Source: Mucidula mucida (lineage: Eukaryota > Basidiomycota > Agaricomycetes > Agaricales > Physalacriaceae). From it: a DNA stretch of 64,000 bases. Location of the stretch: contig JADNYV010000011.1 of the NCBI GenBank assembly GCA_015501055.1, positions 62,001 to 126,000 on the forward strand. The letters are read 5' to 3'. The notes beneath the pieces were generated by a model that saw only the letters and a list, made by a program, of their open reading frames with translations, searched no databases and was not told where the DNA came from. Positions 1-64,000 of this stretch are shown here, piece by piece (the stretch's first letter is position 1; the number at the start of each line of letters is the position of its first letter). A program made the position numbers and the translations under genes.

Positions 1-775
1 CCCATCGTGCCGAAGAAGGAGTGCAAGGTTGGTCAAAGGACCCAGAGCAATATATGTTATACTGCGCTCTGGGAATTCGATGATGAGGTCTAGAGAAGTC
101 TCCAAGGCAGACTTGGTTGAAGGGCGAAGATAAGGGTGATCTTCCGTAACATTGGTAGTGCGTATTTCCGGGTGGCGTTCAGAAATCCCACCGAGGCCGT
201 CTCTGGACAATTACGTTGAGTTTGGTGTTATTCTTCGTGAAGGATGTCTCACCTCCCATGAAAGTATTGGGCGCTATGCAAGTCTCCCTCTAATGGGCGT
301 TCACTCCCGGCGACGAGTATCGGTCTTGACGAGGACGAAAAGTTTGTAAATCGTTGCTTGTCCTCGGGGTGATCATTGCAGTGTGTCTCGAGGGCAGCGT
401 ACAGTTTAAGAATGTTATCGCTGTATATGACCGTTAGTAGCGCCAGACGCATTTACAGGAGCTGAAACTCACTACGAGGATTGAATATCGGTGTTGCCTG
501 CGACGTATGAGATGCGCCAGTTACGCAACCGGAGTTCTCACCAAATGAAACATTGATGGAGAGGATCTCGAGCTCGGGAGAGGCTAGAGCGAAGAGACTA
601 TAGACGCAAGCGGTTAGAAGGGGAGGAAGTGGACGTTGAGTCAATCTGGACTTGCATTGCGATGATATCGTCCACACCCGGGTCAGTATCAACTGCGAAA
701 ATGAACTAGATGAAGATACGAAAGCAGGAAAAGAAAGGACTTACTGATAACAGGTATCCTTCGCTCGACTGACAT
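1..775 (-). CDS. Inosine-uridine preferring nucleoside hydrolase, 3' end outside window
   Basis: Hydrolyses the N-glycosidic bond of ribonucleosides (purine/pyrimidine salvage). Exons on the minus strand: 745-775, 656-692, 542-597, 473-497, 253-420 and 1-202 (continuing off the window). The joined frame opens with the family calcium/ribose signature DTDPGVDD at about residue 12, then a run matching IAILFALASPELE, later HGRDGLGG and ALGPLTNLAL, all hallmarks of the family. The second intron (598-655) only works with a GC donor (gcaagt); a GT donor at 646 breaks the frame. ATG at 775 is chosen because the family starts just before the DTDPG strand; an open frame continues upstream. The C-terminal half is not in the window. 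Confidence 0.9.
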
Positions 776-1439
776 GGGCGTTGAGAAGAGAGCAAATTCT
801 GACGCATTCGATCGCTGTATCTGGATAGTTAAGATTATCAGATAAGGCGAATAATCAAGTTCACCTGGTCCCTGGACCTTTGCTGTCCCAGGGAACGTCA
901 ACGCAGTACTAGCGGTATCGAGCGCGTTGATCTTGGAGCTAATTGACGCTGGCGAGGGTAGACATTCAAAGAACAGAACCACGGAGAGACTGTACGACTG
1001 CCATGATCCATGGGGCCGTCAGCTAAGTAGTAGGCACACGACGGGAGGGAAAGAAACGGAGGACACGAACGACTCTATATATATATACTGCAAAACGCAA
1101 TCTATCCAAATGCGGACGCATAGGCGCAGGAAGTCCTAACGCGGAAAGGAAGAAGCATAGAAGGTCGGGGCAGTGAGCTCATAGTCGCGCAGACGACGCC
1201 GATTTGTCGAATGTTACCGAGCTAACGTTTGGCGGGCACGAACGATGGAGTCTACCATTACTATAGAAGAATACACACTTTTTACTAAAGGGCCCTTTGA
1301 AGAAACACGATGTAATGCTTGCCAAATGGATCCTATCCCATATGTGCTCGAGTTTCTTGATGCCAGTAAAATGCTCTCATACCCAGCTACTCTTTCTTTG
1401 CGTCAAACTGCTCATCTCCGATCAGCAGCCTCAGCCCGC
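776..1439. other. Intergenic, promoter side of nucleoside hydrolase
   Basis: Lies between the start of the nucleoside hydrolase and the 3' end of the F-box-like gene, both on the minus strand. A short TA run is at about 1076-1086. Plus-strand open frames here and across 1245-1845 have no family features and are antisense to the next gene. Confidence 0.5.
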
Positions 1440-3085
1440 TCATATTATTCTTCCCTTCGCTTCCTCCTTGCCGCCTCTGAAGTATTTCGCGACAGTTGCC
1501 GGAATACATTGCTCCATCAACACCGTCCGCAAATGTCCCAGTCCCGGCTCATTCAAGAAAGGCTCAGGCGAAACGTTGATAGTGAGAGCGTCGAACTGCA
1601 AGTTGTCATCAGACAAGGTTGCATCCAGTATCCCCCAGACGATTCGTGCTCCCCAGCCCGTGGCCATGGCTTCCAGCGGAACATCTATAGTCAGATGCAA
1701 CACGAGCTCTCGAAATCTCGAATTGGGCGGGACGGCGGCTAAGCTGTCAATATACCACACAAAGCGATCTTCGTCGAGTCTGAGTAACGTGAAGTCGTTA
1801 CGAAACCTTAGCTCCATCTCGGCGCATTTGACCCCGGCGAGGTAAAGCGGTGTATCAGCCGCGCCTTCGACTAGTGAAGAAATATATCAGAAGATGAAGG
1901 AAACCATAATAATGAAGAACGACGCATACAATCTGTGAAACCATCCAACCACAAAAAGCTCAGTCCATATCGGCGAACAAGGTTGTTGATACGGATCACA
2001 GTTGTCTCAGTCATCGCTGATCCCCCAGCATATATCTGTAGAATGCTCACATCCTCCAACGGCGACCACTTGGTACTAGCGAGGAAATCCATCAACATGA
2101 GCATAACACATCCATGCGACTCGGATAATGTCAGCTCGAGCTCTGACACACTCAAGAACGATGCATTGCGAGGTTTGTCCAAATCCCACGTCGTCCAGGT
2201 TGCATCCCGGTCCCAATCGTGAATAAAGCTCTGGAGCGATGCCTGGTCCCAAGGATAAGCCGCGTCAGGAAGAAGAGAGAGGTCAGAAACACAAAACTCC
2301 TCCAGCCCCGATTCCTCCCAGTACAAGAGGAACGCGTTGAATGCAGAGACGGAGAAGATGCAGTCGTTGAGGGTGAGGTGCGTCACAGAGGAGTCTCTAA
2401 AGACGTGCAAATCGCCATGAAAATCGATCGACGTGTTTCGCCAGTGGTGAAAATGAATGCCATCGAGTTCAAGACTGGTCAATTTGCGCATGTTGGGAAT
2501 ATAAGACAAGAAGGAGACGAAGTAAGGACGAGCGGCAGGAGCGGTAAAAGGACTTTTCTGAAGCACATGTTTTCGAACGCCTGTCCAAGCGGATAAGTGA
2601 AGTGTCGTGATGAATGAGGAGGCATTGGAATCGTTGCGTAGGGTTTGGCAAAGATTGCGGAGCGACGCGTCGATTTGGTGATCATTGGCGCGAATAGAAA
2701 TCTTTGCGAATACGACCTTGCGAATGAGAGCTATCGTGTCCGGCCAGACCAGGCAAATTGCGCATAGGTCGCGAATGAGTGCCGCTTTTGCTTCATCGGA
2801 AGCTGAGCAGGCGCATGGAGATAATTCCCGGATGATGAGAGTTTTGAGTTCAAGAGGAATGCTAGTCTGTTCTCATGCAATCAATGATTGTATTGTATGA
2901 AAATGCGATGACGGACACGTACCATAGTATCTGACGCTAGACTCGGTCTTGATGAAGGCGAGCTGGTCATGTAAAAGAGGAAGATCCTCAAGTTGGTATG
3001 GAGTACGATGCGAGTCAAAGATGTGGTACGAAGGTAAGAGGCGAATAATTATAGGGGGTTGAAGCCGTTGAACGACTCGGCATCC
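1440..3085 (-). CDS. F-box/LRR-like basidiomycete protein (start unresolved)
   Basis: Exons: about 3085-2919, 2861-1930, 1870-1440, with introns 2862-2918 (gtgtcc...tag) and 1871-1929 (gtatgc...tag). The joined protein has IPLELKTLIIREL after the first intron, the usual position of the F-box-like helix in this expanded Agaricomycete family, then leucine-rich stretches such as LTSLELDGIHF and VTHLTLNDCIF, and ends in KEEAKGRII. No strict F-box motif is seen. The first exon is open back to a TAG at 3086-3088 but contains no ATG, so either a further 5' exon exists or the start is lost. Probably a substrate adaptor for SCF ubiquitin ligases by family analogy; the target is unknown. Confidence 0.65.
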
Positions 3086-3284
3086 CTAATGCCGTCCGAT
3101 CGTACGCTGACTCAAATCACCACACTACGGTACCAGATGCGCCCCCTACGTTTCGTCAGAAGCTGACAAACAATAACGAAGGAACGAGTGTACTACTCGA
3201 TCCGCACATAAGGAGCTGGTGTTTACACATAGTGCAACGCAAGGTTTTGTATTTTCTGCACTACAACAACGAAAAGATACACCT

Positions 3285-4527
3285 TTATGAGGTGACCGTC
3301 CAGACGCGCAGCTGGTTGTCGGTGAAACCCGCAAACAGAGTCTGACCATCCGCAGACCAGGCGATGGACACGCACTCGGGTTGCCGGTCATCCTGAGCGT
3401 CAGTGTACGCGGGCTTGAGCTCGTCAACAATGGACCTGGGAACGATCTAGTTAGCAAGAACAGCCGAACAAGGTTGGGAGTACATACTTGCTCTCGAGGT
3501 CGAATATTTTGACGCAGCTGGCAGTGGCAGCGCACAGCCAGTATCGGTTGGGGGAGAAGACGAGGGCGTTGACAATGTCGCCGGCCTCGAGGGAGTAGAG
3601 GTGCTTGCCCTCGTTCAGGTCCCAGAGCATGGTGATACCATCCTTTCCGCCCGAGGCAGCGAGGGAACCATCGGGCGAGACGGAGACGGTGTTGATGTAG
3701 CCAGTGTGTCCATAGTGGTTGGTCTTCAGCTTGAACTTGGAGAGTTCCCAGACCTGGAAGAGGTTGTCAGCGAAGTGTACGGAAAACACGAAAGAGGCTC
3801 AGAGATCTTGGTGGAAAAATAGTCTCATAGGACGAATGTCCTCTGAAGTAGCAAATATAAAGATATAACATCATAGCCGAGGGGGTGGACGGAATGGGGT
3901 ATACCTTGACAACACGGTCCCATCCACACGAGACAATGACGGGGTTAGAGACATTGGGCGAGAAGCGTACACACGATACCCTGAACAGGATCAGATGAGG
4001 CAACTACGCACAAGGCTGCAACTCACCACTCGCTGTGTCCCTCGTCTTTGATATCATATTTACATTCTCCAAGAGTATTCCAAAGTTTGATAGACTTGTC
4101 GCGCGAACCAGAGACGATCTGCCTGTTGTCGGCGCTGAAGCTGACGGACAAAACATCGGAGGTGTGGCCAACAAAACGGCGGGTCGTGGCGCCGGTGTTG
4201 AGGTCCCAAAGGCGCAGTGTGTGATCCCACGATGAGGAAAGTGCAAACTGGCCATCGGAAGAGATGACAACGTCAGAAACAAAGTGGTTATGGCCGTGCA
4301 GGATTCGTTTTGGGTAGCCGTAGGAGCCCTCATCGCGCGTGAGCTGCCATACGATGATGGTCTTGTCTGTAATCCGCTTTACTTAGCGTGCAATAAAGAT
4401 TAAAAGTCGCGATTATACCTCGGGAAGCAGTGAGGATCATGTCGGGGTTCTCCTGCGAGGTCGCGACGGCGGTCACCCATCCCTTGTGCCCCTCCAAAGA
4501 TCCAAGAAACCGCAGCTGATCAGTCAT
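3285..4527 (-). CDS. RACK1: RACK1/Asc1-type WD40 ribosomal scaffold
   Basis: Seven-bladed WD40 protein that binds the head of the 40S ribosomal subunit and links translation to signalling. Five exons: 4419-4527, 4027-4366, 3905-3980, 3488-3753, 3285-3435; 313 residues, the family length. It begins [19 protein letters not shown] and has the conserved [24 protein letters not shown] and [11 protein letters not shown] repeats. An in-frame ATG at 4584 exists, but 4527 matches the conserved family start. The third intron (3754-3904) is about three times longer than the others and holds a snoRNA. Divergent from the adaptin gene across about 400 bp. Confidence 0.97.
3796..3878 (-). ncRNA. snR24: Box C/D snoRNA U24 (snR24-like) in RACK1 intron
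   Basis: Read on the minus strand inside RACK1 intron 3: a GGCT/AGCC terminal stem, box C ATGATG (3869-3874), the element ATTTGCTACTTCAGA with its D-prime-like box, a C-prime-like ATGAGA, and CACCAAGATCTCTGA ending in box D CTGA (3799-3802). Both guide elements match those of U24, which in yeast also sits in an intron of the RACK1 orthologue ASC1 and directs 2'-O-methylation of large-subunit rRNA. Host gene, position and both guides agree. Confidence 0.93.
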
Positions 4528-4928
4528 TTTTCGTCCTGGTCGTGGTCGGTGATGGATAGCGTACTCGATCTGGAAGGTCGTCACGAGTCACTAGCCACTG
4601 TGACTACTGTATAGTTCCCGGCAATCTCCTTCACCGCCCATCTCGATATTGGTCGTACCAACCATTGCATCTGACATGTATTTCATCGGAGGCATATACA
4701 CTTGTAGCAGAGAACCAGCATGATACCCAAGTATTCAGTACTTTCTCACCTCAGCTTTATTCAATCGAACGCGCCACACAACAATCTTACTTACTTCTTC
4801 AATCAGTCGCGACATATCATTTTACTTTTAATTTCATTCGATAGCTTGTAGACCCGCAAACATTGTTGGTGCAGCAAACACGAGGCTGGTCGGACGAACG
4901 GACCGGCACATGGACTCGATCGACCAAT
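4528..4928. promoter_or_regulatory. Divergent promoter region, RACK1 and adaptin
   Basis: About 400 bp between two divergent start codons, so it must carry both promoters and 5' leaders. No specific binding site could be assigned with confidence. Confidence 0.5.
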
Positions 4929-7900
4929 ATGGAAAGAGCCGCCTCGCCTCCTCCCCTCATGGACGTACCCTACAGGTCTTCGGGCTCATCTAGCAGACAG
5001 CATTACGCACTTGTACGCAAAGTAGAAGCAGAGCACTCCTCTAGTGTTGCAGATCAGCACCTTCTTCTAGAAGTGGAGGTCGTCAGAGGACAGATCAGTG
5101 ATCCCGGCCTTTCTCTAGTGAGTTGGCGTGATTTACAATTGCAACATAGCCGTTCAATACATTTAGAAACAATGTAAAGAGCTCCTCATAATCCTGTTAT
5201 ACTGCCATAGTGCTGTTACGTCCAACGTCTTTGAGCACGACACGTTTCACTTTGCCATTCCTCATGCGCTCAACTTGGCCGAGGCGGGAGCCACTGTTCG
5301 AGACAAGAGGTTAGGTGCGCCATTCATACGTCGGATATGCTATTTCTTACATGAAAATAGGTCATCTCTTTTGCACAGAAATCATGCCTTCCAATCATGA
5401 ACTACAATTGATGCTTGTGAACACGTTACGCAAGGTATGTAACTCGTGCTGAACGCCGAATATGCCTTTAGCGGTATCTATAGGATCTGGAGAGTGTTGA
5501 AACAGCGCGAATTTGTCTTGCATTGGACAACCTTATATCCTCGTCAACAGACGATATGATCCCTGCAGTTCAGCCTCGCCTCCACGACTTACTCGGGCAT
5601 AACTCGTCAGTATGTGCACTTGCGAGGAATCCTTCTTGACCACTTATTGTGCATGGTAGACCTCACGTTCGCCGTCGCGTCTTATTAGCGTTCAGAGCGC
5701 TATCACGTCACGACGAAGGTATAATGCAAACATTAGCGCATTCGCTGTTGCGACGACTGAAGGACCCGGACGCGTCGATATCAGCTGCGGCGCTGTTAGC
5801 TGCTACTGCATTCGGCAAGGTTTTTCAATTCTTCGTGTTTTCCAAAGGCCGTCGAACTTATCGCATGGCAGAATGATGAACTATACAAGCATGTAAACGA
5901 GCTTTTCGCTTCTAGTCCGCATCATCGGTCCAGATACTGGCTCCTGGTAGGCATGCGTGCAATGCAGATCATTGGGTATATTCATCTCTAGAGTTCATAT
6001 GTCTTTCGTTGACTTTGATCAACAGGTTAAGAGACGACCATCTTCATATCGTGATTAGACTTATACGAACAGCAGCAGCTCACAAAGACTATCGTTTGTG
6101 CGCTCCAATGACATTTGACATCCACTGATCCAATTCTTAGCAATATTACTGGCTGCCTATCTCCTCATTTCGTCAATGCGAAGCGAGAGTTTTTCAACAG
6201 TATCACCAACCTCCAGACGCGCATTGGTTACCGACATTAGGGATATTCTGTTCTCCGAGGATCCAGATGAACAATACCTTTTCCTAGCGTGTATTGAGTG
6301 CGTTGATCCCAAGTGGTGGGCCGGCACAACACCCGAAGTACCTACACTCCTTGAGGAACAGGAAGTAGGGCGTTTTATGCGTTTTCTGGACTCTCCCGAC
6401 TCCCTCATACGCCGCAAGGTATCGCTGTCTCACTTCTCTATACGACACCTCGCTCAATGTGGATAAGGTAGTGACCATTCTCAACAAAATTGACCGGACT
6501 ATTGTTTCCACGTTTTACGCGCAGTCTGTGGAGAATATACCAGATGGACTTGCATTCGACAACAAAGTCGAGTATACCTGCCGCTTGCTTGAGGTTCTGG
6601 AGCTCCAATTCGCCGACGATGGAGAAGGTTACGCGCGCCAAGTTATAGACTTGTTCAAGAAGCTGGAGCCATCTGCACCGGAATCAGCCCGCCTCTTAGA
6701 TGTTGCGGTTGAATTATTGACCTGCGTCCGCGATAGTGCGTTGTTCGTTCTTCAGCTTTTGGTCTCCTAGCCGATGTTTATTTAGATACGTCTATGTTCA
6801 AGATAGCATCGGCTACCATCTTCGTGGGCTTCTTACTTGAAGGAAACGATGTCGGTCCGACGTTGATGGTGGTTATCGCCGCTCTGGCGTGCGAGTATTG
6901 TGGTGCACTATCTTTTCCGCCGGAGGATATACTGAATGGGCTGTCAACGAGACTCCTTAGCCTTTCTGGTAAGCTCGATATCATTTCGGCTCCGTTTTTT
7001 CCTCTGATGCGTGTATAGTCTCATTGCAGGACGTCTGCCTTATTACAATGTTACGGGTATCTGCAGAGTGCGACCACGTGTCGGACGATGTGCGGACTGT
7101 GGTATCGCATCTGTCTGGCCTTTCAAAGAGTTACATTCGCAAGGTATGTCCGCATCTTCTGAGCTCCTTGCGTAGCTCATTTCTGTAGCGCTGCGCCCAA
7201 TTTCTAGATATTTCGTCTGACAAAGAGCTTCTTCTCCGGGCCCTGCACTCGGCCAAGTCGTATACGGTGAGTACTCTTGAATATAATAGCGCTGCCATCT
7301 TTAGGCTGACGAGCTACGGTAGCTTCCCCATGTCGTCGAAGCTCTGGCTAATGTTGGCACCGAAGGCACGGTATCGTCTGGACCTGGTAGTGCACACAAA
7401 GGCGCGACAATGTCGCCGTCATCATCGCCTTCCTTGTCTGCCAGCAAGTTGCGGTATGCCGCATATGACGCGCCCACTATTCCCAAACCGCGACCTCGGC
7501 CGCGAAGACGGGCTTCGGTGGCGAGGAGTGAGACTGATAGTCTTGATTCTGTGCTCTCTCGGACGATGACCCCAGGGGAACTGGCTCTTGCTACGCAGGA
7601 ATTGGAGGCCTTGTCTTTGGTTCGTGGTTGTGCTGTTGACAAGAGTTTCATTAATATGATAATATCAATAGTCGCCGCCCCCACAAACGAAGGAACCGGC
7701 GGTAAGAGGAACGGTCCTTTGATAGTTGGTACTTGTTCTCATAAAATTTTCGTTAGGCGTCGAGACCGGATTTGATAGCGTTTGATACTCCATTCCTCAC
7801 GGACCCACCTTTGGTGGACGATTCGGATTTGTTCCGGAGTGAGAACCCTGCGCCTGAGGATTTTGAAGCGCTGTGGAACTCGTTGGAACAGGCTACATCC

Positions 7901-8215
7901 TCCAGGGGGTGGTTCGAGGGGTCGCTGGATGCTCTAGTGGAGCGGCTTAAGAGCCTGCAGGACGTCAAGGTGGTGATTGTTCCGCCGGAAGAGGCGCCGT
8001 TTATAGGTGCATTCAATTCTGTCTTTGTTCCTTTCCGATATTGATCCAATAATTAAGGCGAGGTCAAGGTCTTTGTGCAGTCGTCAGATAAGAAGGCCCG
8101 TGTTGCGCTCCGTGTGAAAGCGAGTGATGAGGAAGGGTGTTTGTGGAGGTTGAGATGTGCTGACGCGCAGATGAGGGTGGTCGTTAAACGGTTGTTGAGT
8201 GACGAGGGAGATTGA
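4929..8215 (+). CDS. AP-4 epsilon-like large adaptin
   Basis: Large subunit of a clathrin-adaptor-type complex for vesicle sorting. It starts MERAASPPPLMDVPYRSSG; exons 4929-5117, 5167-5314, 5361-5434, 5484-5605, 5660-5819, 5848-5975, 6026-6093, 6141-6418, 6468-about 6738, then several to 8215. N-terminal adaptin solenoid pieces include GHLFCTEIMPSNHELQ, DPDEQYLFLACIECVDP and LIRRK; a proline/arginine linker lies near 7480-7520; the C-terminus ends LLSDEGD. AP-4 is preferred to AP-1/2/3 because of the short C-terminus with no recognisable large ear and resemblance to basidiomycete proteins so named. Two junctions, 5820-5847 and about 6739-6758, need introns of only 28 and 20 nt to keep frame. 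They are true micro-introns, sequence errors or lesions. Confidence 0.6.
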
Positions 8216-8858
8216 GGCTTGGGGCGCACTCATATATACACAATGGATTTATGTAGCGATCTTTTGACCGGGAATGAAGCATAGGTTGTCGGCCTTGCTT
8301 CGAAATGTCACTCGATCCAGAATAATCTATTTGGGATTTTGGATCGAAGTTCGAACCGTATTGCCAGAGGCGGGCCCCGGTTCTTCTTGTTCTATGACAG
8401 GGACCCAAATCCTGGATTAAAATCATATTTCTTTCGGTATATGGCAGAAATCTATTGCTTCTACTCACTAATACAGCTAATTAGACAGTTTAAAACACTT
8501 CCTGAGTTGCTTGGAGCCTGAAAGGAAAATTCTAACATAATGTTGAGGGTTCTGTTAGCTATGCTCTTCTACTGATGGAGCGTGGGGAGGTCGCGCAGTG
8601 TTCAATACTTCGGACTTCCTGATTTGAGGATGTCTCATTGCCCCCCCCCCCTCCTGCAAGGCTGTGGTTGGACCAGGTTCCCTGGAAACATTTCTACACA
8701 AATGTATACACACAGTCAAATACTCTTCCACATGATCCGCTAGATCTTGGTCTCGAATAATAGTTCTATTCTAATGAGTTTTCTACGCCACAATTCGCGT
8801 GAAGGGTTCGTGTCACAGAACGTGACGAAGATTATTCCGACTCGATCACAGCTCGATC
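8216..8858. other. Intergenic with an 11-C homopolymer
   Basis: Terminator side of the adaptin gene and promoter side of TTI2. A run of C at 8641-8651 is the only notable feature; no supported gene is seen. Confidence 0.5.
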
Positions 8859-10444
8859 ATGTCGTCGCTTTCCCTTCTACTCTCACGTCTTACGATACCG
8901 TCTGATTTTGCGCGTTATGAAGCAGTATCTGATCCAAAAGTCATCTCAGAGCTGGAACTATGGAAAGACGCCGCGTCTCGTGTCTTATCCGAAGTGAAGA
9001 ATTTACTGGATGAGAAGATATCAATACAAGAGCACGCCAATGTGGTATCCGCTGTGGCGCCTTTCACTGCCGCCGACACTTGGGTAACGCCCGAGTCGAA
9101 AATCGTGTCTTCAGGTGCGTGTGGCGCTTGTTGCGGTTTTCTTCCTGCTCAATTCTGCGCAGATATACTGCATCAGTTGCCCGAACCAGATGGTCAGCTT
9201 TTGGAGCATATTCTCATCCACAACGTGAAGCCGCTGTTCGTTTCGTCACCTCATCCACACCTGAATTTATCGACGGGTCGACGATTGGCGCGTCCGGCGG
9301 GGGGCCCGATGAATACGCAGGATTTCTTTGAAGGGCAGACTTGGAAGGAGCATCCTGGTACCGCGGAGGTTGTGCTGTACGTTGTGCAGAATCTCAAGGT
9401 ACGGTGGTGTACCCTATCCTCCAATGTCCCTCTTAGATTTGAAGTAGGCCAGCGAGTATGAAGGTGTCTGGCATCTCGTCATTCCCCCGGTTATGACACT
9501 GCTCGACGACTACCAAGGCCTGTATAAGCTGCGGGGCGTGCAAATAGTCGCTGTGATGCTGGGCAACGTACCTGGCCAGCTTCTCAAACGCACCGGAGTC
9601 GACTCGCTTCTCATTCAAGTACGTTCATGCCGAACTACGACATTACTTGTACTCACCTTTTTCAGTCATTGTCGACATGCATGGGGCTTATACGCGACCC
9701 GGAGTCTCCTGATCTGTTGCGGACATCAATAGCGGCTTGGTTGACTCTGACAACGAAGACAACGGACGTAGGGAGCGCGGAGCAATTTGACAGGCTTAGT
9801 GTTTTGCTTGGTGAACATATCATCGGATCCGTGTGGCTGTACGGGTCTGCCATTGCGCCTGTCATCCTTGCTACCGTAGAAGCCCTACCGCCTGTTGTAC
9901 GCCAGCTGGGAATTGGGAGTGCGCGGTTTTTGAAGGTTTTGCCTTCCCTTCGTGGCGTATTCGCTATGCTTACAGCTTCTGGGATAGGCACTTATGTACC
10001 AATTGCTTTATCCTCTTCAGCAGAATTCTGCGGATACTGAGATGCAGCTGAGATCGATAGACGCTCTGCTGGTGGTCATGAAGGAATGTGCTCCGCGGAT
10101 ATCGCATTGGAGTGGAGCCATCTTAAATGCTGTGGCTCGCTGCTTTGTTACAATGCAGGAAGATGGTATGAAGCATGATTGGTGTTTGTCTAGTCTCTCA
10201 ACGTGAGTATATAGGTAAGGTTACGAGCGAGCTGGCCATATCGCTGCGGAGAGTCTGCCAGGAGCTCTCAAAGTTGTGTCCTTCGGTAGTCGAGGTAAGA
10301 TTTTGCCAGAAGTTTGATGTGCCTCTGTCTGAATGCCGTTTGGAATAGGATGGATTTCCTCGTCTTTTGAGATTGGATAACGATATGTTTTGTGATTTAG
10401 TTGGAGACCTGGTAGTCAACCGGGAGACTGAACATTCCGTGTAA
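8859..10444 (+). CDS. TTI2: Tti2-family protein of the TTT (Tel2-Tti1-Tti2) complex
   Basis: Helical-repeat cochaperone subunit that, with Tel2 and Tti1, supports maturation of PIKK kinases (TOR, ATM/ATR types). Exons: 8859-9114, 9163-9398, 9448-9618, 9666-9935, 9988-10165, 10215-10294, 10349-10444; 428 residues. Recognised by the family blocks QDFFEGQTWKEHPGT, YEGVWHLVIPPVMTLLDDY, LKRTGVDSLL and AWLTLTTK, and by the conserved MKECAPRI near the end. The first intron (9115-9162) is 48 nt and stop-free, so its retention would add 16 residues without breaking the frame. No other TTT gene lies nearby. Confidence 0.85.
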
Positions 10445-11448
10445 AGTCGAGTGGCGAGGAACTTGAAGGATGCCGCTCACGCTTCGATGGAGGGCGGTTG
10501 TTGAGTTAGGTGGCGCAAAATCTTAAATCACGCCTGAGGCCTTACAATCATCAAAATTTGTGAGGCCTTAGAACTCGCTCTGAGCACAACAATCCAACTT
10601 GTGAAGCCTCAGCATCTGTCTGCTCGCTGGAACTACCGGCACGACTGGCGCACATAATCACAGAAAACACCAGTGTCTCTGAGATGGTCTTCAGCACTCA
10701 GAAGTTCCATTGTTGACCATTAGAAGTGCCAGCTTAGAAAATCTGGAATATCTAAGTAGTGGCTCTTGAGCTAGGCTACTGCTACCGTATCAAACCTGAC
10801 GGGCTCATCCTATGGGTAGAAGTTTGGCATAGGGACTTATGATAGCCATATTAGATAGTCCTTGCAGTCTTCGTGACCCAGCTGAGTATACACTTCCTTC
10901 CTTCCTTCCTCTTTGTGTCTCCCTGGCTTGACATACATACTACTACTAGACAACGCAAATACTGGACATGGCCCGCGGCATGTAATTTAGCTGTATTATC
11001 CCAAGTAGCTTGATATATTTTCTGCGGCGGCTGTGCGAATTCTATAGATCTGATTCTGCCAAGGTCAACGTTCAAGCAAAGTTCAAGTTGTGGCGATGAT
11101 GCGTTCGCCGCGGCAGGCAAAGCGGCAGATCATTTCGGAGGCAGAGCCGATAAGTCCGCCGCGTTTTTTCCCATACCACAACATTCAGTGAAGCCTCAAG
11201 AGCTAGCGCTTATATGTTCTTGTGCAGCGCTATATGCTCGTATTGCTGTTTCAATTTGGTGTCTGCAATGCCTAGCCAATCACAACTTATCATTGTTCCA
11301 AGCTTTCTCAGTTCATATGGACGGTATTGATTCCTTATGCAAGTCTTATCTATCGGTCAATTGCAATTTTTCAATAGATAACTGACGTAGTTCTCTTCTT
11401 CACAGATCATAGAACAAGAACAGCTTCTTGCCTACCGTGACTCGCACC
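10445..11448. other. Intergenic, 1 kb, short imperfect repeats
   Basis: TGAGGCCTTA occurs at 10535-10544 and 10561-10570, with related tgaagcctca downstream at about 10603 and 11190. A CTTCCTTCCTTCC tract is near 10892. No supported coding region; the right end is the amidase promoter. Confidence 0.4.
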
Positions 11449-13424
11449 ATGACTTGGTTTAAGGCTTCCAACATGCCCAAGAGACTGTGTTCCCTTTTCG
11501 TACTAGGAGCGCTACTTCGAGGAGTACTGTCGATCGGCGTCATCTCTACTAAAGTATCTTCTACAATCTTTACCATCGGCGATTTAACGTACCTCACGCC
11601 CGCCCGCGACCTCGATATCACGCCATTCACTTCCCTCTATACCAACGAGTCGGTCATTACTGCCAGCACCATCGTCGACGCGTTGAATCAATACGCGTCA
11701 ATCGATGATGTCTGGACTTGGGACTTCATACATTCTCCAGGTTCCACGCTGTCCATCACGTATAACGGAGCGGGTACTGCAGTTTTCGACTCTTCAGCGC
11801 ATGAATGGCTGGAAGACAATTCTGTCGCATTATATCAGGACTCGAAATTCAATGGGAGTGAAATAGCACCCGGGCCTTATATCCTCTCCTCGTCGGGAGG
11901 AGTTGACAAGGTTTACCGTCTATATCGTGACAATTACGAAGCCTTTCTTTTCGGTTGCATTCCAGACGAGAGTGCGCCTTCTGCATTCCAAATGGCCGAT
12001 ACGTACATTCCAGGCAACCAAGACTATCTCATACCAGTACCCTCTCGCCTCTATTCGTTATTGGACACTCGTCCGCTCGCGGGAAAGCGTTTCGCCTTGA
12101 AGGATATCTACGACGCGAAGGGTCTGCAGACGGGCGGCGGGTCTCGTGCGTATGAAGAAGTCTACCCACCCGCGACGGAAAACGGGCCGGCTCTGCAGAA
12201 GCTGCTCGATCTGGGTGCAGTGCCGGTTGGCAAGTCGAAGACATCGCAGTTTGCGCATGGTGCAGACCCATGGCAGTTCATTGACATTCAATATCCGTGG
12301 AATCCCCGGGGTGATGGGTATCTGACTGCTGCGAGTTCGAGCTCTGGTTCAGCATGTGCGATTGCCGGCTATGATTGGATTGACTTTGCGTTGGGAAGTG
12401 ATACGAGAGGAAGTGTCAGAAAGCCGGCCTCGATTGTAGGAGTTTACGGGATACGGCCGTCTTGGGGAAGCCTTGACACCACGGGTGTTATTCCACTCGC
12501 GTCAGAATTGGATACCCTGGGATTCTTTGCTCGTGATCCCAAACTGTTTCACGAGATCTCTACTCTTTGGTTCGTCCTTCACACCTTGTCACGCAGTAAT
12601 ATTGAATTGTATATTTTAGGTATGCCGACGCGCCAACCTCATCCAACTCGAGTTTTACTCGATACCCCTCAAAGCTCATCGTCCCGTCTGATTATTTCCC
12701 TGTTCGGAATGATGCCGCACAGGCGCTATATGACAACTTCATCGACTTTCTGGCCACCAATTCTAACATTACTTCCGTTTCCATGAATATCTCCGCCATC
12801 CTTCGCACGTCCGAAGTCCCTGAAATATCCAACTTCACCGCCTTCCAGCTCAATTCCAACAAGCTCGCCGAGTACTATTCATGGCAAAACGTTGGCAAGC
12901 CGCTCGCAGAGATCTGGAATACGACGTATGGCGGATATCCGGCATTTGATCCAAACCCCAGAAACGCCTATGTTCGGGCACGGGCTATGAGTGAGGAAGA
13001 TTACGAGGATGCTGTAGCGATAAAGCAGGAGTTTGGTCGTTTCTTCACAGAGAACATCCTCACCTTTGATGAAGACAGCTGTTCCAATGCGATCATGATC
13101 TACGACATTGGCACGGGCGGTCTGCCATCGTATCGCGAAGAGGATCTGAACGCGCTGGAGGGCGCCACTACCGTCAGTATCACCGTGCCGAACGGCGGTT
13201 TGGCGAGCAACTACTTGGCGTCGACGGCCGGATGTCCCGATTTAACTGTGCCGCTCGGGCAGGTCGAGTATGAGAGCTACATCTCTTTACAGACGGAAAA
13301 GCTGCCGGTGTCTGTGCAGCTCGTGGCATACCGTGGGTGTGAGGGTATGCTCTTGAATCTGATCAAGGACATGACAGAGAAGGGTTATCTGGTGACGACG
13401 AAAACTGGCACCGCCGCTTATTGA
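11449..13424 (+). CDS. Secreted-type amidase signature family enzyme
   Basis: Ser-cisSer-Lys hydrolase acting on amide bonds. Two exons, 11449-12569 and 12620-13424; 641 residues. ATG 11449 has a good context (CACCATG). A second ATG at 11473 begins a hydrophobic leader (CSLFVLGALLRGVLSIG), so the protein probably enters the secretory route. The N-terminal 200 residues form the extra domain seen in large fungal amidases. The catalytic core has FALKDIYDAKG (Lys), AASSSSGSACA (cis-Ser loop) and GSDTRGSVRKPAS (nucleophile Ser region). The C-terminal half is complete to AAY-stop. Substrate unknown. Confidence 0.88.
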
Positions 13425-13767
13425 GACGTGAGCTTGCGAAGCAGCGGCCATCGTTTTACTGAAATCTTTTTTGTTTCTCGCACGACGTTATTCCTTGTAA
13501 TGCTTCAAGTGGGTCGCCTCGTCTTCTTAATTGATAGGGAGTTCGTAAAACGATCTGGAAGTATCGCGTTGCTTTGTCGACTCGCGAATTGGTACGCGAA
13601 CCCCTTTCATCGCAAGCGTTTGTTCTCGTGATCTCCGGTTCGTCCCGGTCCGGCGGTCCTGGGTTCAGATGTCATCATCACTTTGATGGACAGCCAGCGA
13701 GATCTCCCTTGCCTCGTCACTATATAAGCAGAGGCAAGAACTGATATGTTCAATATTTCCCGGGTAC
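13425..13767. other. Intergenic, 343 bp
   Basis: Amidase 3' side and promoter of the downstream F-box gene. A possible TATA-like element tatataag is near 13721; nothing else is supported. Confidence 0.4.
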
Positions 13768-15467
13768 ATGCTGCTCCGACTTCCCGTTGAACTTCTGAAC
13801 TTGGTTTCCAGGCAGGTTAGGGGTTTTCTTTCGCTCTTTATCCTGTATTTCTTACTCAGTCAACATTGACAGCTTAAATCCTCCGATTTGAAGAAATTGC
13901 GGCAGGTCTGCAGAGCGCTTTCATTGCTCACTTCCCCCCTGGTGTTCAAGAGACTGGTATTGGACATTGACAGCGATCGTTTGGGTCTTATCCTTGCTTT
14001 ATTAGACGACATCGCCTCCGGCAAGAGTAACGTCGGAATACACATCCAATGTCTGGAGATAAACTCCTTCAATCCACCCCCGTATAAATCCCTCCAGCTG
14101 TGGCAACGGATTACCAAGAAACATGCTCTTGCGTGTCGAATGGTCGAGGACCAGTTCATCTCGGCAATCCCTCACTTTGTATCCGTGAAATCTCTTTCGT
14201 ACGTGGCGCCCTCCTCCTTTGACCAACTCACGATAGTAATATTGCGATGTATTAGCCTGAATATAAGCAATATGCAGTTCACCGAAGCCGCTTCGGAGGA
14301 TAGTATCATGCGACTGCTCAGCGCGTTGCCCAAATTATCCCACCTCTTCTTGAGTGTGCCCAACGACGTTGACATGAAGATTCCGGAATCTCTTTCGCGA
14401 TACTTCAATAATCTATCGGGATTGCACTTTACCGGGGGCACCTCACTCCACTGTGATACGCTCAAGTCCATCGTCGCCCATTCCCCGAACCTCATAACGC
14501 TAAGCATCGATGGGTCACCATTATCCGTGGACGGCGATAGGTTCGTCTCCATCGCTCAATTGGTGTCGGCGGTCCCGGTCGGCGTTTCCCTTCCGCTGCA
14601 GACGCTCACTCTCGGGACTATCTCCTTCGATTCCTCCATTGACTGCCATCTCCAATCCCTAACCACGCTCAACATCACCCCGGACTTCCTCGATGTCCCG
14701 CCACACTTTTGGAACACGCTCCAATCCAGCCGAGTTAAGTTGCAGAACCTTACCGTTCACCAAGGCGATTCTCCGCTTCTGGAATATTTACAATCGTATT
14801 CGGGGCTGGTGTCATTGTGTTTTGACTTGTGCGGGTTTCGGCACAACGACCGCAGGGACTCGGATGCGATGGCAGATGTCATGTACCGCGGTGTACTTCC
14901 CATGCACACGGAGAGTTTGAAGGTCCTCCATATCAGAACGCCATATGAGGGTAAATGGACTCTCGGGCGATCACAATTAGATGGTATCCTCACATGTCGC
15001 TGTCTGACGTCGTTGGTTATTGGTGTTGGATTATCCGAAGTTGAAGCCCCCGAGGAATTCAATGTGATTGTACGCGTTCCCCGTTCGTTGTGTTGTTCAC
15101 CATCATCTGATGGTTTCGTCTTTATCGCTAGAACCGCCTCTTGAATGCAGTCGATCACAATATCCTGCCGAATATTCGTGTGACGAGGCTCTTCCTGGCG
15201 TACCCGACGAGTGCCCGCGCGATGGGCGATTCCGTCTTGCTCATGCACTCGGCTCATGGGGTGCGTGGAGGTGCTCTTTTGAATGCACTAGTAAAGAAGT
15301 ATACTTGCGCGTGGCCCAGCTCAGCATTGATCGATCTAAAGCTATCCACCGGCCACCTACATGTGGGGCACGCATCTTTGAATACTTTCAAACTGGGGAG
15401 ACATCGAGTAGATCGTCAATGGCGCTTTTCGCTGCAGATACAGACGTCGTCGAGGAATGTTTATTAG
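13768..15467 (+). CDS. F-box/LRR protein
   Basis: Exons 13768-13815, 13873-15063, 15132-15467; 524 residues. The 16-residue first exon is MLLRLPVELLNLVSRQ and continues into LKSSDLKKLRQVCRAL, a classical F-box (LP.E....I...L....L..L..VC). The rest has irregular leucine-rich repeats, for example LPKLSHLFLSV, SPNLITLSIDG and LQSLTTLNI. Likely a substrate receptor of an SCF ubiquitin ligase; the client is unknown. The splice junctions are canonical (gttagg...acag, gtgatt...ctag). Such genes are greatly expanded in mushrooms, so the exact role cannot be inferred. Confidence 0.85.
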
Positions 15468-17118
15468 ACATTTTACAATTTAAGTAGTAGGAATAGTTGG
15501 AATTGAAATGAACTTAGATTTCAAGACAAAATATCCGATCAAGGGCAACTACGTACACTCGAGAAGTCTTAATCATACACGCTTGCAACGTTACGCCACA
15601 TAGATCCACTAAAAAGTAACCTTAGCGTTCCGATCGATCGAAGCATTATTGACAAAGGAAATCCACGTCAGCGCAGAAACACTGCCTAGGAGTGGGCTGA
15701 AATGGAATGAGAGCCATGTCTTCAAGAAATAAGAAATTTAAGACCCACGGTCTAGCAAAAGGATCTGCGGATTGCTTTGCCTGCTGCTCAAGTATGTCTG
15801 CTTTGAGAGCAGACAAAGGATACTCAAACGCAAAAGAAAAGACGTGTATCCGACTACCACATTTCAAGATACTACTTGCCGACCAGTGCGCCACCAAAAG
15901 TGTTGCCGGCTTGACGAACTGCTACGCAAACAGTGCGAGGCAGGTGGCGCCACACAGACCACATGATGAGAACTAGTGCTGTATGCTGATGCAAATCCAT
16001 GAGAGGTGTTAATACTCCAGGGGTTACGGCTGTCCGTTTCGACGATGTGGATCGCCGTCTCGAGATAATAGACAAAACCCCGCTGTCAAACATAATAGGG
16101 TTGAAGATTTCGAAACGGGCTTTGGTGTGAGACAAAAGCTTCACTGAGATGTCAGTGAGTCCATTGAATCGGCGCTAGCAATTTAAGCTCATGACAGGCA
16201 GACACTCATAGCCAGCGACAGTGACGAGAAGATTCTTCGCCACAATTTAGAAAGATGGCATCACCACAAACTTATCATGACTGTACACACACGTGAGAAA
16301 ACAAGAAACGATTCCGTCGACGGAGGTTGGAGAACATGTTTTTTTGGTTATACAAACATGAGCGGTGATTGTTTTGTAGTAAAAAAGTCAGATCTGAACG
16401 AAAGTAGAATGAAACACACGGTTAATTCAGGCAGACGGCAGTAGGAGGAGAGCCATTAAAGACCTGGCAAAAGTAGCTTCGAGCCGTGTGCGTTATGGCC
16501 CATGTCAAGCGAAGCACTGGGCGGTGGGCGCTAAGTCGGAACGCGCTTGTTGAACGTAGGGCGTGAGAATTCAACGAAGACAGATTTGATCCGACTGGTT
16601 GTCGGTCCAAAACCTTTCCAGTCTTCACAACGCTGAACGTGCTGAACGTTAACGCACTAACAAGCACTCAGTAGGATTTATGAACTTCCTTACCTCCTGC
16701 GCTCAACTTTCTTGAGGGTAAACAAGCTTCAGCACAAATACCAGTGTGATATGGAACGTCTTGGACCACCGTATTCTCCGACCCAATCTACTCGTCTATC
16801 CTGATTCAGACCTGTTCAAGGCCCCTACTTCTCCAATACTTCTCCGACAGAATCTCTGTGTCACCTCTTCTTCTTTTCCTCGGACCTACATCACAAAAGG
16901 GGCATATCCGTCCTTTCGCAGATACTCGAATTCGCTATCGTATTATGGGAAACTTGAAGTTCTAGACAGGTGCTCTGCGGCGCATAATTTAATATACCTC
17001 TTTGGTACCAAAAGACCTCGCGGGAGCGATGCTGCTTCCTCGAGGTCTTGCATGCAAATGGCAAGGGAGTTGAGTATAGATGCAACGCCCTGAGGCTTGT
17101 TATCTCCTCGTCCGCCAT
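15468..17118. other. Gene-poor stretch, 1.65 kb
   Basis: Several open frames of 60-115 codons occur on both strands, but none can be extended by splicing into a recognisable family and no codon pattern stands out. A cysteine-containing stretch near 15770-15950 was examined as a possible hydrophobin and lacks the eight-cysteine spacing. Possible decayed gene material. Confidence 0.4.
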
Positions 17119-18123
17119 GTTTATCCCTATCAAACTTCTTTCTGTGGCGTTCTTCATATTTCAGGCGAGGGCTGCTCCGTCCGCATTTCCTATAGAGGAG
17201 CGACTTCCAGTGTTATCACATCTTGCAGAGTACCAAACACCGCTGCTATCACATTTGTGCGTCCCATTTCTGTCTTTTTCGCTCTAGCCATCTTAGTCGG
17301 TGCACAGGACGATGGGCCGTACATCTACATGAACGATATCATCAAGACACTCAAAGATGCTGATGCTAAAGCGACTTTTTTCTTCAACGGCAATAATTGT
17401 GCGTTACGACAATCCGATAATCGCTGCATTGACTAACATACATTAGTTGACTGTATATACAACTCAGCTGCGGCCGCTCGCGTAAAGCTTGCTTTCGATA
17501 ACAAGCATCAAGTCGCGTCTCATACCTGGAGGCATGCGCATCTCGCGCAGCTGTCTGGATATGATTTTCGGGGTGAATTCTCCAAGACCGAAGGTATGCA
17601 ATCATCCTTTAGGCAACTCTGTCATCATTGACGCAGTCAATAGATGCCATAAAGAAGATCACTGGCGCTCGGGTGGCGATGACCAGACTTCGTACGCTGA
17701 CTTGTCTTCTCCTCGAAATAATGGTCTCAAATTTGCGTAACGTTCAAGTCTCTCGTTCTAAAGGTCGCCGGCGATCGCGGGCAGACGCTTGTCAACTGGG
17801 ACTTTGATTCTGGTGATTCTGCCGGGGCATCGACGTCAAAGTCTATACAGCGGTAGCGCAACGGAAATTTCGTACTGTTCTTACTTTAAACCATGAGACA
17901 TATGAGGGTACTGCGTGAGTACTTCTATTTTGAGACTTGCAGCATCTCAAACTTTGGCAGGCACACCGTTCTTCCCAAGGCAATCTCTGTGTTGAAGTCG
18001 GCCGGGTTTAGGTTGGTCACTGTGGCGGAGTGTCTTGGGCAGCCGGCGTATAAAGGGACGCCTGGGGCGCCTTCGACGCGCGTCTTCGTGGAGATGTTGA
18101 AGTTCTTGATTGAATGCATGTAA
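17119..18123 (+). pseudogene. Broken chitin/polysaccharide deacetylase (CE4)
   Basis: Deacetylates chitin to chitosan in fungal walls when intact. Visible pieces in order: a hydrophobic leader at 17119 (MFIPIKLLSVAFFIFQARA); VPNTAAITF joined to DDGPYIYMNDI across an intron ending at 17308 (metal-binding motif 1); HQVASHTWRHAHL (motif 2, near 17510); VAGDRGQTLVNWDFDSGDSAG (17761-17823, motif 4); LTLNHETYEGTA (motif 5); then VTVAECLG. Lesions: the leader and first catalytic exon are in different frames with no usable intron; the R-P-P-Y motif 3 after VAMTR near 17690 is gone; the frame breaks near 17845-17855. The start context and some splice sites survive, so the loss looks recent. Confidence 0.8.
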
Positions 18124-18536
18124 TTCTTCATAAATTGTGTTTCTTACTGAAGATGCACCATCACCTGCACGTGAACGTCAGTGGCTCCTTCGCGTTCTAT
18201 GGGCGAGGGGTTGTTCGCGCGTGTTCTCTTATCAGGGGCCGAATACCTACGAAGAACGCGTTCAGTAGATTATGTATTTTTACGCCTCAATTACTACGTG
18301 TGGTATCGGATCAAAATGCCTGCGTTTCGGACCCAAGAATCAGTCTCCATATCGCTCGCTGAGTATAGTTCTCCACAAAGTTGAATAGACGAAGATGATT
18401 GGGGACTGAGAATGACATGACATGCTGAATCCTCGTGTTTGTCACTTGTTGGCGAACACGTGCTGTGCACATTGCATTCCTGCATCGACGAGCAGGACGC
18501 TCGGTGCTCGTCGTTTGCCTTTCTACCACCACCATC
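18124..18536 (+). promoter_or_regulatory. SPA2 upstream region, copied with the SHD paralogues
   Basis: Promoter and leader of SPA2. The block 18247-18264 recurs inverted near 26818-26836, 18387-18407 recurs inverted at 27568-27588, and the motif TGCTGAATCCTC (18422) recurs before copies 2 and 4. So the copies on the other strand took promoter sequence with them. Confidence 0.7.
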
Positions 18537-21500
18537 ATGAAGAGGTCGCAGTCGAGAGCTGCGTCTCCGACGCCGACTGCGTTCTCCGGTATATCCAACT
18601 ATCGCACAGAGTCGTACCGCCCGATTCGAGACAAAAATGTACCGGCAGTGCCTACAATCGACTATCGGATGGTATCAAAGACGCATTTCGAAGAGCTGAG
18701 CAAGTATCTAGCCGCATATTTGGCGAAAGGTACGAGCTTGTTTGATAACTGCGCGCTGATCTTGACCGTTGTCTGCATACAGCGCCGCCCAACTCCCGGT
18801 CCTCCGCTAGACAGAAGCTGACCCGCCTCACCATTCAACAATTCCATGAACTGTCCACCGATGTCTACGACGAGCTCCTACGGCGACAAGACGCAACCGA
18901 AGGCAGGTTATCTCCTGTGCCTTTGCCTCTTTTAGCTCACTTTACGTCCTTAGTACCCTTTCTACCCGTCCGCGAAGAATTCCACCCGAAGCGCAACCAG
19001 GCTAGGCAAAAGCTTGCCACCTTGCCCACATCCCGCTTCGAGGATCTCTCCAGCGACGTGTATTATGAACTCCTCAGGCGTTATCCAGAGTTCAAAGAGG
19101 ATGTAAGCTGAACACTGGTCAACCTATCAACTTTCTCAACATTACTGTAGCCCTCTGGACGGACATCTGCAGGATCAAACTACGACGACTATCCTGCTTC
19201 TGATTTCAATCCCCGCGCTACTACTTCTTCCCGAACCTCTGGACGAGCTTCCACAGACCGCCCGTCAGACAGCGGCTATGGCTCTGCTCGACGGCCCTCG
19301 GAAGATATGCGGCGCCGGCCAAGCGAGGACATGTATGCAAGCCGCGTAAGCGACGACAACGCCTACACTCCAAGCCTCGCATCGCTTTCATCCCGTCGGA
19401 AACCATCACAGGATTCCAGGCGACAAATGTCCTCGGATACAACATCTCGACGGCAACCTTCTCAGGACACCACCGGCCGACGGTCGGAGGATCGCGAGCG
19501 AGATCGTGAATACCCAATTCGGCGACCAAGCGCGCCTAGTGTCAGTGGCACTAGTGATAGCGCAGGCACCGCAACCGCTCAAAGCGCTACGGCCACGAGC
19601 GGCATGATTATACCCAACAAAAGCACGATGGAGGAGGAATATATTGAAGTTCCATATGGCCGTGATGGTAGGGAGAGCGGCAGTACGACCGTTGATGATA
19701 GCAGCAGAAGTCGGAATGCTAGTCAAGACGTCACCTATATGGGTGGTATCAACCCGGAGGAGCCGGATAGCGCGAGCGACTATCCCAGCCCTCTGAGTCC
19801 TCGAGGTCCAGCTGGTGGTTTGAGCGGGTTGTCTGCTCGACTTAAAGGTGTGGAAGACGAGGACGACGAGGGAGGTGCAACACGCAGCGGGGACGACTAC
19901 TTTGACAAGGCTTCCAACTACGGTCGTACCTCGGTAAATTCGGAGCGTTCGGTTGGCATATCCTCGCGGCTGAATGGGCGGCAAAGTGTCAGCGAGGACA
20001 ATGAGAGAATGCGGCGAGATTACGAGTATAAGATTGCGACCATGCAGAGTCAGATCTCGACTATGCAGCGTGATCTGGATGATGCCAGTCAGTGGGAGAG
20101 GAAGTGGCAAGATGGCGAGGAGCGGGTGAGGCAGATGGAGGAAGAGCTACAAGGTGTACGCAGGGTGAGTATGTTTCGTTTTGCGATGATCTGTTCTCAC
20201 TTCTTATTCAGCGTGCTGAGGAGCAATCTATGACAATGCGTGCTCTTCAGCAGGAGCTTGAAGATATTCGAGAAACAAGACAGCGTGAGAAGGAGCGTGA
20301 AGCTCGACGCGCCCAGCAGGACGAGGATGAACTGCAGATATTACGCGATCGCTGTGAAGTCCTTGAACAAGAGCGCGAAACAAGAGGCTCTGGCGGCGTG
20401 AGTATTTCATGACCTGTTTCAAATATTTTCTCACTTACTGTCTAGGCTGATCCCGAGGTCATCGAGCAGTTGAATGCAGACATGACTGGTCTTTTGACGG
20501 AGCTAGATCAACTCTCTCGCCGCAACGAGGAGTTGATGACCGCCAAAGACTCTGATCTGGTGGTAATACGAGATCTCGATCTTCAACTGAAGGAGTACAA
20601 ACGCAAATACGAGCAAGCCAAGACCGAGTTGAGAAGTGTTAAAGGTAAGCCAACCACTCTGCTTTCCAAGGTTGATGTTTTACTTGTTTTATTTCAGCAA
20701 CGTCCCAGCTTTACCTACAGGCTCCCAAGCTCGACAAGTTTGATGACCAAGTGCCTGTCACTGCTGATGGCGGAGTGCTGGACATACACTTGACTGCGTT
20801 CATGTCTGCCATAGATTCGCTTTTGACTGCTGCCCGGTCCAACGCTCCTACAAGAGTGCTAACACCGATGAAGGCAGTCGTCAACACGGTGACGTCTATA
20901 ACTGACGACGTGCGAATTTACGAACGACGATCACAACGCGACCGAGGAGAGGTTGATCTTGAAGCTCTACGCTCATTACGCGACCGAGCTGACGCCACGC
21001 TTGGGAACCTTGTTGCGGCATCAAAGACGCATGCAACGAGTTCCGGGATGTCGCCCGTCAGTCTGCTTGATGCAGCTGCGAGTCACGTCTCTGCTACTAT
21101 TACCGATATTACCAAGATGATCCTGGTGCGGAAGGCGACGAAAGCTGAGCAGGAGCAGTTTGCGTCGTCGCCGTATACACCGGGCGGGAGTACTACAAAT
21201 GGGTTTATGCCATCGTTGAGGTCGGTGGCTGAGAAGGAGGCACATCATCGGAAGAATAGTTCGGCGTTTAGTGGAACGAGCGGGCGGTATGGGGAAATGT
21301 CGAGGCAGCCGACGTTTGATAGTTATCGGCAGAGGACGCCCTCTGAGCATTCCAGCTCGGAGAATACGAACTCGCCGCCACCAATTTTTGATCGGCCGTC
21401 TGGAGTGTTGAGTGACGATTCGACGGCGGGAGAGACGTTGGAGGATAATTGGAATGAGCTCAAGGTAGGATTACGTTCGATTTAAAGAAATAGAGGTGGT

Positions 21501-21849
21501 GACAGACTCTCTTCAGCCGTACATTGACACACAAACGTCTACTGTCATCGACTGCATACAAATTGTGTTATCGGGCGTGCGGAGTCCGACGCCTTCGCCT
21601 AACCTTACGGACAATGTGACGCAGATCATAACGATTGTGTCGAGTATTGTTGCTGTGTGCAAGGACAATTTGCCGCCTGCGCATGTGAAGCAAGGGACGG
21701 AGCTGTTGCAGGAGCTTTCTGAGCAGGCGACGAAGCTAAGCGATGTGCAGTCCCTGCCCGAGGTGACTAAGGAGTCGCGGCAGATCATGGCGCGTTCGAG
21801 TTTTGCGGTTGCGAATGCCATGAAGGCGCTCTCGAAGCTGGGAACGTGA
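18537..21849 (+). CDS. SPA2: Spa2-type polarisome scaffold
   Basis: Scaffold at the hyphal tip that organises formins and MAPK-pathway kinases. Exons: 18537-18729, 18783-18902, 18954-19102, 19151-20164, 20212-20397, 20446-20644, 20698-21464, 21517-21849; 986 residues. N-terminus: two GIT/Spa2 homology (SHD) repeats, LTRLTIQQFHELSTDVYDEL and LATLPTSRFEDLSSDVYYEL. Then a low-complexity region rich in RRPSEDM-type phosphosite-like repeats, a long coiled coil (about residues 390-600), and a helical C-terminal domain. The intron at 18903-18953 needs a GC donor (gcaggt). ATG 18537 follows a CCACCACCATC leader. Four partial copies of its 5' end lie 1.6-6 kb downstream on the other strand. Confidence 0.93.
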
Positions 21850-21996
21850 TATACTTTTTACATTCTTCTTCCATGCATACGTACATACATACATACATTT
21901 TCTTCGTACTTGCTTTCATCGTCACGTTAGTCACAGGGATGTTGGTGCTGATCGGGATTCAAGACGCGACTCTCTCTACCTCTTACCACCACCATC

Positions 21997-23243
21997 ATGA
22001 GCTCGGAAATCCCTATTTTCGCGACCAACGAAAAAGTGCTGTGCTATCATGGGCCGCTGATATACGAGGCGAAGGTCATCCAGACGCGAACGGAGAACGG
22101 CAAGTGCCAGTACCTGGTGCACTACAAGGGGTGGAAGCAGACGTGGGACGAGTGGGTGCCCGAGGACCGCGCGCTAAAGTACAACGAGGCGAATCTCGCC
22201 CAGCAGAAATCGCTGCAGCAAAAGGCGTCTGCGAACCAGGCCGCGAGCAAGACCCAGGCTAAAGGTGCGTCCTGTCCTGTCCCGCCCCTCTTGGATGTTG
22301 CTTATAATGGATGGTTTTGGGGCTAGCTCCTTTAGCAGGAAGCAGTGCGCGTAACGCGCGCGATAAAGGCGGGCAGCGCGGGGTGAAGCGGGCGCATGAT
22401 GTATGTCTGCTATGTCGCGTTTATTGTTCTCGCTAATGCGTAGAGGCGGTAGGAGGAGAACGGCGCGCGGCAGCCGCAGATGAAGCTCACTGTGCCGGAA
22501 TCGCTCAAATGCCAGCTCGTCGATGACTGGGAGGCGGTGACCAAGAACCAGTCGGTGCGCCGTAACAAGTCTTACTCTGGGGGAGATGTGGCGTTAATGG
22601 ATTGGGTTAGACGGTGCATATCCCGCGCGAGCCGAATGTGCAGCAGATACTAGCGGATTTTGAGAGGTTTGTTTTGGATAAGAAGCCTCCGAGGTTCGTT
22701 CATTGTGTTTTCCGAGTTGTTGTTCGTTCTTCATCCGTTTTATATAGTTTGAAAGAGCCAGAGGTTCTCGTGCGGACGGTCGTCAATGGCATACAGATCT
22801 ATTTTGACCGCTCGTTGGGGTCGCAGTTGTTGTATAGGTTTGAGCGCCCGCAGTATGCGGCCATTAGGGAAAAGTATTTCACGGGGCAGCATGTCCATGT
22901 TGAGGAGAGTCCAGAGCTGAGTGGGTTGTATGGCGCGGAGCATTTATTGAGGATGCTAGGTTCGCGTTGTCGTTGTCGTTCTATCTTTGATTGCCTCAAT
23001 GGTTTCAAAGTGGCATTACCGCAAATGGTGGCGCAGGCCAGCTTGGATGCGGAATCTGTGGGGCATCTGCGGGACTATGTGAATGAGCTGTTGCAGTGAG
23101 TATTGAGCGCTTTTTTCTTTTCGTATGTGAGATTGATTTTGTTGATGTGCAGATACATGGCGGACCCGGAGCGGAAGGATACGCTTTTCGAGAAAGAGTA
23201 TGAGATTCACAGTATACAGTATCAGAATCTTTCTCGCTCTTAA
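21997..23243 (+). CDS. EAF3: Eaf3/MRG15 chromodomain protein
   Basis: Subunit shared by the NuA4 acetyltransferase and Rpd3S deacetylase complexes; its chromodomain reads methylated H3K36. Seven exons: 21997-22264, 22327-22400, 22453-22554, 22611-22693, 22748-22959, 23011-23095, 23153-23243; 304 residues. N-terminal chromo barrel: [16 protein letters not shown] and [17 protein letters not shown]-terminal MRG domain: [40 protein letters not shown] and a final IQYQNLSRS. Start context CCACCACCATCATG, nearly the same as SPA2. Full family length. Confidence 0.94.
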
Positions 23244-23463
23244 TCCTCACGTTGTCTATCATCATCTCACTTGTGTGTATCTTTTGAAGGTCTTCGTAGC
23301 AAAAAAGCGAGCGCCCCTCACGATGATATTGACACACCTCAGTTTACTCACGTTCGACGGCATATTTCTGGGACTGTGCCAGAAATTGGTCTGCAATGTG
23401 CGAATACCTGGACGTTTATTCTCTCACATCTCGCTACGAGAGGGGCCGCAGAGTGAGGCCTGA

Positions 23464-24055
23464 CTACGGAACCCCCCGAGATACGTGGGTGATCTCTTTA
23501 TTATCGTTGGTCACGAACATGACCTCGCTTGGACATTGCCGCATGTCCTCTGAAGGCCCTCGAGCAGAGCCATCCTCGTTCAACTCTGGTAATCGCCTGG
23601 AGAGACCATGATGCACGTCGCTAGCGAGGTCCTGAAAGCGAGATGTTGGCAGCGTCGCAAGCGTTCGCCGAGCCTTGTTGCGCTTCGGGTGGAGTTTTTC
23701 GCGATGGGGTAGAAAGGGCATTACTGAAGACGTAAGGTCAGCCAAAACCCAAATCAAAAGAGCTAGACTGAACCTACTCTCGTTTGCATATTGTCGCCGC
23801 CTGAGCTCGTCGTAGGTATCGGTGGACAGTTCATAAAACTGGTGCGTCGTGATGCGGGACAGCTTCTGTTTAGCGGAGGACCGGGCGTTGGGCGGCGCTT
23901 TGTGTAAGATTTCAACTCAAAGCGCAATGCTGAAACAAACTCGTACCATTCGCCAAATATGTGGCTAGATACTTGCTCAGCTGCTCGAAATGGGTCTTGA
24001 ATTCCTGTCGATAATCTATGTTGGAGGAAGTCGGTGGCTGCGACCGCTCCTCCAT
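23464..24055 (-). CDS. SHD-only Spa2 paralogue, copy 1 (open)
   Basis: Three exons, 24055-23947, 23897-23778 and 23723-23464, give an open 162-residue protein. ATG follows ACCACCACCATC as in SPA2. Exon 1 parallels SPA2 exon 1 with an internal deletion (EFKTHFEQLSKYLATYLAN); exon 2 has SHD1 (LSRITTHQFYELSTDTYDEL); exon 3 has SHD2 (LATLPTSRFQDLASDVHHGL). After SHD2 the SPA2 text skips to GSARGPSEDMRQCPSE and then ends in a new tail, VMFVTNDNKEITHVSRGVP. Exon lengths and phases equal those of SPA2 and all introns are GT-AG. No coiled coil or C-terminal domain remains. It could bind Spa2 N-terminal partners without the scaffold, if expressed. Confidence 0.72.
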
Positions 24056-24555
24056 GATGGTGGTGGTTGGAAGACAAATGGCGCGCGCCTAGACTTTTAC
24101 GCGTCAATGAAGAAAAGCAATATTGCAGCACGTGTTCGCTGTGTGTCTTCGTTGATCCGACTGTGGGGAGCGGTGCCCACCAGGGAGGAACTCATATCAT
24201 TCGAAGGACCAGAGCGCTAGCGCCCCTCCCGATAATATCGACTGTCATTTCCTCACGTTCGTTGTGTCAACGGCATGTTACAGTGCGCGTACAGTCCTTG
24301 AAAACTCATGTAGCTGCAGTGTTGATGAGCAATGACAAGCATCAACAACGCGTCCTGTCCAAGGCGTGTACGATCGCCAAATAAAAAATCAACTGATACC
24401 GAGAGATCAAAATGAAAGGGCTATATTAAATCAAGTGGACTTTAATTTGCGAGCGTCTGGACGTAAGTTATGTTTATCCCGCGAGGAGCGGTGAGTCCTG
24501 CCTAAGGTACCCCCCGCGACACATAGGTAACTTGGCTGGGAGTGTAGTTATACAA
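24056..24555. other. Spacer between SHD copies 1 and 2
   Basis: Holds the upstream region of copy 1. Near 24508-24535, on the minus strand, is a further VTYVSRGVP-stop tail that lies after the present stop of copy 2, showing copy 2 once had the same C-terminus as copy 1. A block near 24224-24262 resembles 23310-23350. Confidence 0.5.
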
Positions 24556-25062
24556 CTAAGCCGCGCACTGATTTGCATACATATCCTCGTGAAATTCTGG
24601 ATATCGCCTGGAGAGCTCATGAAGCACGTCGCTGGCGAGATCATGGAAACGATTTATGGGCAGCGTCGAAAGCTCTTGCCTAAACTGATTGCGCCTCGGG
24701 TGAAAATCATCGCGGGAAAGTAGAAACGGCACTAATGAGGACGTAGAGTCAACCAAATAGATTCAAAGGCGATAGACATAGACCTACCTGTGCTTCCGTA
24801 TTGTCGCCGCATAAGCTCGTCGTAGGCATCGGTGGACAGTTCATGAAAGTGGTGCATTGTGATGCGGGTTAGCTTCTGTCTGGAGGAGGACCGCCAGTCG
24901 GGTGGCGCTGTTTGCAACAGCACTGATCGGGATGAGTGCCCAACCACGAAACACACTCATACCATTCGCCAAATATGCGACTAGAGATTTGCTGAACTCC
25001 TCGAAATGGGTCTTGAATGATTCTATCATCCGATAGTCTATGTCGGAGAACGCAGTCGGCAT
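24556..25062 (-). CDS. SHD-only Spa2 paralogue, copy 2 (open)
   Basis: Exons 25062-24963, 24907-24788, 24731-24556; 131 residues from the first ATG downstream of the SPA2-equivalent start, which has changed to CTG. An in-frame ATG at 25167 would give 166 residues. It carries FSDIDYRMIESFKTHFEEF, SHD1 (LTRITMHHFHELSTDAYDEL) and SHD2 (LSTLPINRFHDLASDVLHEL) and ends EDMYANQCAA. The SPA2 sequence is joined from the end of SHD2 straight to the later EDMYA segment. Introns are canonical (gtatga...acag, gtaggt...ttag). No stop or frameshift interrupts it. Confidence 0.62.
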
Positions 25063-26029
25063 CGGTGACTGCGATAACGCCAGGATGGTGGTAATGGAAG
25101 GCAAACGACGAAACGAAGAGGTTGACAGTGCACGGCACATGTTCGCTAATAAATGAGGATTCAGCATGCCATGATGCCATCATTGTTCAGTCCCCCACTC
25201 TGTGGATCCGTCAATAAGAGTTCAACGTAAGATTACACCTCAGCTATGGAAGTTGGTGATATTCAAAACACGATGACAAGAAATATATAAGCTCGCCGTC
25301 GTAAATGTTCATCAATAGATATTCTTCGGTGGGCCAGGCCCCGGGGAAGGACAACCAATCCCATCTTCCCCGCCTGTCCAGACACCGCTGACTTACGGCT
25401 GTCGATGAACCTGGATTTAGCAGCTAAGAAGGACAACTGCTCATGGACTGAGATGACAGGCGCAAAGTAACCTCTTCAAACTCAGACACGGAGGAGCGGT
25501 ACTGTGGAGTTGTGGCTGCAATGAGACCTGTCGTTTTGGTCGTGCCAGGCGCGAGATGAATGGCTGGCGGAGGAGTGCTGGAGGCGGTAGTCCAGTTGTG
25601 CAAGGTCGACAGCGAAACTATGTGTGTTCGGAAAGCCGGATTGAGATAATGGCGAACGACTCCAGTCTGGCAAGTCATAACGAGAGATTGGCCCAGCCTA
25701 GGCGACTTTGACAAGTGTGACGAGGCGTTTGTGGCTTTGCTCTTGAGAGGAAGAAGGCGGGGTTGGCAGCAAGTAAGCCTTGGGGTCCGTATTATTAGTA
25801 CAAGGCTCCTACATAATGTAGTTGATGACGAAAAGCTGTGTATCTTGCTGACACCTAGTCGCGTAAAACAGCCTACCAGAGAAAAAATATAAACATGTTT
25901 GCGCACCTTTCAAAAAGGATTGGGGACTGTGATCATGAAGTACTTGGATACTCTGCTGTGTATGTGAACATATGATCGTCACACATTGCGCTATGAGAAT
26001 CAGTCAAGTGGGCGGCCCACTAACACTGA
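25063..26029. other. Spacer between SHD copies 2 and 3
   Basis: 25063-25250 is the copied upstream region of copy 2. A stop-free minus-strand frame spans 25424-25906 (160 codons, Ser/Thr-rich, no ATG near its start, no recognised family). It is recorded as a possible exon only. Confidence 0.35.
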
Positions 26030-26559
26030 CTAAGGTACCGCCCGAGATACGTAGGCAACCTCTTTATCGTCGTTGGTGACGAACATGACCTCGCTTGAAC
26101 ATTGCCGCGTGCCCTCAACAAGCCCATCCTCTTTGAACTCCGAATATCGCCTTGAGATGTCATAAACTACGTCGTTGCTCAGCGTCGCAAGATCTTGCCC
26201 AGCCAGGTTGCGAGTCGAGTGCAAATAATCGCGGCGGGTAGAAAGGGCACTGCTGAGGACGTACATAGAATCAGGGCAAAAAAAAAAAAAGTCAAAGGAA
26301 GCTTACCTGCGTCTGCGTGTTATGACTTCGTCGTAGACATCGGTGAACTGGCAAATCGAGAGGCGGGTCAGTGCCTCAGGTTGTCTGGCGGATACCTGGA
26401 AGTTTTTGGGCGCTAGCGGTCAAGATTTGTGCGCAGTGATAGAACAAACTCGTACCTATGGCCAAATATGTGGCCTCAGCTCCTCGAAATGGGTCATCAA
26501 TACCGTCCGAGAGTCTACGTCGGAAAACGCAGGCGGCATCGGCGACTTTGACCCTCCAT
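26030..26559 (-). pseudogene. SHD-only Spa2 paralogue, copy 3 (broken)
   Basis: The ATG at 26559 keeps the SPA2-like leader, but its frame stops within exon 1. The FSDVDSRT-to-THFEEL segment is in another frame and runs into a stop because bases for the SKYLAAYLA segment are deleted. SHD1 is truncated and SHD2 is shifted (DLATLSNDVVYDISRR is readable). The tail is still well kept: CSSEVMFVTNDDKEVAYVSRAVP in pieces at 26030-26105. The second intron contains a 13-A/T tract at 26278-26290. Upstream homology to SPA2 reaches about 26850. Confidence 0.75.
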
Positions 26560-27090
26560 GATCGTAGTAGTTGGAAAACAAAACAAATGACGCGTGCCTA
26601 ACATCGTACGCGTCGATGCAGGAATACGATGGGCACCGCGCATGCCCGCGATTGAATGAAGCACGAGGATCCAGCATCATCGTTATCGATCGACTCTGTG
26701 GGGACCGGTACTCAGCGCGCAATATGCAAAGTGATTGGTGCGACATACATACAATCCACTTCGATCTGATAGCACACGTAGTAACCTATGTAGGCGTAAA
26801 AATACATGACAATAAGATGAACGCGTTCTTCGTAAGAAGACACGCGCGAATATGACGACCAAGGACGCGAAGCTAAAGGTCAAATTCTATGGAGGACCTT
26901 ATTTAGAGTTTTGAACTCAGGGATACTGATCTCCGCTGCAAAAGTGTTAAGAAACTTGATACCTTAACGTTGAAAGGTGCCTACTTACATTTACTCTAAA
27001 CTCTGGGTATCGCCTGAGGAGCTCATAATACACATCGCCGCAGAGTTCGTTGAAACAACATGTCGGCAGCGCTGTAAGCTCTTGCCTAGC

Positions 27091-27469
27091 CTAATTGCGC
27101 CTCGGGTGAAAATCATTGCGGGCGGGTGGAAGGGGCACTAATGAGGGCGTAGAGTCGGTCAATAGATCAAAGGCGATAGACATAGACTTACCTGTGCTTG
27201 CGTATTGTCGCCGCATGAGCTCCTCGTAGACATCGGTGGACAGTTCATGAAACTGGTGCATCATGAGGCGGGCCAGCTGCTGGCTGGCGGAGGACCGCAA
27301 GTTGGGTGGCGCTGTTTGCAACAGCAATCAGAATCAGCGCCCAATTACGAAACACACTCATACCATTCACCAAATATGCGGCAAAATACTTGCTCAGCAC
27401 CTCGAAATGGGTCTTGAATGACTCTATCATCCGATATTCTTTGTCGGAGAACGCAGTCGACCCCGGCAT
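27091..27469 (-). pseudogene. SHD Spa2 paralogue, copy 4 (nonsense-truncated)
   Basis: Exons 27469-27364, 27311-27192 and 27137-27091 would give 90 residues: MPGSTAFSDKEYRMIES, an intact SHD1 (LARLMMHQFHELSTDVYEEL), then NDFHPRRN and a TAG where SPA2 has CAG (Gln). Homology continues past the stop to about 26985, including an SPA2-like exon end and GTAAGT donor. It could still make an SHD1-only peptide. The splice donor after SHD1 is a perfect GTAAGT. Confidence 0.7.
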
Positions 27470-28067
27470 GATGGTGGTCAAAGGAAGGCAAACGACGGAC
27501 ACAATCCTGCGCATCGATTTAGGCACGTGTTGGTCAGCAAATGAGGATTCAGCAGGCCATCATTGTGAGTCCCCAATCATCTTCGTCTATCCCAAATCAA
27601 TAGAGATACGCATCTTATCTCAAGTGATCCTAAAGCCGTGTTCTGAGTAACTTGACAAACTTTCACTTTTCCAGTCAAGTCGAAGCCCTGCAGCAAGAAG
27701 CTAATTATTGTCCAGAAGAGGGAAGAGAAACTCACTGGATCAGCGATCGTTGCATGTAGGGGGACTATGAACGAAACGACGGCCTTGTTTGTTTTCGGCG
27801 ATAACCACACTGCTTGGGATGCGTTTGTATTCTGTGGGAGCAACATGAGGCAAAAGGAGACCTAAACATCACGCCCGACAGTGGGAAACCGTCGAAGGAC
27901 ATCATTGAAAGCATATCATGATATTACCTCGGCCGTGTTCTCGTTCGCAGCATACATTCGACTGTCACATCCACATAGATGTCGCGATACGGAGACCAAA
28001 TGTAGAATCCAGTACTCGGCAGGGCTCTATAATAATAATTCAGCATAACGATACACACCAAGCTCTA
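27470..28067. other. Copied SPA2 promoter and KAR 3' flank
   Basis: 27470-27590 matches the SPA2 upstream region in inverted orientation. From about 27600 to 28067 no supported gene is seen; it is the terminator side of the reductase. Confidence 0.5.
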
Positions 28068-29277
28068 CTACAGTTTTTTCGCCTCCCTCTCCGCCTTCCT
28101 CAAAGCTCTCCTCCGGATATCTTTGTGCAAGTTGTGGGTATAGCTGATGAACAACTGGGGTGCGCCTATGAGAGTCATGGCATAGTCCATAAGAGCGTGA
28201 CTCCAGTATGGCGTCGACGTCCCCGGCCTGCCGCTGCCCAACGCACCACAGGCCATACCAATCTTTCCAAGCACAGACCTAACGAAAGGTCCAGGCAGAG
28301 GAATAAGCGCGGAGGGCTTGCGTATTTTCGAAAGCTTGGAGACGACAAAGTAGGTATTGACGTGCTCGACGGTAATATTGTGCGATTTGACTTCGGCGGC
28401 CAAAGCTGCGGTAAATGTGGCGAGGAAGGCTTTGGTACCGGAGTACGTCGCGAGCATGGGAGAAGGTACGCCGCCAGCGAAGGAGCCAATGTTGAGGATG
28501 AGACCGCGTTTGCGCTGGATCATGCCTGGAAGGATGGTGTATGTGACGCGTAAAGTCGCGTTGACGTTGATGGCGACGATGCCTTCCAGCTCGTCCTTGG
28601 GAGTCTCGGCAAAGTTGACAGGCATGTTGTGGGATCTGCCGACGTTGTTTACTGAAGGTCATGTCAAGAGTAGTCGTTACTCGAGCAAAGGTGGCTTACC
28701 CAAAACACCAACATCCAGAGTTGAAACGACCGCGGAAAGGTTGGCATACGCGGAATCATCGTTGACTGAAAAGTCCATAGCCAGAGTCTGGGTCTTGACA
28801 GCGGAATATTTGGAAGCTGCATTGAGGTAAGTGCAACTCTTGGACTCGCTTTCAGTACGCACTTATTTCAGCAGCCGTAGAGTCCAGGACAGTCTGATTG
28901 CGCGCAACAAGGAGAACATTATATCCAGCCTTGGCCAGCTGGAACGCAAACTCTTTTCCAATGCCGTCCGACGCGCCAGTCACCACGGCCCAGGCGCCCT
29001 TTTTTGCCCCAAAGCGTTTTATCTGCAATGATAATGAACGCTGAGCCTTGAGACAGTGTATCCGCTCACGTTTTGGCCAGAAAGGATAAAGGTCTGCAGG
29101 AAGAACACCGTGCCCTGTATGAAGAGCCGGAGAACGTTGAGAGCACCCAGACCAGCGAGAACAGTGACTGGCAGCGGTTGACTGCGCGCTTCAAGGATGT
29201 CAGCGACATATACAAGGCCGTACGATGTACTCACCCAGCTCGGCTCCCTGTTGAGCAACTTTTTGGATGACGTCCAT
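28068..29277 (-). CDS. IFA38: Very-long-chain 3-oxoacyl-CoA reductase (KAR)
   Basis: ER membrane short-chain dehydrogenase that does the second step of very-long-chain fatty acid elongation (NADPH reduction of 3-ketoacyl-CoA). Exons: 29235-29277, 29070-29188, 28863-29022, 28700-28816, 28068-28651; 340 residues. It has an N-terminal membrane segment ([18 protein letters not shown]), cofactor motif [15 protein letters not shown], catalytic Ser in LNIGSFAG and YSGTK. The C-terminus ends REAKKL, a lysine-rich tail suited to ER retrieval. The length fits the family. Confidence 0.93.
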
Positions 29278-29538
29278 GGTGGTGGGGCAGAGAATTGGGG
29301 ATGCAGGGATATATATGCGCGACGGGTTGAGCGGCAGTCACGCCGGCTATCTAACTTTGCACCATCATCCCCAATGACACGCTCGATGCCGTCCTTCCGC
29401 GTACAACGACGACAGCGCTCTTGACATCGTGGGGACGGAACGAAGAATTTGTACTTGGTACGGTACGGCCCGATAGAGATGGAGGCCCATCTGCTCTGCT
29501 AGGGCCGAGTCATCATCTGCTTTCATCTTTTCATCGTG

Positions 29539-31383
29539 ATGGACATTGAACAGTGCGTTTTCGGGCCCTCATCGCTGTCTATCGAGTAACCGAACAAACC
29601 CAGGTTTCGCAAGGCCGGATACCAAGCCATAGATAGAATATGCGAATACTACTACTCGCTCCAGGACAAGCCAGTGCTGCCCAGCGTCGAACCTGGATAT
29701 CTGCAGAGTCTCATACCAGGTATGCGTGACTGTCTTACTTTGGATCCGACTCACCATCCGTCTGATCAGCATCTGCCCCACAACTTGGAGAGGACTTCCA
29801 ACTAATTGCCGACGACTACCAGAAGCTTATAATCCCAGGTATGTTGAGCGATCAAACGACAAGACTATTCACTGAATCCGTTGTTATAGGCTTGACGCAT
29901 TGGACACACCCTTCATTCTTCGCGTACTTTCCTACTTCCTGTACTTTTGAGGGCATCCTTGCTGATCTCTACTCTACCGCTGTCGTAAACCCCGGATTCA
30001 ACGTGAGTATATCCGTCTAACCTCCCGCTGCTCATGTATTGATCTTGATGCAGTGGGCTGCCAGCCCAGCATGCACCGAACTCGAAATGATCGTCATGGA
30101 CTGGTCCGCCAAGCTCCTCGGACTCTCGCCCGATTTCCTCAACACCTCTGGTATCGGCGGAGGATGTATACAAGTCACCGCATCGGACTCTGCGCTCATT
30201 GCATGCGTTGCGGCGCGTTCATCGTACCAGAGGATGAATCCAGATACGAAAATGGAGGACCTCGTACTGTACGCCACCTCCCAGACACATTCACTTGGCG
30301 TCAAGGCTGCTATGGTGCTCGGTCTCTCGTATCGTATCCTTCCTGTTAAGGAAGAGGACAACTTTGCATTACGTGGCCAGACGTTGAGAAGCGCGCTTGA
30401 AGAAGACGCGGAGCTTGGGCAGAAACCGTTTATCCTCAGTGGGTATCCACATATAAAGCGTCTACGTCAAACTCACCCGTAATAGTCGCGACTGTCGGCA
30501 CCACTTCATCCGGAGCTATCGATAATCTTCCAGAGATTAAGCAAGTCGGTATGTGTATTCTGACAATACCCCGTGTCTTCTCGTCTAATTGTAGAGTTTA
30601 CCAGTCAAAGACCACCCATACCTCCGCGTCCACGTCGATGCCGCCTGGGCAGGCGTCGCACTCAGCTGCCCAGAATACCGCCAAGTCTGCTTCTTAGACG
30701 ACATCAACGAATTCGCTGATTCCTTCTGTACTAATTTCCACAAGGTGCTTTCCTCTTCTCGTCTCTTCTCTTAACCCCTCCGTAACTGACATTCATCCCA
30801 GTGGGGTCTAGTCAACTTTGACGCCTCCACGCTCTGGGTGCGCGATCGCAAATACCTCACCGAGGCCCTGGACATCACGCCCCCCTTCCTGCGCACCAAG
30901 CAGGGCGACGCGGGCACCGTCATCGACTACCGCAACTGGCACCTCGCGCTCGGGCGGCGCTTCCGCTCGCTCAAGTTCTGGTTCGTCCTCCGCAGCTTCG
31001 GCGTCGCCGGCTTCCAGGCGCACATCCGCAAAGGCATCGCGCTCAATCGCGTCTTTGTCTCCCTCGTAGAAACGTCCCCCGTTATCAAGCTCGTTACGCC
31101 TCCGAGCTTTGCGCTTTCTGTGTTCCGCCTGTGTCCGCAGACCCAGGGAGGGGAGGTGCCGCTGGCGGAGCTGAATAATCTGAATAGGATGTTCTTTGGG
31201 AGGATCTCGGCGCGCACGGATATTTATCTGACGCAGACGGTGTTGAATGATGTGTATTGTGTGAGGCTTGCGGTGGGGGCGGCGCTGACAGAGGAGGCGC
31301 ATATAAGGAAGGCATATGAGGTTATTGAGAAGGAGGCGGAGCTGGCTATTGAGGCGTGGAAGGTTGTAGACGGTGTGGTGTGA
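29539..31383 (+). CDS. Aromatic-L-amino-acid decarboxylase (PLP group II)
   Basis: PLP enzyme that decarboxylates tryptophan, tyrosine or related amino acids to amines. Eight exons: 29539-29552, 29604-29719, 29770-29838, 29890-30002, 30054-30438, 30486-30548, 30605-30744, 30802-31383; 493 residues. Motifs: MDIEQFRKAGYQAIDRI, THWTHPSFFAYFPT, VHVDAAWAG, and the PLP lysine in NFHKWGLVNFD. The first exon is only 14 nt. Neighbours are a fatty-acid elongation gene and a MITE/tRNA, so there is no sign of an indole-alkaloid cluster; substrate unknown. Confidence 0.93.
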
Positions 31384-31646
31384 TGTCTGTAGTTTTGGGT
31401 GTACATGCATGTTAGATGTGAATGATGATGGCCTTACTGTACATGTCGTTGAACAATTGACTGCGTGAAATAATCACAAACGGCTGTCTAGACTCTAAAT
31501 AGTGTAGAGTCTATACCTGATGCTGGAGTGTGGCGCTTTGGTGGCATGTTTCGAGACACGGGTAATGCTAGCCACGGTATGGCACAAGTGATGGTCGACT
31601 GCTATTCAAACTTAGTTGGAGATAGATTTTAGAATCTAATTAGCAG

Positions 31647-31665
31647 TCTTCTAAGTTCTAGAAAT
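31647..31665 (+). repeat. 19-bp direct repeat, left copy (target duplication?)
   Basis: tcttctaagttctagaaat, repeated exactly at 31999-32017, directly flanking the foldback element. Confidence 0.85.
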
Positions 31666-31998
31666 TAGGGTGGTGAAGTAAACCCTAGGTTTTGATACAC
31701 CTCGGGTTTACTGCGGTAAGTAACGGTATTGATACAGTATTAAAACTGTCAAGGGCTGGTAGGTAGGTTTCGATACCGACACGTGCCTACTACACGTGCC
31801 GGCGCGGGAGCGCTCAGAGGGCCTTGGGGTGGCGGGATCAAGGCGGGATGAGGGCGGCAGGGCGTTGCGCCACATCACGTGTCTGAAGCACGTGCCGGTA
31901 TCGAAACCGTTACTAACGGTTTCAAAACCTGAGCCTACTGGGCGGTCGGTATCAATACCGTTAGGAACACCCCTGGGAAGTTTACTGCGCCACCCTAA
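31666..31998. mobile_element. Foldback MITE-like element, 333 bp
   Basis: The ends are inverted repeats (left tagggtggtgaagtaaac; the right end reads ttagggtggcgcagtaaac on the other strand). Inside is a second inverted pair, gtttcgataccgacacgtgc (about 31768-31787) against gtttcgataccggcacgtgc read from about 31889-31908 on the other strand, so most of the element can fold into a hairpin. No coding capacity. Identical 19-bp direct repeats flank it, longer than usual DNA-transposon duplications, so the superfamily is left open. Confidence 0.75.
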
Positions 31999-32017
31999 TC
32001 TTCTAAGTTCTAGAAAT
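31999..32017 (+). repeat. 19-bp direct repeat, right copy
   Basis: Exact copy of 31647-31665 on the far side of the foldback element. Confidence 0.85.
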
Positions 32018-32065
32018 GTAAGTTGGGCCACATCGTATCAAAAAACAACGGTGACTTAAGGGCAT

Positions 32066-32150
32066 TCCGACTTGCCTGGTTCGAACAGGCGACATTCAGA
32101 TGACAGGTAACCTTTACAGTCTGACGCTCTTCCAACTGAGCTAAAGTCGG
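32066..32150 (-). tRNA. tRNA-Tyr (GUA) with intron
   Basis: Minus-strand cloverleaf: acceptor stem CCGACTT/AAGTCGG with discriminator A, D arm TAGCTCAGTTGGAAGAGC, anticodon loop CTGTAAA, T arm CCTGTTCGAACCAGG. About 11 extra nt follow the base after the anticodon, the standard place for a nuclear tRNA intron; Tyr-GUA tRNAs commonly have one. The foldback element ends about 50 bp away. Confidence 0.95.
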
Positions 32151-32450
32151 CTGAAGGTCGTTTACTTATGCAAATATACACCTTCAGCATCTCTACGGTA
32201 AAAAGCCACCAAATAAATCATCCTCGGCACTTTGTTGGTGCATCTAGTTTTCCGAGCTGAGCCCGATGAGTAGAAAGTGCTATAATATAAGTTTATTTTC
32301 AAAATTGCTTGTACCATGGGCAGGCGCACGCGCAGGTCTCGATCCACAAGAGGCTTTATTATTCACATATATGTAGGTGTAATTGAATGTCCGGATTCCG
32401 ATACGTCAAGTAGGCATTGCTTTGTTCTAGTTCCAAATCCGGAAGTTGCC
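32151..32450. other. Short intergenic, tRNA to zinc-finger gene
   Basis: About 300 bp upstream of the tRNA and downstream of the zinc-finger gene; no gene seen. Confidence 0.4.
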
Positions 32451-33273
32451 TCAGCCTCGGCGGGCGCTAATCGGGGGAAGCCTTAGGCTCGCGCTGTCCA
32501 GCTCCTCAGGCTCTTGCGGGTGGTGGTACCACGAGAAGGAACGGATGGAGGGGAGCGTCGTGTGTGATGCACCGCCGGGAGGGGGGAGCGCGGACGCCAT
32601 GGCTGCGGATGCGACGTTGGTCGAGGAGACGTAGGTGGCTTTAGGCGGCTTTTGTCGAGTCCTTGGGGGCGTTTGGGGAGACGCTTTGCTAGCCCGTTTG
32701 AACGCCTTGCTACTAGGAGACTCGGCGCCGCCGTTCTGTTTCTTCAATAGAGCCTTCTCGTATTTTTCACTAAAGGCTAGGTTTCAGCTACACGTTGAGT
32801 GTATTGTAATGAACCTCTTACTGATCCTCCGCATGGCGAGTGTTTTCGCCCGACAGCGGAGTGCGGAAGGGACATAACGGACACTGATAGATCCTGTTCA
32901 ATCATGCGACAAGGTCAGTGTGCTGTTGAAGAGATGTCGAGCCGTGATTCTTACCCGTCAGGCTGTCTGTTGTGTTCAAGAATATGCCCCCTTATATGCA
33001 ATACCTCCTCGTTGCATATGTGGCACGTTTTATATCCTGGTTGCGTTTTCGATGGAAGCTGCATCATGTGCATTAATAAACGCGTTGTAAGAGGTGAAGA
33101 AGAGAGATACTTACAATAGCTCGTACATTTGGGTACGCAGAAACTCCGGAAGCCGAGCCCCACGAGGAGCCGTGAGTCGATGCGCTTCCTCTAGGCGAGC
33201 GGGGGCTTTGTACCACGTCGACGTTCATGTAGAAAGGAAGAGACTGGTCTTTGGACGACGAAGAGCGAGACAT
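32451..33273 (-). CDS. Small two-zinc-finger protein
   Basis: Exons 33115-33273, 32955-33058, 32822-32893, 32451-32769; 217 residues. The N-terminus is serine-rich (MSRSSSSKDQSLPFYMN) with an SPRSPRGS phosphosite-like run. Two C2H2-like fingers follow: CHICNEEVLHIRGHILEH and CPLCPFRTPLSGENTRH. A basic, proline-rich tail ends LPPISARRG. All junctions are GT-AG and phases agree. Probably nucleic-acid or protein binding; no named family was recognised. Confidence 0.75.
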
Positions 33274-33737
33274 GGCGGGGGCGATGGAGATTCGCAGGGC
33301 GCTCGCTTTATAGACCAACTCATGGTCAGCCACAGACAAAGGAAGGCGTCCTCGATTTGTCAATAGATTGTATGGTACATTGATGGTCATGTCTGCGGTG
33401 CCTATCGCCGGTCAAATTAAGCATTGCATGCCAACCCTTTGTATGATGGGAGTCCAAGACCATCGCAGCAAAGTGGCGAACAAAAGACCGACTTTGACCA
33501 GCGAGAAACCTGGGGCCTTTGGCTCATCAAAAATGGGGTATTGGTTTTGGGCCAACGGTAGAGTGTGATTGCCGGTCCAACGCTGAGACAAAGGCTCCGT
33601 CAAAGATATTTTAGAGCCAAGGACGCAGATAGTTCGCTCGCAAAGAGCACAGTCAGGGTCACGTGGGAGCAACTTTAATTTACCCCTGAGATCGTTCTCT
33701 GCCCCGGTTGATACAAATTTACAACTGCCTTCATTCG
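33274..33737. other. Intergenic, 464 bp
   Basis: Promoter of the zinc-finger gene and 3' flank of the hydrolase. A 122-codon minus frame crosses into the hydrolase 3' end but lacks support. Confidence 0.4.
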
Positions 33738-34755
33738 TCAAACCGTATTCGAAATCCACCTCGCCACGTCGGCGCTCCATTCCTCGCCTTCGCCAGTTCC
33801 CAAACAGAACGTTACGCTGAGGTGATTATGACCTTCAGCGATGAATTGCTCATGCTTCACCCCACGAGCGACAAGTGCATCCGAAAACATCTTCGACCCA
33901 TCCAGGAAAGACTGGGGATCCCTTTCTGACACTCCAAGAAGGATCCGAGGAAATGACGCCACACGGTTTGCGTCTGCGGTTTGAAGGACCGACAGAGGTA
34001 ATTTAGATGTGACCTCTCCTGCAAAGTATTCCTTCACGGTACTAGCCTGAAGGGTGGGCAGACTCGTGGCGTCGTATGCGTACGCCCCAGAGAACAGGAT
34101 GACGCCTCCGATCTTGGGGTGCAGAACGTCAGAATAAAGCTCTGGCGACGCCAGCATGCTGAAGACATTGACGGCCCCGGCGGAATGTCCCATGACATAG
34201 AGGGAGTTTATGTCTGGATTCGTTACACCGTTGAAGAGAAGACTCTGGGGGTTCTCGACGACCCACAATAAGGCATCTCGAATATCGGCAGCTTGCTCTG
34301 GATGTTTGACCTCTGGGGAGAGTCGGTAATCCGGAACGATGGTGATGAAGCCTTTCCGGGAGAAGTGCATCCCCAGATTTCCGTAGGATAGTTCAGCAGG
34401 CGCGGGAAGCGTTCGTGAGCCAGACGTGAAGCCACCTCCGTAGCAAAAGACCAAGATCTTCGTTTGATCCTCGATGGTGGACTCTGGTGGATAGTATACG
34501 TCCAACTGACGGGTTTCAACATACAGAAACCTAGTTTGACTGATAATTATACCTTGTGCCGAGGTGCAGGTCCATATGCGAAGGTTCGCTTGGGCGTTTT
34601 TAGGATAGCTTCTTTGTTTGCCTCGAGCAAAGGCAGGAAGATTCCAACAGCTAGACGTCGGTTAGAATCGAGTAACGACGATCGGAGGAGATTGGCGCAC
34701 TTGGGAATATGATTTTATAGATCTCGCGCTCTTGAAGTTGAGCTACTCGCTGCAT
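33738..34755 (-). CDS. Alpha/beta hydrolase (esterase/lipase type)
   Basis: Exons 34701-34755, 34553-34650, 33738-34505; 306 residues. The N-terminus is MQRVAQLQEREIYKIIF, then LDVYYPPES and the oxyanion region FCYGGGFTSGSR (a GGG-type hole where many relatives have HGGG). Nucleophile elbow GHSAGA, probable acid in SERDPQSF, and the histidine in EGHNHLS complete a Ser-Asp-His triad. Cytosolic by sequence (no leader). Substrate unknown; carboxylesterase or a kynurenine-formamidase-like role are both possible. Confidence 0.87.
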
Positions 34756-35033
34756 GATGACGAGATATAAGTAGTGCTTATCAAGAAGAACGTGAGTGCG
34801 TGCGTGAGAGCAGCATCACAATGCTATCGACCCATGCTTGGTGGGAGAAAGGTACGAAGTCGGGAAAATGATCCGACATGCTACTTTCCGGACCGAAACC
34901 TTTCACTAACCTGTCAGTCAGTACGACTTACCTCCTGCTAACACTTTCTGACTCTGAGTTTTCTTTTTGACCAGGATGATTGCCACAATTGAAACTACAG
35001 CACAAAATACACGAGAGTCAACCGGACCCTTAA

Positions 35034-36403
35034 TTACACCCATCCATCCACGCCACCATTCCATTGCGCAAACAACTCGACAGGAAATGCCGCCGCCATC
35101 GCCTGATACCCAGCGACATTTGGATGCAAATAATCTCCCGAATTAAACTCCCTCCTCAGCTGAGCCGCATCCGCCGGGTCCCTCGTCGCAGCGTCAAAGT
35201 CCACCACACCATCAAACCATCCGCTATCCCGAATCCACGCATTCACGCGCTGCCGTGTCGCCTCCCTCACCTGCGTCGAGTACGGCTGTATACTCGTCGC
35301 GCACCCGGGCTCGCAGAACGGCGTTATCGTCGCGCCGAAGAAGGGTATCCCCGCCGCGCGCGAGCGTATGCTGAGCTGCGTGAACGCAGCGATGAGCGCA
35401 TCACCGATCTTCTGCTGGGCCGCATCGGTGGAGGCGGCAACGCCAATGTCGTTTACGCCTTCAAATATCATGGCGTATTTCACGCCGGGCTGGGCCAGGA
35501 CGTCCCGGTCGAAACGACCTAGAGCGTTGGGCCCTAGACCATCAGCGAGGATGCGGTTCCCGCCTGCGGCTTGGTTGGCGATGGCGATGGTAGACGTGTC
35601 CGAAGATGACTGGAGGAGCGCAAGGAGCTGGTCAGGCCAGCGGTTGTTCTTGTTATCGTCGCTGCCCCGCCCATCTGTGATGCTGTCCCCGACAATCGCG
35701 AACGTGCTGTACGCGGGCGGGACCCACGCTTCCAGCGCGCTAAGGAAGTACCTACATTTGAATTGTTGAATTGACGCGTGAAACACGAGATGTGGCGTAC
35801 TCACCAATGCGCTACATTCGCCGTCGATGCCCCAGACACGTTCTGCGCGCGCGTCGAGTCTCCGAACGTCATCCACGATGTCGTGCGGCTCCCAGGGTGG
35901 CTCGTAATCGCGTTCCCCGCCTGACCACTCGCCAAATACATACTTACCGTCAGCTCGCTCTGCGCTTCCACGTCCAGGTCGATGGGGTCAGACACGACTA
36001 AAGCTCCATTCGGGATCGTATACGACGCCGAGCCGCTGAAAGTCACATTCTGTAGCGAGCCCGTGTCGATGGAGCTGCTCCCAGCAGTACCATTGAGCGG
36101 GCGCGCAATGGTCACTGCCGTGATGGGCAAATCTGTCGTGCCAAACGCGTTTGAAAAACGCAAGCGAACGTGGGACGAGGGTGCGGTGATGTGGATAGTC
36201 TGTCTGAGGGTAGCGTTGGTGAATACACCGCTGGACGTGTTGAACGGCGCGGGGGGCAGATTCGCTGGTTCTGTTAGCTGCGGCATGGACGCCCAAGCCG
36301 TGATCCAGTGTCCCTCGGTGTGGTTGGCGCGCACGAGAAGGTGAGCGACTGCGTGTTGGAAGAGCAGGGAGACTACGAGTATGAGGAGTGGGGGAGCCAT
36401 CAT
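35034..36403 (-). CDS. Secreted SGNH/GDSL hydrolase
   Basis: Exons 35805-36403 and 35034-35751; 438 residues. An N-terminal leader (PLLILVVSLLFQHAVAHLL) indicates secretion; several N-x-S/T sites follow. A beta-rich N-terminal domain of about 200 residues precedes the SGNH core: IVGDSITDGRGS (Ser), the NQAAGGNRIL glycine block, GVNDIG (Asn), and DYLHPN (Asp/His). Ends in GGVDGWV. Likely a carbohydrate esterase or lipase outside the cell. Confidence 0.9.
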
Positions 36404-37056
36404 GGCAGCTGTCTCGACGCCGGGTGTTCGATGTCATTTAAGTATGAAAGGTTTTTTTGGCCTCACGAATTCCGGAGAAAGACCGAGCTGGTTCTATACC
36501 GGAAGATCAGGCGGAAGCGGTCATTTGCAAGGCGCATGATGGATCATGGGATTCCGACTCTAATTTCATCTTGAAGACATTCGGTGTTGAGGTTGTCTGG
36601 TTTGGGCCACCGCGCCTTATTCAAAAAGGTGATCGTGTTACCACTGAGAATGAACTGAAAACACGTAGCTCGTTTAGTGCAACTGCCCAGGAGTTGCAAG
36701 AGATCCGTTACGCGAGATGTAGTATACAGGTAGTCTTATGCCCATTCTACTTTCAATGTCTCTAGCAGAATCAGCGTTCAGATGTGTGCGTAATATAACG
36801 TAGCTGTCAAGGACCAATGGCAATGGGAAACAGACATAGTTGATAAATAGTTCAGAACAGGGCCCGTGCCCTTTAAGATTCTAACTCATAGACAGGTTGG
36901 ACTACACAACATGAGTTGGTTGTTATTCCAAGGTAAACACCAACGGATCTAGATAATATCCTCTCTAATCAGTGGGTGTAGATGTGATAGGTCAGTAGAA
37001 ATACAGATGATACTTTTCTGCCACGTTGTCCTTCAAGTCGACAAAACGGTAGCCCG
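36404..37056. other. Intergenic, 653 bp
   Basis: Promoter of the SGNH hydrolase on the left and 3' flank of the hypothetical gene on the right; open frames here show no family features. Confidence 0.4.
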
Positions 37057-37913
37057 CTATAAGTATTCCATGGGAGGAAGCTCCTGTGTCACAGCATTTA
37101 AGACCACAGCGTCGCTAACATCGTCCTCGGCGTCTTCAACATCTCCAAAGGCTTCCAGCTGGTCCATTATATGCTCAACTGCTTGCTTGATACCGAAGTC
37201 GGTCCCAAGGTTATACTCCGTGTCAAACTTTTGTAGGATGCCGACGAGAGCAGAGGGTGCTTTATGTGGATATAGGTCGTCATATGTGTATACAAAGCGC
37301 ATCCAAGGCGAGGCTAAAAGGAGGTGTAATTGTGAGTAACTAGCGTGCCAGGATGACTGAAAACAAACTTAAAGGATAGAGCGCAGCTGCACGGCGATCA
37401 TTGCGGTATGACACTCGTCCTCTTCCTCGATTCAGAGCTACTCTAAACACCTCAGTTGGAATCACGTAAGCCAATATATGCACCAACATGTAATTCGCTT
37501 GTTTGGCGGTGTCAAAGTCCGGAAACTTTTCATTAACACCGCCAGCACTCCCAAAGCAGATATTGTATTCGGCCAGCAGGGAGTCCTACTATTTTTGAAC
37601 ATTGTCCTAGAAAGACGTAGATGTTTGGCAGACGTACGGGATGACGGCCACCGCTGAATTGGTTCGGGTCTGGAGAGATGCAGATGAAAGCAGGCCTCGT
37701 GCTTGTAACGGGCGTTTTACTACCCATTGAAGGGCGCGTGGGATGAGTCGTGACTGACGCGCGACCTGCGAACCTCGAGAGAAGGGTGCTATTGACAGCG
37801 TCATGACCAAATGCAACTTTAGTAACCGGCATTTGACAATTTTCAAGTTTGGTCGCCGGATCACGTTCATCTACAATTTCCTCAGAGCTTTGGTGCACGT
37901 TTGAATCAGGCAT
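37057..37913 (-). CDS. Hypothetical three-exon protein
   Basis: Exons 37638-37913, 37369-37585, 37057-37313 join with GT-AG introns and matching phases into 249 residues (starts MPDSNVHQSSEEIVDERD, ends LPPMEYL). The N-terminal third is polar and Ser/Thr-rich; the middle has NEKFPDFDTAKQANYMLVHI and a basic run; the C-terminus is acidic (DVEDAEDDVSD). I do not recognise the family. The start follows a divergent arrangement with the IGPS gene across about 180 bp, which suggests a shared promoter region. Confidence 0.6.
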
Positions 37914-38091
37914 AAATTGTCAGTTTGGCTCTATTTGGGTACTTTCTAAAAGGATACTTATATGAGTAGCCCCACTGAACTGCCGCCCGCCGCCGTCGCC
38001 CGACGAGACCGTCCGTACGTGTTACAGTTACTCCGAGTCAAGTTACAGCTGACCTCATTTCGCGACTTGAAAAGTAGCGATCGAAGCGACA

Positions 38092-38913
38092 ATGTCCGCC
38101 CCCTCTATTCTCCAGAAAATATATGCTCAACGAGCCAAGGACGTTGAGCTGGCGTCTACCACGCCTGGCACGACTCCTGCAGAGCTCGACACATACCTAT
38201 CGATGGGTCTGGCTCCCCAACTCATCTCCTTCGTCGACAGACTGAAACAAAACCCTGGCTCACCCCCTTCTGTTTCTCTTATGGCCGAAATCAAGCGTGC
38301 CAGCCCATCCAAAGGCCCCATCGCTATGACCATCAATCCTGCAGTACAGGCGCTGACATATGCGCAAGCTGGCGCATCCACCATCTCCGTCCTTACCGAG
38401 CCAACGTGGTTCAAGGGATCTCTTCTAGACATGCGCCTCGCCAGGCAAGCCATCGACAACGTCCCCAATAGACCTGCCGTTCTGCGGAAGGAGTTCATCT
38501 TCGACAAATACCAGATCGCCGAGGCTCGTCTGTGGGGCGCGGATACTGTTTTGCTGATCGTCGCGATGTTGACGCAGGAGCAGCTGACGTCGTTGTATCA
38601 GTACTCGCTCTCACTGGGAATGGAGCCCCTGGTGGAAGTGAACAACGCGAAGGAGATGGAGGTCGCCCTTGGTCTTGGAGCCAAGGTGATTGGGGTCAAC
38701 AACCGAAACCTGCACGATTTCCAGGTAGATATGGGCACCACGAGCCGACTGGTGGAGATGGTGAAGGAGAGCGATGTGATCCTATGCGCCTTGAGTGGTA
38801 TCTCGAATTCGAAAGACGTGCAGACGTATCAAAATGAGGGAGTAAGGGCAGTGTTGATTGGGATGAAGGCAGAGAATACCTCGACTTTTATTCGGGAGCT
38901 TCTGGCCTGGTAA
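38092..38913 (+). CDS. Stand-alone indole-3-glycerol-phosphate synthase
   Basis: Intronless, 273 residues, a complete TIM-barrel IGPS, which closes the indole ring in tryptophan synthesis. Key residues are visible: Lys in [12 protein letters not shown], Lys in [13 protein letters not shown], Glu in EPLVEVNN, Asn/Arg in [10 protein letters not shown], Ser in ALSGIS. In most fungi this domain is fused to glutamine amidotransferase and PRAI domains; here both are absent and stops lie on either side. The last phosphate-binding loop reads LIGMKAENT where the family has a GE(S/A)LMR-type sequence, so activity is uncertain. It may be a second copy beside the usual fused enzyme. Confidence 0.88.
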
Positions 38914-39126
38914 TTCATCGCTACTAGATGCCCCTCTAGCCTGGGAAAATTCTTGTCGGCAGATCTGATGTTCTTAATAGGAATTTACGCCACAACAATG
39001 CAGCATTACTACAGATTCAAAATTGACTACTTCAAAAAGAAGATTGGTCAAATGTAACTATCAGCATCACTATCATTCGTTAATATCCGCACTCCAGACC
39101 CATTGCCTGTGCCAGTTGCGTATGTT

Positions 39127-39832
39127 CTACATGAAGAGACTCATTACAACGGCAACGAGAGCTAGGCCAAACGACGGCTTCAACATGCCGACTCCGTTCG
39201 AATCTGAGCTCGACGCAGCGCTGGCAGTGCTCGAAGCCGCGGAGCTAGTAGCGGTATTAGACGGGGCTCCCGGCTGCGACTCCGTCGAAGTGTCTTCTTG
39301 AAGGACAACTGGTTCTAGAACGGACTCCGGGAAGAACGAGACAGTCTTGCCCTCGGGGTCAAAGACGCCATTCCACGCCACGCTGTATCCGGATGGAAGG
39401 CTGAAAGGATATCTCATTTAATCCGCGTCAATTCGTCAGTAATAGAGCACTCACGCGGTGATGGTCTCAGTTGGGATACTGAATCCCGAAGGGTAGATGG
39501 CAGTCTGCTTCAGCTTTAGTTTTCCTCCTTCGAGGAATAGAGTTGAGTGGAGAATACCTCGACAACATAGCCCGACGTGATTAAACCATACTTCGACTGA
39601 AAAAATTGTCAGACGACGTGGAAGCGACCATGAAGAGGCGACCTTACCAAGAAGTCGTTGTCGATGACTGGGTGTCCGGAAGGAAGTACACGCGCCTCGA
39701 GACTGTGATAATCCGAGGATTAGAAAGGAAAGCTTCGGAGGGAGGCACTCACTCCTCGAAGGGGGCGCTTGCGACGAGAGCAAACAAGGACGCGCCGAAA
39801 AGCAGGGAAACACAGCTCTTGAAGGAATTCAT
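39127..39832 (-). CDS. Small secreted GPI-type surface protein
   Basis: Five exons (39753-39832, 39648-39702, 39558-39596, 39455-39513, 39127-39400) give 168 residues. A clear leader (CVSLLFGASLFALVASA) is followed by three related segments, VLPSGHPVI, YPSGFSIPT and LPSGYSVAW, then FDPEGKTVSF. The C-terminal third is Ser/Ala/Thr-rich (TATSSAASSTASAASSS) and ends in a hydrophobic segment, LALVAVVMSLFM, typical of a GPI-attachment signal. Lies head-to-head with the next membrane-protein gene, 485 bp apart. Function unknown; likely cell-wall or surface exposed. Confidence 0.75.
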
Positions 39833-40317
39833 CGTCGGTTCGTTTCGAGGGATACGAATGAGCTATTCAACCCCGCAAACCCCGCCTTTTGAACGTGAGT
39901 TTCCAGGCACAGGGAAGGCCTCGACTCAGAGATCCGCCGAGCATCACGTCGCGCTACTTGAGGACCTTTCGGTCAGTCCCTTTTCATTTCATTGCCTCGG
40001 AGGCCTGCTCAACCGATAAAGTGTGCCTCTTATCAGATAAAGAAGAGGCACGGCAACGATAAGATACAGGCCTGACTCTAGATGTGATCTAATCAGATAT
40101 GCCCTAGGCGGCCACTCAACGCCCAGCCAAACTCTAGCGGCGCCACCAGGCAATAGAGCGAGAAAAACGCAAATTCGGGTCCCTCATCACATGGACCATG
40201 ACATCGGGTGATTCATCTAAGAGATCCGAGTGTCCAGGTTGCGTTTACGTAGAAAAGAAGGAGGACGAGAGGGTGCCTCCGTGTTTTTGATTTCAGCCAC
40301 TTTCAAAGACATCCACC
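39833..40317. promoter_or_regulatory. Divergent promoter between two secretory genes
   Basis: 485 bp between start codons facing away from each other (GPI-type protein and membrane protein). A palindromic run around 40008-40048 (gataaagtg...gcctcttatcagataaagaagaggc) could form a hairpin. Confidence 0.45.
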
Positions 40318-41248
40318 ATGTTCTCGCTCAACGTTGCCCTCATCGCCGCCGTCTTGTCTGTTGCCAATGTGGTCTCTGCTGACGCCCCGGCGACGTGCAG
40401 TGCCCATGGTTTCGACTTGACGTCCGACGGTGGAAAGAGCCCCTGCTACATCGCGTCTCTGATGGTCGGGGGAGGATGTGAGCCATTCAGTTCTGAGCGC
40501 TAACTTCGACGCTGACACAATGCTCAAGATATGCCGGAGGACTCGCCGTATCCGCGCCTCAGTGGACAGACTGAGTACGATATCCCCACGGGACGAAGCC
40601 GAGATCTGCGGTGCAACCCAGTCTTCTACACCTTGGTATCTGGATGCTCTGCGTGCCAGTCATAAGCAGCAATACTTGGCCCACGTAAGTGCTTCCCCCC
40701 GCCGTTATTATGCACGCTAAGGCACATTCAGATGGGATTCCTGGACCACGAACTGTGGCAACATTACTGGCGTCAAGTGAGCATCTTGATTCCGATTACG
40801 AGAGTTAACTACTGACCTATTATTCATAGGTATATCGCCGAAACGATGCCCTACGACACGGCACTCCCCAACTGGGTATTCACCGACCCAGTCGTCACTG
40901 GCGGTACTTTCAACTACACCGCTGCGAAGCTCGTGGGCGCATCCGGTAAGTGTGTGATATATCCGCAACTGATGGATACTCATAGAAATAGATGAGATCC
41001 CGGAGACAACGTTCAACGTCAATGGCGACTCCACCGGTAGCTCGACTGCCGCCACCTGCTCTAACAAAGCTGGTGCCATCGCTGGAGCTGCCGTAGGAAG
41101 CGCTGTCGGGGGTGCCCTTATCGGTGCTCTTATCATGTTCCTCTTGGGTAAAAAGTCCAAGAAGCTCTCTGCTGACCGTGGATCGATTCATTCCCATGAA
41201 TCCGAGGATACTATTGCCAGAGAGAAGAAAATTGCGAACCGCGCTTGA
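40318..41248 (+). CDS. Single-pass membrane protein, Cys-rich ectodomain
   Basis: Starts with a leader (MFSLNVALIAAVLSVANVVS), then a cysteine-bearing ectodomain with VFYTLVSGCSACQ and WTTNCGNITGV, N-glycosylation sites, one transmembrane segment with GxxxG-like spacing (GAIAGAAVGSAVGGALIGAL) and a basic cytoplasmic tail ending REKKIANRA. This layout is common in an uncharacterised basidiomycete family. Exons: 40318-about 40478, about 40531-40635, then pieces to 41248. The junction after SACQ is uncertain: the frame hits TAA, so a gtcata donor near 40662 joined to about 40731 is proposed. Confidence 0.7.
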
Positions 41249-41512
41249 TGTTTTTGATGTTATAAACATGACCTTTATGAATCCAAATACGCAGCCTGTT
41301 TTTAAGTATTTAGTCTGTGTAGAATTTTGAAATACATGTTCGATGACTTCACCCGTAACCCACTGAGAGCCAGTGATTCATTTCGAAACGATACGTAGTA
41401 TTATGATGATGTAGAATACGAAGACATACAGTGATTATACACTCTGTGGGAGATTATAAAGTCCAGTCAAATATACACAAATATAATGTAGTCGGTAAAT
41501 TGAGCTTTGGAC
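41249..41512. other. Shared 3' flank
   Basis: Convergent ends of the membrane-protein gene (+) and the repeat-peptide gene (-); terminators of both must lie here. Confidence 0.4.
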
Positions 41513-42372
41513 CTAGGCAAGGTCTTTCTTTTCGTACATTTCCTCGTCAAAGAAAGTCGTTAACATGTTCGAGCGTTCTTGAGTCTCACGGCGCTCTGCA
41601 TTTCAACGTCAGCCTAAGACCCCGAACAATGAAGCTTTCCACTAACCTGGAAGGTCTGGATTAGCTTCCCTTGTGTACATTTCTTCATCGAAGAACGTGG
41701 TGAGCGTATTCGCCCGGCGCGCAACATCTGTAATTGAGACTTTAAATCAAGTGTAAAGAAGAGTAAGGCTTAGGACCAACCCGATTCAAGATCTTTCTTG
41801 GTGTACATCTCCTCATCAAAGAATGTTGTAAGCATGTCTGAACGACGTTCGACATCCGAAGCTACCAACGTGTTCAGCTGGAGGTTTTGCGAGTAGACGA
41901 ATGCGCATACCTGCTGAGTCTTCGTCGATATACATCTCCTCATCGAAAAACGTTGTGGGGTGTTGGAGCGGCGTTCAACGTCTGAAGCTGTCAGTGCATT
42001 CAGCTGAAATTTCGCGAACATCAGACCAAAAAGCACCCATACCTGCGGAGTCTTCGTCGGCATACATCTCCTCATCGAAGAAAGTGGTAAGTACGTTGGA
42101 ACTTGAGCGACGTCCGAGAGCAGAGTCTGACAAGAATTAGAACCGCAGCTTTGACTCAGAGCATAGCATAAACTGACCTGTGTCTTTCTTGGCGTACATC
42201 TCTTCGTCAAAGAAAGTCGTCAGCATGTTGGAACGCGCTGTGTGTGACTTGAGTCCTCTGATTAGAATGACTAGAACAGGGAGTGACTAGCCTTCCGGGA
42301 CACTGTCTTTCTTCGCATACATTTCCTCATCGAAGAAAGTTGTGAGCATGTTCGATCGACTGTTCGGTGCGC
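41513..42372 (-). repeat. Seven exon-encoded repeats of the LTTFFDEEMY unit
   Basis: Unit cores at about 42355-42312, 42235-42190, 42094-42053, 41971-41921, 41842-41791, 41711-41660 and 41569-41522. TTFFDEEMY is preserved in all seven (in unit 4 only in the +1 frame). Flanks vary: AKKD, AKKD, ADED, IDED, TKKD, TREA, EKKD. Confidence 0.9.
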
Positions 42373-42495
42373 CTAGTTACACGTCAGACGAACAAGTCGA
42401 CAAGAGAGTACGAGAAGATGCTAACCCAACGGAGCGGCGAAGGTCATAGATGCCGACAGGACAACGAAGGAGAGCGCAACAATGGAGGACTTCAT
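41513..42495 (-). CDS. Secreted precursor with seven tandem peptide repeats
   Basis: Eight exons: 42426-42495 (23-residue signal peptide, ending ASMTFAAPL), then one repeat per exon: 42304-42372, 42178-42255, 42043-42126, 41911-41987, 41781-41861, 41647-41727, 41513-41595. Each repeat has LTTFFDEEMY or a close variant; the first two read SNMLTTFFDEEMYAKKD. Four of the repeats follow RR (for example DVERRSDM) and four are followed by KK, matching Kex2-type processing sites. About 207 residues. Exon 5 is 77 nt, one base short, at a CCCC run in the SNTP region. Exon 2 may instead extend to 42292 with a GC donor. No homologous family was recognised; a secreted multi-copy peptide (RiPP-like, pheromone-like or wall peptide) is inferred. 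Confidence 0.78.
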
Positions 42496-45397
42496 ATCGA
42501 GAATGAGGGATTGGCTGTAGGCTGAATATGCGAGGTGTGAGAATACGAGGTGGAAGAAAAGTTGGATGGAAGAATACTGCTGATACCCACACCTTTTATA
42601 AGATGGGGTCCTCCCAGTTCTAGTCCCCGGTACCGAGTCGACTTGCCACGGGCGAGATGAACGGCTTGAAGCGGTGTGGCAATTAAACATAGCCCAAGCG
42701 GCAACTACTTTCGAATACGCATACAAGTGATTCGAGGCGCGAAATGACGAAGACAGCGCGGATCAGGGCGGTAGAGTTTCCATCTTGCTCCTGGGAACTG
42801 TGTAAAGGCGGTGCGTGGTATAATGGCATGGAGAAGGATGTGCGCCTATCCCGAAGTTTGAGATTGGGCTTACTATGATGAATATGGAGATTATACCGCG
42901 GGCGCGTATGTGTCCAGGAACGCCAGAACTACTTACAGATGACCGTGAAAATCCTGTGCTGCGCGCAAATAGATGATCACGACCATGTTAATGCACATAG
43001 AACTTTCAAATGTAACGGCGACCGAAGGCGATTACAAAAAATCTTCGCCCTGAACCGGAGGCTTGAGGGCACGGATAAAAAAAGATGGCACGCACCATGT
43101 ACCACCCGCGACGACGACCGGATTTTTCGGCGGACCTGGCGATTTCCGGTTAACGTTGAACGTTTTGATCTCCAGCGTACATACTATATGATGTTGCAAT
43201 ACTAAACGATGTGGTTCCCACTGAACTCAACAAAACAACAATTCTCGGTTATTTGATTCCCAGTTGCCGACGTTACCACGTCTATCAAGCTGCCAAACTC
43301 TACAACTTGTCAAGGCTCAACTAACTGACCATGCTCGGTCTGTCAAGACGTGCGCGGCCGTGTACGCTCAAACCGTGACTAGAGTCAGAGGATGGGCTGG
43401 TAAGGCCCCATCGGTCACTCTAACGCGTAAGAGTGCTTTCAATGATACAGAGAACAGCCTTCGATGTGCTCTCGTAATCCCGAATCCCGAGTCGCCAAGT
43501 CGGGAGTTTCTGCCATATTTTGAGAATGGAGGAGGTCGGTAATATCTTCGAATGGGAAATTGTATGACATAGTGCGGCTGCGCGATGACTCAAACGAAGA
43601 CTCGTCAACAGGTGTTGAGAGAACTTAGTACACTTTAACGATTACTGTTCGGAGCAGTTAGGATCATATCGATATCAAAGTAGAGCGAAAAGCGATACCC
43701 TATGGAGCGCTGAGAGATGCGGGGCGGGATCCTCTGACTCCGCGCTGAACGAGTATCGAGTCAAACTGGAGTTGCAGAAGAAACGCGATGTCAATGCGCG
43801 AGTTTGCCGCGGGAAACATTACCGCTCAGAAATTATGGCCGCATCTCCAAGAGGATATCTGCAAGGGCGTCTGACGGTCAGACCAGCGGAGAGGTGCATG
43901 TTGGGGTAGAGGACAGGTTACATCAAGGTTACATACACCTAACCCTAGGCCTAAGGCCTAGAATTACGGGCACGTGATGCGATCCGACCTACTTGCCGGC
44001 GAATTCCATGATATCTGGAGGAAGACCAGGTTTATTGTTCGGCGCTATCGTTCTCTTCCGTCTTACACAAGCGAAGGCCCTCCGTCGTTCATTCTGGTCC
44101 TGGTATCATCATGTATGCAACAGTCAGTTCAACTGTGGTGCCCTTTGGTGCCGTTCTACTGACTGACCCAAGTCAAGTCCTTCTCAGAATCAAAGGACAA
44201 CCTGCGGGACTATACTAGGAGGTTCAATCCCGTTTCCCTAGATACAAGGCCTAGGAGGACGCGTGAATTGGATCCACTCGGGACCAGTGTGAACTAACTC
44301 CACTCTTTACAGTATAGTATTCACAATCATGCGACTTAGCTTCTAATGGAAAATCTCCGACAATTCCTCTTTCGCAGAAATGGCTAACTCCGTCCGCGGC
44401 GCGTGGGGACGATGCTTCCAAGTTCCAATATCGCTTGACTGGCGGTGGTTGCAGTGACGTTATCCAGGCCTAGGAATCCGTTGTAGACTGGTATCGCTTA
44501 TGTCTCTAAGCTGACACCCTTCGAAGCGCTTCTCGTCTATACGCACTCGGTAATATCTCTCTGTCATCCAGTACATAGCGTGGAAATCATATTGGAGCTA
44601 TTTCTTCGCGAGCTCGAAACGCAAAATAGTGCCACAGTCGATCTGTCGGTCCAAGTCAGCGTGAGTACAGAGCTGCCAATACAGAATGCTGTTACATGCG
44701 CCTGTCAATATAGAGACGCGACTCCTCTCGTCTCTCGATGTTTGTGCCGAGGACACAGACTTGCGCCTCGCCGTTTGGATTCTCCTGGACTTACTGATGC
44801 ATGACAGTGCTGCGCTCTCCTGGATAGCGGTGTCGTATCGTTACTATCGCCACTGATCAAGCAGTAATCGAGTCTTGACATTCTTTAAGTAGTTGTGTAT
44901 GGGATTCATGCAATCATATCAAAGCTAGCCTTTGCAAGCACTCAATTAAACTTCTCCATGCAAATGTCGACGTCGAAGTACGATAGACAAAGGATCCTTA
45001 AAGTTGTCTCTCGACTCTCGCTGCCGACAGCTCGCATCAACCCCTGCAATAGATCGACTTGTCTCACGGTGCGCGGGTCTTGCTTCGCTTCCGCCCATTG
45101 TAGATGGAATTCGAAAGACCCAAGAGCTTTAAAGAAATACTGTACCGGCCTCACGCTCCACCACTCGGACCGCCCAGATGGCAACGGACTTTCTTGGAGC
45201 GCTGTTAGATTCGCACCCCACACACGAAACGGCGACGGATACCAAGAGAGCTGATCTAAAAACGTGCCAAAAGCCTCCGTTCGCATTTTTGGAAATCGGT
45301 CCGCAGCTGGACCTACATATTCTTAGCTGCACAGCGATGACCGAGTCTTCCATCTCTTTTCTCTTCCGCTTCCTCTCGCTGTTCATTCTTTCTTTCA
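42496..45397. other. Gene-poor stretch, 2.9 kb
   Basis: No supportable gene. Isolated frames of 60-119 codons on both strands cannot be joined into a family-like protein. A palindromic run cctaaccctaggcctaagg lies at about 43938. The left end must hold the promoter of the repeat-peptide gene. Confidence 0.45.
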
Positions 45398-47222
45398 ATG
45401 GGCGCGTCGCTCCCCATCCCCGGTGGTAATCCACGACGCTATATCGCTGTTGTCCTTGTGCTCGTAGTGAGTACGTCCATGAAATATCTCTATTACTCGC
45501 TCACCCGTGATGTAGATATGCATCCACTACATTGTATCAGTCACCTGGAAGGATTACGGTGTTCTTTCTTCGCAAGGCGATGCTACTTTGGGCGACGATG
45601 CGCTGGCAGACATCTTTGTGAACAGACCTACATCAGGCGCCGCTCCACCGCAGTCGCTATCTATTCCTAGTAGCACCGCGTTCCAACAATGAACGACACC
45701 GAGCGCGCGAATGCCACGTTCGTGATGTTGTGCAGAAATAAAGACATCAATGGTGTTGTTGCCAGTATGCAGTCTGTCGAGGATCGCTTCAATCACCAGT
45801 ACAACTATCCATGGATATTGCTCAACGACGAGCCCTTCACAGAGGAGTTCAAGCAGTGCGTGTTGTCTGTCTTGTACTGTCATGAGAGTGAAGTCCTGAT
45901 GGCCATTTATAGACGTGTGAGCGTGTTGACGCGTGCACCGCTGGAGTTCGGCTTGGTGCCATCTGAGCATTGGGTCCAGCCGGATTGGATTGACGAGGAT
46001 AGAGCCAGAAGTGGTCGGTCGAAGATGGTTGCGCAGCGGATCATTTATGGAGGTGCGCCTCGATATACCGACTCTCCTTGTCTCTGGATGTTAATCGATT
46101 GCCAATAGGTAGCGTCTCGTAAGCGATATTCATAGCGAGCAGCTTGTTGGCGACTGAGGGACATTTTGCATCATTAGGTACCGTAACATGTGCCGATTTA
46201 ATTCTGGGGTACGTTCTCAATCACGGACGCGATGCTATTCGTTGACTGACTTGGTGAGCGTGCAGTTCTTCTTTCAACACGAACTCCTTCAACCATATCG
46301 TTATTACTGGAGGTAAGAGTACTGGTTCCTGTGATTTGAAACATCATTGACATTTCTGGTTTAAAGAGTAGAGTGAGTCCTTCGACAGAGTCACAAAGTT
46401 ATGTGGACTGACTAAGAGGGTAGACCTGATGTCAAGTTCTTCTGCGACTTGCAATACGATCCTTTCCGGTATATGCAAGACAATGACAAGATTTACGGTG
46501 CGTGGTGGACTTGACTGCCGATTCTTAGTTGCTCAGACGCCTCTCGACTCAGGTTTCACTATATCGTTGCTAGAATGGGAAGCGACAATACCATCTCTAT
46601 GGAGTGCGGTCAAAGGTGATTATCTGCACCTCGTCGTCCCGCCCCTATCTCAACCAGAGGCAGAGTTCGTTGCACTGTATCCGCAACATGTAGACCCTCA
46701 AAATGCGATGGACTTCGTCTCTAACGATGGCGGCGCGACCTATAATAGATGTCACTGTAAGTTTCCGCTGGTCCGGGATCGCCTAAGCTCATTCGACTAC
46801 AGTCTGGAGCAATTTCGAGATCGCCGATCTGGACTTTTGGCGTTCAGAACCATATCAGGCATTCTTCGACTACCTCGAAAACAAAGGCGGGTTCTATTAC
46901 GAGGTGCGCTTCATCGATTGGTTCAAGGATACTACTAGACATGGATTAACAGCGATGGGGAGACGCACCCGTACATTCCATTGCCGCAGCGCTATTTGCC
47001 CGACGCGACCAAATTCATTTCTTCCGCGATATTGGATATCGCCATGAACACTTTCAACACTGTCCACAAGGGGATCAATGGGTCGCAGGACGATGCTCAT
47101 GTGATCCGAACGACTCTTTCGGTACGCAAATCCTTCATATGAATTGCTGTGTACTTAACCGATCTCGTGTAGACACGCATCCTGATTCCTGCGTCAACAA
47201 ATTTGAATCTCTTTTCTCATAG
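45398..47222 (+). CDS. GT15 alpha-1,2-mannosyltransferase (Kre2/Mnt1 type)
   Basis: Golgi type II membrane enzyme that adds alpha-1,2-mannose to O- and N-glycans. It probably starts MGASLPIPGGNPRRY with a membrane segment (IAVVLVLVV); the first intron to about 45672 is not firmly placed. The catalytic domain is complete over many exons: ATFVMLCRNKDINGV, FGLVPSEHWVQPDWIDE, YRNMCRFNSG, VRPDVKFFCDLQYDPFRYM, FTISLLEWEATIPSLW, SNDGGATYNRCHFWSNFEIA, RWGDAPVHSIAAALF and a C-terminal Cys-rich tail ending FESLFS. All the hallmark family blocks are present and in frame after splicing. Confidence 0.88.
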
Positions 47223-47976
47223 CATAAGGTATACGGACTTTGGGCTACCTATTCTCTTACTGTATCTGGGATATCATTGTTTGTATTATTATCGCTTGTC
47301 GAGAAGCCCGAGCCCCTCCTGAGAGGTTCTACAGTAGGACTTTCTGAACGTATACGATCCCCCTGTAGGCGAAATCTCGAAGCTGCGTGAGACCGAGGCT
47401 ATATGGAGATGCGACTATCGGATTTAGTGCAATCGGCGACCATGTTGCGAGCGTATTGAGTAACTGCAAAAAGTACATTGAATACTACTACATATGCACT
47501 TACAAGTCATTGATAGTCTAGCTATCCCTAATCGCCGGACAACACTGTCAGGCATTAGCAGGCAGTCGCAGTGACCAAGCCGACGATAAGGTGCTTCACA
47601 TATAGTCTAGAGCACAGTTAGCATTGATTGAAAGGTTCTTGCTTTATCGGCGATCACGCATATAAGTGAACAGCGAAAACTTGTTGAAACTCGTGAGTAA
47701 TGGAGGAGGCGTCAATACGTGTCAATGAGGATTCTCTTCAGGATAGACCTCATATCCTATGGGCGATTGCCGTAGGTATGTGATTCACCGCCGCCACGTA
47801 TGAGCGGAGATTGTTGATCTACTACCATGTTGATACGAAAATCAAATCAATGAGGATACATAATTCTAAGTAATGTCTAAGTGCAGGCTGTCTATATTCG
47901 TACGTCTAATATGTGCTAAATGTGGCGTTGTACAACATGAAAATCAATGCAATGCAATCGTCGTGAGAGGATGTCC
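47223..47976. other. Intergenic, 754 bp
   Basis: Convergent 3' flanks of the mannosyltransferase (+) and sugar transporter (-). No gene supported. Confidence 0.45.
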
Positions 47977-49703
47977 TCAAACATCAGCTGGTGCTTCCAT
48001 CTTTTTAGGCTCCACCATACCCTCCTTTTTCTCCGTCTCCACTTCGACGGCCGTCCACGACGTACCGCGCCTGGACAGCGGCGGCCTCTTCTCCAGCTGC
48101 TCCTTCAACCACCCCACCTTCACATCCAATGCCAAATTCTGCTCCTCCCCATCGATACTCTGGCCCTTCGTCTCCGGTAGGAATATCGCAAAGACAACAA
48201 CTGAGACCCAGATACACCCCGCCCAGAGGTAATACGGGCCCGACGGCGACGCCTCCAAAAATATCGGTGTCGTGAACGCGATGACAAAGTTGCATCCCCA
48301 GTTGACCGTCAACGCGAGGGAGGAGACCGACGCCCGGGTGTGCACAGGCTGCGACTCCGAGACCCAGATGCGCATGAGGATCGCCCACGTGACGACGAAC
48401 GCGATGAAGTAGACGAAGATGAGCGCGATGACGCTCCACTGGCCTGCGGACGAGAGAGAAGGCAATGAATATAGGATACCGATTACGGTCATGGCGATGG
48501 CCATTATGACACCGCCAAATATCAATGCAGGACGTCGACCCCTACGCTTTGATCAGCCCAAGTATTGACAGATCATTTTCAATGAGGCTTACCATCTATC
48601 AGAGAGTTGTTGTCCCACGACTGTGAACACAAGGTTGACGATACCAGTGACACCACTAGCCAGGAAGGAAGCATTTTGCGATGCCAGGCCGGCCTGCTGA
48701 AAGAGCGTCGGTGCGTAAAAGAGCACTCCATCAATGCCCGCAAGCTGTTGCACGCCGAGCATGAACAAAGCTAACAATGTGCGCCCTCGAAGTCCCGGGG
48801 CGAACGCAGCCTTGAATTGTTCCACGTTCTTCCTCCATCCTTTCTTCTCCTCCTTCCGTGGCTCAGAGCCCTCCGTCCCTGCTGGCGTCTCTGGGTTCAA
48901 TGCCAGCTCATCTTCATTCAAGCCGAGGCGCCGCATATTCGCCTTGGCCTCGTCAACCCTGTTGACATGAACAAGCCACCGCGGCGAATGAGGAAGGAAG
49001 GGAACAGCCGTCGCCAAACTCGCACAGACGATGGTCTGCATGATCCATGGCAGTCGCCATGACACCGAGCTGGCAATATTGAGCGAACCGTAACACGTGA
49101 AGTACCCGAGGAGGATGCCGGTGGAAATCCAAAGCTGGATAATACAGCCGACGCGCCCGCGAGCGTGGTGCGGCGCGACTTCGATGCCGTATACTGTGAC
49201 CGCGCTGAGGAAAATACCCTCGCCGGCACCGGAAATACTCCGCCCGATGAATACCATTACAAGGGCGGATTTTTGGGATTGGCCGTTCAGGCCAGCGAGG
49301 CAGCATATGAGCGAGCCCAATCCGTAGACGGTGCACCCTAGCGAGGTGGCGTATGTTCGAGAGAGGCGGTCAGAGATTGAGCCGGAACCAAAGGAGACGA
49401 TGGAGGCCGGGATGAGGATGATAGAGACGAGAAGACCTTGGATGGTTGAGCTGAGCTTGCCAAACGTGATTTCGAATTCGTGCATCAATGTGATGGAACC
49501 TGCAAAGGATAAACATTAAGGACCAGCAGAGGCAAGTTCAAATATTTACCAATGGACCCCGTATCAAACCTGAAGAAAGATGAGTTGGTAGCACAGAGTA
49601 CTATTCAACAATTAGCGCACCCAAAGATGAATCCGCCAATGGATACAACGGCTGCGCAGAACACATAGTAAGGAATGTGCAGCTTCACAAGCATGGAGGC
49701 CAT
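47977..49703 (-). CDS. MFS sugar transporter
   Basis: Sugar:proton symporter-type plasma-membrane carrier. Exons 49621-49703, 49550-49569, 48593-49499, 47977-48541; 524 residues with about 12 membrane segments. Signatures: GSISDRLSR and DRWGRRPA (loops 2-3 and 8-9 MFS motifs), GRSISGAGEG, ARGRVG, PHSPRWLV, QQLAGIDGVLFYAPTLFQ and PETKG near the end. A 20-nt micro-exon (49550-49569) encodes FDTGSI. The QQLAG motif is the family QQ(x)xG sugar-binding region. Substrate (hexose or pentose) not determined. Confidence 0.93.
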
Positions 49704-50449
49704 GGTGGGCAGGCGGCCACGCGGTAGTGGTGGTGGGAACTAGAAGCTGGGGTGAGCATTGCCCCATTGTTGAGAATCATATACCCTGCTACCGGTGAAA
49801 TTTTTCTATGAATCATCACGCGCACGGCCAACGCACGGCTGAACGATGCATCACTCGCACCAACGATAAGGTGATTGCGATAAGATGTGATCGAACTATA
49901 AGCCCGAAAGCCCGCGGGAGGGAACGTGTCTTGCTCAAAAAGGCCTTGCGATGGCGCAAATCTAAGCAAGACGTGGTAGACGGCCTCTAGCCCTAGAAAC
50001 CATCACAGAATACAGAAGAGCGCAGAAGGTGCACAGTGGAGATTGTGGCGGCGTTGAGCTGCGGTAATTACTAGACACCGTCTTGACTCCGATGTATGTA
50101 ATGTGGCTCGAGGCTCTACTAAGTGGTGTGCATGTCAGTCAGAACCAACAGGGTGAAAAAGACTTACCGAAATGTTTAAGCTTCCAGTGGGGCAGAGGAA
50201 AACATGTGAGTAATATCCAACCCGGCGGAATGCGACAGTCAATTGCAAGTCGGAGCGCTAGAACTTCAAGTCCTTGAGGTATTGTCGTACAATCGTAAGG
50301 TATTGTCGAACAAAACAAGACCACCGAAAGTCTAGAAACGAGATGGATCCGGATAGGAGTCAAGCTAATCTCGTGTAATCTTCTCGTTCATAATCTTCCA
50401 CCGCCATGAGACACAAAAAGACGCGTCTGAATGACTGCAATGCACGGGA
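49704..50449. other. Intergenic, 746 bp
   Basis: Divergent promoters of the transporter and the next membrane protein. ggtattgtcg is repeated at about 50278 and 50299; nothing else is supported. Confidence 0.4.
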
Positions 50450-51463
50450 ATGGCGACTGTTCGCGCCAACATAGCGGCTGTCGTGAGCAGCAAGGGTTGG
50501 CATTACCTAAGCTCTCGATTTGGGACTTGCCAAAGCGACCCTCAGACAACCCCTTTCTTCTTGCTTCGCTTTGCATGTCTACTGGCTAGTACCGGCACCA
50601 GCTTTTGCCTTTACTGGTTCCACACCCGCAAAGCCAGTCGGTCATGGAGGTCCATGAAAACTTTGAAAAGGTTGCTTTTGTGCTACTGGTCTCCGCGTTG
50701 TCTGACCATGTTGGACTAGTTGTTCAGGAGAGTCGAGGAGGAAACCGAACGTCGGGCATGGGAGCAGCGACACCGCGAAGAGGCTGACCCATTTGAAGAC
50801 GAGGAAGCATCGCAAGAAGTCAAGGATAAACGCAGAGCAAGCGTGCCGCCTTCTCAGCTAACTCGGGTGAGATTCTTAATTAAAAGTCCACATGTGGTAC
50901 AACTGCTGACCACCACCGCCCACAGCTCTCCGACGAACTGTCCGAAATGATAAACACGAGAAACTCTCGTCGTCTCTCCACCATTCCCCCTCAGTTCTGC
51001 ACCAGAGTAGGTCAACCCTATTTTCGCGTCCCAACAAATTGTTGATGTTGCCTTCCAGCGTAGCCTTGACTCCCTCGCGTCCCCACACTGGCAGGCGGAA
51101 AAGGCAGACAAGGTCTGCTCCCTCCGTTCCGCCCCTCAAGTCGCCATCGCGCGCCAATCCTCCACACTTTCCCGCACTGTCGGCAATCTATTACCGCGTC
51201 GTCTCGCCGGTCGTCCACGCTCCTTAAGTGCCGCAGACGTTTTGCCTCCGGCGCCACCATCAAAGATGGTTATTGGCGTTTCCGTTGAGAAAGCCACCTC
51301 TAGTGACCACCGGGACCCCTTACCCCCTCCCACCGTCCACGCCCCTGGCCTTCGTTCGCGACAATCCAAAACCTCCCTCAAGTCGACGGATTCTCTGGTC
51401 GGCAAGTTCGCCAAGAAGTTCCGTCGCAAGAGCAAATCAGTATTGTCTACATTCAACTGCTAA
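50450..51463 (+). CDS. Hypothetical membrane protein with basic tail
   Basis: Exons 50450-50670, 50728-50866, 50926-51006, 51059-51463; 281 residues. A membrane segment (FFLLRFACLLASTGTSFCLYW) lies near residue 45, followed by a charged heptad-like region (RRVEEETERRAWEQRHREE). The long Ser/Pro/Arg-rich C-terminus ends SKSVLSTFNC with a poly-basic FAKKFRRKSK. Exon phases agree throughout. The C-terminal Cys near a basic patch could be lipid-modified, but no CaaX box is present. Family not recognised. Confidence 0.65.
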
Positions 51464-51911
51464 TGTATTTATAGCCTAAATTATCTTGTGCATCATCTTC
51501 TGCATTTTTATACGCTCATTATTATTTATTTATTGTCTTGTTTCTCGCTGTACCACCATTCTGCATTTGTCGGGACAATGCTAACTTATCTGGAATAGAT
51601 TGTCTGTCTTTCGTTGTTTTATTCACGTACTGCATCATTATCATAGTCTCGTTGTTATACATTCGCACGGTTTTAGAGAAATCACAATTTTAATTTCTTT
51701 CGTAGAGATTGGGGAAGCACTCTCATCAATATCTTCTTGCGCCACACAAGCTAGTCATGTGACTCTTAGTCTGCTGACATCAACGTTCTACCTTCTGTAT
51801 CGGTGGCAGACAGGTCAGTCTCGTTTTCGTTGAGGTACACTCTTCGTGTGGCCATCTTGCACCCAAACACGTTCAAAAAGCACATATCATTCAATCGAAT
51901 CGACATTGTCA
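51464..51911. other. Intergenic, AT-rich 448 bp
   Basis: 3' flank of the membrane protein and of the broken NTPase gene. Nothing supported. Confidence 0.4.
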
Positions 51912-54183
51912 TCAAGACTCAGTGTCCATGTTAATGTACTGTATGAACACTTGACCCTCGTGGTCATTCCATCCATCCGGCATCTCCCATCGATACGCAC
52001 GGTTCCTGTGTAACGGGACAACAAGCACATACTTTACACTGCAATCATCGCCCAGACGTTCGCGAATGGTCTCCATACTCACATAACCATCTTGGGCCGA
52101 ACCACCACCAAGTCGGGCAGCCATCGTGGTCTGAACGACCCACAAAACCGGCTTCTCCATTATCCCTCGACTAACGAAAAAGGCATCAAAGAGGGATGCT
52201 ATGCTTTTTGGTGGGAACATAGTATTCGCTCTCCAAAACTCGGGAAGAAAGTTCATCATAGTCATAGTGGTTAATCGTCGTTAGGAAGCGCAGTTCATCT
52301 TCTCCTTTGAACAAGAGATGCACTCTTGTTGGTCTTCAACGCCTCGACACGAACGGAAGAGCTGGATACCACAAATTCCTCCGCTATTATGTCCCACGCG
52401 CTGTGGAAGAATCGGGAGCCTCCCTTGAAAGCCGTCATTTCCAAACAGGTGGTCCTACAGCCCGAGGCAAGGTAATGATGGGCTATGTGCTCGAACGCCC
52501 ACGCGGCAAAACTGGACTCCGAACTGGAACGACAGGCCATGAAGATCCGTCTCGCTGATAGCACGTCGAGGCGACGATGGACCTGCATCAGAGACGCGAG
52601 GACACCCTGGCTTTTCACGTCCACGGTATAACAATCGCTCTCGCAAAGCGCTACATCGCCAATGCGACGGACAATGAAGAGCTGATGGAAAGTTTGCTCA
52701 GAGGACGCTTGATGAGCGTTATTAATGATTCTGATGACATTCTTCGCACTGTCCTCGATTGCAGAAAGAGCCTTCTCCCTGTCCTGCAAGACCGTACGCG
52801 GCGCACGGATCGCCAAGGCGAGGTCACGGATACAGTATCCGCAGTCCTGTATGAGGGACATTGTCGTAGGTCTAGGTTTGATAACGTCTGGGCCAAGAAG
52901 GAAAGGAAGACTACCCATTCCATTCCTCAGAATCGGAAACGAAGAACAAGGCATTGGTAACGCACATTGCCGTGAGCTCCTGCTCGTTCCACACCTGCAT
53001 TACCAACAGCCGAATTAGCGTACGCCTTGACCAAGGGTTTGTAGCGTCGTTCGTCGAGGGAGGCAGCAAGAATAGGAAATCCAGAGATTGTTTTCGTAAG
53101 CCACGATGGGGGTAGAGTTGGTGTTTTTGGCGTATCGATGAGAATCCAAGGGCGCAGAGAGGGAGAGACGGAGTGGATAATGCGAAGTGGGTCGCGCTGT
53201 ATCAATCGCGTGTCAAGTGAATATGTTCCGTCGAAACGGAATAGATACGGAATGTCGTCTAGCACAAGAACTGTGGCTTGAGTTGACACGAGGCGCCGAA
53301 TGAGGATATATATGAGAAGACCGCTTTTGCCTAATAATCCTGGATGAGTCGACCTTCATAGATGTATGAAATCTCTCACCAATGCCAGCGCTACCTGTAA
53401 TAACTCGCAAAGATCCAAAAGTTTGGACGCATCAATCAGTCGCTCGTAGAAATCAGCATATTCTTGTCGTACAAGTAGCCTGAAGCTTGACAATTGCAGG
53501 AGCTGGAGGGCGTCCGGCCACGGGGACAGGTCCAGTACTGTGCCCACTGAGACGTCGAGCGAAGTCTTCGCCCAAAAGTTATTTCGAAAGGAGATCCACT
53601 GTTCGGCCTCGGGATCTTCAGGCTCTGGATATTGGGTCTCGAGAGTCGGGCGCCAGCCTCGTTTCAAAAGGACTGACACGTCAACGTCTAGCCCAGACTC
53701 AGAGTCGGTGATTGGGTTCGAAGCTCTGGAGGGGATGAGAGAGCTGAGGAAAGGGGAACAGTAAACAAAAGAGTTGGCGCACTGTTGTCCTTGTTCGGTC
53801 TTGGTTCCATTTGAGAATGGCTACAACGCACTGATCAGCGGCGCAGATAGTGTGGTAGAGAGTGTCATACTTGACCGTCGTCCGCCGCGCTGGGCTATAA
53901 GCATCAGATGCAGTCGCAAAACAGACACAAAAGCACCTGCGGCTCCTGGGCTACTAATTCTTTCTCCTGTTCGCGCGTCGCATACAGAATGAGTCAATCT
54001 GTGCCCCCAAGTACGGATGGGGCATACCTTAGATTGCATCAAATCGAGAAGTTTTGGCAATGGAAGATGAATTGGGGAAGAGAGAAGTGGAACATCCGAG
54101 CAACATCCGAGTGACACATCCGCACTCTTCGATGCCGAATCATCAGCCGCTATCGAACTCTCTATGTTGCTCTCTAGTAGCAT
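51912..54183 (-). pseudogene. Broken Crinkler/RHS-like NTPase gene
   Basis: The order of recognisable parts on the minus strand follows the fungal Crinkler/RHS-like family: a variable N-terminus from ATG 54183; a domain with WISFRNNFWAKTSLDV and RLLVRQEYADFYERL (53356-53679); a P-loop GSAGIGKS rebuilt across an intron (about 53338-53400); VLVLDDIPYLFRFDG; a central region; and a C-terminal block with KPVLWVVQTTMAA (51912-52265). Lesions: a one-base loss near 53440 between YERL-type helix and P-loop, a one-base gain near 52997, and an in-frame stop near 52915. Family members are host-nuclear or self-acting NTPase-linked proteins; this copy cannot make a full product. Confidence 0.7.
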
Positions 54184-54360
54184 CCCGGACAAGGTAGCGC
54201 AAAACCAGCTTTCCCCTGTTCTACAGTTACACTAGAGTACAGTTCACTCTTTATATATATGCTGAGTACTAGCACACGCTTGAACCTGTACGCCCTCTCA
54301 GTCAGATAGAGGTTACAGCTTGCAGTTAAATCTTAGCTTAAACAACACAATTTATCAATG

Positions 54361-55407
54361 TCACTCACAGCTAATATCATCTCGCTCATCAACATATATC
54401 TGTTCGGGAATGTGGAGAGGTAACCCAGCCTCCTTCCAGGCTTTGAATCCTCCAATAACATCAGTAGCATTGAGCATGCCTATCTCCTGTAACGAAACAG
54501 CAGCAAGGCTGCTCGTGTAACCCTCCTGGCATATAACAATAATTCTCAGGTCATACCGAGTGGCGATCGGCACACGCGAGCTCGACCTTGGATCAAAACG
54601 CCATTCCAATACATTCCTCTCCACCACCATCGCCCCGTTAATCTCCCCGTATTGCGCCCTCTGCGCCGCCGGCCGTATATCAACCAAGACCGTGGGGATG
54701 CGCACCTCCGGCACGCGCAGCTCTTCGAAAGCCTGTACCGCCGTGCTCCGAATGAGCTTGGCGCGCTCCAGCTCGAGCCGCTTCTCGATGCCCACAGACC
54801 ACGGCGGCGCGTGAAACGGATCGATAGGCGTGCGCGCGGCCTTGCGCAGGACGTCCCACACGGCGGCCAGGTCGTACGTGACTCCGCCAAACTCGCGGAT
54901 GGCGGCGACGAGCATGGTGCCCTCCTCGACGCCGTACTCCACATACTCCGGGACAGAGAAGAGGTCCTTGAGGGAGAAAACCTGGCAGCGGCCTATAAAC
55001 TTGGAGCGCGTGAGGATGTCGGCGCGCAGGATGAAGTCCGGGCTAGATGCGCAGATCACGAGAAAGTTGCTGTCGCGCGTGATGGGCGTGCCGGTGGTAG
55101 CAGCGGCAAAGATGTGCTCCTGCGTAGCCAGTCGGTTTTGTATCGTCCCCCCGAGGGTCACGAGGAAGGAGACGTCGTCCGTTTTGCAGGACGTGGTGAG
55201 GACATTGATGTGAACGCCTGATAAGTTCAAAAGACAGATGATCAACGAAGTCAATGTGGTTTTACCATCAATAGTCTCTCCCTTTCGCAAGGCCCGTACT
55301 ACCAGTTCGGATGCAGCCTGTGAGCGAACCTCAGCTAGGGTTCGGAGTGCAGGTTCATGGGTGCGGGCAATGCGGCTGGCGCTAGATTGTGAGGACGTCG
55401 TTGACAT
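54361..55407 (-). CDS. Rhodanese-domain protein with uncharacterised N-terminal domain
   Basis: Two exons, 55266-55407 and 54361-55217; 332 residues. The 48-nt intron is stop-free and phase-preserving. The C-terminal rhodanese fold has VLVDIRPAAQRAQYGEI, active-site loop ICQEGYTSSLAAV (Cys present, CxxGxxS-like) and GGFKAWKEAGLPL. The N-terminal 200 residues contain two LTSL/HIFAAATTGTPITRD-like alpha/beta segments of no recognised family. Likely sulfur transfer or persulfide handling; the fused front part is unusual. ATG 55407 chosen; an in-frame ATG exists at 55479. Confidence 0.72.
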   Translation of the reverse strand: MSTTSSQSSASRIARTHEPALRTLAEVRSQAASELVVRALRKGETIDGKTTLTSLIICLLNLSGVHINVLTTSCKTDDVSFLVTLGGTIQNRLATQEHIFAAATTGTPITRDSNFLVICASSPDFILRADILTRSKFIGRCQVFSLKDLFSVPEYVEYGVEEGTMLVAAIREFGGVTYDLAAVWDVLRKAARTPIDPFHAPPWSVGIEKRLELERAKLIRSTAVQAFEELRVPEVRIPTVLVDIRPAAQRAQYGEINGAMVVERNVLEWRFDPRSSSRVPIATRYDLRIIVICQEGYTSSLAAVSLQEIGMLNATDVIGGFKAWKEAGLPLHIPEQIYVDERDDISCE

Positions 55408-55640
55408 TTCAACGGTTAATGCAGAAAATTTCACAGCATACGCGACACGATGATGGAAGTTCACGTTAACATTCATCAAAGACGCGTGACGTAAGGCGAT
55501 CTATGGAAACCCGGAGCATGATCGGGTGATTTAGACGACAGGACCTCGGAAACTGCTCATCCCTGCTTTCTAGGCACTAGTTGATATTTCTCAATCAATC
55601 AATTCTTATATTTCAGGGAACATCATATCGCGCGTAAATT

Positions 55641-56775
55641 CTATTCCCTCCAATACGTCCGCCACATCTCTAGCACTTCCTTCAACTCTTCCGGTGACAA
55701 CTTCGCACGTGCCTTCAACATCTTCTTGAACTGAGCAATGTTCAGCTGCTGTACCTTGCAGAGAATATGCTCCGTCGTAAACACGTTGTAGTTCATCCAA
55801 TGGCGCAGATTTTCTGGTATAGCCTCTGTCAACATCTTGTCCATCTCCTCAAATGCGGCAGCTACATCTTCTGCGGACTCGAAGTTGTCATAACCAAGCA
55901 CCCGAAGACCAGACATTGCACCCTTTTGCTTTAACAAAGCCCGGACATGCAGATGTTCCGTTCACTTTACCCTTGTGAAACAACTTGTATACCTCCATGA
56001 ACGTGGGGAACTCCGCGTTTAGCAACCAGGAAGTCAGATCAGGAGCTTCTGTGGCAGCTGCATAGGTTGGAGCATAATCAACGCAGTGACATGTCCAAAC
56101 ACCATATGCACAATCATCACAGAAGTACTTCTCAATCTCCTTCTGGTCCATGTCATTGGAGTCTTCTAACACATCTTTGGAGGTGGCGTAAATCATCTCC
56201 CAGTCGTCCAGATCGTCAAAGAAAATATGTTGCTTAATATGCAGGAACTGGGAATTATGAGTGATGCCACAATGAAGCAGGGCACTGAAGAGCCCTTCCT
56301 TTGTGCGCAGATGAGAGCTCCCAAATGGTCCATTGTTGGCAAGAATAAGTCGTTGTGACGTTGCTAAATCGCGCCAAGGAATCTTCTTATTGTCCATAGA
56401 TACCATATGTTTCAGAAAGGCTCAATATGCAGTGTAGAAGCTCTTGACATGCTTGGATGAGGCAGTTGGAGGCTCAGAAAGGGAGAAGAATGGATTTTGA
56501 GCCAATGAATAAAGTGGTTCCAGTAGGCTCATAAGAAATCGGTGTTGGTCAGCCTTCTTGGAAGGTGAGTTGCTTGAAGCGAAGCAAGCGAGGGCGTTAT
56601 CAACCAGCCTAGTCATCCTAGCAGGCAGATTACGTTGCTGGTCCGTGCGCCAACCATCAACAACAAGATTGATTTGGTTTAAAATCTCTTGAGTGGTATT
56701 ATCTGCAATATGCAGATTCCACTTTTCAACCTTTGCAAAGGAAGGTTTGAAATTGCCCTTGTCTTCAAAAACCAA
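55641..56775 (-). pseudogene. Decayed uncharacterised gene in AT-rich DNA
   Basis: Three consecutive minus-strand pieces look like one former protein. 56775-56422 ends SFYTAY with a TGA, and the same frame then continues at 56406-55888 (AFLKHMVSMDNKKIPWRDL...), so a single nonsense codon separates them. The second frame then shifts by one near 55930 into 55937-55641 (LKQKGAMSGLRVLGYDNF...MWRTYWRE). It has DDCAYGVWTCHC-type cysteines. The family is not recognised; proximity to an integrase element and AT-rich context suggest mobile-element cargo. Confidence 0.5.
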
Positions 56776-57407
56776 GCGGCGTATCAGACATGATGATACA
56801 TCAACTGAAGGACCTTTTGTTCTTTTTGTAACTTGTCAAGAACGTGAAGACAACGAGTCAAAAATCAATCATATGTTACACGTGATAGCCAAGCCTTTGA
56901 TTTCTCATCTGGCGCGAGCGCGTGGGTGGGCGCCGGAAGAAAACAGCTGTTTTTAGATGAACATCATTGCTTGCTGTTGAATCTGGCCAATGTTATCCAG
57001 GTCAATAAGGATCAACATAATAAAATAATTGATGGTAAGGATCCTCAAGAATCCTCACATGAGTCAGATGCTCACAAAGCCAATGGATTGCAGTTTAGAT
57101 TGGATCAGATGCTATCTTAAGAGCGCCGGATTGGATGATGAAAAGAACAACTTATTCATGCTTTGCTGCGTGTTGATAGCATTCGACACATATTTTTCCT
57201 ATTGGTACTTTGGATTCCGGTTTACTCCTACTCTGACTTGGCAATGAAGACCTAACGGCCGATGAAGTGTTGCAGAACAGGTATATAAGACAGATATACT
57301 TGGTGTCATGTTCAATATTCTATTCTACTCATGGGATGGAACCAACATAAGCCAAATCATATGTTCACTTGCTGTAACAGTTGCTCAAGAAACTTAGATA
57401 GCTTTTA
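56776..57407. other. AT-rich gene-poor stretch
   Basis: About 630 bp between two decayed mobile-element-like genes; several short frames on the plus strand but nothing assignable. Codon and base use is AT-richer than the rest of the window. Confidence 0.4.
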
Positions 57408-59157
57408 GCTCCATTGGACTCCATTGCAGAGCCCCTTTGTGTCTACTTCACGCAAGGTTTAACAGATCAAGCCATTATCAAATGTCTGTTGCTCAAACAT
57501 ATCAATACGAAGTGGTATGGCCTGGGGTAGGCATTCATATAGGCTTGTTTCTAGAGGTTTCTTAGGATATTTTTAGAATGACTTGATTTTGGGCGATGCG
57601 GGTGGAGCTAGGCCTGCAGCGCGTACAACAACTTGGTAAGTTTGAATTAGGTTATAGCAATCCCATTAACAATATAACAGATTATCGACTGGAGGAGATA
57701 TCTGATAGTATTGTTCAAATTTGCAAACAATATCCAAAAGCTGGGGTTTGCGAGATTAAGCGTCTTCTTAGAGACGAGCAGCAGCTGCTGGTCTTAAGAT
57801 AAGAATTCTTTAATATAGATAAGTACTATTACTAACTTGCTGTTGCGTAGATGAGTTATTGAGGAGTGGTGCAAGCGTTATGAGCCGGATCTAGTCCGAG
57901 CACGACGCAAAGGCAAGTATAAGCGGCAGAAGTTCTGGGCTGCCGGTGTAAACGATGTCTGGTGTGCGGATCAGCACGATAAGTGGAAGCGGTTTGGGTT
58001 GGCACTACATGTTTGTGTTGATCCCTTCAGCGGAAAAATCAAGTGGTTGAAAGTGTGGTGGACGAACAATAATCCTCGGTTAATTTTTTCATATTATCTT
58101 GAATGTGTTCGAGAGGGTGGTTGTGAGTATCACACATCTCATAGTTTCCTAATTGCTGACGAGTTTTATAGATATCTGTATGGTAACTCAAAGTGATTTG
58201 GGCTCGGAGAACTTCTGCATGGCAAAGGGACATACATATATTCAACAAGCAATGAATCCAGATCTGTTTGGCACTCTACAACACCGCTGGAGACGTGAGA
58301 AGAAAAATGTGCAGCCGGAGATTGTTTGGTCAAATGTTCAATGGAGGTTTACTCCTGGATTTGAAGACATTCTAGAGTCTCCTCAGTGCAATCCGGATAT
58401 TTGCTACAATCCACAAATTCCACTGCAATAGGGAGTTTATTATATTTGACGGTTGAACCACGCTAATACCTATTCAGTAACATATTCAAGTGGATTTTTA
58501 TTCTGTGGATGCAGGCTGAACTCAATGTGTATCAATTAAGTGTGAATCAAACTGCGAAGCACCATCAGAAGCATAAAGTTGTCCCTCAAGATGGTGCCCC
58601 AGACGATATTAAAGAGTTTCCGGAACTGTACAGGGCTCACGACTTTCGAGTAAGATTTTTATTAACTCAGTGTTATTGAGAATACTTACAGTCAACCGTA
58701 GATCAACATTGATCCCAACGCGGAGTGCTTGAAGGAAGCGGAGAGGCTGTATGCTCCACCTGATCGCCTTTATGAGCTCGTTCCTCCAGAGTTCGCCAAA
58801 TCCGCCGAATATTACTATGGCCAGTTGGGACGCCCGGAAATAACACGCAATACGGTCTGGAACGTATACATGGATCTGCTGGTAATGTTTAAGGAGAATA
58901 TGATGCATGTGGTCGAGGGTTGGAATCTTACTGCATATAACAAGAACTTTGATGAGGATCACGAGCTTGTAGAGGAAGTGCGGCGCGAGATTCAAGCGGA
59001 AGAAACCTTGATGATAGACGGAGAGGACTGCTACATAGGAGGCGTCAATGATGGACTAGGACCAGAGGCAGTAGATGGAGAGGTAGAGTGGTCAGACTCT
59101 GACAGTACAGAGGAGATAGATATCATACACGCGACACTACTGATACCAGAAGAATAA
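57408..59157 (+). mobile_element. Integrase-core (DDE) element gene, partly decayed
   Basis: Spliced segments recall the basidiomycete integrase-core protein: DSIAEPLCVYFTQGLTDQAI at 57408-57530; VELGLQRVQQLG then YRLEEISDSIVQICKQYP; VIEEWCKRYEPDLVRARRKG; KFWAAGVNDVWCADQHDKWK (first catalytic Asp region); VTQSDLGSENF (second Asp); LQHRWRREKKNVQPEIVW (Glu region); and, after a gap, an intact C-terminal exon 58696-59157. A TGA near 57853 replaces an expected Arg codon and a stop near 58429 interrupts the middle. Terminal repeats were not found, so the element borders are unknown. Confidence 0.65.
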
Positions 59158-59373
59158 TGATCGTTGATGACGTACTTCCTCCTTGGTCTGCCATCTGAAA
59201 CCAAGGTGGAAGTTGATCTTAAATCGGTAGTAGATAAGATAAGTATAGATTAGGAAATATAAAAGCAATCAGGGTGTAGTACCAGAGGTCCTCCTTCCAT
59301 ATGCGGTCCGATCATCGTCCCAAAAAAGCGTGATGCTCCGGGTTTCCATAGCGATCGCGGTGTCGCGCGATGA

Positions 59374-59381
59374 GGCAGACC
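59374..59381 (+). repeat. 8-bp target site duplication, left
   Basis: ggcagacc immediately before the hAT element; identical copy at 63406-63413. Confidence 0.9.
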
Positions 59382-62300
59382 TAGTGCTGCCGTGAGTCGA
59401 GTTCAACTCGGACCCTGAACTCGAGTCGACTCGCTCGTTACTTGATATGGTAACTGAGGAAGCGAGTCCATCAACTCGCTCTGTCAGCCTGCGTGATGCA
59501 CATCAGTGCGGGACTTTAATATCTTTCAATCTATCTATCATCATGTTCATCTTTGTTCACGCTTCACTGCTGTAAAAATCGACTCTTTTACGCATTTCAA
59601 TAGTGGGGTGACCGTTGGTTGGTAACGACGCAGACGCAGCGGCACTTTATATAGGCGCTCGCCGTGGCTGTGCCATACAACCGATTGTTGACAATGGCTT
59701 CAAGCGCGTCGCGTCGTGTCGGTGCCCGTGATCGCTGCGCCGGAGTACAAATAGGTGGCCAGGTGCCTTGAATTGCGCTGAACTATCCCATCCTTGCTTA
59801 GCTGGATGCAAGGTGTTTGCCCGGGTTGCCGCCATGAGCTGCATTCATGTATATGTGGTCCAGTCGAGCGGCCTCTCGGGCCACCATTGCAATTACCTCC
59901 CGGATTTACTAGTCTGGAGCAATACTCCGCCTGGTACTACAACGTCTACATGCCGTCGCAGGCGCCGCCTCAAGGACCCCACGCATATGGACCATTTCCC
60001 GCTCAGCAGCACCCTGGGCCATCCTCCATTCCATTTCCATCCTCAGGCCCAGGGACGTCAGCCCAATTGAACGACATCACCAATGCTGGCACCAACACTT
60101 CTTCGCGTCAAAAACGCCCTCGTCAAACAGCCACCTCTGCATCATCGACTGCCACTGCTAATCCTCACGCGCCGAAACGTACTCGCGTCAATGCTGGCGC
60201 AGGTCGTCCAAGAACAACACACTCGCAGCCTGCAGGAGCTGACACGCCGTCGCAATCTCATCCATCCGCTAATGAATCTGGCGGACCAGCCGTACCGGGT
60301 GTCGGGCCAATCACTGAGGATGAACATTCCATTCCTCGTGCATTCTCTTCTGGCACGCACTTCGAGTCGATCGCTCGCAAGCCCAAGGCCAACATTCGTG
60401 CCGATGCAGCTACCGATGTCTGGTATTTCGTTCGTGGTCTTACATCTCCGGATCCCGTATCGCTGCCGGAGGCTGAGCCATGCTCAAAAACCTATCCCTC
60501 CCGGAAAGAGTTTAGTCACCTGGGCTGTAAACTGTGCAAGTAGGTTATCTATTCTTCTCTCAATTCAGCAACTGATTTTTATTACCAGGGACTGGACGAC
60601 ATGGGCTAACGTTGATGGACAATCCAAGACGATCCGAAAGCATATGGAGAAGGAACACGGTGATCTTTGGCGGACGTCGGTGTGGAATCTTAAGCTGAAA
60701 GGGTGGCAAACTGTCCTTAGGCCGGAGGATATCGCACAGGATCCACCTAGCGAGCAGGAGAAGTTCTCTATCAAGGGTTTCTACAAACGCTTGATCAGGT
60801 GGATTGCTGTCGACGATCAGGTCAAAGATTTATCTTGCCGATGCTTTCTATTTGCTAATGCTGTCTTCAGTCTCTCGATGTTGTCGATTCGCCCGAACTT
60901 CGCGACCTCTTACTATTTCTCGGACAGGAACATATAACCAAGAAGGACCTCCCGCATCGCACAAAGCTCACGGACATGATCTTTGAGGCCTTCGAGAAGG
61001 AGTATAAGGCGATTATCGACCGCATTCAGAACGCCATGGGACGCGTGTCATTTACGTCCGATATATGGTCGCGTAAAAACCTCCAATCCTATATGGCAAT
61101 CACGGCGCACTATATCATGTGTGATGCCAGTGGTCGTTTAGTTCTTCGTACCGATTTGGTGGCATTCCGAGGCCTGGACGAGAGCCATACAGGTGTGAAC
61201 CTTGCGAAGGTTTTCCTTGACGTGATGAAGGAGATCGGAACTCTCAACAAGGTCAGTGATTGTCAATGTCTTTGTGATGTGATGTTGAATTGTTGCGTAG
61301 ATCGGTCTCATCACCCTCGATAACGCCAGCAATAATAATACGATGATGGACGACATGGCGAAGGAACTTGGAAAGCTTGATATCCCTTTCAGTGTCGAGG
61401 GTAATCGTATTCGGTAAGCATAGTCTTCTTCATGTTACTTGCAACTGACTTGAATTTTAGTTGTTTCCCCCACGTCGTTAACATCGCCGTGAAGCACGGT
61501 CTTAAACATTGTACGGTGCTTCCTTGGAACGATCCGGATCTGCCTCTCGAGAATTATAACGACGAGATTGTCAAGTCAATTGAACTCGTCAACGATACGA
61601 TCTATTGTGCTGCTTTGGAGAGTGATACTGTTGCATCTGCGCGCAAAGTGGTTGAGAAGCTCCGGGCCTCCGATGGGCGGCGAAAGGAACTTCGTGCCAC
61701 TATCGTTGAGGGCAATCTCTCTGGTGGTTGGGGTAATCCTCCTGTTGCGATTGATCTCTTGCAACTATTGAAGGATGTCGACACGCGATGGTCATCGACA
61801 TTCTTGATGATTGACCGGGTTATCGAACTTGATCTTGTAAGTCAAATTTGGATGGGCTATGACTTCGACTCACCTCCTTGCTAGCCCGTTCAACGCATGA
61901 TGGCCAATAGCGATGATCTTGCGATGTATGCGCTCTCGGAGATGGAGCTGACTGTTCTACGCGACATTCGTGAATTTCTGTCATATGCCCATCAGGTTCA
62001 AGAGCTCGTCTCTGCCGAGCAGACACCGACACTGTCCATCGTTATTCCTCTGTATGAGGAGCTGCTCACAAAGCTTCGTCGCCTCACAAAGGAAATTCCC
62101 AAGCTCCGACATGCCATTGAAGCTTCGATCAACAAGCTCGAAGAGTATCTGGCATACTCCCGCAAGGCGAAGATCTACAATCTCGCGATTGGTGAGTCTA
62201 TATCTGTGTTGACAACATCGTATTAATTGTTTCTAGTCCTAAATCCGACTATGAAGTTCAAGTGGATCCGAGACAACTGGTCCTTCAGCGATTATTCAGC

Positions 62301-63405
62301 TGCTCGAACTCAAGTCCGTGAAGCAGTGCGTACCATCTCTTCTGGTAAAATTCGAGATTAACGAGGTTCTTATAGATGCTCAAATTTCGACGATCCAATC
62401 GTGCAGCCCGCATGGCATCGGCACCTACGACACCAGTTCGTAGAACTGTCAGTGTATCTTCCATCCCCTCTGCTAGCCGGAAGCAGAAGTCAGGTTTAGC
62501 TCGATTCCGTGCAATGGGCCAGCGTCAGAGCAACCCAAATGTCATGGCTCAAACACCGCCACTACCCGACTCTCCTGCGGTGCAGCAGCAACTTGAGATG
62601 GATGACAAGAATGCCGTTGATCATGAACTGGCCAAGTATGAGGAGGAAGGTATCCTTGGGGAGGCCCCGCCAAACGCCACGGAGGAGGAGGAAGAGGCCG
62701 CGGCCATTGCGCTCGAGGATTTTGACATTGTCGCGCACTGGGGAGTAAGTAGCCCTTGACATCTCCGATTTCAGAGCTAACACTTTTGTCTAGGAGCGAC
62801 GTGCCAAACTCCCGTTGTTGTTCCGACTTGCAATGGATGTTTTACCTGCTCAGGCATCAGCTGTCCCTTGCGAACGTGTCTTTTCGTCAAGTAAAGAGAC
62901 GGATGGTCTCCGACGTGCTGCTATTTCACCTATTCTAATGGAAGTTCTCCAGATACTTAAATTTTCGTTCCGTGCAGACCGTTTATCATTCTTTGGTGAC
63001 CTTGTTTGTACCTCAGAGGAGTTGGAGGTGATTAATATTCCTCCATCTACCATAGAACACCTTATAAGCCATGGTCAAATCAATGACCTTTGGAAACTGA
63101 TTAATTCTGCTGTCTAGTGTTACCTCTACTTACCTAATATAGATTGTTCATACTTCGTATAATACTTCTCATATTCACTTATGTGTATAGTACTTTATCG
63201 AATGCTATTCTGAGTCCACGAACGAGATGTTGAAGACTTGGTGAAGACGACAAGCTCTCAGTACATGCCGTTGTGCCGACTTGCCATTTTGGGTCTTGGG
63301 CTTGAGGCAGCTTGATCTGAACTCGTTGTCCACTCGTTCCAAACAAGCCAGCTCACCCGGGTCTTCTCGCTCGATCTGAGCTCGACTCGACTCGCGGCAG
63401 CACTA
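59382..63405 (+). mobile_element. Apparently complete hAT transposon, 4,024 bp
   Basis: Inverted ends start tagtgctgcc (left tagtgctgccgtgagtcgag; right, read inward, tagtgctgccgcgagtcgag) and are flanked by an 8-bp duplication ggcagacc, the hAT hallmark size. Clustered gactcg/gagtcg motifs inside both ends (about 59395-59490 and 63320-63395) look like subterminal transposase-binding sites. One spliced transposase gene fills the interior. No lesion was found, so it may be autonomous and recently inserted. Confidence 0.92.
59806..63117 (+). CDS. hAT transposase
   Basis: Cut-and-paste transposase. ATG 59806 (MQGVCPGCRHELHSCICG); exon 1 to 60539, exon 2 from 60591, then several short introns to a TAG at 63115-63117. 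Domains in order: a long Pro/Ser/Thr-rich N-terminus; a BED zinc finger (CKLCKDWTTWAN...IRKHMEKEH); an RNase-H-like core with FTSDIWSRKN (first Asp), ITLDNASNNNTMM (second Asp), CFPHVVNIAV (hAT CxxH) and DVDTRWSSTFLMIDRVIEL; and the C-terminal hAT dimerisation domain (VPCERVFSSSKETDGLRR, LKFSFR). An acidic insert (NATEEEEEAAA) precedes the dimerisation domain. All segments stay in frame when GT-AG introns are removed. Confidence 0.9.
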
Positions 63406-63683
63406 GGCAGACCACACTCCTCGAAATATCAAGTATCTCACAAACCTTTGCAGTAAGACATCGCGAGCCGCGTCGCACTCAAAGGCGAACGAACATCTTC
63501 CACCTCTTCCTTGGACAAGCGCTCTGCCAGAGTAACAAAAATGCGCGGAGCGCTTTTCGATTCGTACAAGTCAAACCCTTCTATGTATATCCTAAATACT
63601 ATGCATAATAATTATGTCCACAACGACCAAATAAAGAATGTATGTATGTGTATGTATAGATTGTCCAACCCTGCCAACAGAAA
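63118..63683. other. hAT 3' end and flank
   Basis: Transposase 3' flank, subterminal repeats and right inverted end to 63405, then about 270 bp of host sequence with no supported gene. A tatgtatgtgtatgtat tract lies at about 63639. Confidence 0.45.
63406..63413 (+). repeat. 8-bp target site duplication, right
   Basis: ggcagacc directly after the hAT right end; matches 59374-59381. Confidence 0.9.
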
Positions 63684-63980
63684 TCAAGAGGTATGCGGCG
63701 GCTGCGGCTGTGGTCTCGGTGTAGGCGCAAACAGCGAAAACACCTTCTCCGCACCCTCCTTGTACTTTTTCAGCTTTTTAGTCTTCTTCCCCCCGTCCGG
63801 AAGCGGATTCCTCGGCGCCTCCGACATGCTCACAACGTCCGTCGTCAACGAATCAGACTGATCCGACAAGCTCTTCGAAGTACCCCCAACAGACACCGCC
63901 GACTGTTTCGACTTCAACGAATGAGGCACAGCGCCACCGTTGGTAGTCGGCGACGTCGTCAAGAAACTGCCACTCGACAT
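63684..63980 (-). CDS. Hypothetical 98-residue protein (possibly first exon)
   Basis: Open frame from ATG 63980 (MSSGSFLTTSPTTNGG) to TGA at 63684 with a lysine-rich KKTKKLKKYKEGAEKVF stretch and proline-rich end PTPRPQPQPPHTS. Ser/Thr/Lys-rich and low-complexity; no family recognised. Could be a complete small gene or the 5' part of a larger spliced one; the hAT insertion lies only 270 bp downstream of its stop. Confidence 0.4.
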   Translation of the reverse strand: MSSGSFLTTSPTTNGGAVPHSLKSKQSAVSVGGTSKSLSDQSDSLTTDVVSMSEAPRNPLPDGGKKTKKLKKYKEGAEKVFSLFAPTPRPQPQPPHTS

Positions 63981-64000
63981 GGTCGAAAACCTCGCAGAGG

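Follow-up and report, generated by a model that had tools for sequence, protein, structure and literature searches.

A probable KEX2-processed repeat protein with seven copies of an acidic nine-residue core in Mucidula mucida

A gene of the mushroom Mucidula mucida (Physalacriaceae) encodes a signal peptide followed by seven copies of the core TTFFDEEMY, one per exon. This raises the question of what such a precursor is for, and of whether it is cut into peptides at all. We analysed the gene within the window, i.e. the whole stretch of 64,000 nucleotides in which it lies. The precursor is quite probably a KEX2-processed repeat protein (KEP), whose linear acidic peptides, once released, would serve in signalling or biotic interaction. 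KEPs are a known class, but the TTFFDEEMY peptide itself looks new.

Gene structure and the frame of unit 4

The precursor gene occupies positions 42495-41513 of the minus strand, where eight exons encode a signal peptide and seven core copies. Exons 2-8 hold one unit apiece, and all seven units have the identical core TTFFDEEMY. The earlier note had described a secreted precursor with seven units. The signal peptide, the eight exons and the seven cores were all recovered, but unit 4 lies out of frame. The features are as follows.

42595..42600, minus strand: candidate TATA box (TATAAA), a consensus match only, first base 105 nt 5' of the start codon
42426..42495, minus strand: exon 1, with the start codon, the signal peptide MKSSIVALSFVVLSASMTFA, then APLG; phase 1 donor
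42304..42372, minus strand: exon 2, unit 1 (SRSNMLTTFFDEEMYAKKD), 69 nt
42178..42237, minus strand: exon 3, unit 2 (TRSNMLTTFFDEEMYAKKD), 60 nt
42043..42126, minus strand: exon 4, unit 3 (GRRSSSNVLTTFFDEEMYADED), 84 nt
41911..41987, minus strand: exon 5, unit 4, 77 nt; frame broken upstream of the core, TTFFDEEMY intact in another frame
41862..41910, minus strand: intron 5, 49 nt; kept in the public gene model, which thereby restores the frame
41781..41861, minus strand: exon 6, unit 5 (ERRSDMLTTFFDEEMYTKKD), 81 nt
41647..41727, minus strand: exon 7, unit 6 (ARRANTLTTFFDEEMYTRE), 81 nt
41513..41595, minus strand: exon 8, unit 7 (ERSNMLTTFFDEEMYEKKDLA) and the stop codon

Judged by its composition, MKSSIVALSFVVLSASMTFA in exon 1 reads as an ER signal peptide, and its hydrophobic stretch IVALSFVVLSAS has a mean Kyte-Doolittle value of 2.39. 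The seven introns are all short (49-66 nt). Since exon 1 is 70 nt long and the lengths of exons 2, 3, 4, 6 and 7 are divisible by three, introns 1-4, 6 and 7 are all of phase 1, and they enclose units that are symmetrical modules. For intron 5, phase 1 holds only relative to the frame of unit 4's own core and exon 6. The donor of exon 2 is uncertain: read by eye, the modelled GT could be replaced by a GC 12 nt further on (exon to 42292) with the frame kept. Units 1 and 2 read SNMLTTFFDEEMYAKKD, RR precedes units 3-6 and KK follows units 1, 2, 5 and 7, as previously noted.

When all eight exons are joined, three good units are followed by a shifted tail, and units 5-7 are lost. We considered an alternative acceptor that would rescue the core of unit 4 and rejected it: there is no AG between the nearest upstream stop and this core, so no canonical acceptor brings it into frame. 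The frame is restored by skipping exon 5, which joins six units in one open frame. It is also restored by keeping intron 5, since the two lengths add up to a multiple of three (77 + 49) with no stop in between. Six units would be usable only with exon 5 skipped or intron 5 kept. The stretch before the unit 4 core contains a one-base run, and a sequencing or assembly error may lie behind the frame break.

The locus corresponds to the M. mucida hypothetical protein CPB85DRAFT_1249737 (P0001; window 41513-42226, minus strand), which is, letter for letter, the window translation with intron 5 retained. This public model starts at a Met within unit 2 and has neither the signal peptide nor unit 1, so it could escape surveys that demand a signal peptide. 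Exons of 60-84 nt can defeat annotation, as happens at this locus.

Constraint on the repeated core

A degenerate DNA pattern for TFFDEEMY, allowing at most two mismatches, matched seven times in the window, each time exactly, and not once in 100 dinucleotide shuffles. With the same tolerance, an FFDEEMY pattern gave 19 matches in the 59,906,080-base assembly. The seven exact ones are all at the precursor locus; the remaining 12 lie elsewhere with two mismatches each, and a reversed control pattern gave six matches. Three viral contigs had one match each to the FFDEEMY pattern, which we took as chance.

TTFFDEEMY is identical in the seven units, yet its codons vary at eight of nine positions, the exception being ATG, for which no synonymous codon exists. 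The variable columns are third positions in every case (8/8), with at least 10 changes, all synonymous. The probability that all would be silent by chance is about 5e-8 (kappa 2) to 3e-7 (kappa 4), a crude figure that presumes independent unselected changes and ignores the tree relating the units. The core of unit 4 is as well kept as the others, with synonymous changes only. Since the core codons vary, and always synonymously, selection acts on the peptide itself, a constraint measured solely among the repeats of one gene. Around this fixed core, the linkers differ both in sequence and in length. The introns align poorly with each other (21 pairs, z 0.3 to 5.2, the highest for introns 4/5 and the next 3.8), and part of their similarity must stem from the shared splice-site ends. 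The units would thus be old copies held to one peptide rather than recent duplicates.

We searched for relatives of the precursor among about 5.8 billion annotated proteins, with queries of 175, 96 and 302 residues (1064, 127 and at least 7992 candidates scored, shared five-residue words being required). At E values up to 10, nothing was found except P0001, which is the locus itself. There were no paralogues in its own assembly, where protein and DNA matches are confined to the precursor locus, nor did three DNA stretches compared with the same assembly reveal a second allele. Pfam assigned no family to the precursor. Among PDB entries, only two distinct histidine acid phosphatase sequences came up (E 0.22), which we regard as chance. 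A single-sequence structure model of the public protein, retained intron included, has a mean pLDDT of 51.5 and a pTM of 0.18, and neither shows nor excludes a fold. The main texts of the literature searched do not mention TTFFDEEMY, and the core peptide looks undescribed.

Predicted processing and its alternatives

With exon 5 skipped, the precursor has 175 residues, six units and no Cys. Its secreted part contains eight dibasic sites, against a mean of 3.5 in shuffled sequences (148 of 20000 shuffles reach eight). Each of the five linkers between the six in-frame cores has at least one such site, which was matched by 51 of 20000 shuffles. In-silico cutting at the dibasic sites followed by removal of basic ends produces core peptides of 23, 17, 26, 14, 23 and 19 residues. 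Tyr-ending peptides of about 14 residues, as once proposed, are not what these cuts predict. Tyr is separated from KK by a single residue (A, A, T or E), and the products would end in Tyr-Ala, Tyr-Thr or Tyr-Glu. Dibasic cutting alone turns only unit 5 of the six into a 14-mer, the other five giving 17-26 residues.

The secreted part also contains four lone Arg, each of them at the border of a core: in units 1, 2 and 7 the Arg precedes S-N-M-L, and in unit 6 it stands two residues past Tyr. If these are cut as well, under a rule of our choosing that catches all four (R before S, A or E), 14-mers arise from five of six cores. They are SNMLTTFFDEEMYA (twice), SDMLTTFFDEEMYT, ANTLTTFFDEEMYT and SNMLTTFFDEEMYE, with computed monoisotopic masses of 1697.695, 1728.690, 1681.718 and 1755.701 Da, respectively; the longer, dibasic-only form DTRSNMLTTFFDEEMYA would have 2069.871 Da. 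Three of the six in-frame units become 14-mers only by lone-Arg cutting. Unit 3 remains a 26-mer under either scheme because DED replaces KK, and units 3 and 4 both have DED where the other units have KK. Kex2 is reported to use KK to a lesser extent than KR and RR (PMC6339444), and some Coprinopsis KEP products made in Pichia are described as having apparently arisen at a single Arg (PMC9769878). The dipeptides that follow the eight dibasic sites are DT, DT, SS, SD, DL, AN, ET and DL. None of them is XA or XP, the STE13 signature of alpha-type-pheromone-like KEPs.

The earlier note had recognised no known mushroom family in this gene. Its architecture nevertheless fits the published definition of KEPs, a large class that includes proteins of mushrooms (PMC7329392, PMC6339444, PMC9769878). 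PMC7329392 asks for a signal peptide plus three or more repeats, each of 8 to 100 residues, bounded by KR, KK, RK or RR. Dibasic cuts made in silico on the exon-5-skipped model leave six core-bearing fragments of 14-26 residues, and the host has KEX2, a kexin gene being present in its assembly. KEPs are widespread in fungi: PMC7329392 predicts 7878 of them in 1345 of 1461 strains, 2560 being stand-alone. In Dikarya, yeast-like Basidiomycota excepted, peptides of 9-24 residues form the commonest class (PMC6339444).

PF01483 scored over the cut-off at two kexin loci of the assembly. They are identical at 3261 of 3299 aligned bases and are probably two alleles; the catalytic region of one matches yeast Kexin 1ot5 at 2.3e-71. 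This search found one kind of kexin, against the three kex2 genes reported for C. cinerea and other agaricomycetes (PMC9769878). According to the same paper, none of the kex knock-outs of C. cinerea lost its KEP peptides. Haplotype redundancy seems to affect part of the M. mucida assembly: the kexin pair lies on contigs C305/C340 (L013, L014), and UstYa matches look paired on contigs C1/C103 and C316/C230. The proposal of selection on a kexin-released peptide draws support from the synonymous-only core, the dibasic sites in five of five linkers and the kexin gene.

If the gene is transcribed and spliced around exon 5, the signal peptide would direct the precursor into the secretory pathway. 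Kexin would cut after KK and RR, and probably also after the lone Arg, which in units 1, 2 and 7 directly precedes the core region and in unit 6 lies two residues past Tyr. A KEX1-type carboxypeptidase may then trim the basic ends. Linear acidic peptides of the form [S/A][N/D]xLTTFFDEEMY[A/T/E], mostly of 14 residues, would be released outside the cell, their exact ends and linear form being predictions of this scheme.

It is quite unlikely that the protein is secreted and stays uncut, its acidic units jointly binding a metal, a wall polymer or a partner and its dibasic pairs being incidental. With a charge of about -17 at pH 7, the secreted part is strongly acidic, as in multivalent binders, and units 3 and 4 lack KK. 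However, dibasic sites are in excess and occur in every linker, the linkers vary in length and sequence around a fixed core, and the precursor has no Cys.

A different fate for cut units would be that of dikaritins, in which UstYa-type proteins cyclise a Tyr-containing core into a cyclic RiPP. The signal peptide, the repeats, the dibasic sites and the Tyr of every core would suit such a precursor, and the genome does encode UstYa (DUF3328), with at least 15 matching stretches. UstYa is needed for dikaritin cyclisation. Yet none of these 15 stretches is on the window's contig C61 (the counts being lower bounds), which makes a cyclic RiPP unlikely. Pfam scans of 29 window ORFs, taken from 161 stop-to-stop frames of at least 100 residues, found no UstYa, peptide-modifying enzyme or likely peptide-modifying oxidase. 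The families present were Tti2, amidase, VBS_C3G9, MRG, PLP decarboxylase, alpha/beta hydrolase, GDSL lipase, IGPS, mannosyltransferase, sugar transporter and rhodanese, with KIF21A below the cut-off. Of the 1680 Basidiomycota KEPs in PMC7329392, just 103 have DUF3328 genes close by (within 15 genes). Taken together, we consider the dikaritin explanation very improbable. On this evidence, the precursor gene stands alone.

Several other features of the window are worth recording. A convergent neighbour on the plus strand (40318-41248) looks by eye like a protein that is secreted or membrane-bound, having a transmembrane stretch and a basic tail, and its stop codon is 264 nt from that of the KEP gene. 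The sole tRNA that ARAGORN found in the window, a tRNA-Leu (anticodon taa; 32066-32150, minus strand), lies about 50 nt from a MITE-like insertion (31647-32017). The latter has 20-nt inverted ends (31664-31683 and 31980-31999, 90% complementary) with nested inverted repeats inside, and is flanked by a perfect 19-nt direct repeat (31647-31665 and 31999-32017).

A decaying gene, with the exon 5 frameshift as a mark of disuse, would account for the 77-nt exon that puts units 5-7 out of frame in the eight-exon join and for a locus found once in an assembly seemingly holding other genes twice, but it is made highly improbable by the other six units joining in one open frame, by seven cores (that of unit 4 included) with only synonymous changes, by the two splicing outcomes that restore the frame, and by the one-base run that makes a sequencing or assembly error possible.

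Relation to known systems and possible role

The KEP reading can be set against systems already described. Like the Agaricomycetes KEPs of PMC9769878 (Coprinopsis cinerea, Lentinula edodes with its 7-fold SGTGEASAADW, Pleurotus), the gene encodes a short secreted precursor with a signal peptide and near-identical peptides between dibasic sites. Unlike the Trp-ending (-AADW/-APSW) and pyro-Gln peptides of that paper, the M. mucida peptide is acidic, with Tyr next to its end, and its precursor has no XA or XP (STE13) after the dibasic sites. The M. mucida gene is laid out with one repeat per phase-1 exon. The main texts of PMC7329392 and PMC6339444 contain neither 'intron' nor 'exon'; in PMC9769878, 'intron' appears once, incidentally, and 'exon' never, and we found no discussion of this layout there. 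Rep1 of Ustilago maydis (PMC6339444, PMC7329392) is likewise a secreted basidiomycete precursor, from which Kex2 releases repeated peptides, as is predicted for our gene. The Rep1 peptides are described as water-repellent and 37 residues long, in contrast to about 14 predicted in M. mucida, where three residues of the nine-residue core are acidic.

Dikaritin precursors (ustiloxin, phomopsin, asperipin-2a) share with our gene the signal peptide, the dibasic-flanked repeats and the Tyr in the core, but no UstYa match was found on the M. mucida contig. The basidiomycete a-type mating pheromones also come from short peptide precursors in mushrooms; unlike these, the M. mucida gene has a signal peptide and repeats, and no Cys. 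A-type pheromones need a C-terminal CaaX box. We rejected this identity because a 175-residue precursor without Cys has no such box.

What the peptides would do can be approached from the pattern of constraint. The core combines acidic (D, E, E) with aromatic residues (F, F, Y); every residue is fixed, and the flanks are loose. An invariant core with free flanks is more in keeping with the ligand of a specific partner than with a surfactant or a structural repeat, in both of which conservative exchanges should be tolerated, or with a cationic antimicrobial, which the charge makes unlikely. Judged from the constraint, a ligand for a specific receptor or partner, in the fungus's own hyphae or in another organism, fits best. 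KEP peptides have been detected by mass spectrometry in C. cinerea, shiitake and two oyster mushrooms, those tested had no antibacterial activity, and their functions are described as largely unknown (PMC9769878). Six KEP knock-outs in C. cinerea are reported to have no visible phenotype (PMC9769878). Hence, even in species that produce KEP peptides, no role has been established for them.

These observations bear on how such genes are found and studied. A KEP with repeats spread over tiny exons can be missed when a survey takes annotated signal peptides as its starting point. At this locus, nine invariant residues with drifted codons provide an internal measure of constraint, and tell which peptide to synthesise and assay. 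A further reading, which we think rather unlikely, is that of a modular precursor tuned by splicing. As every repeat occupies an exon of its own, with borders in phase 1, the gene could gain, lose or skip repeats without harm to the frame, and the splicing of exon 5 may set the number and kind of peptides released. The core would then be an old, undescribed signal. Being old enough for wide synonymous drift, it would be expected, unannotated, in related Physalacriaceae.
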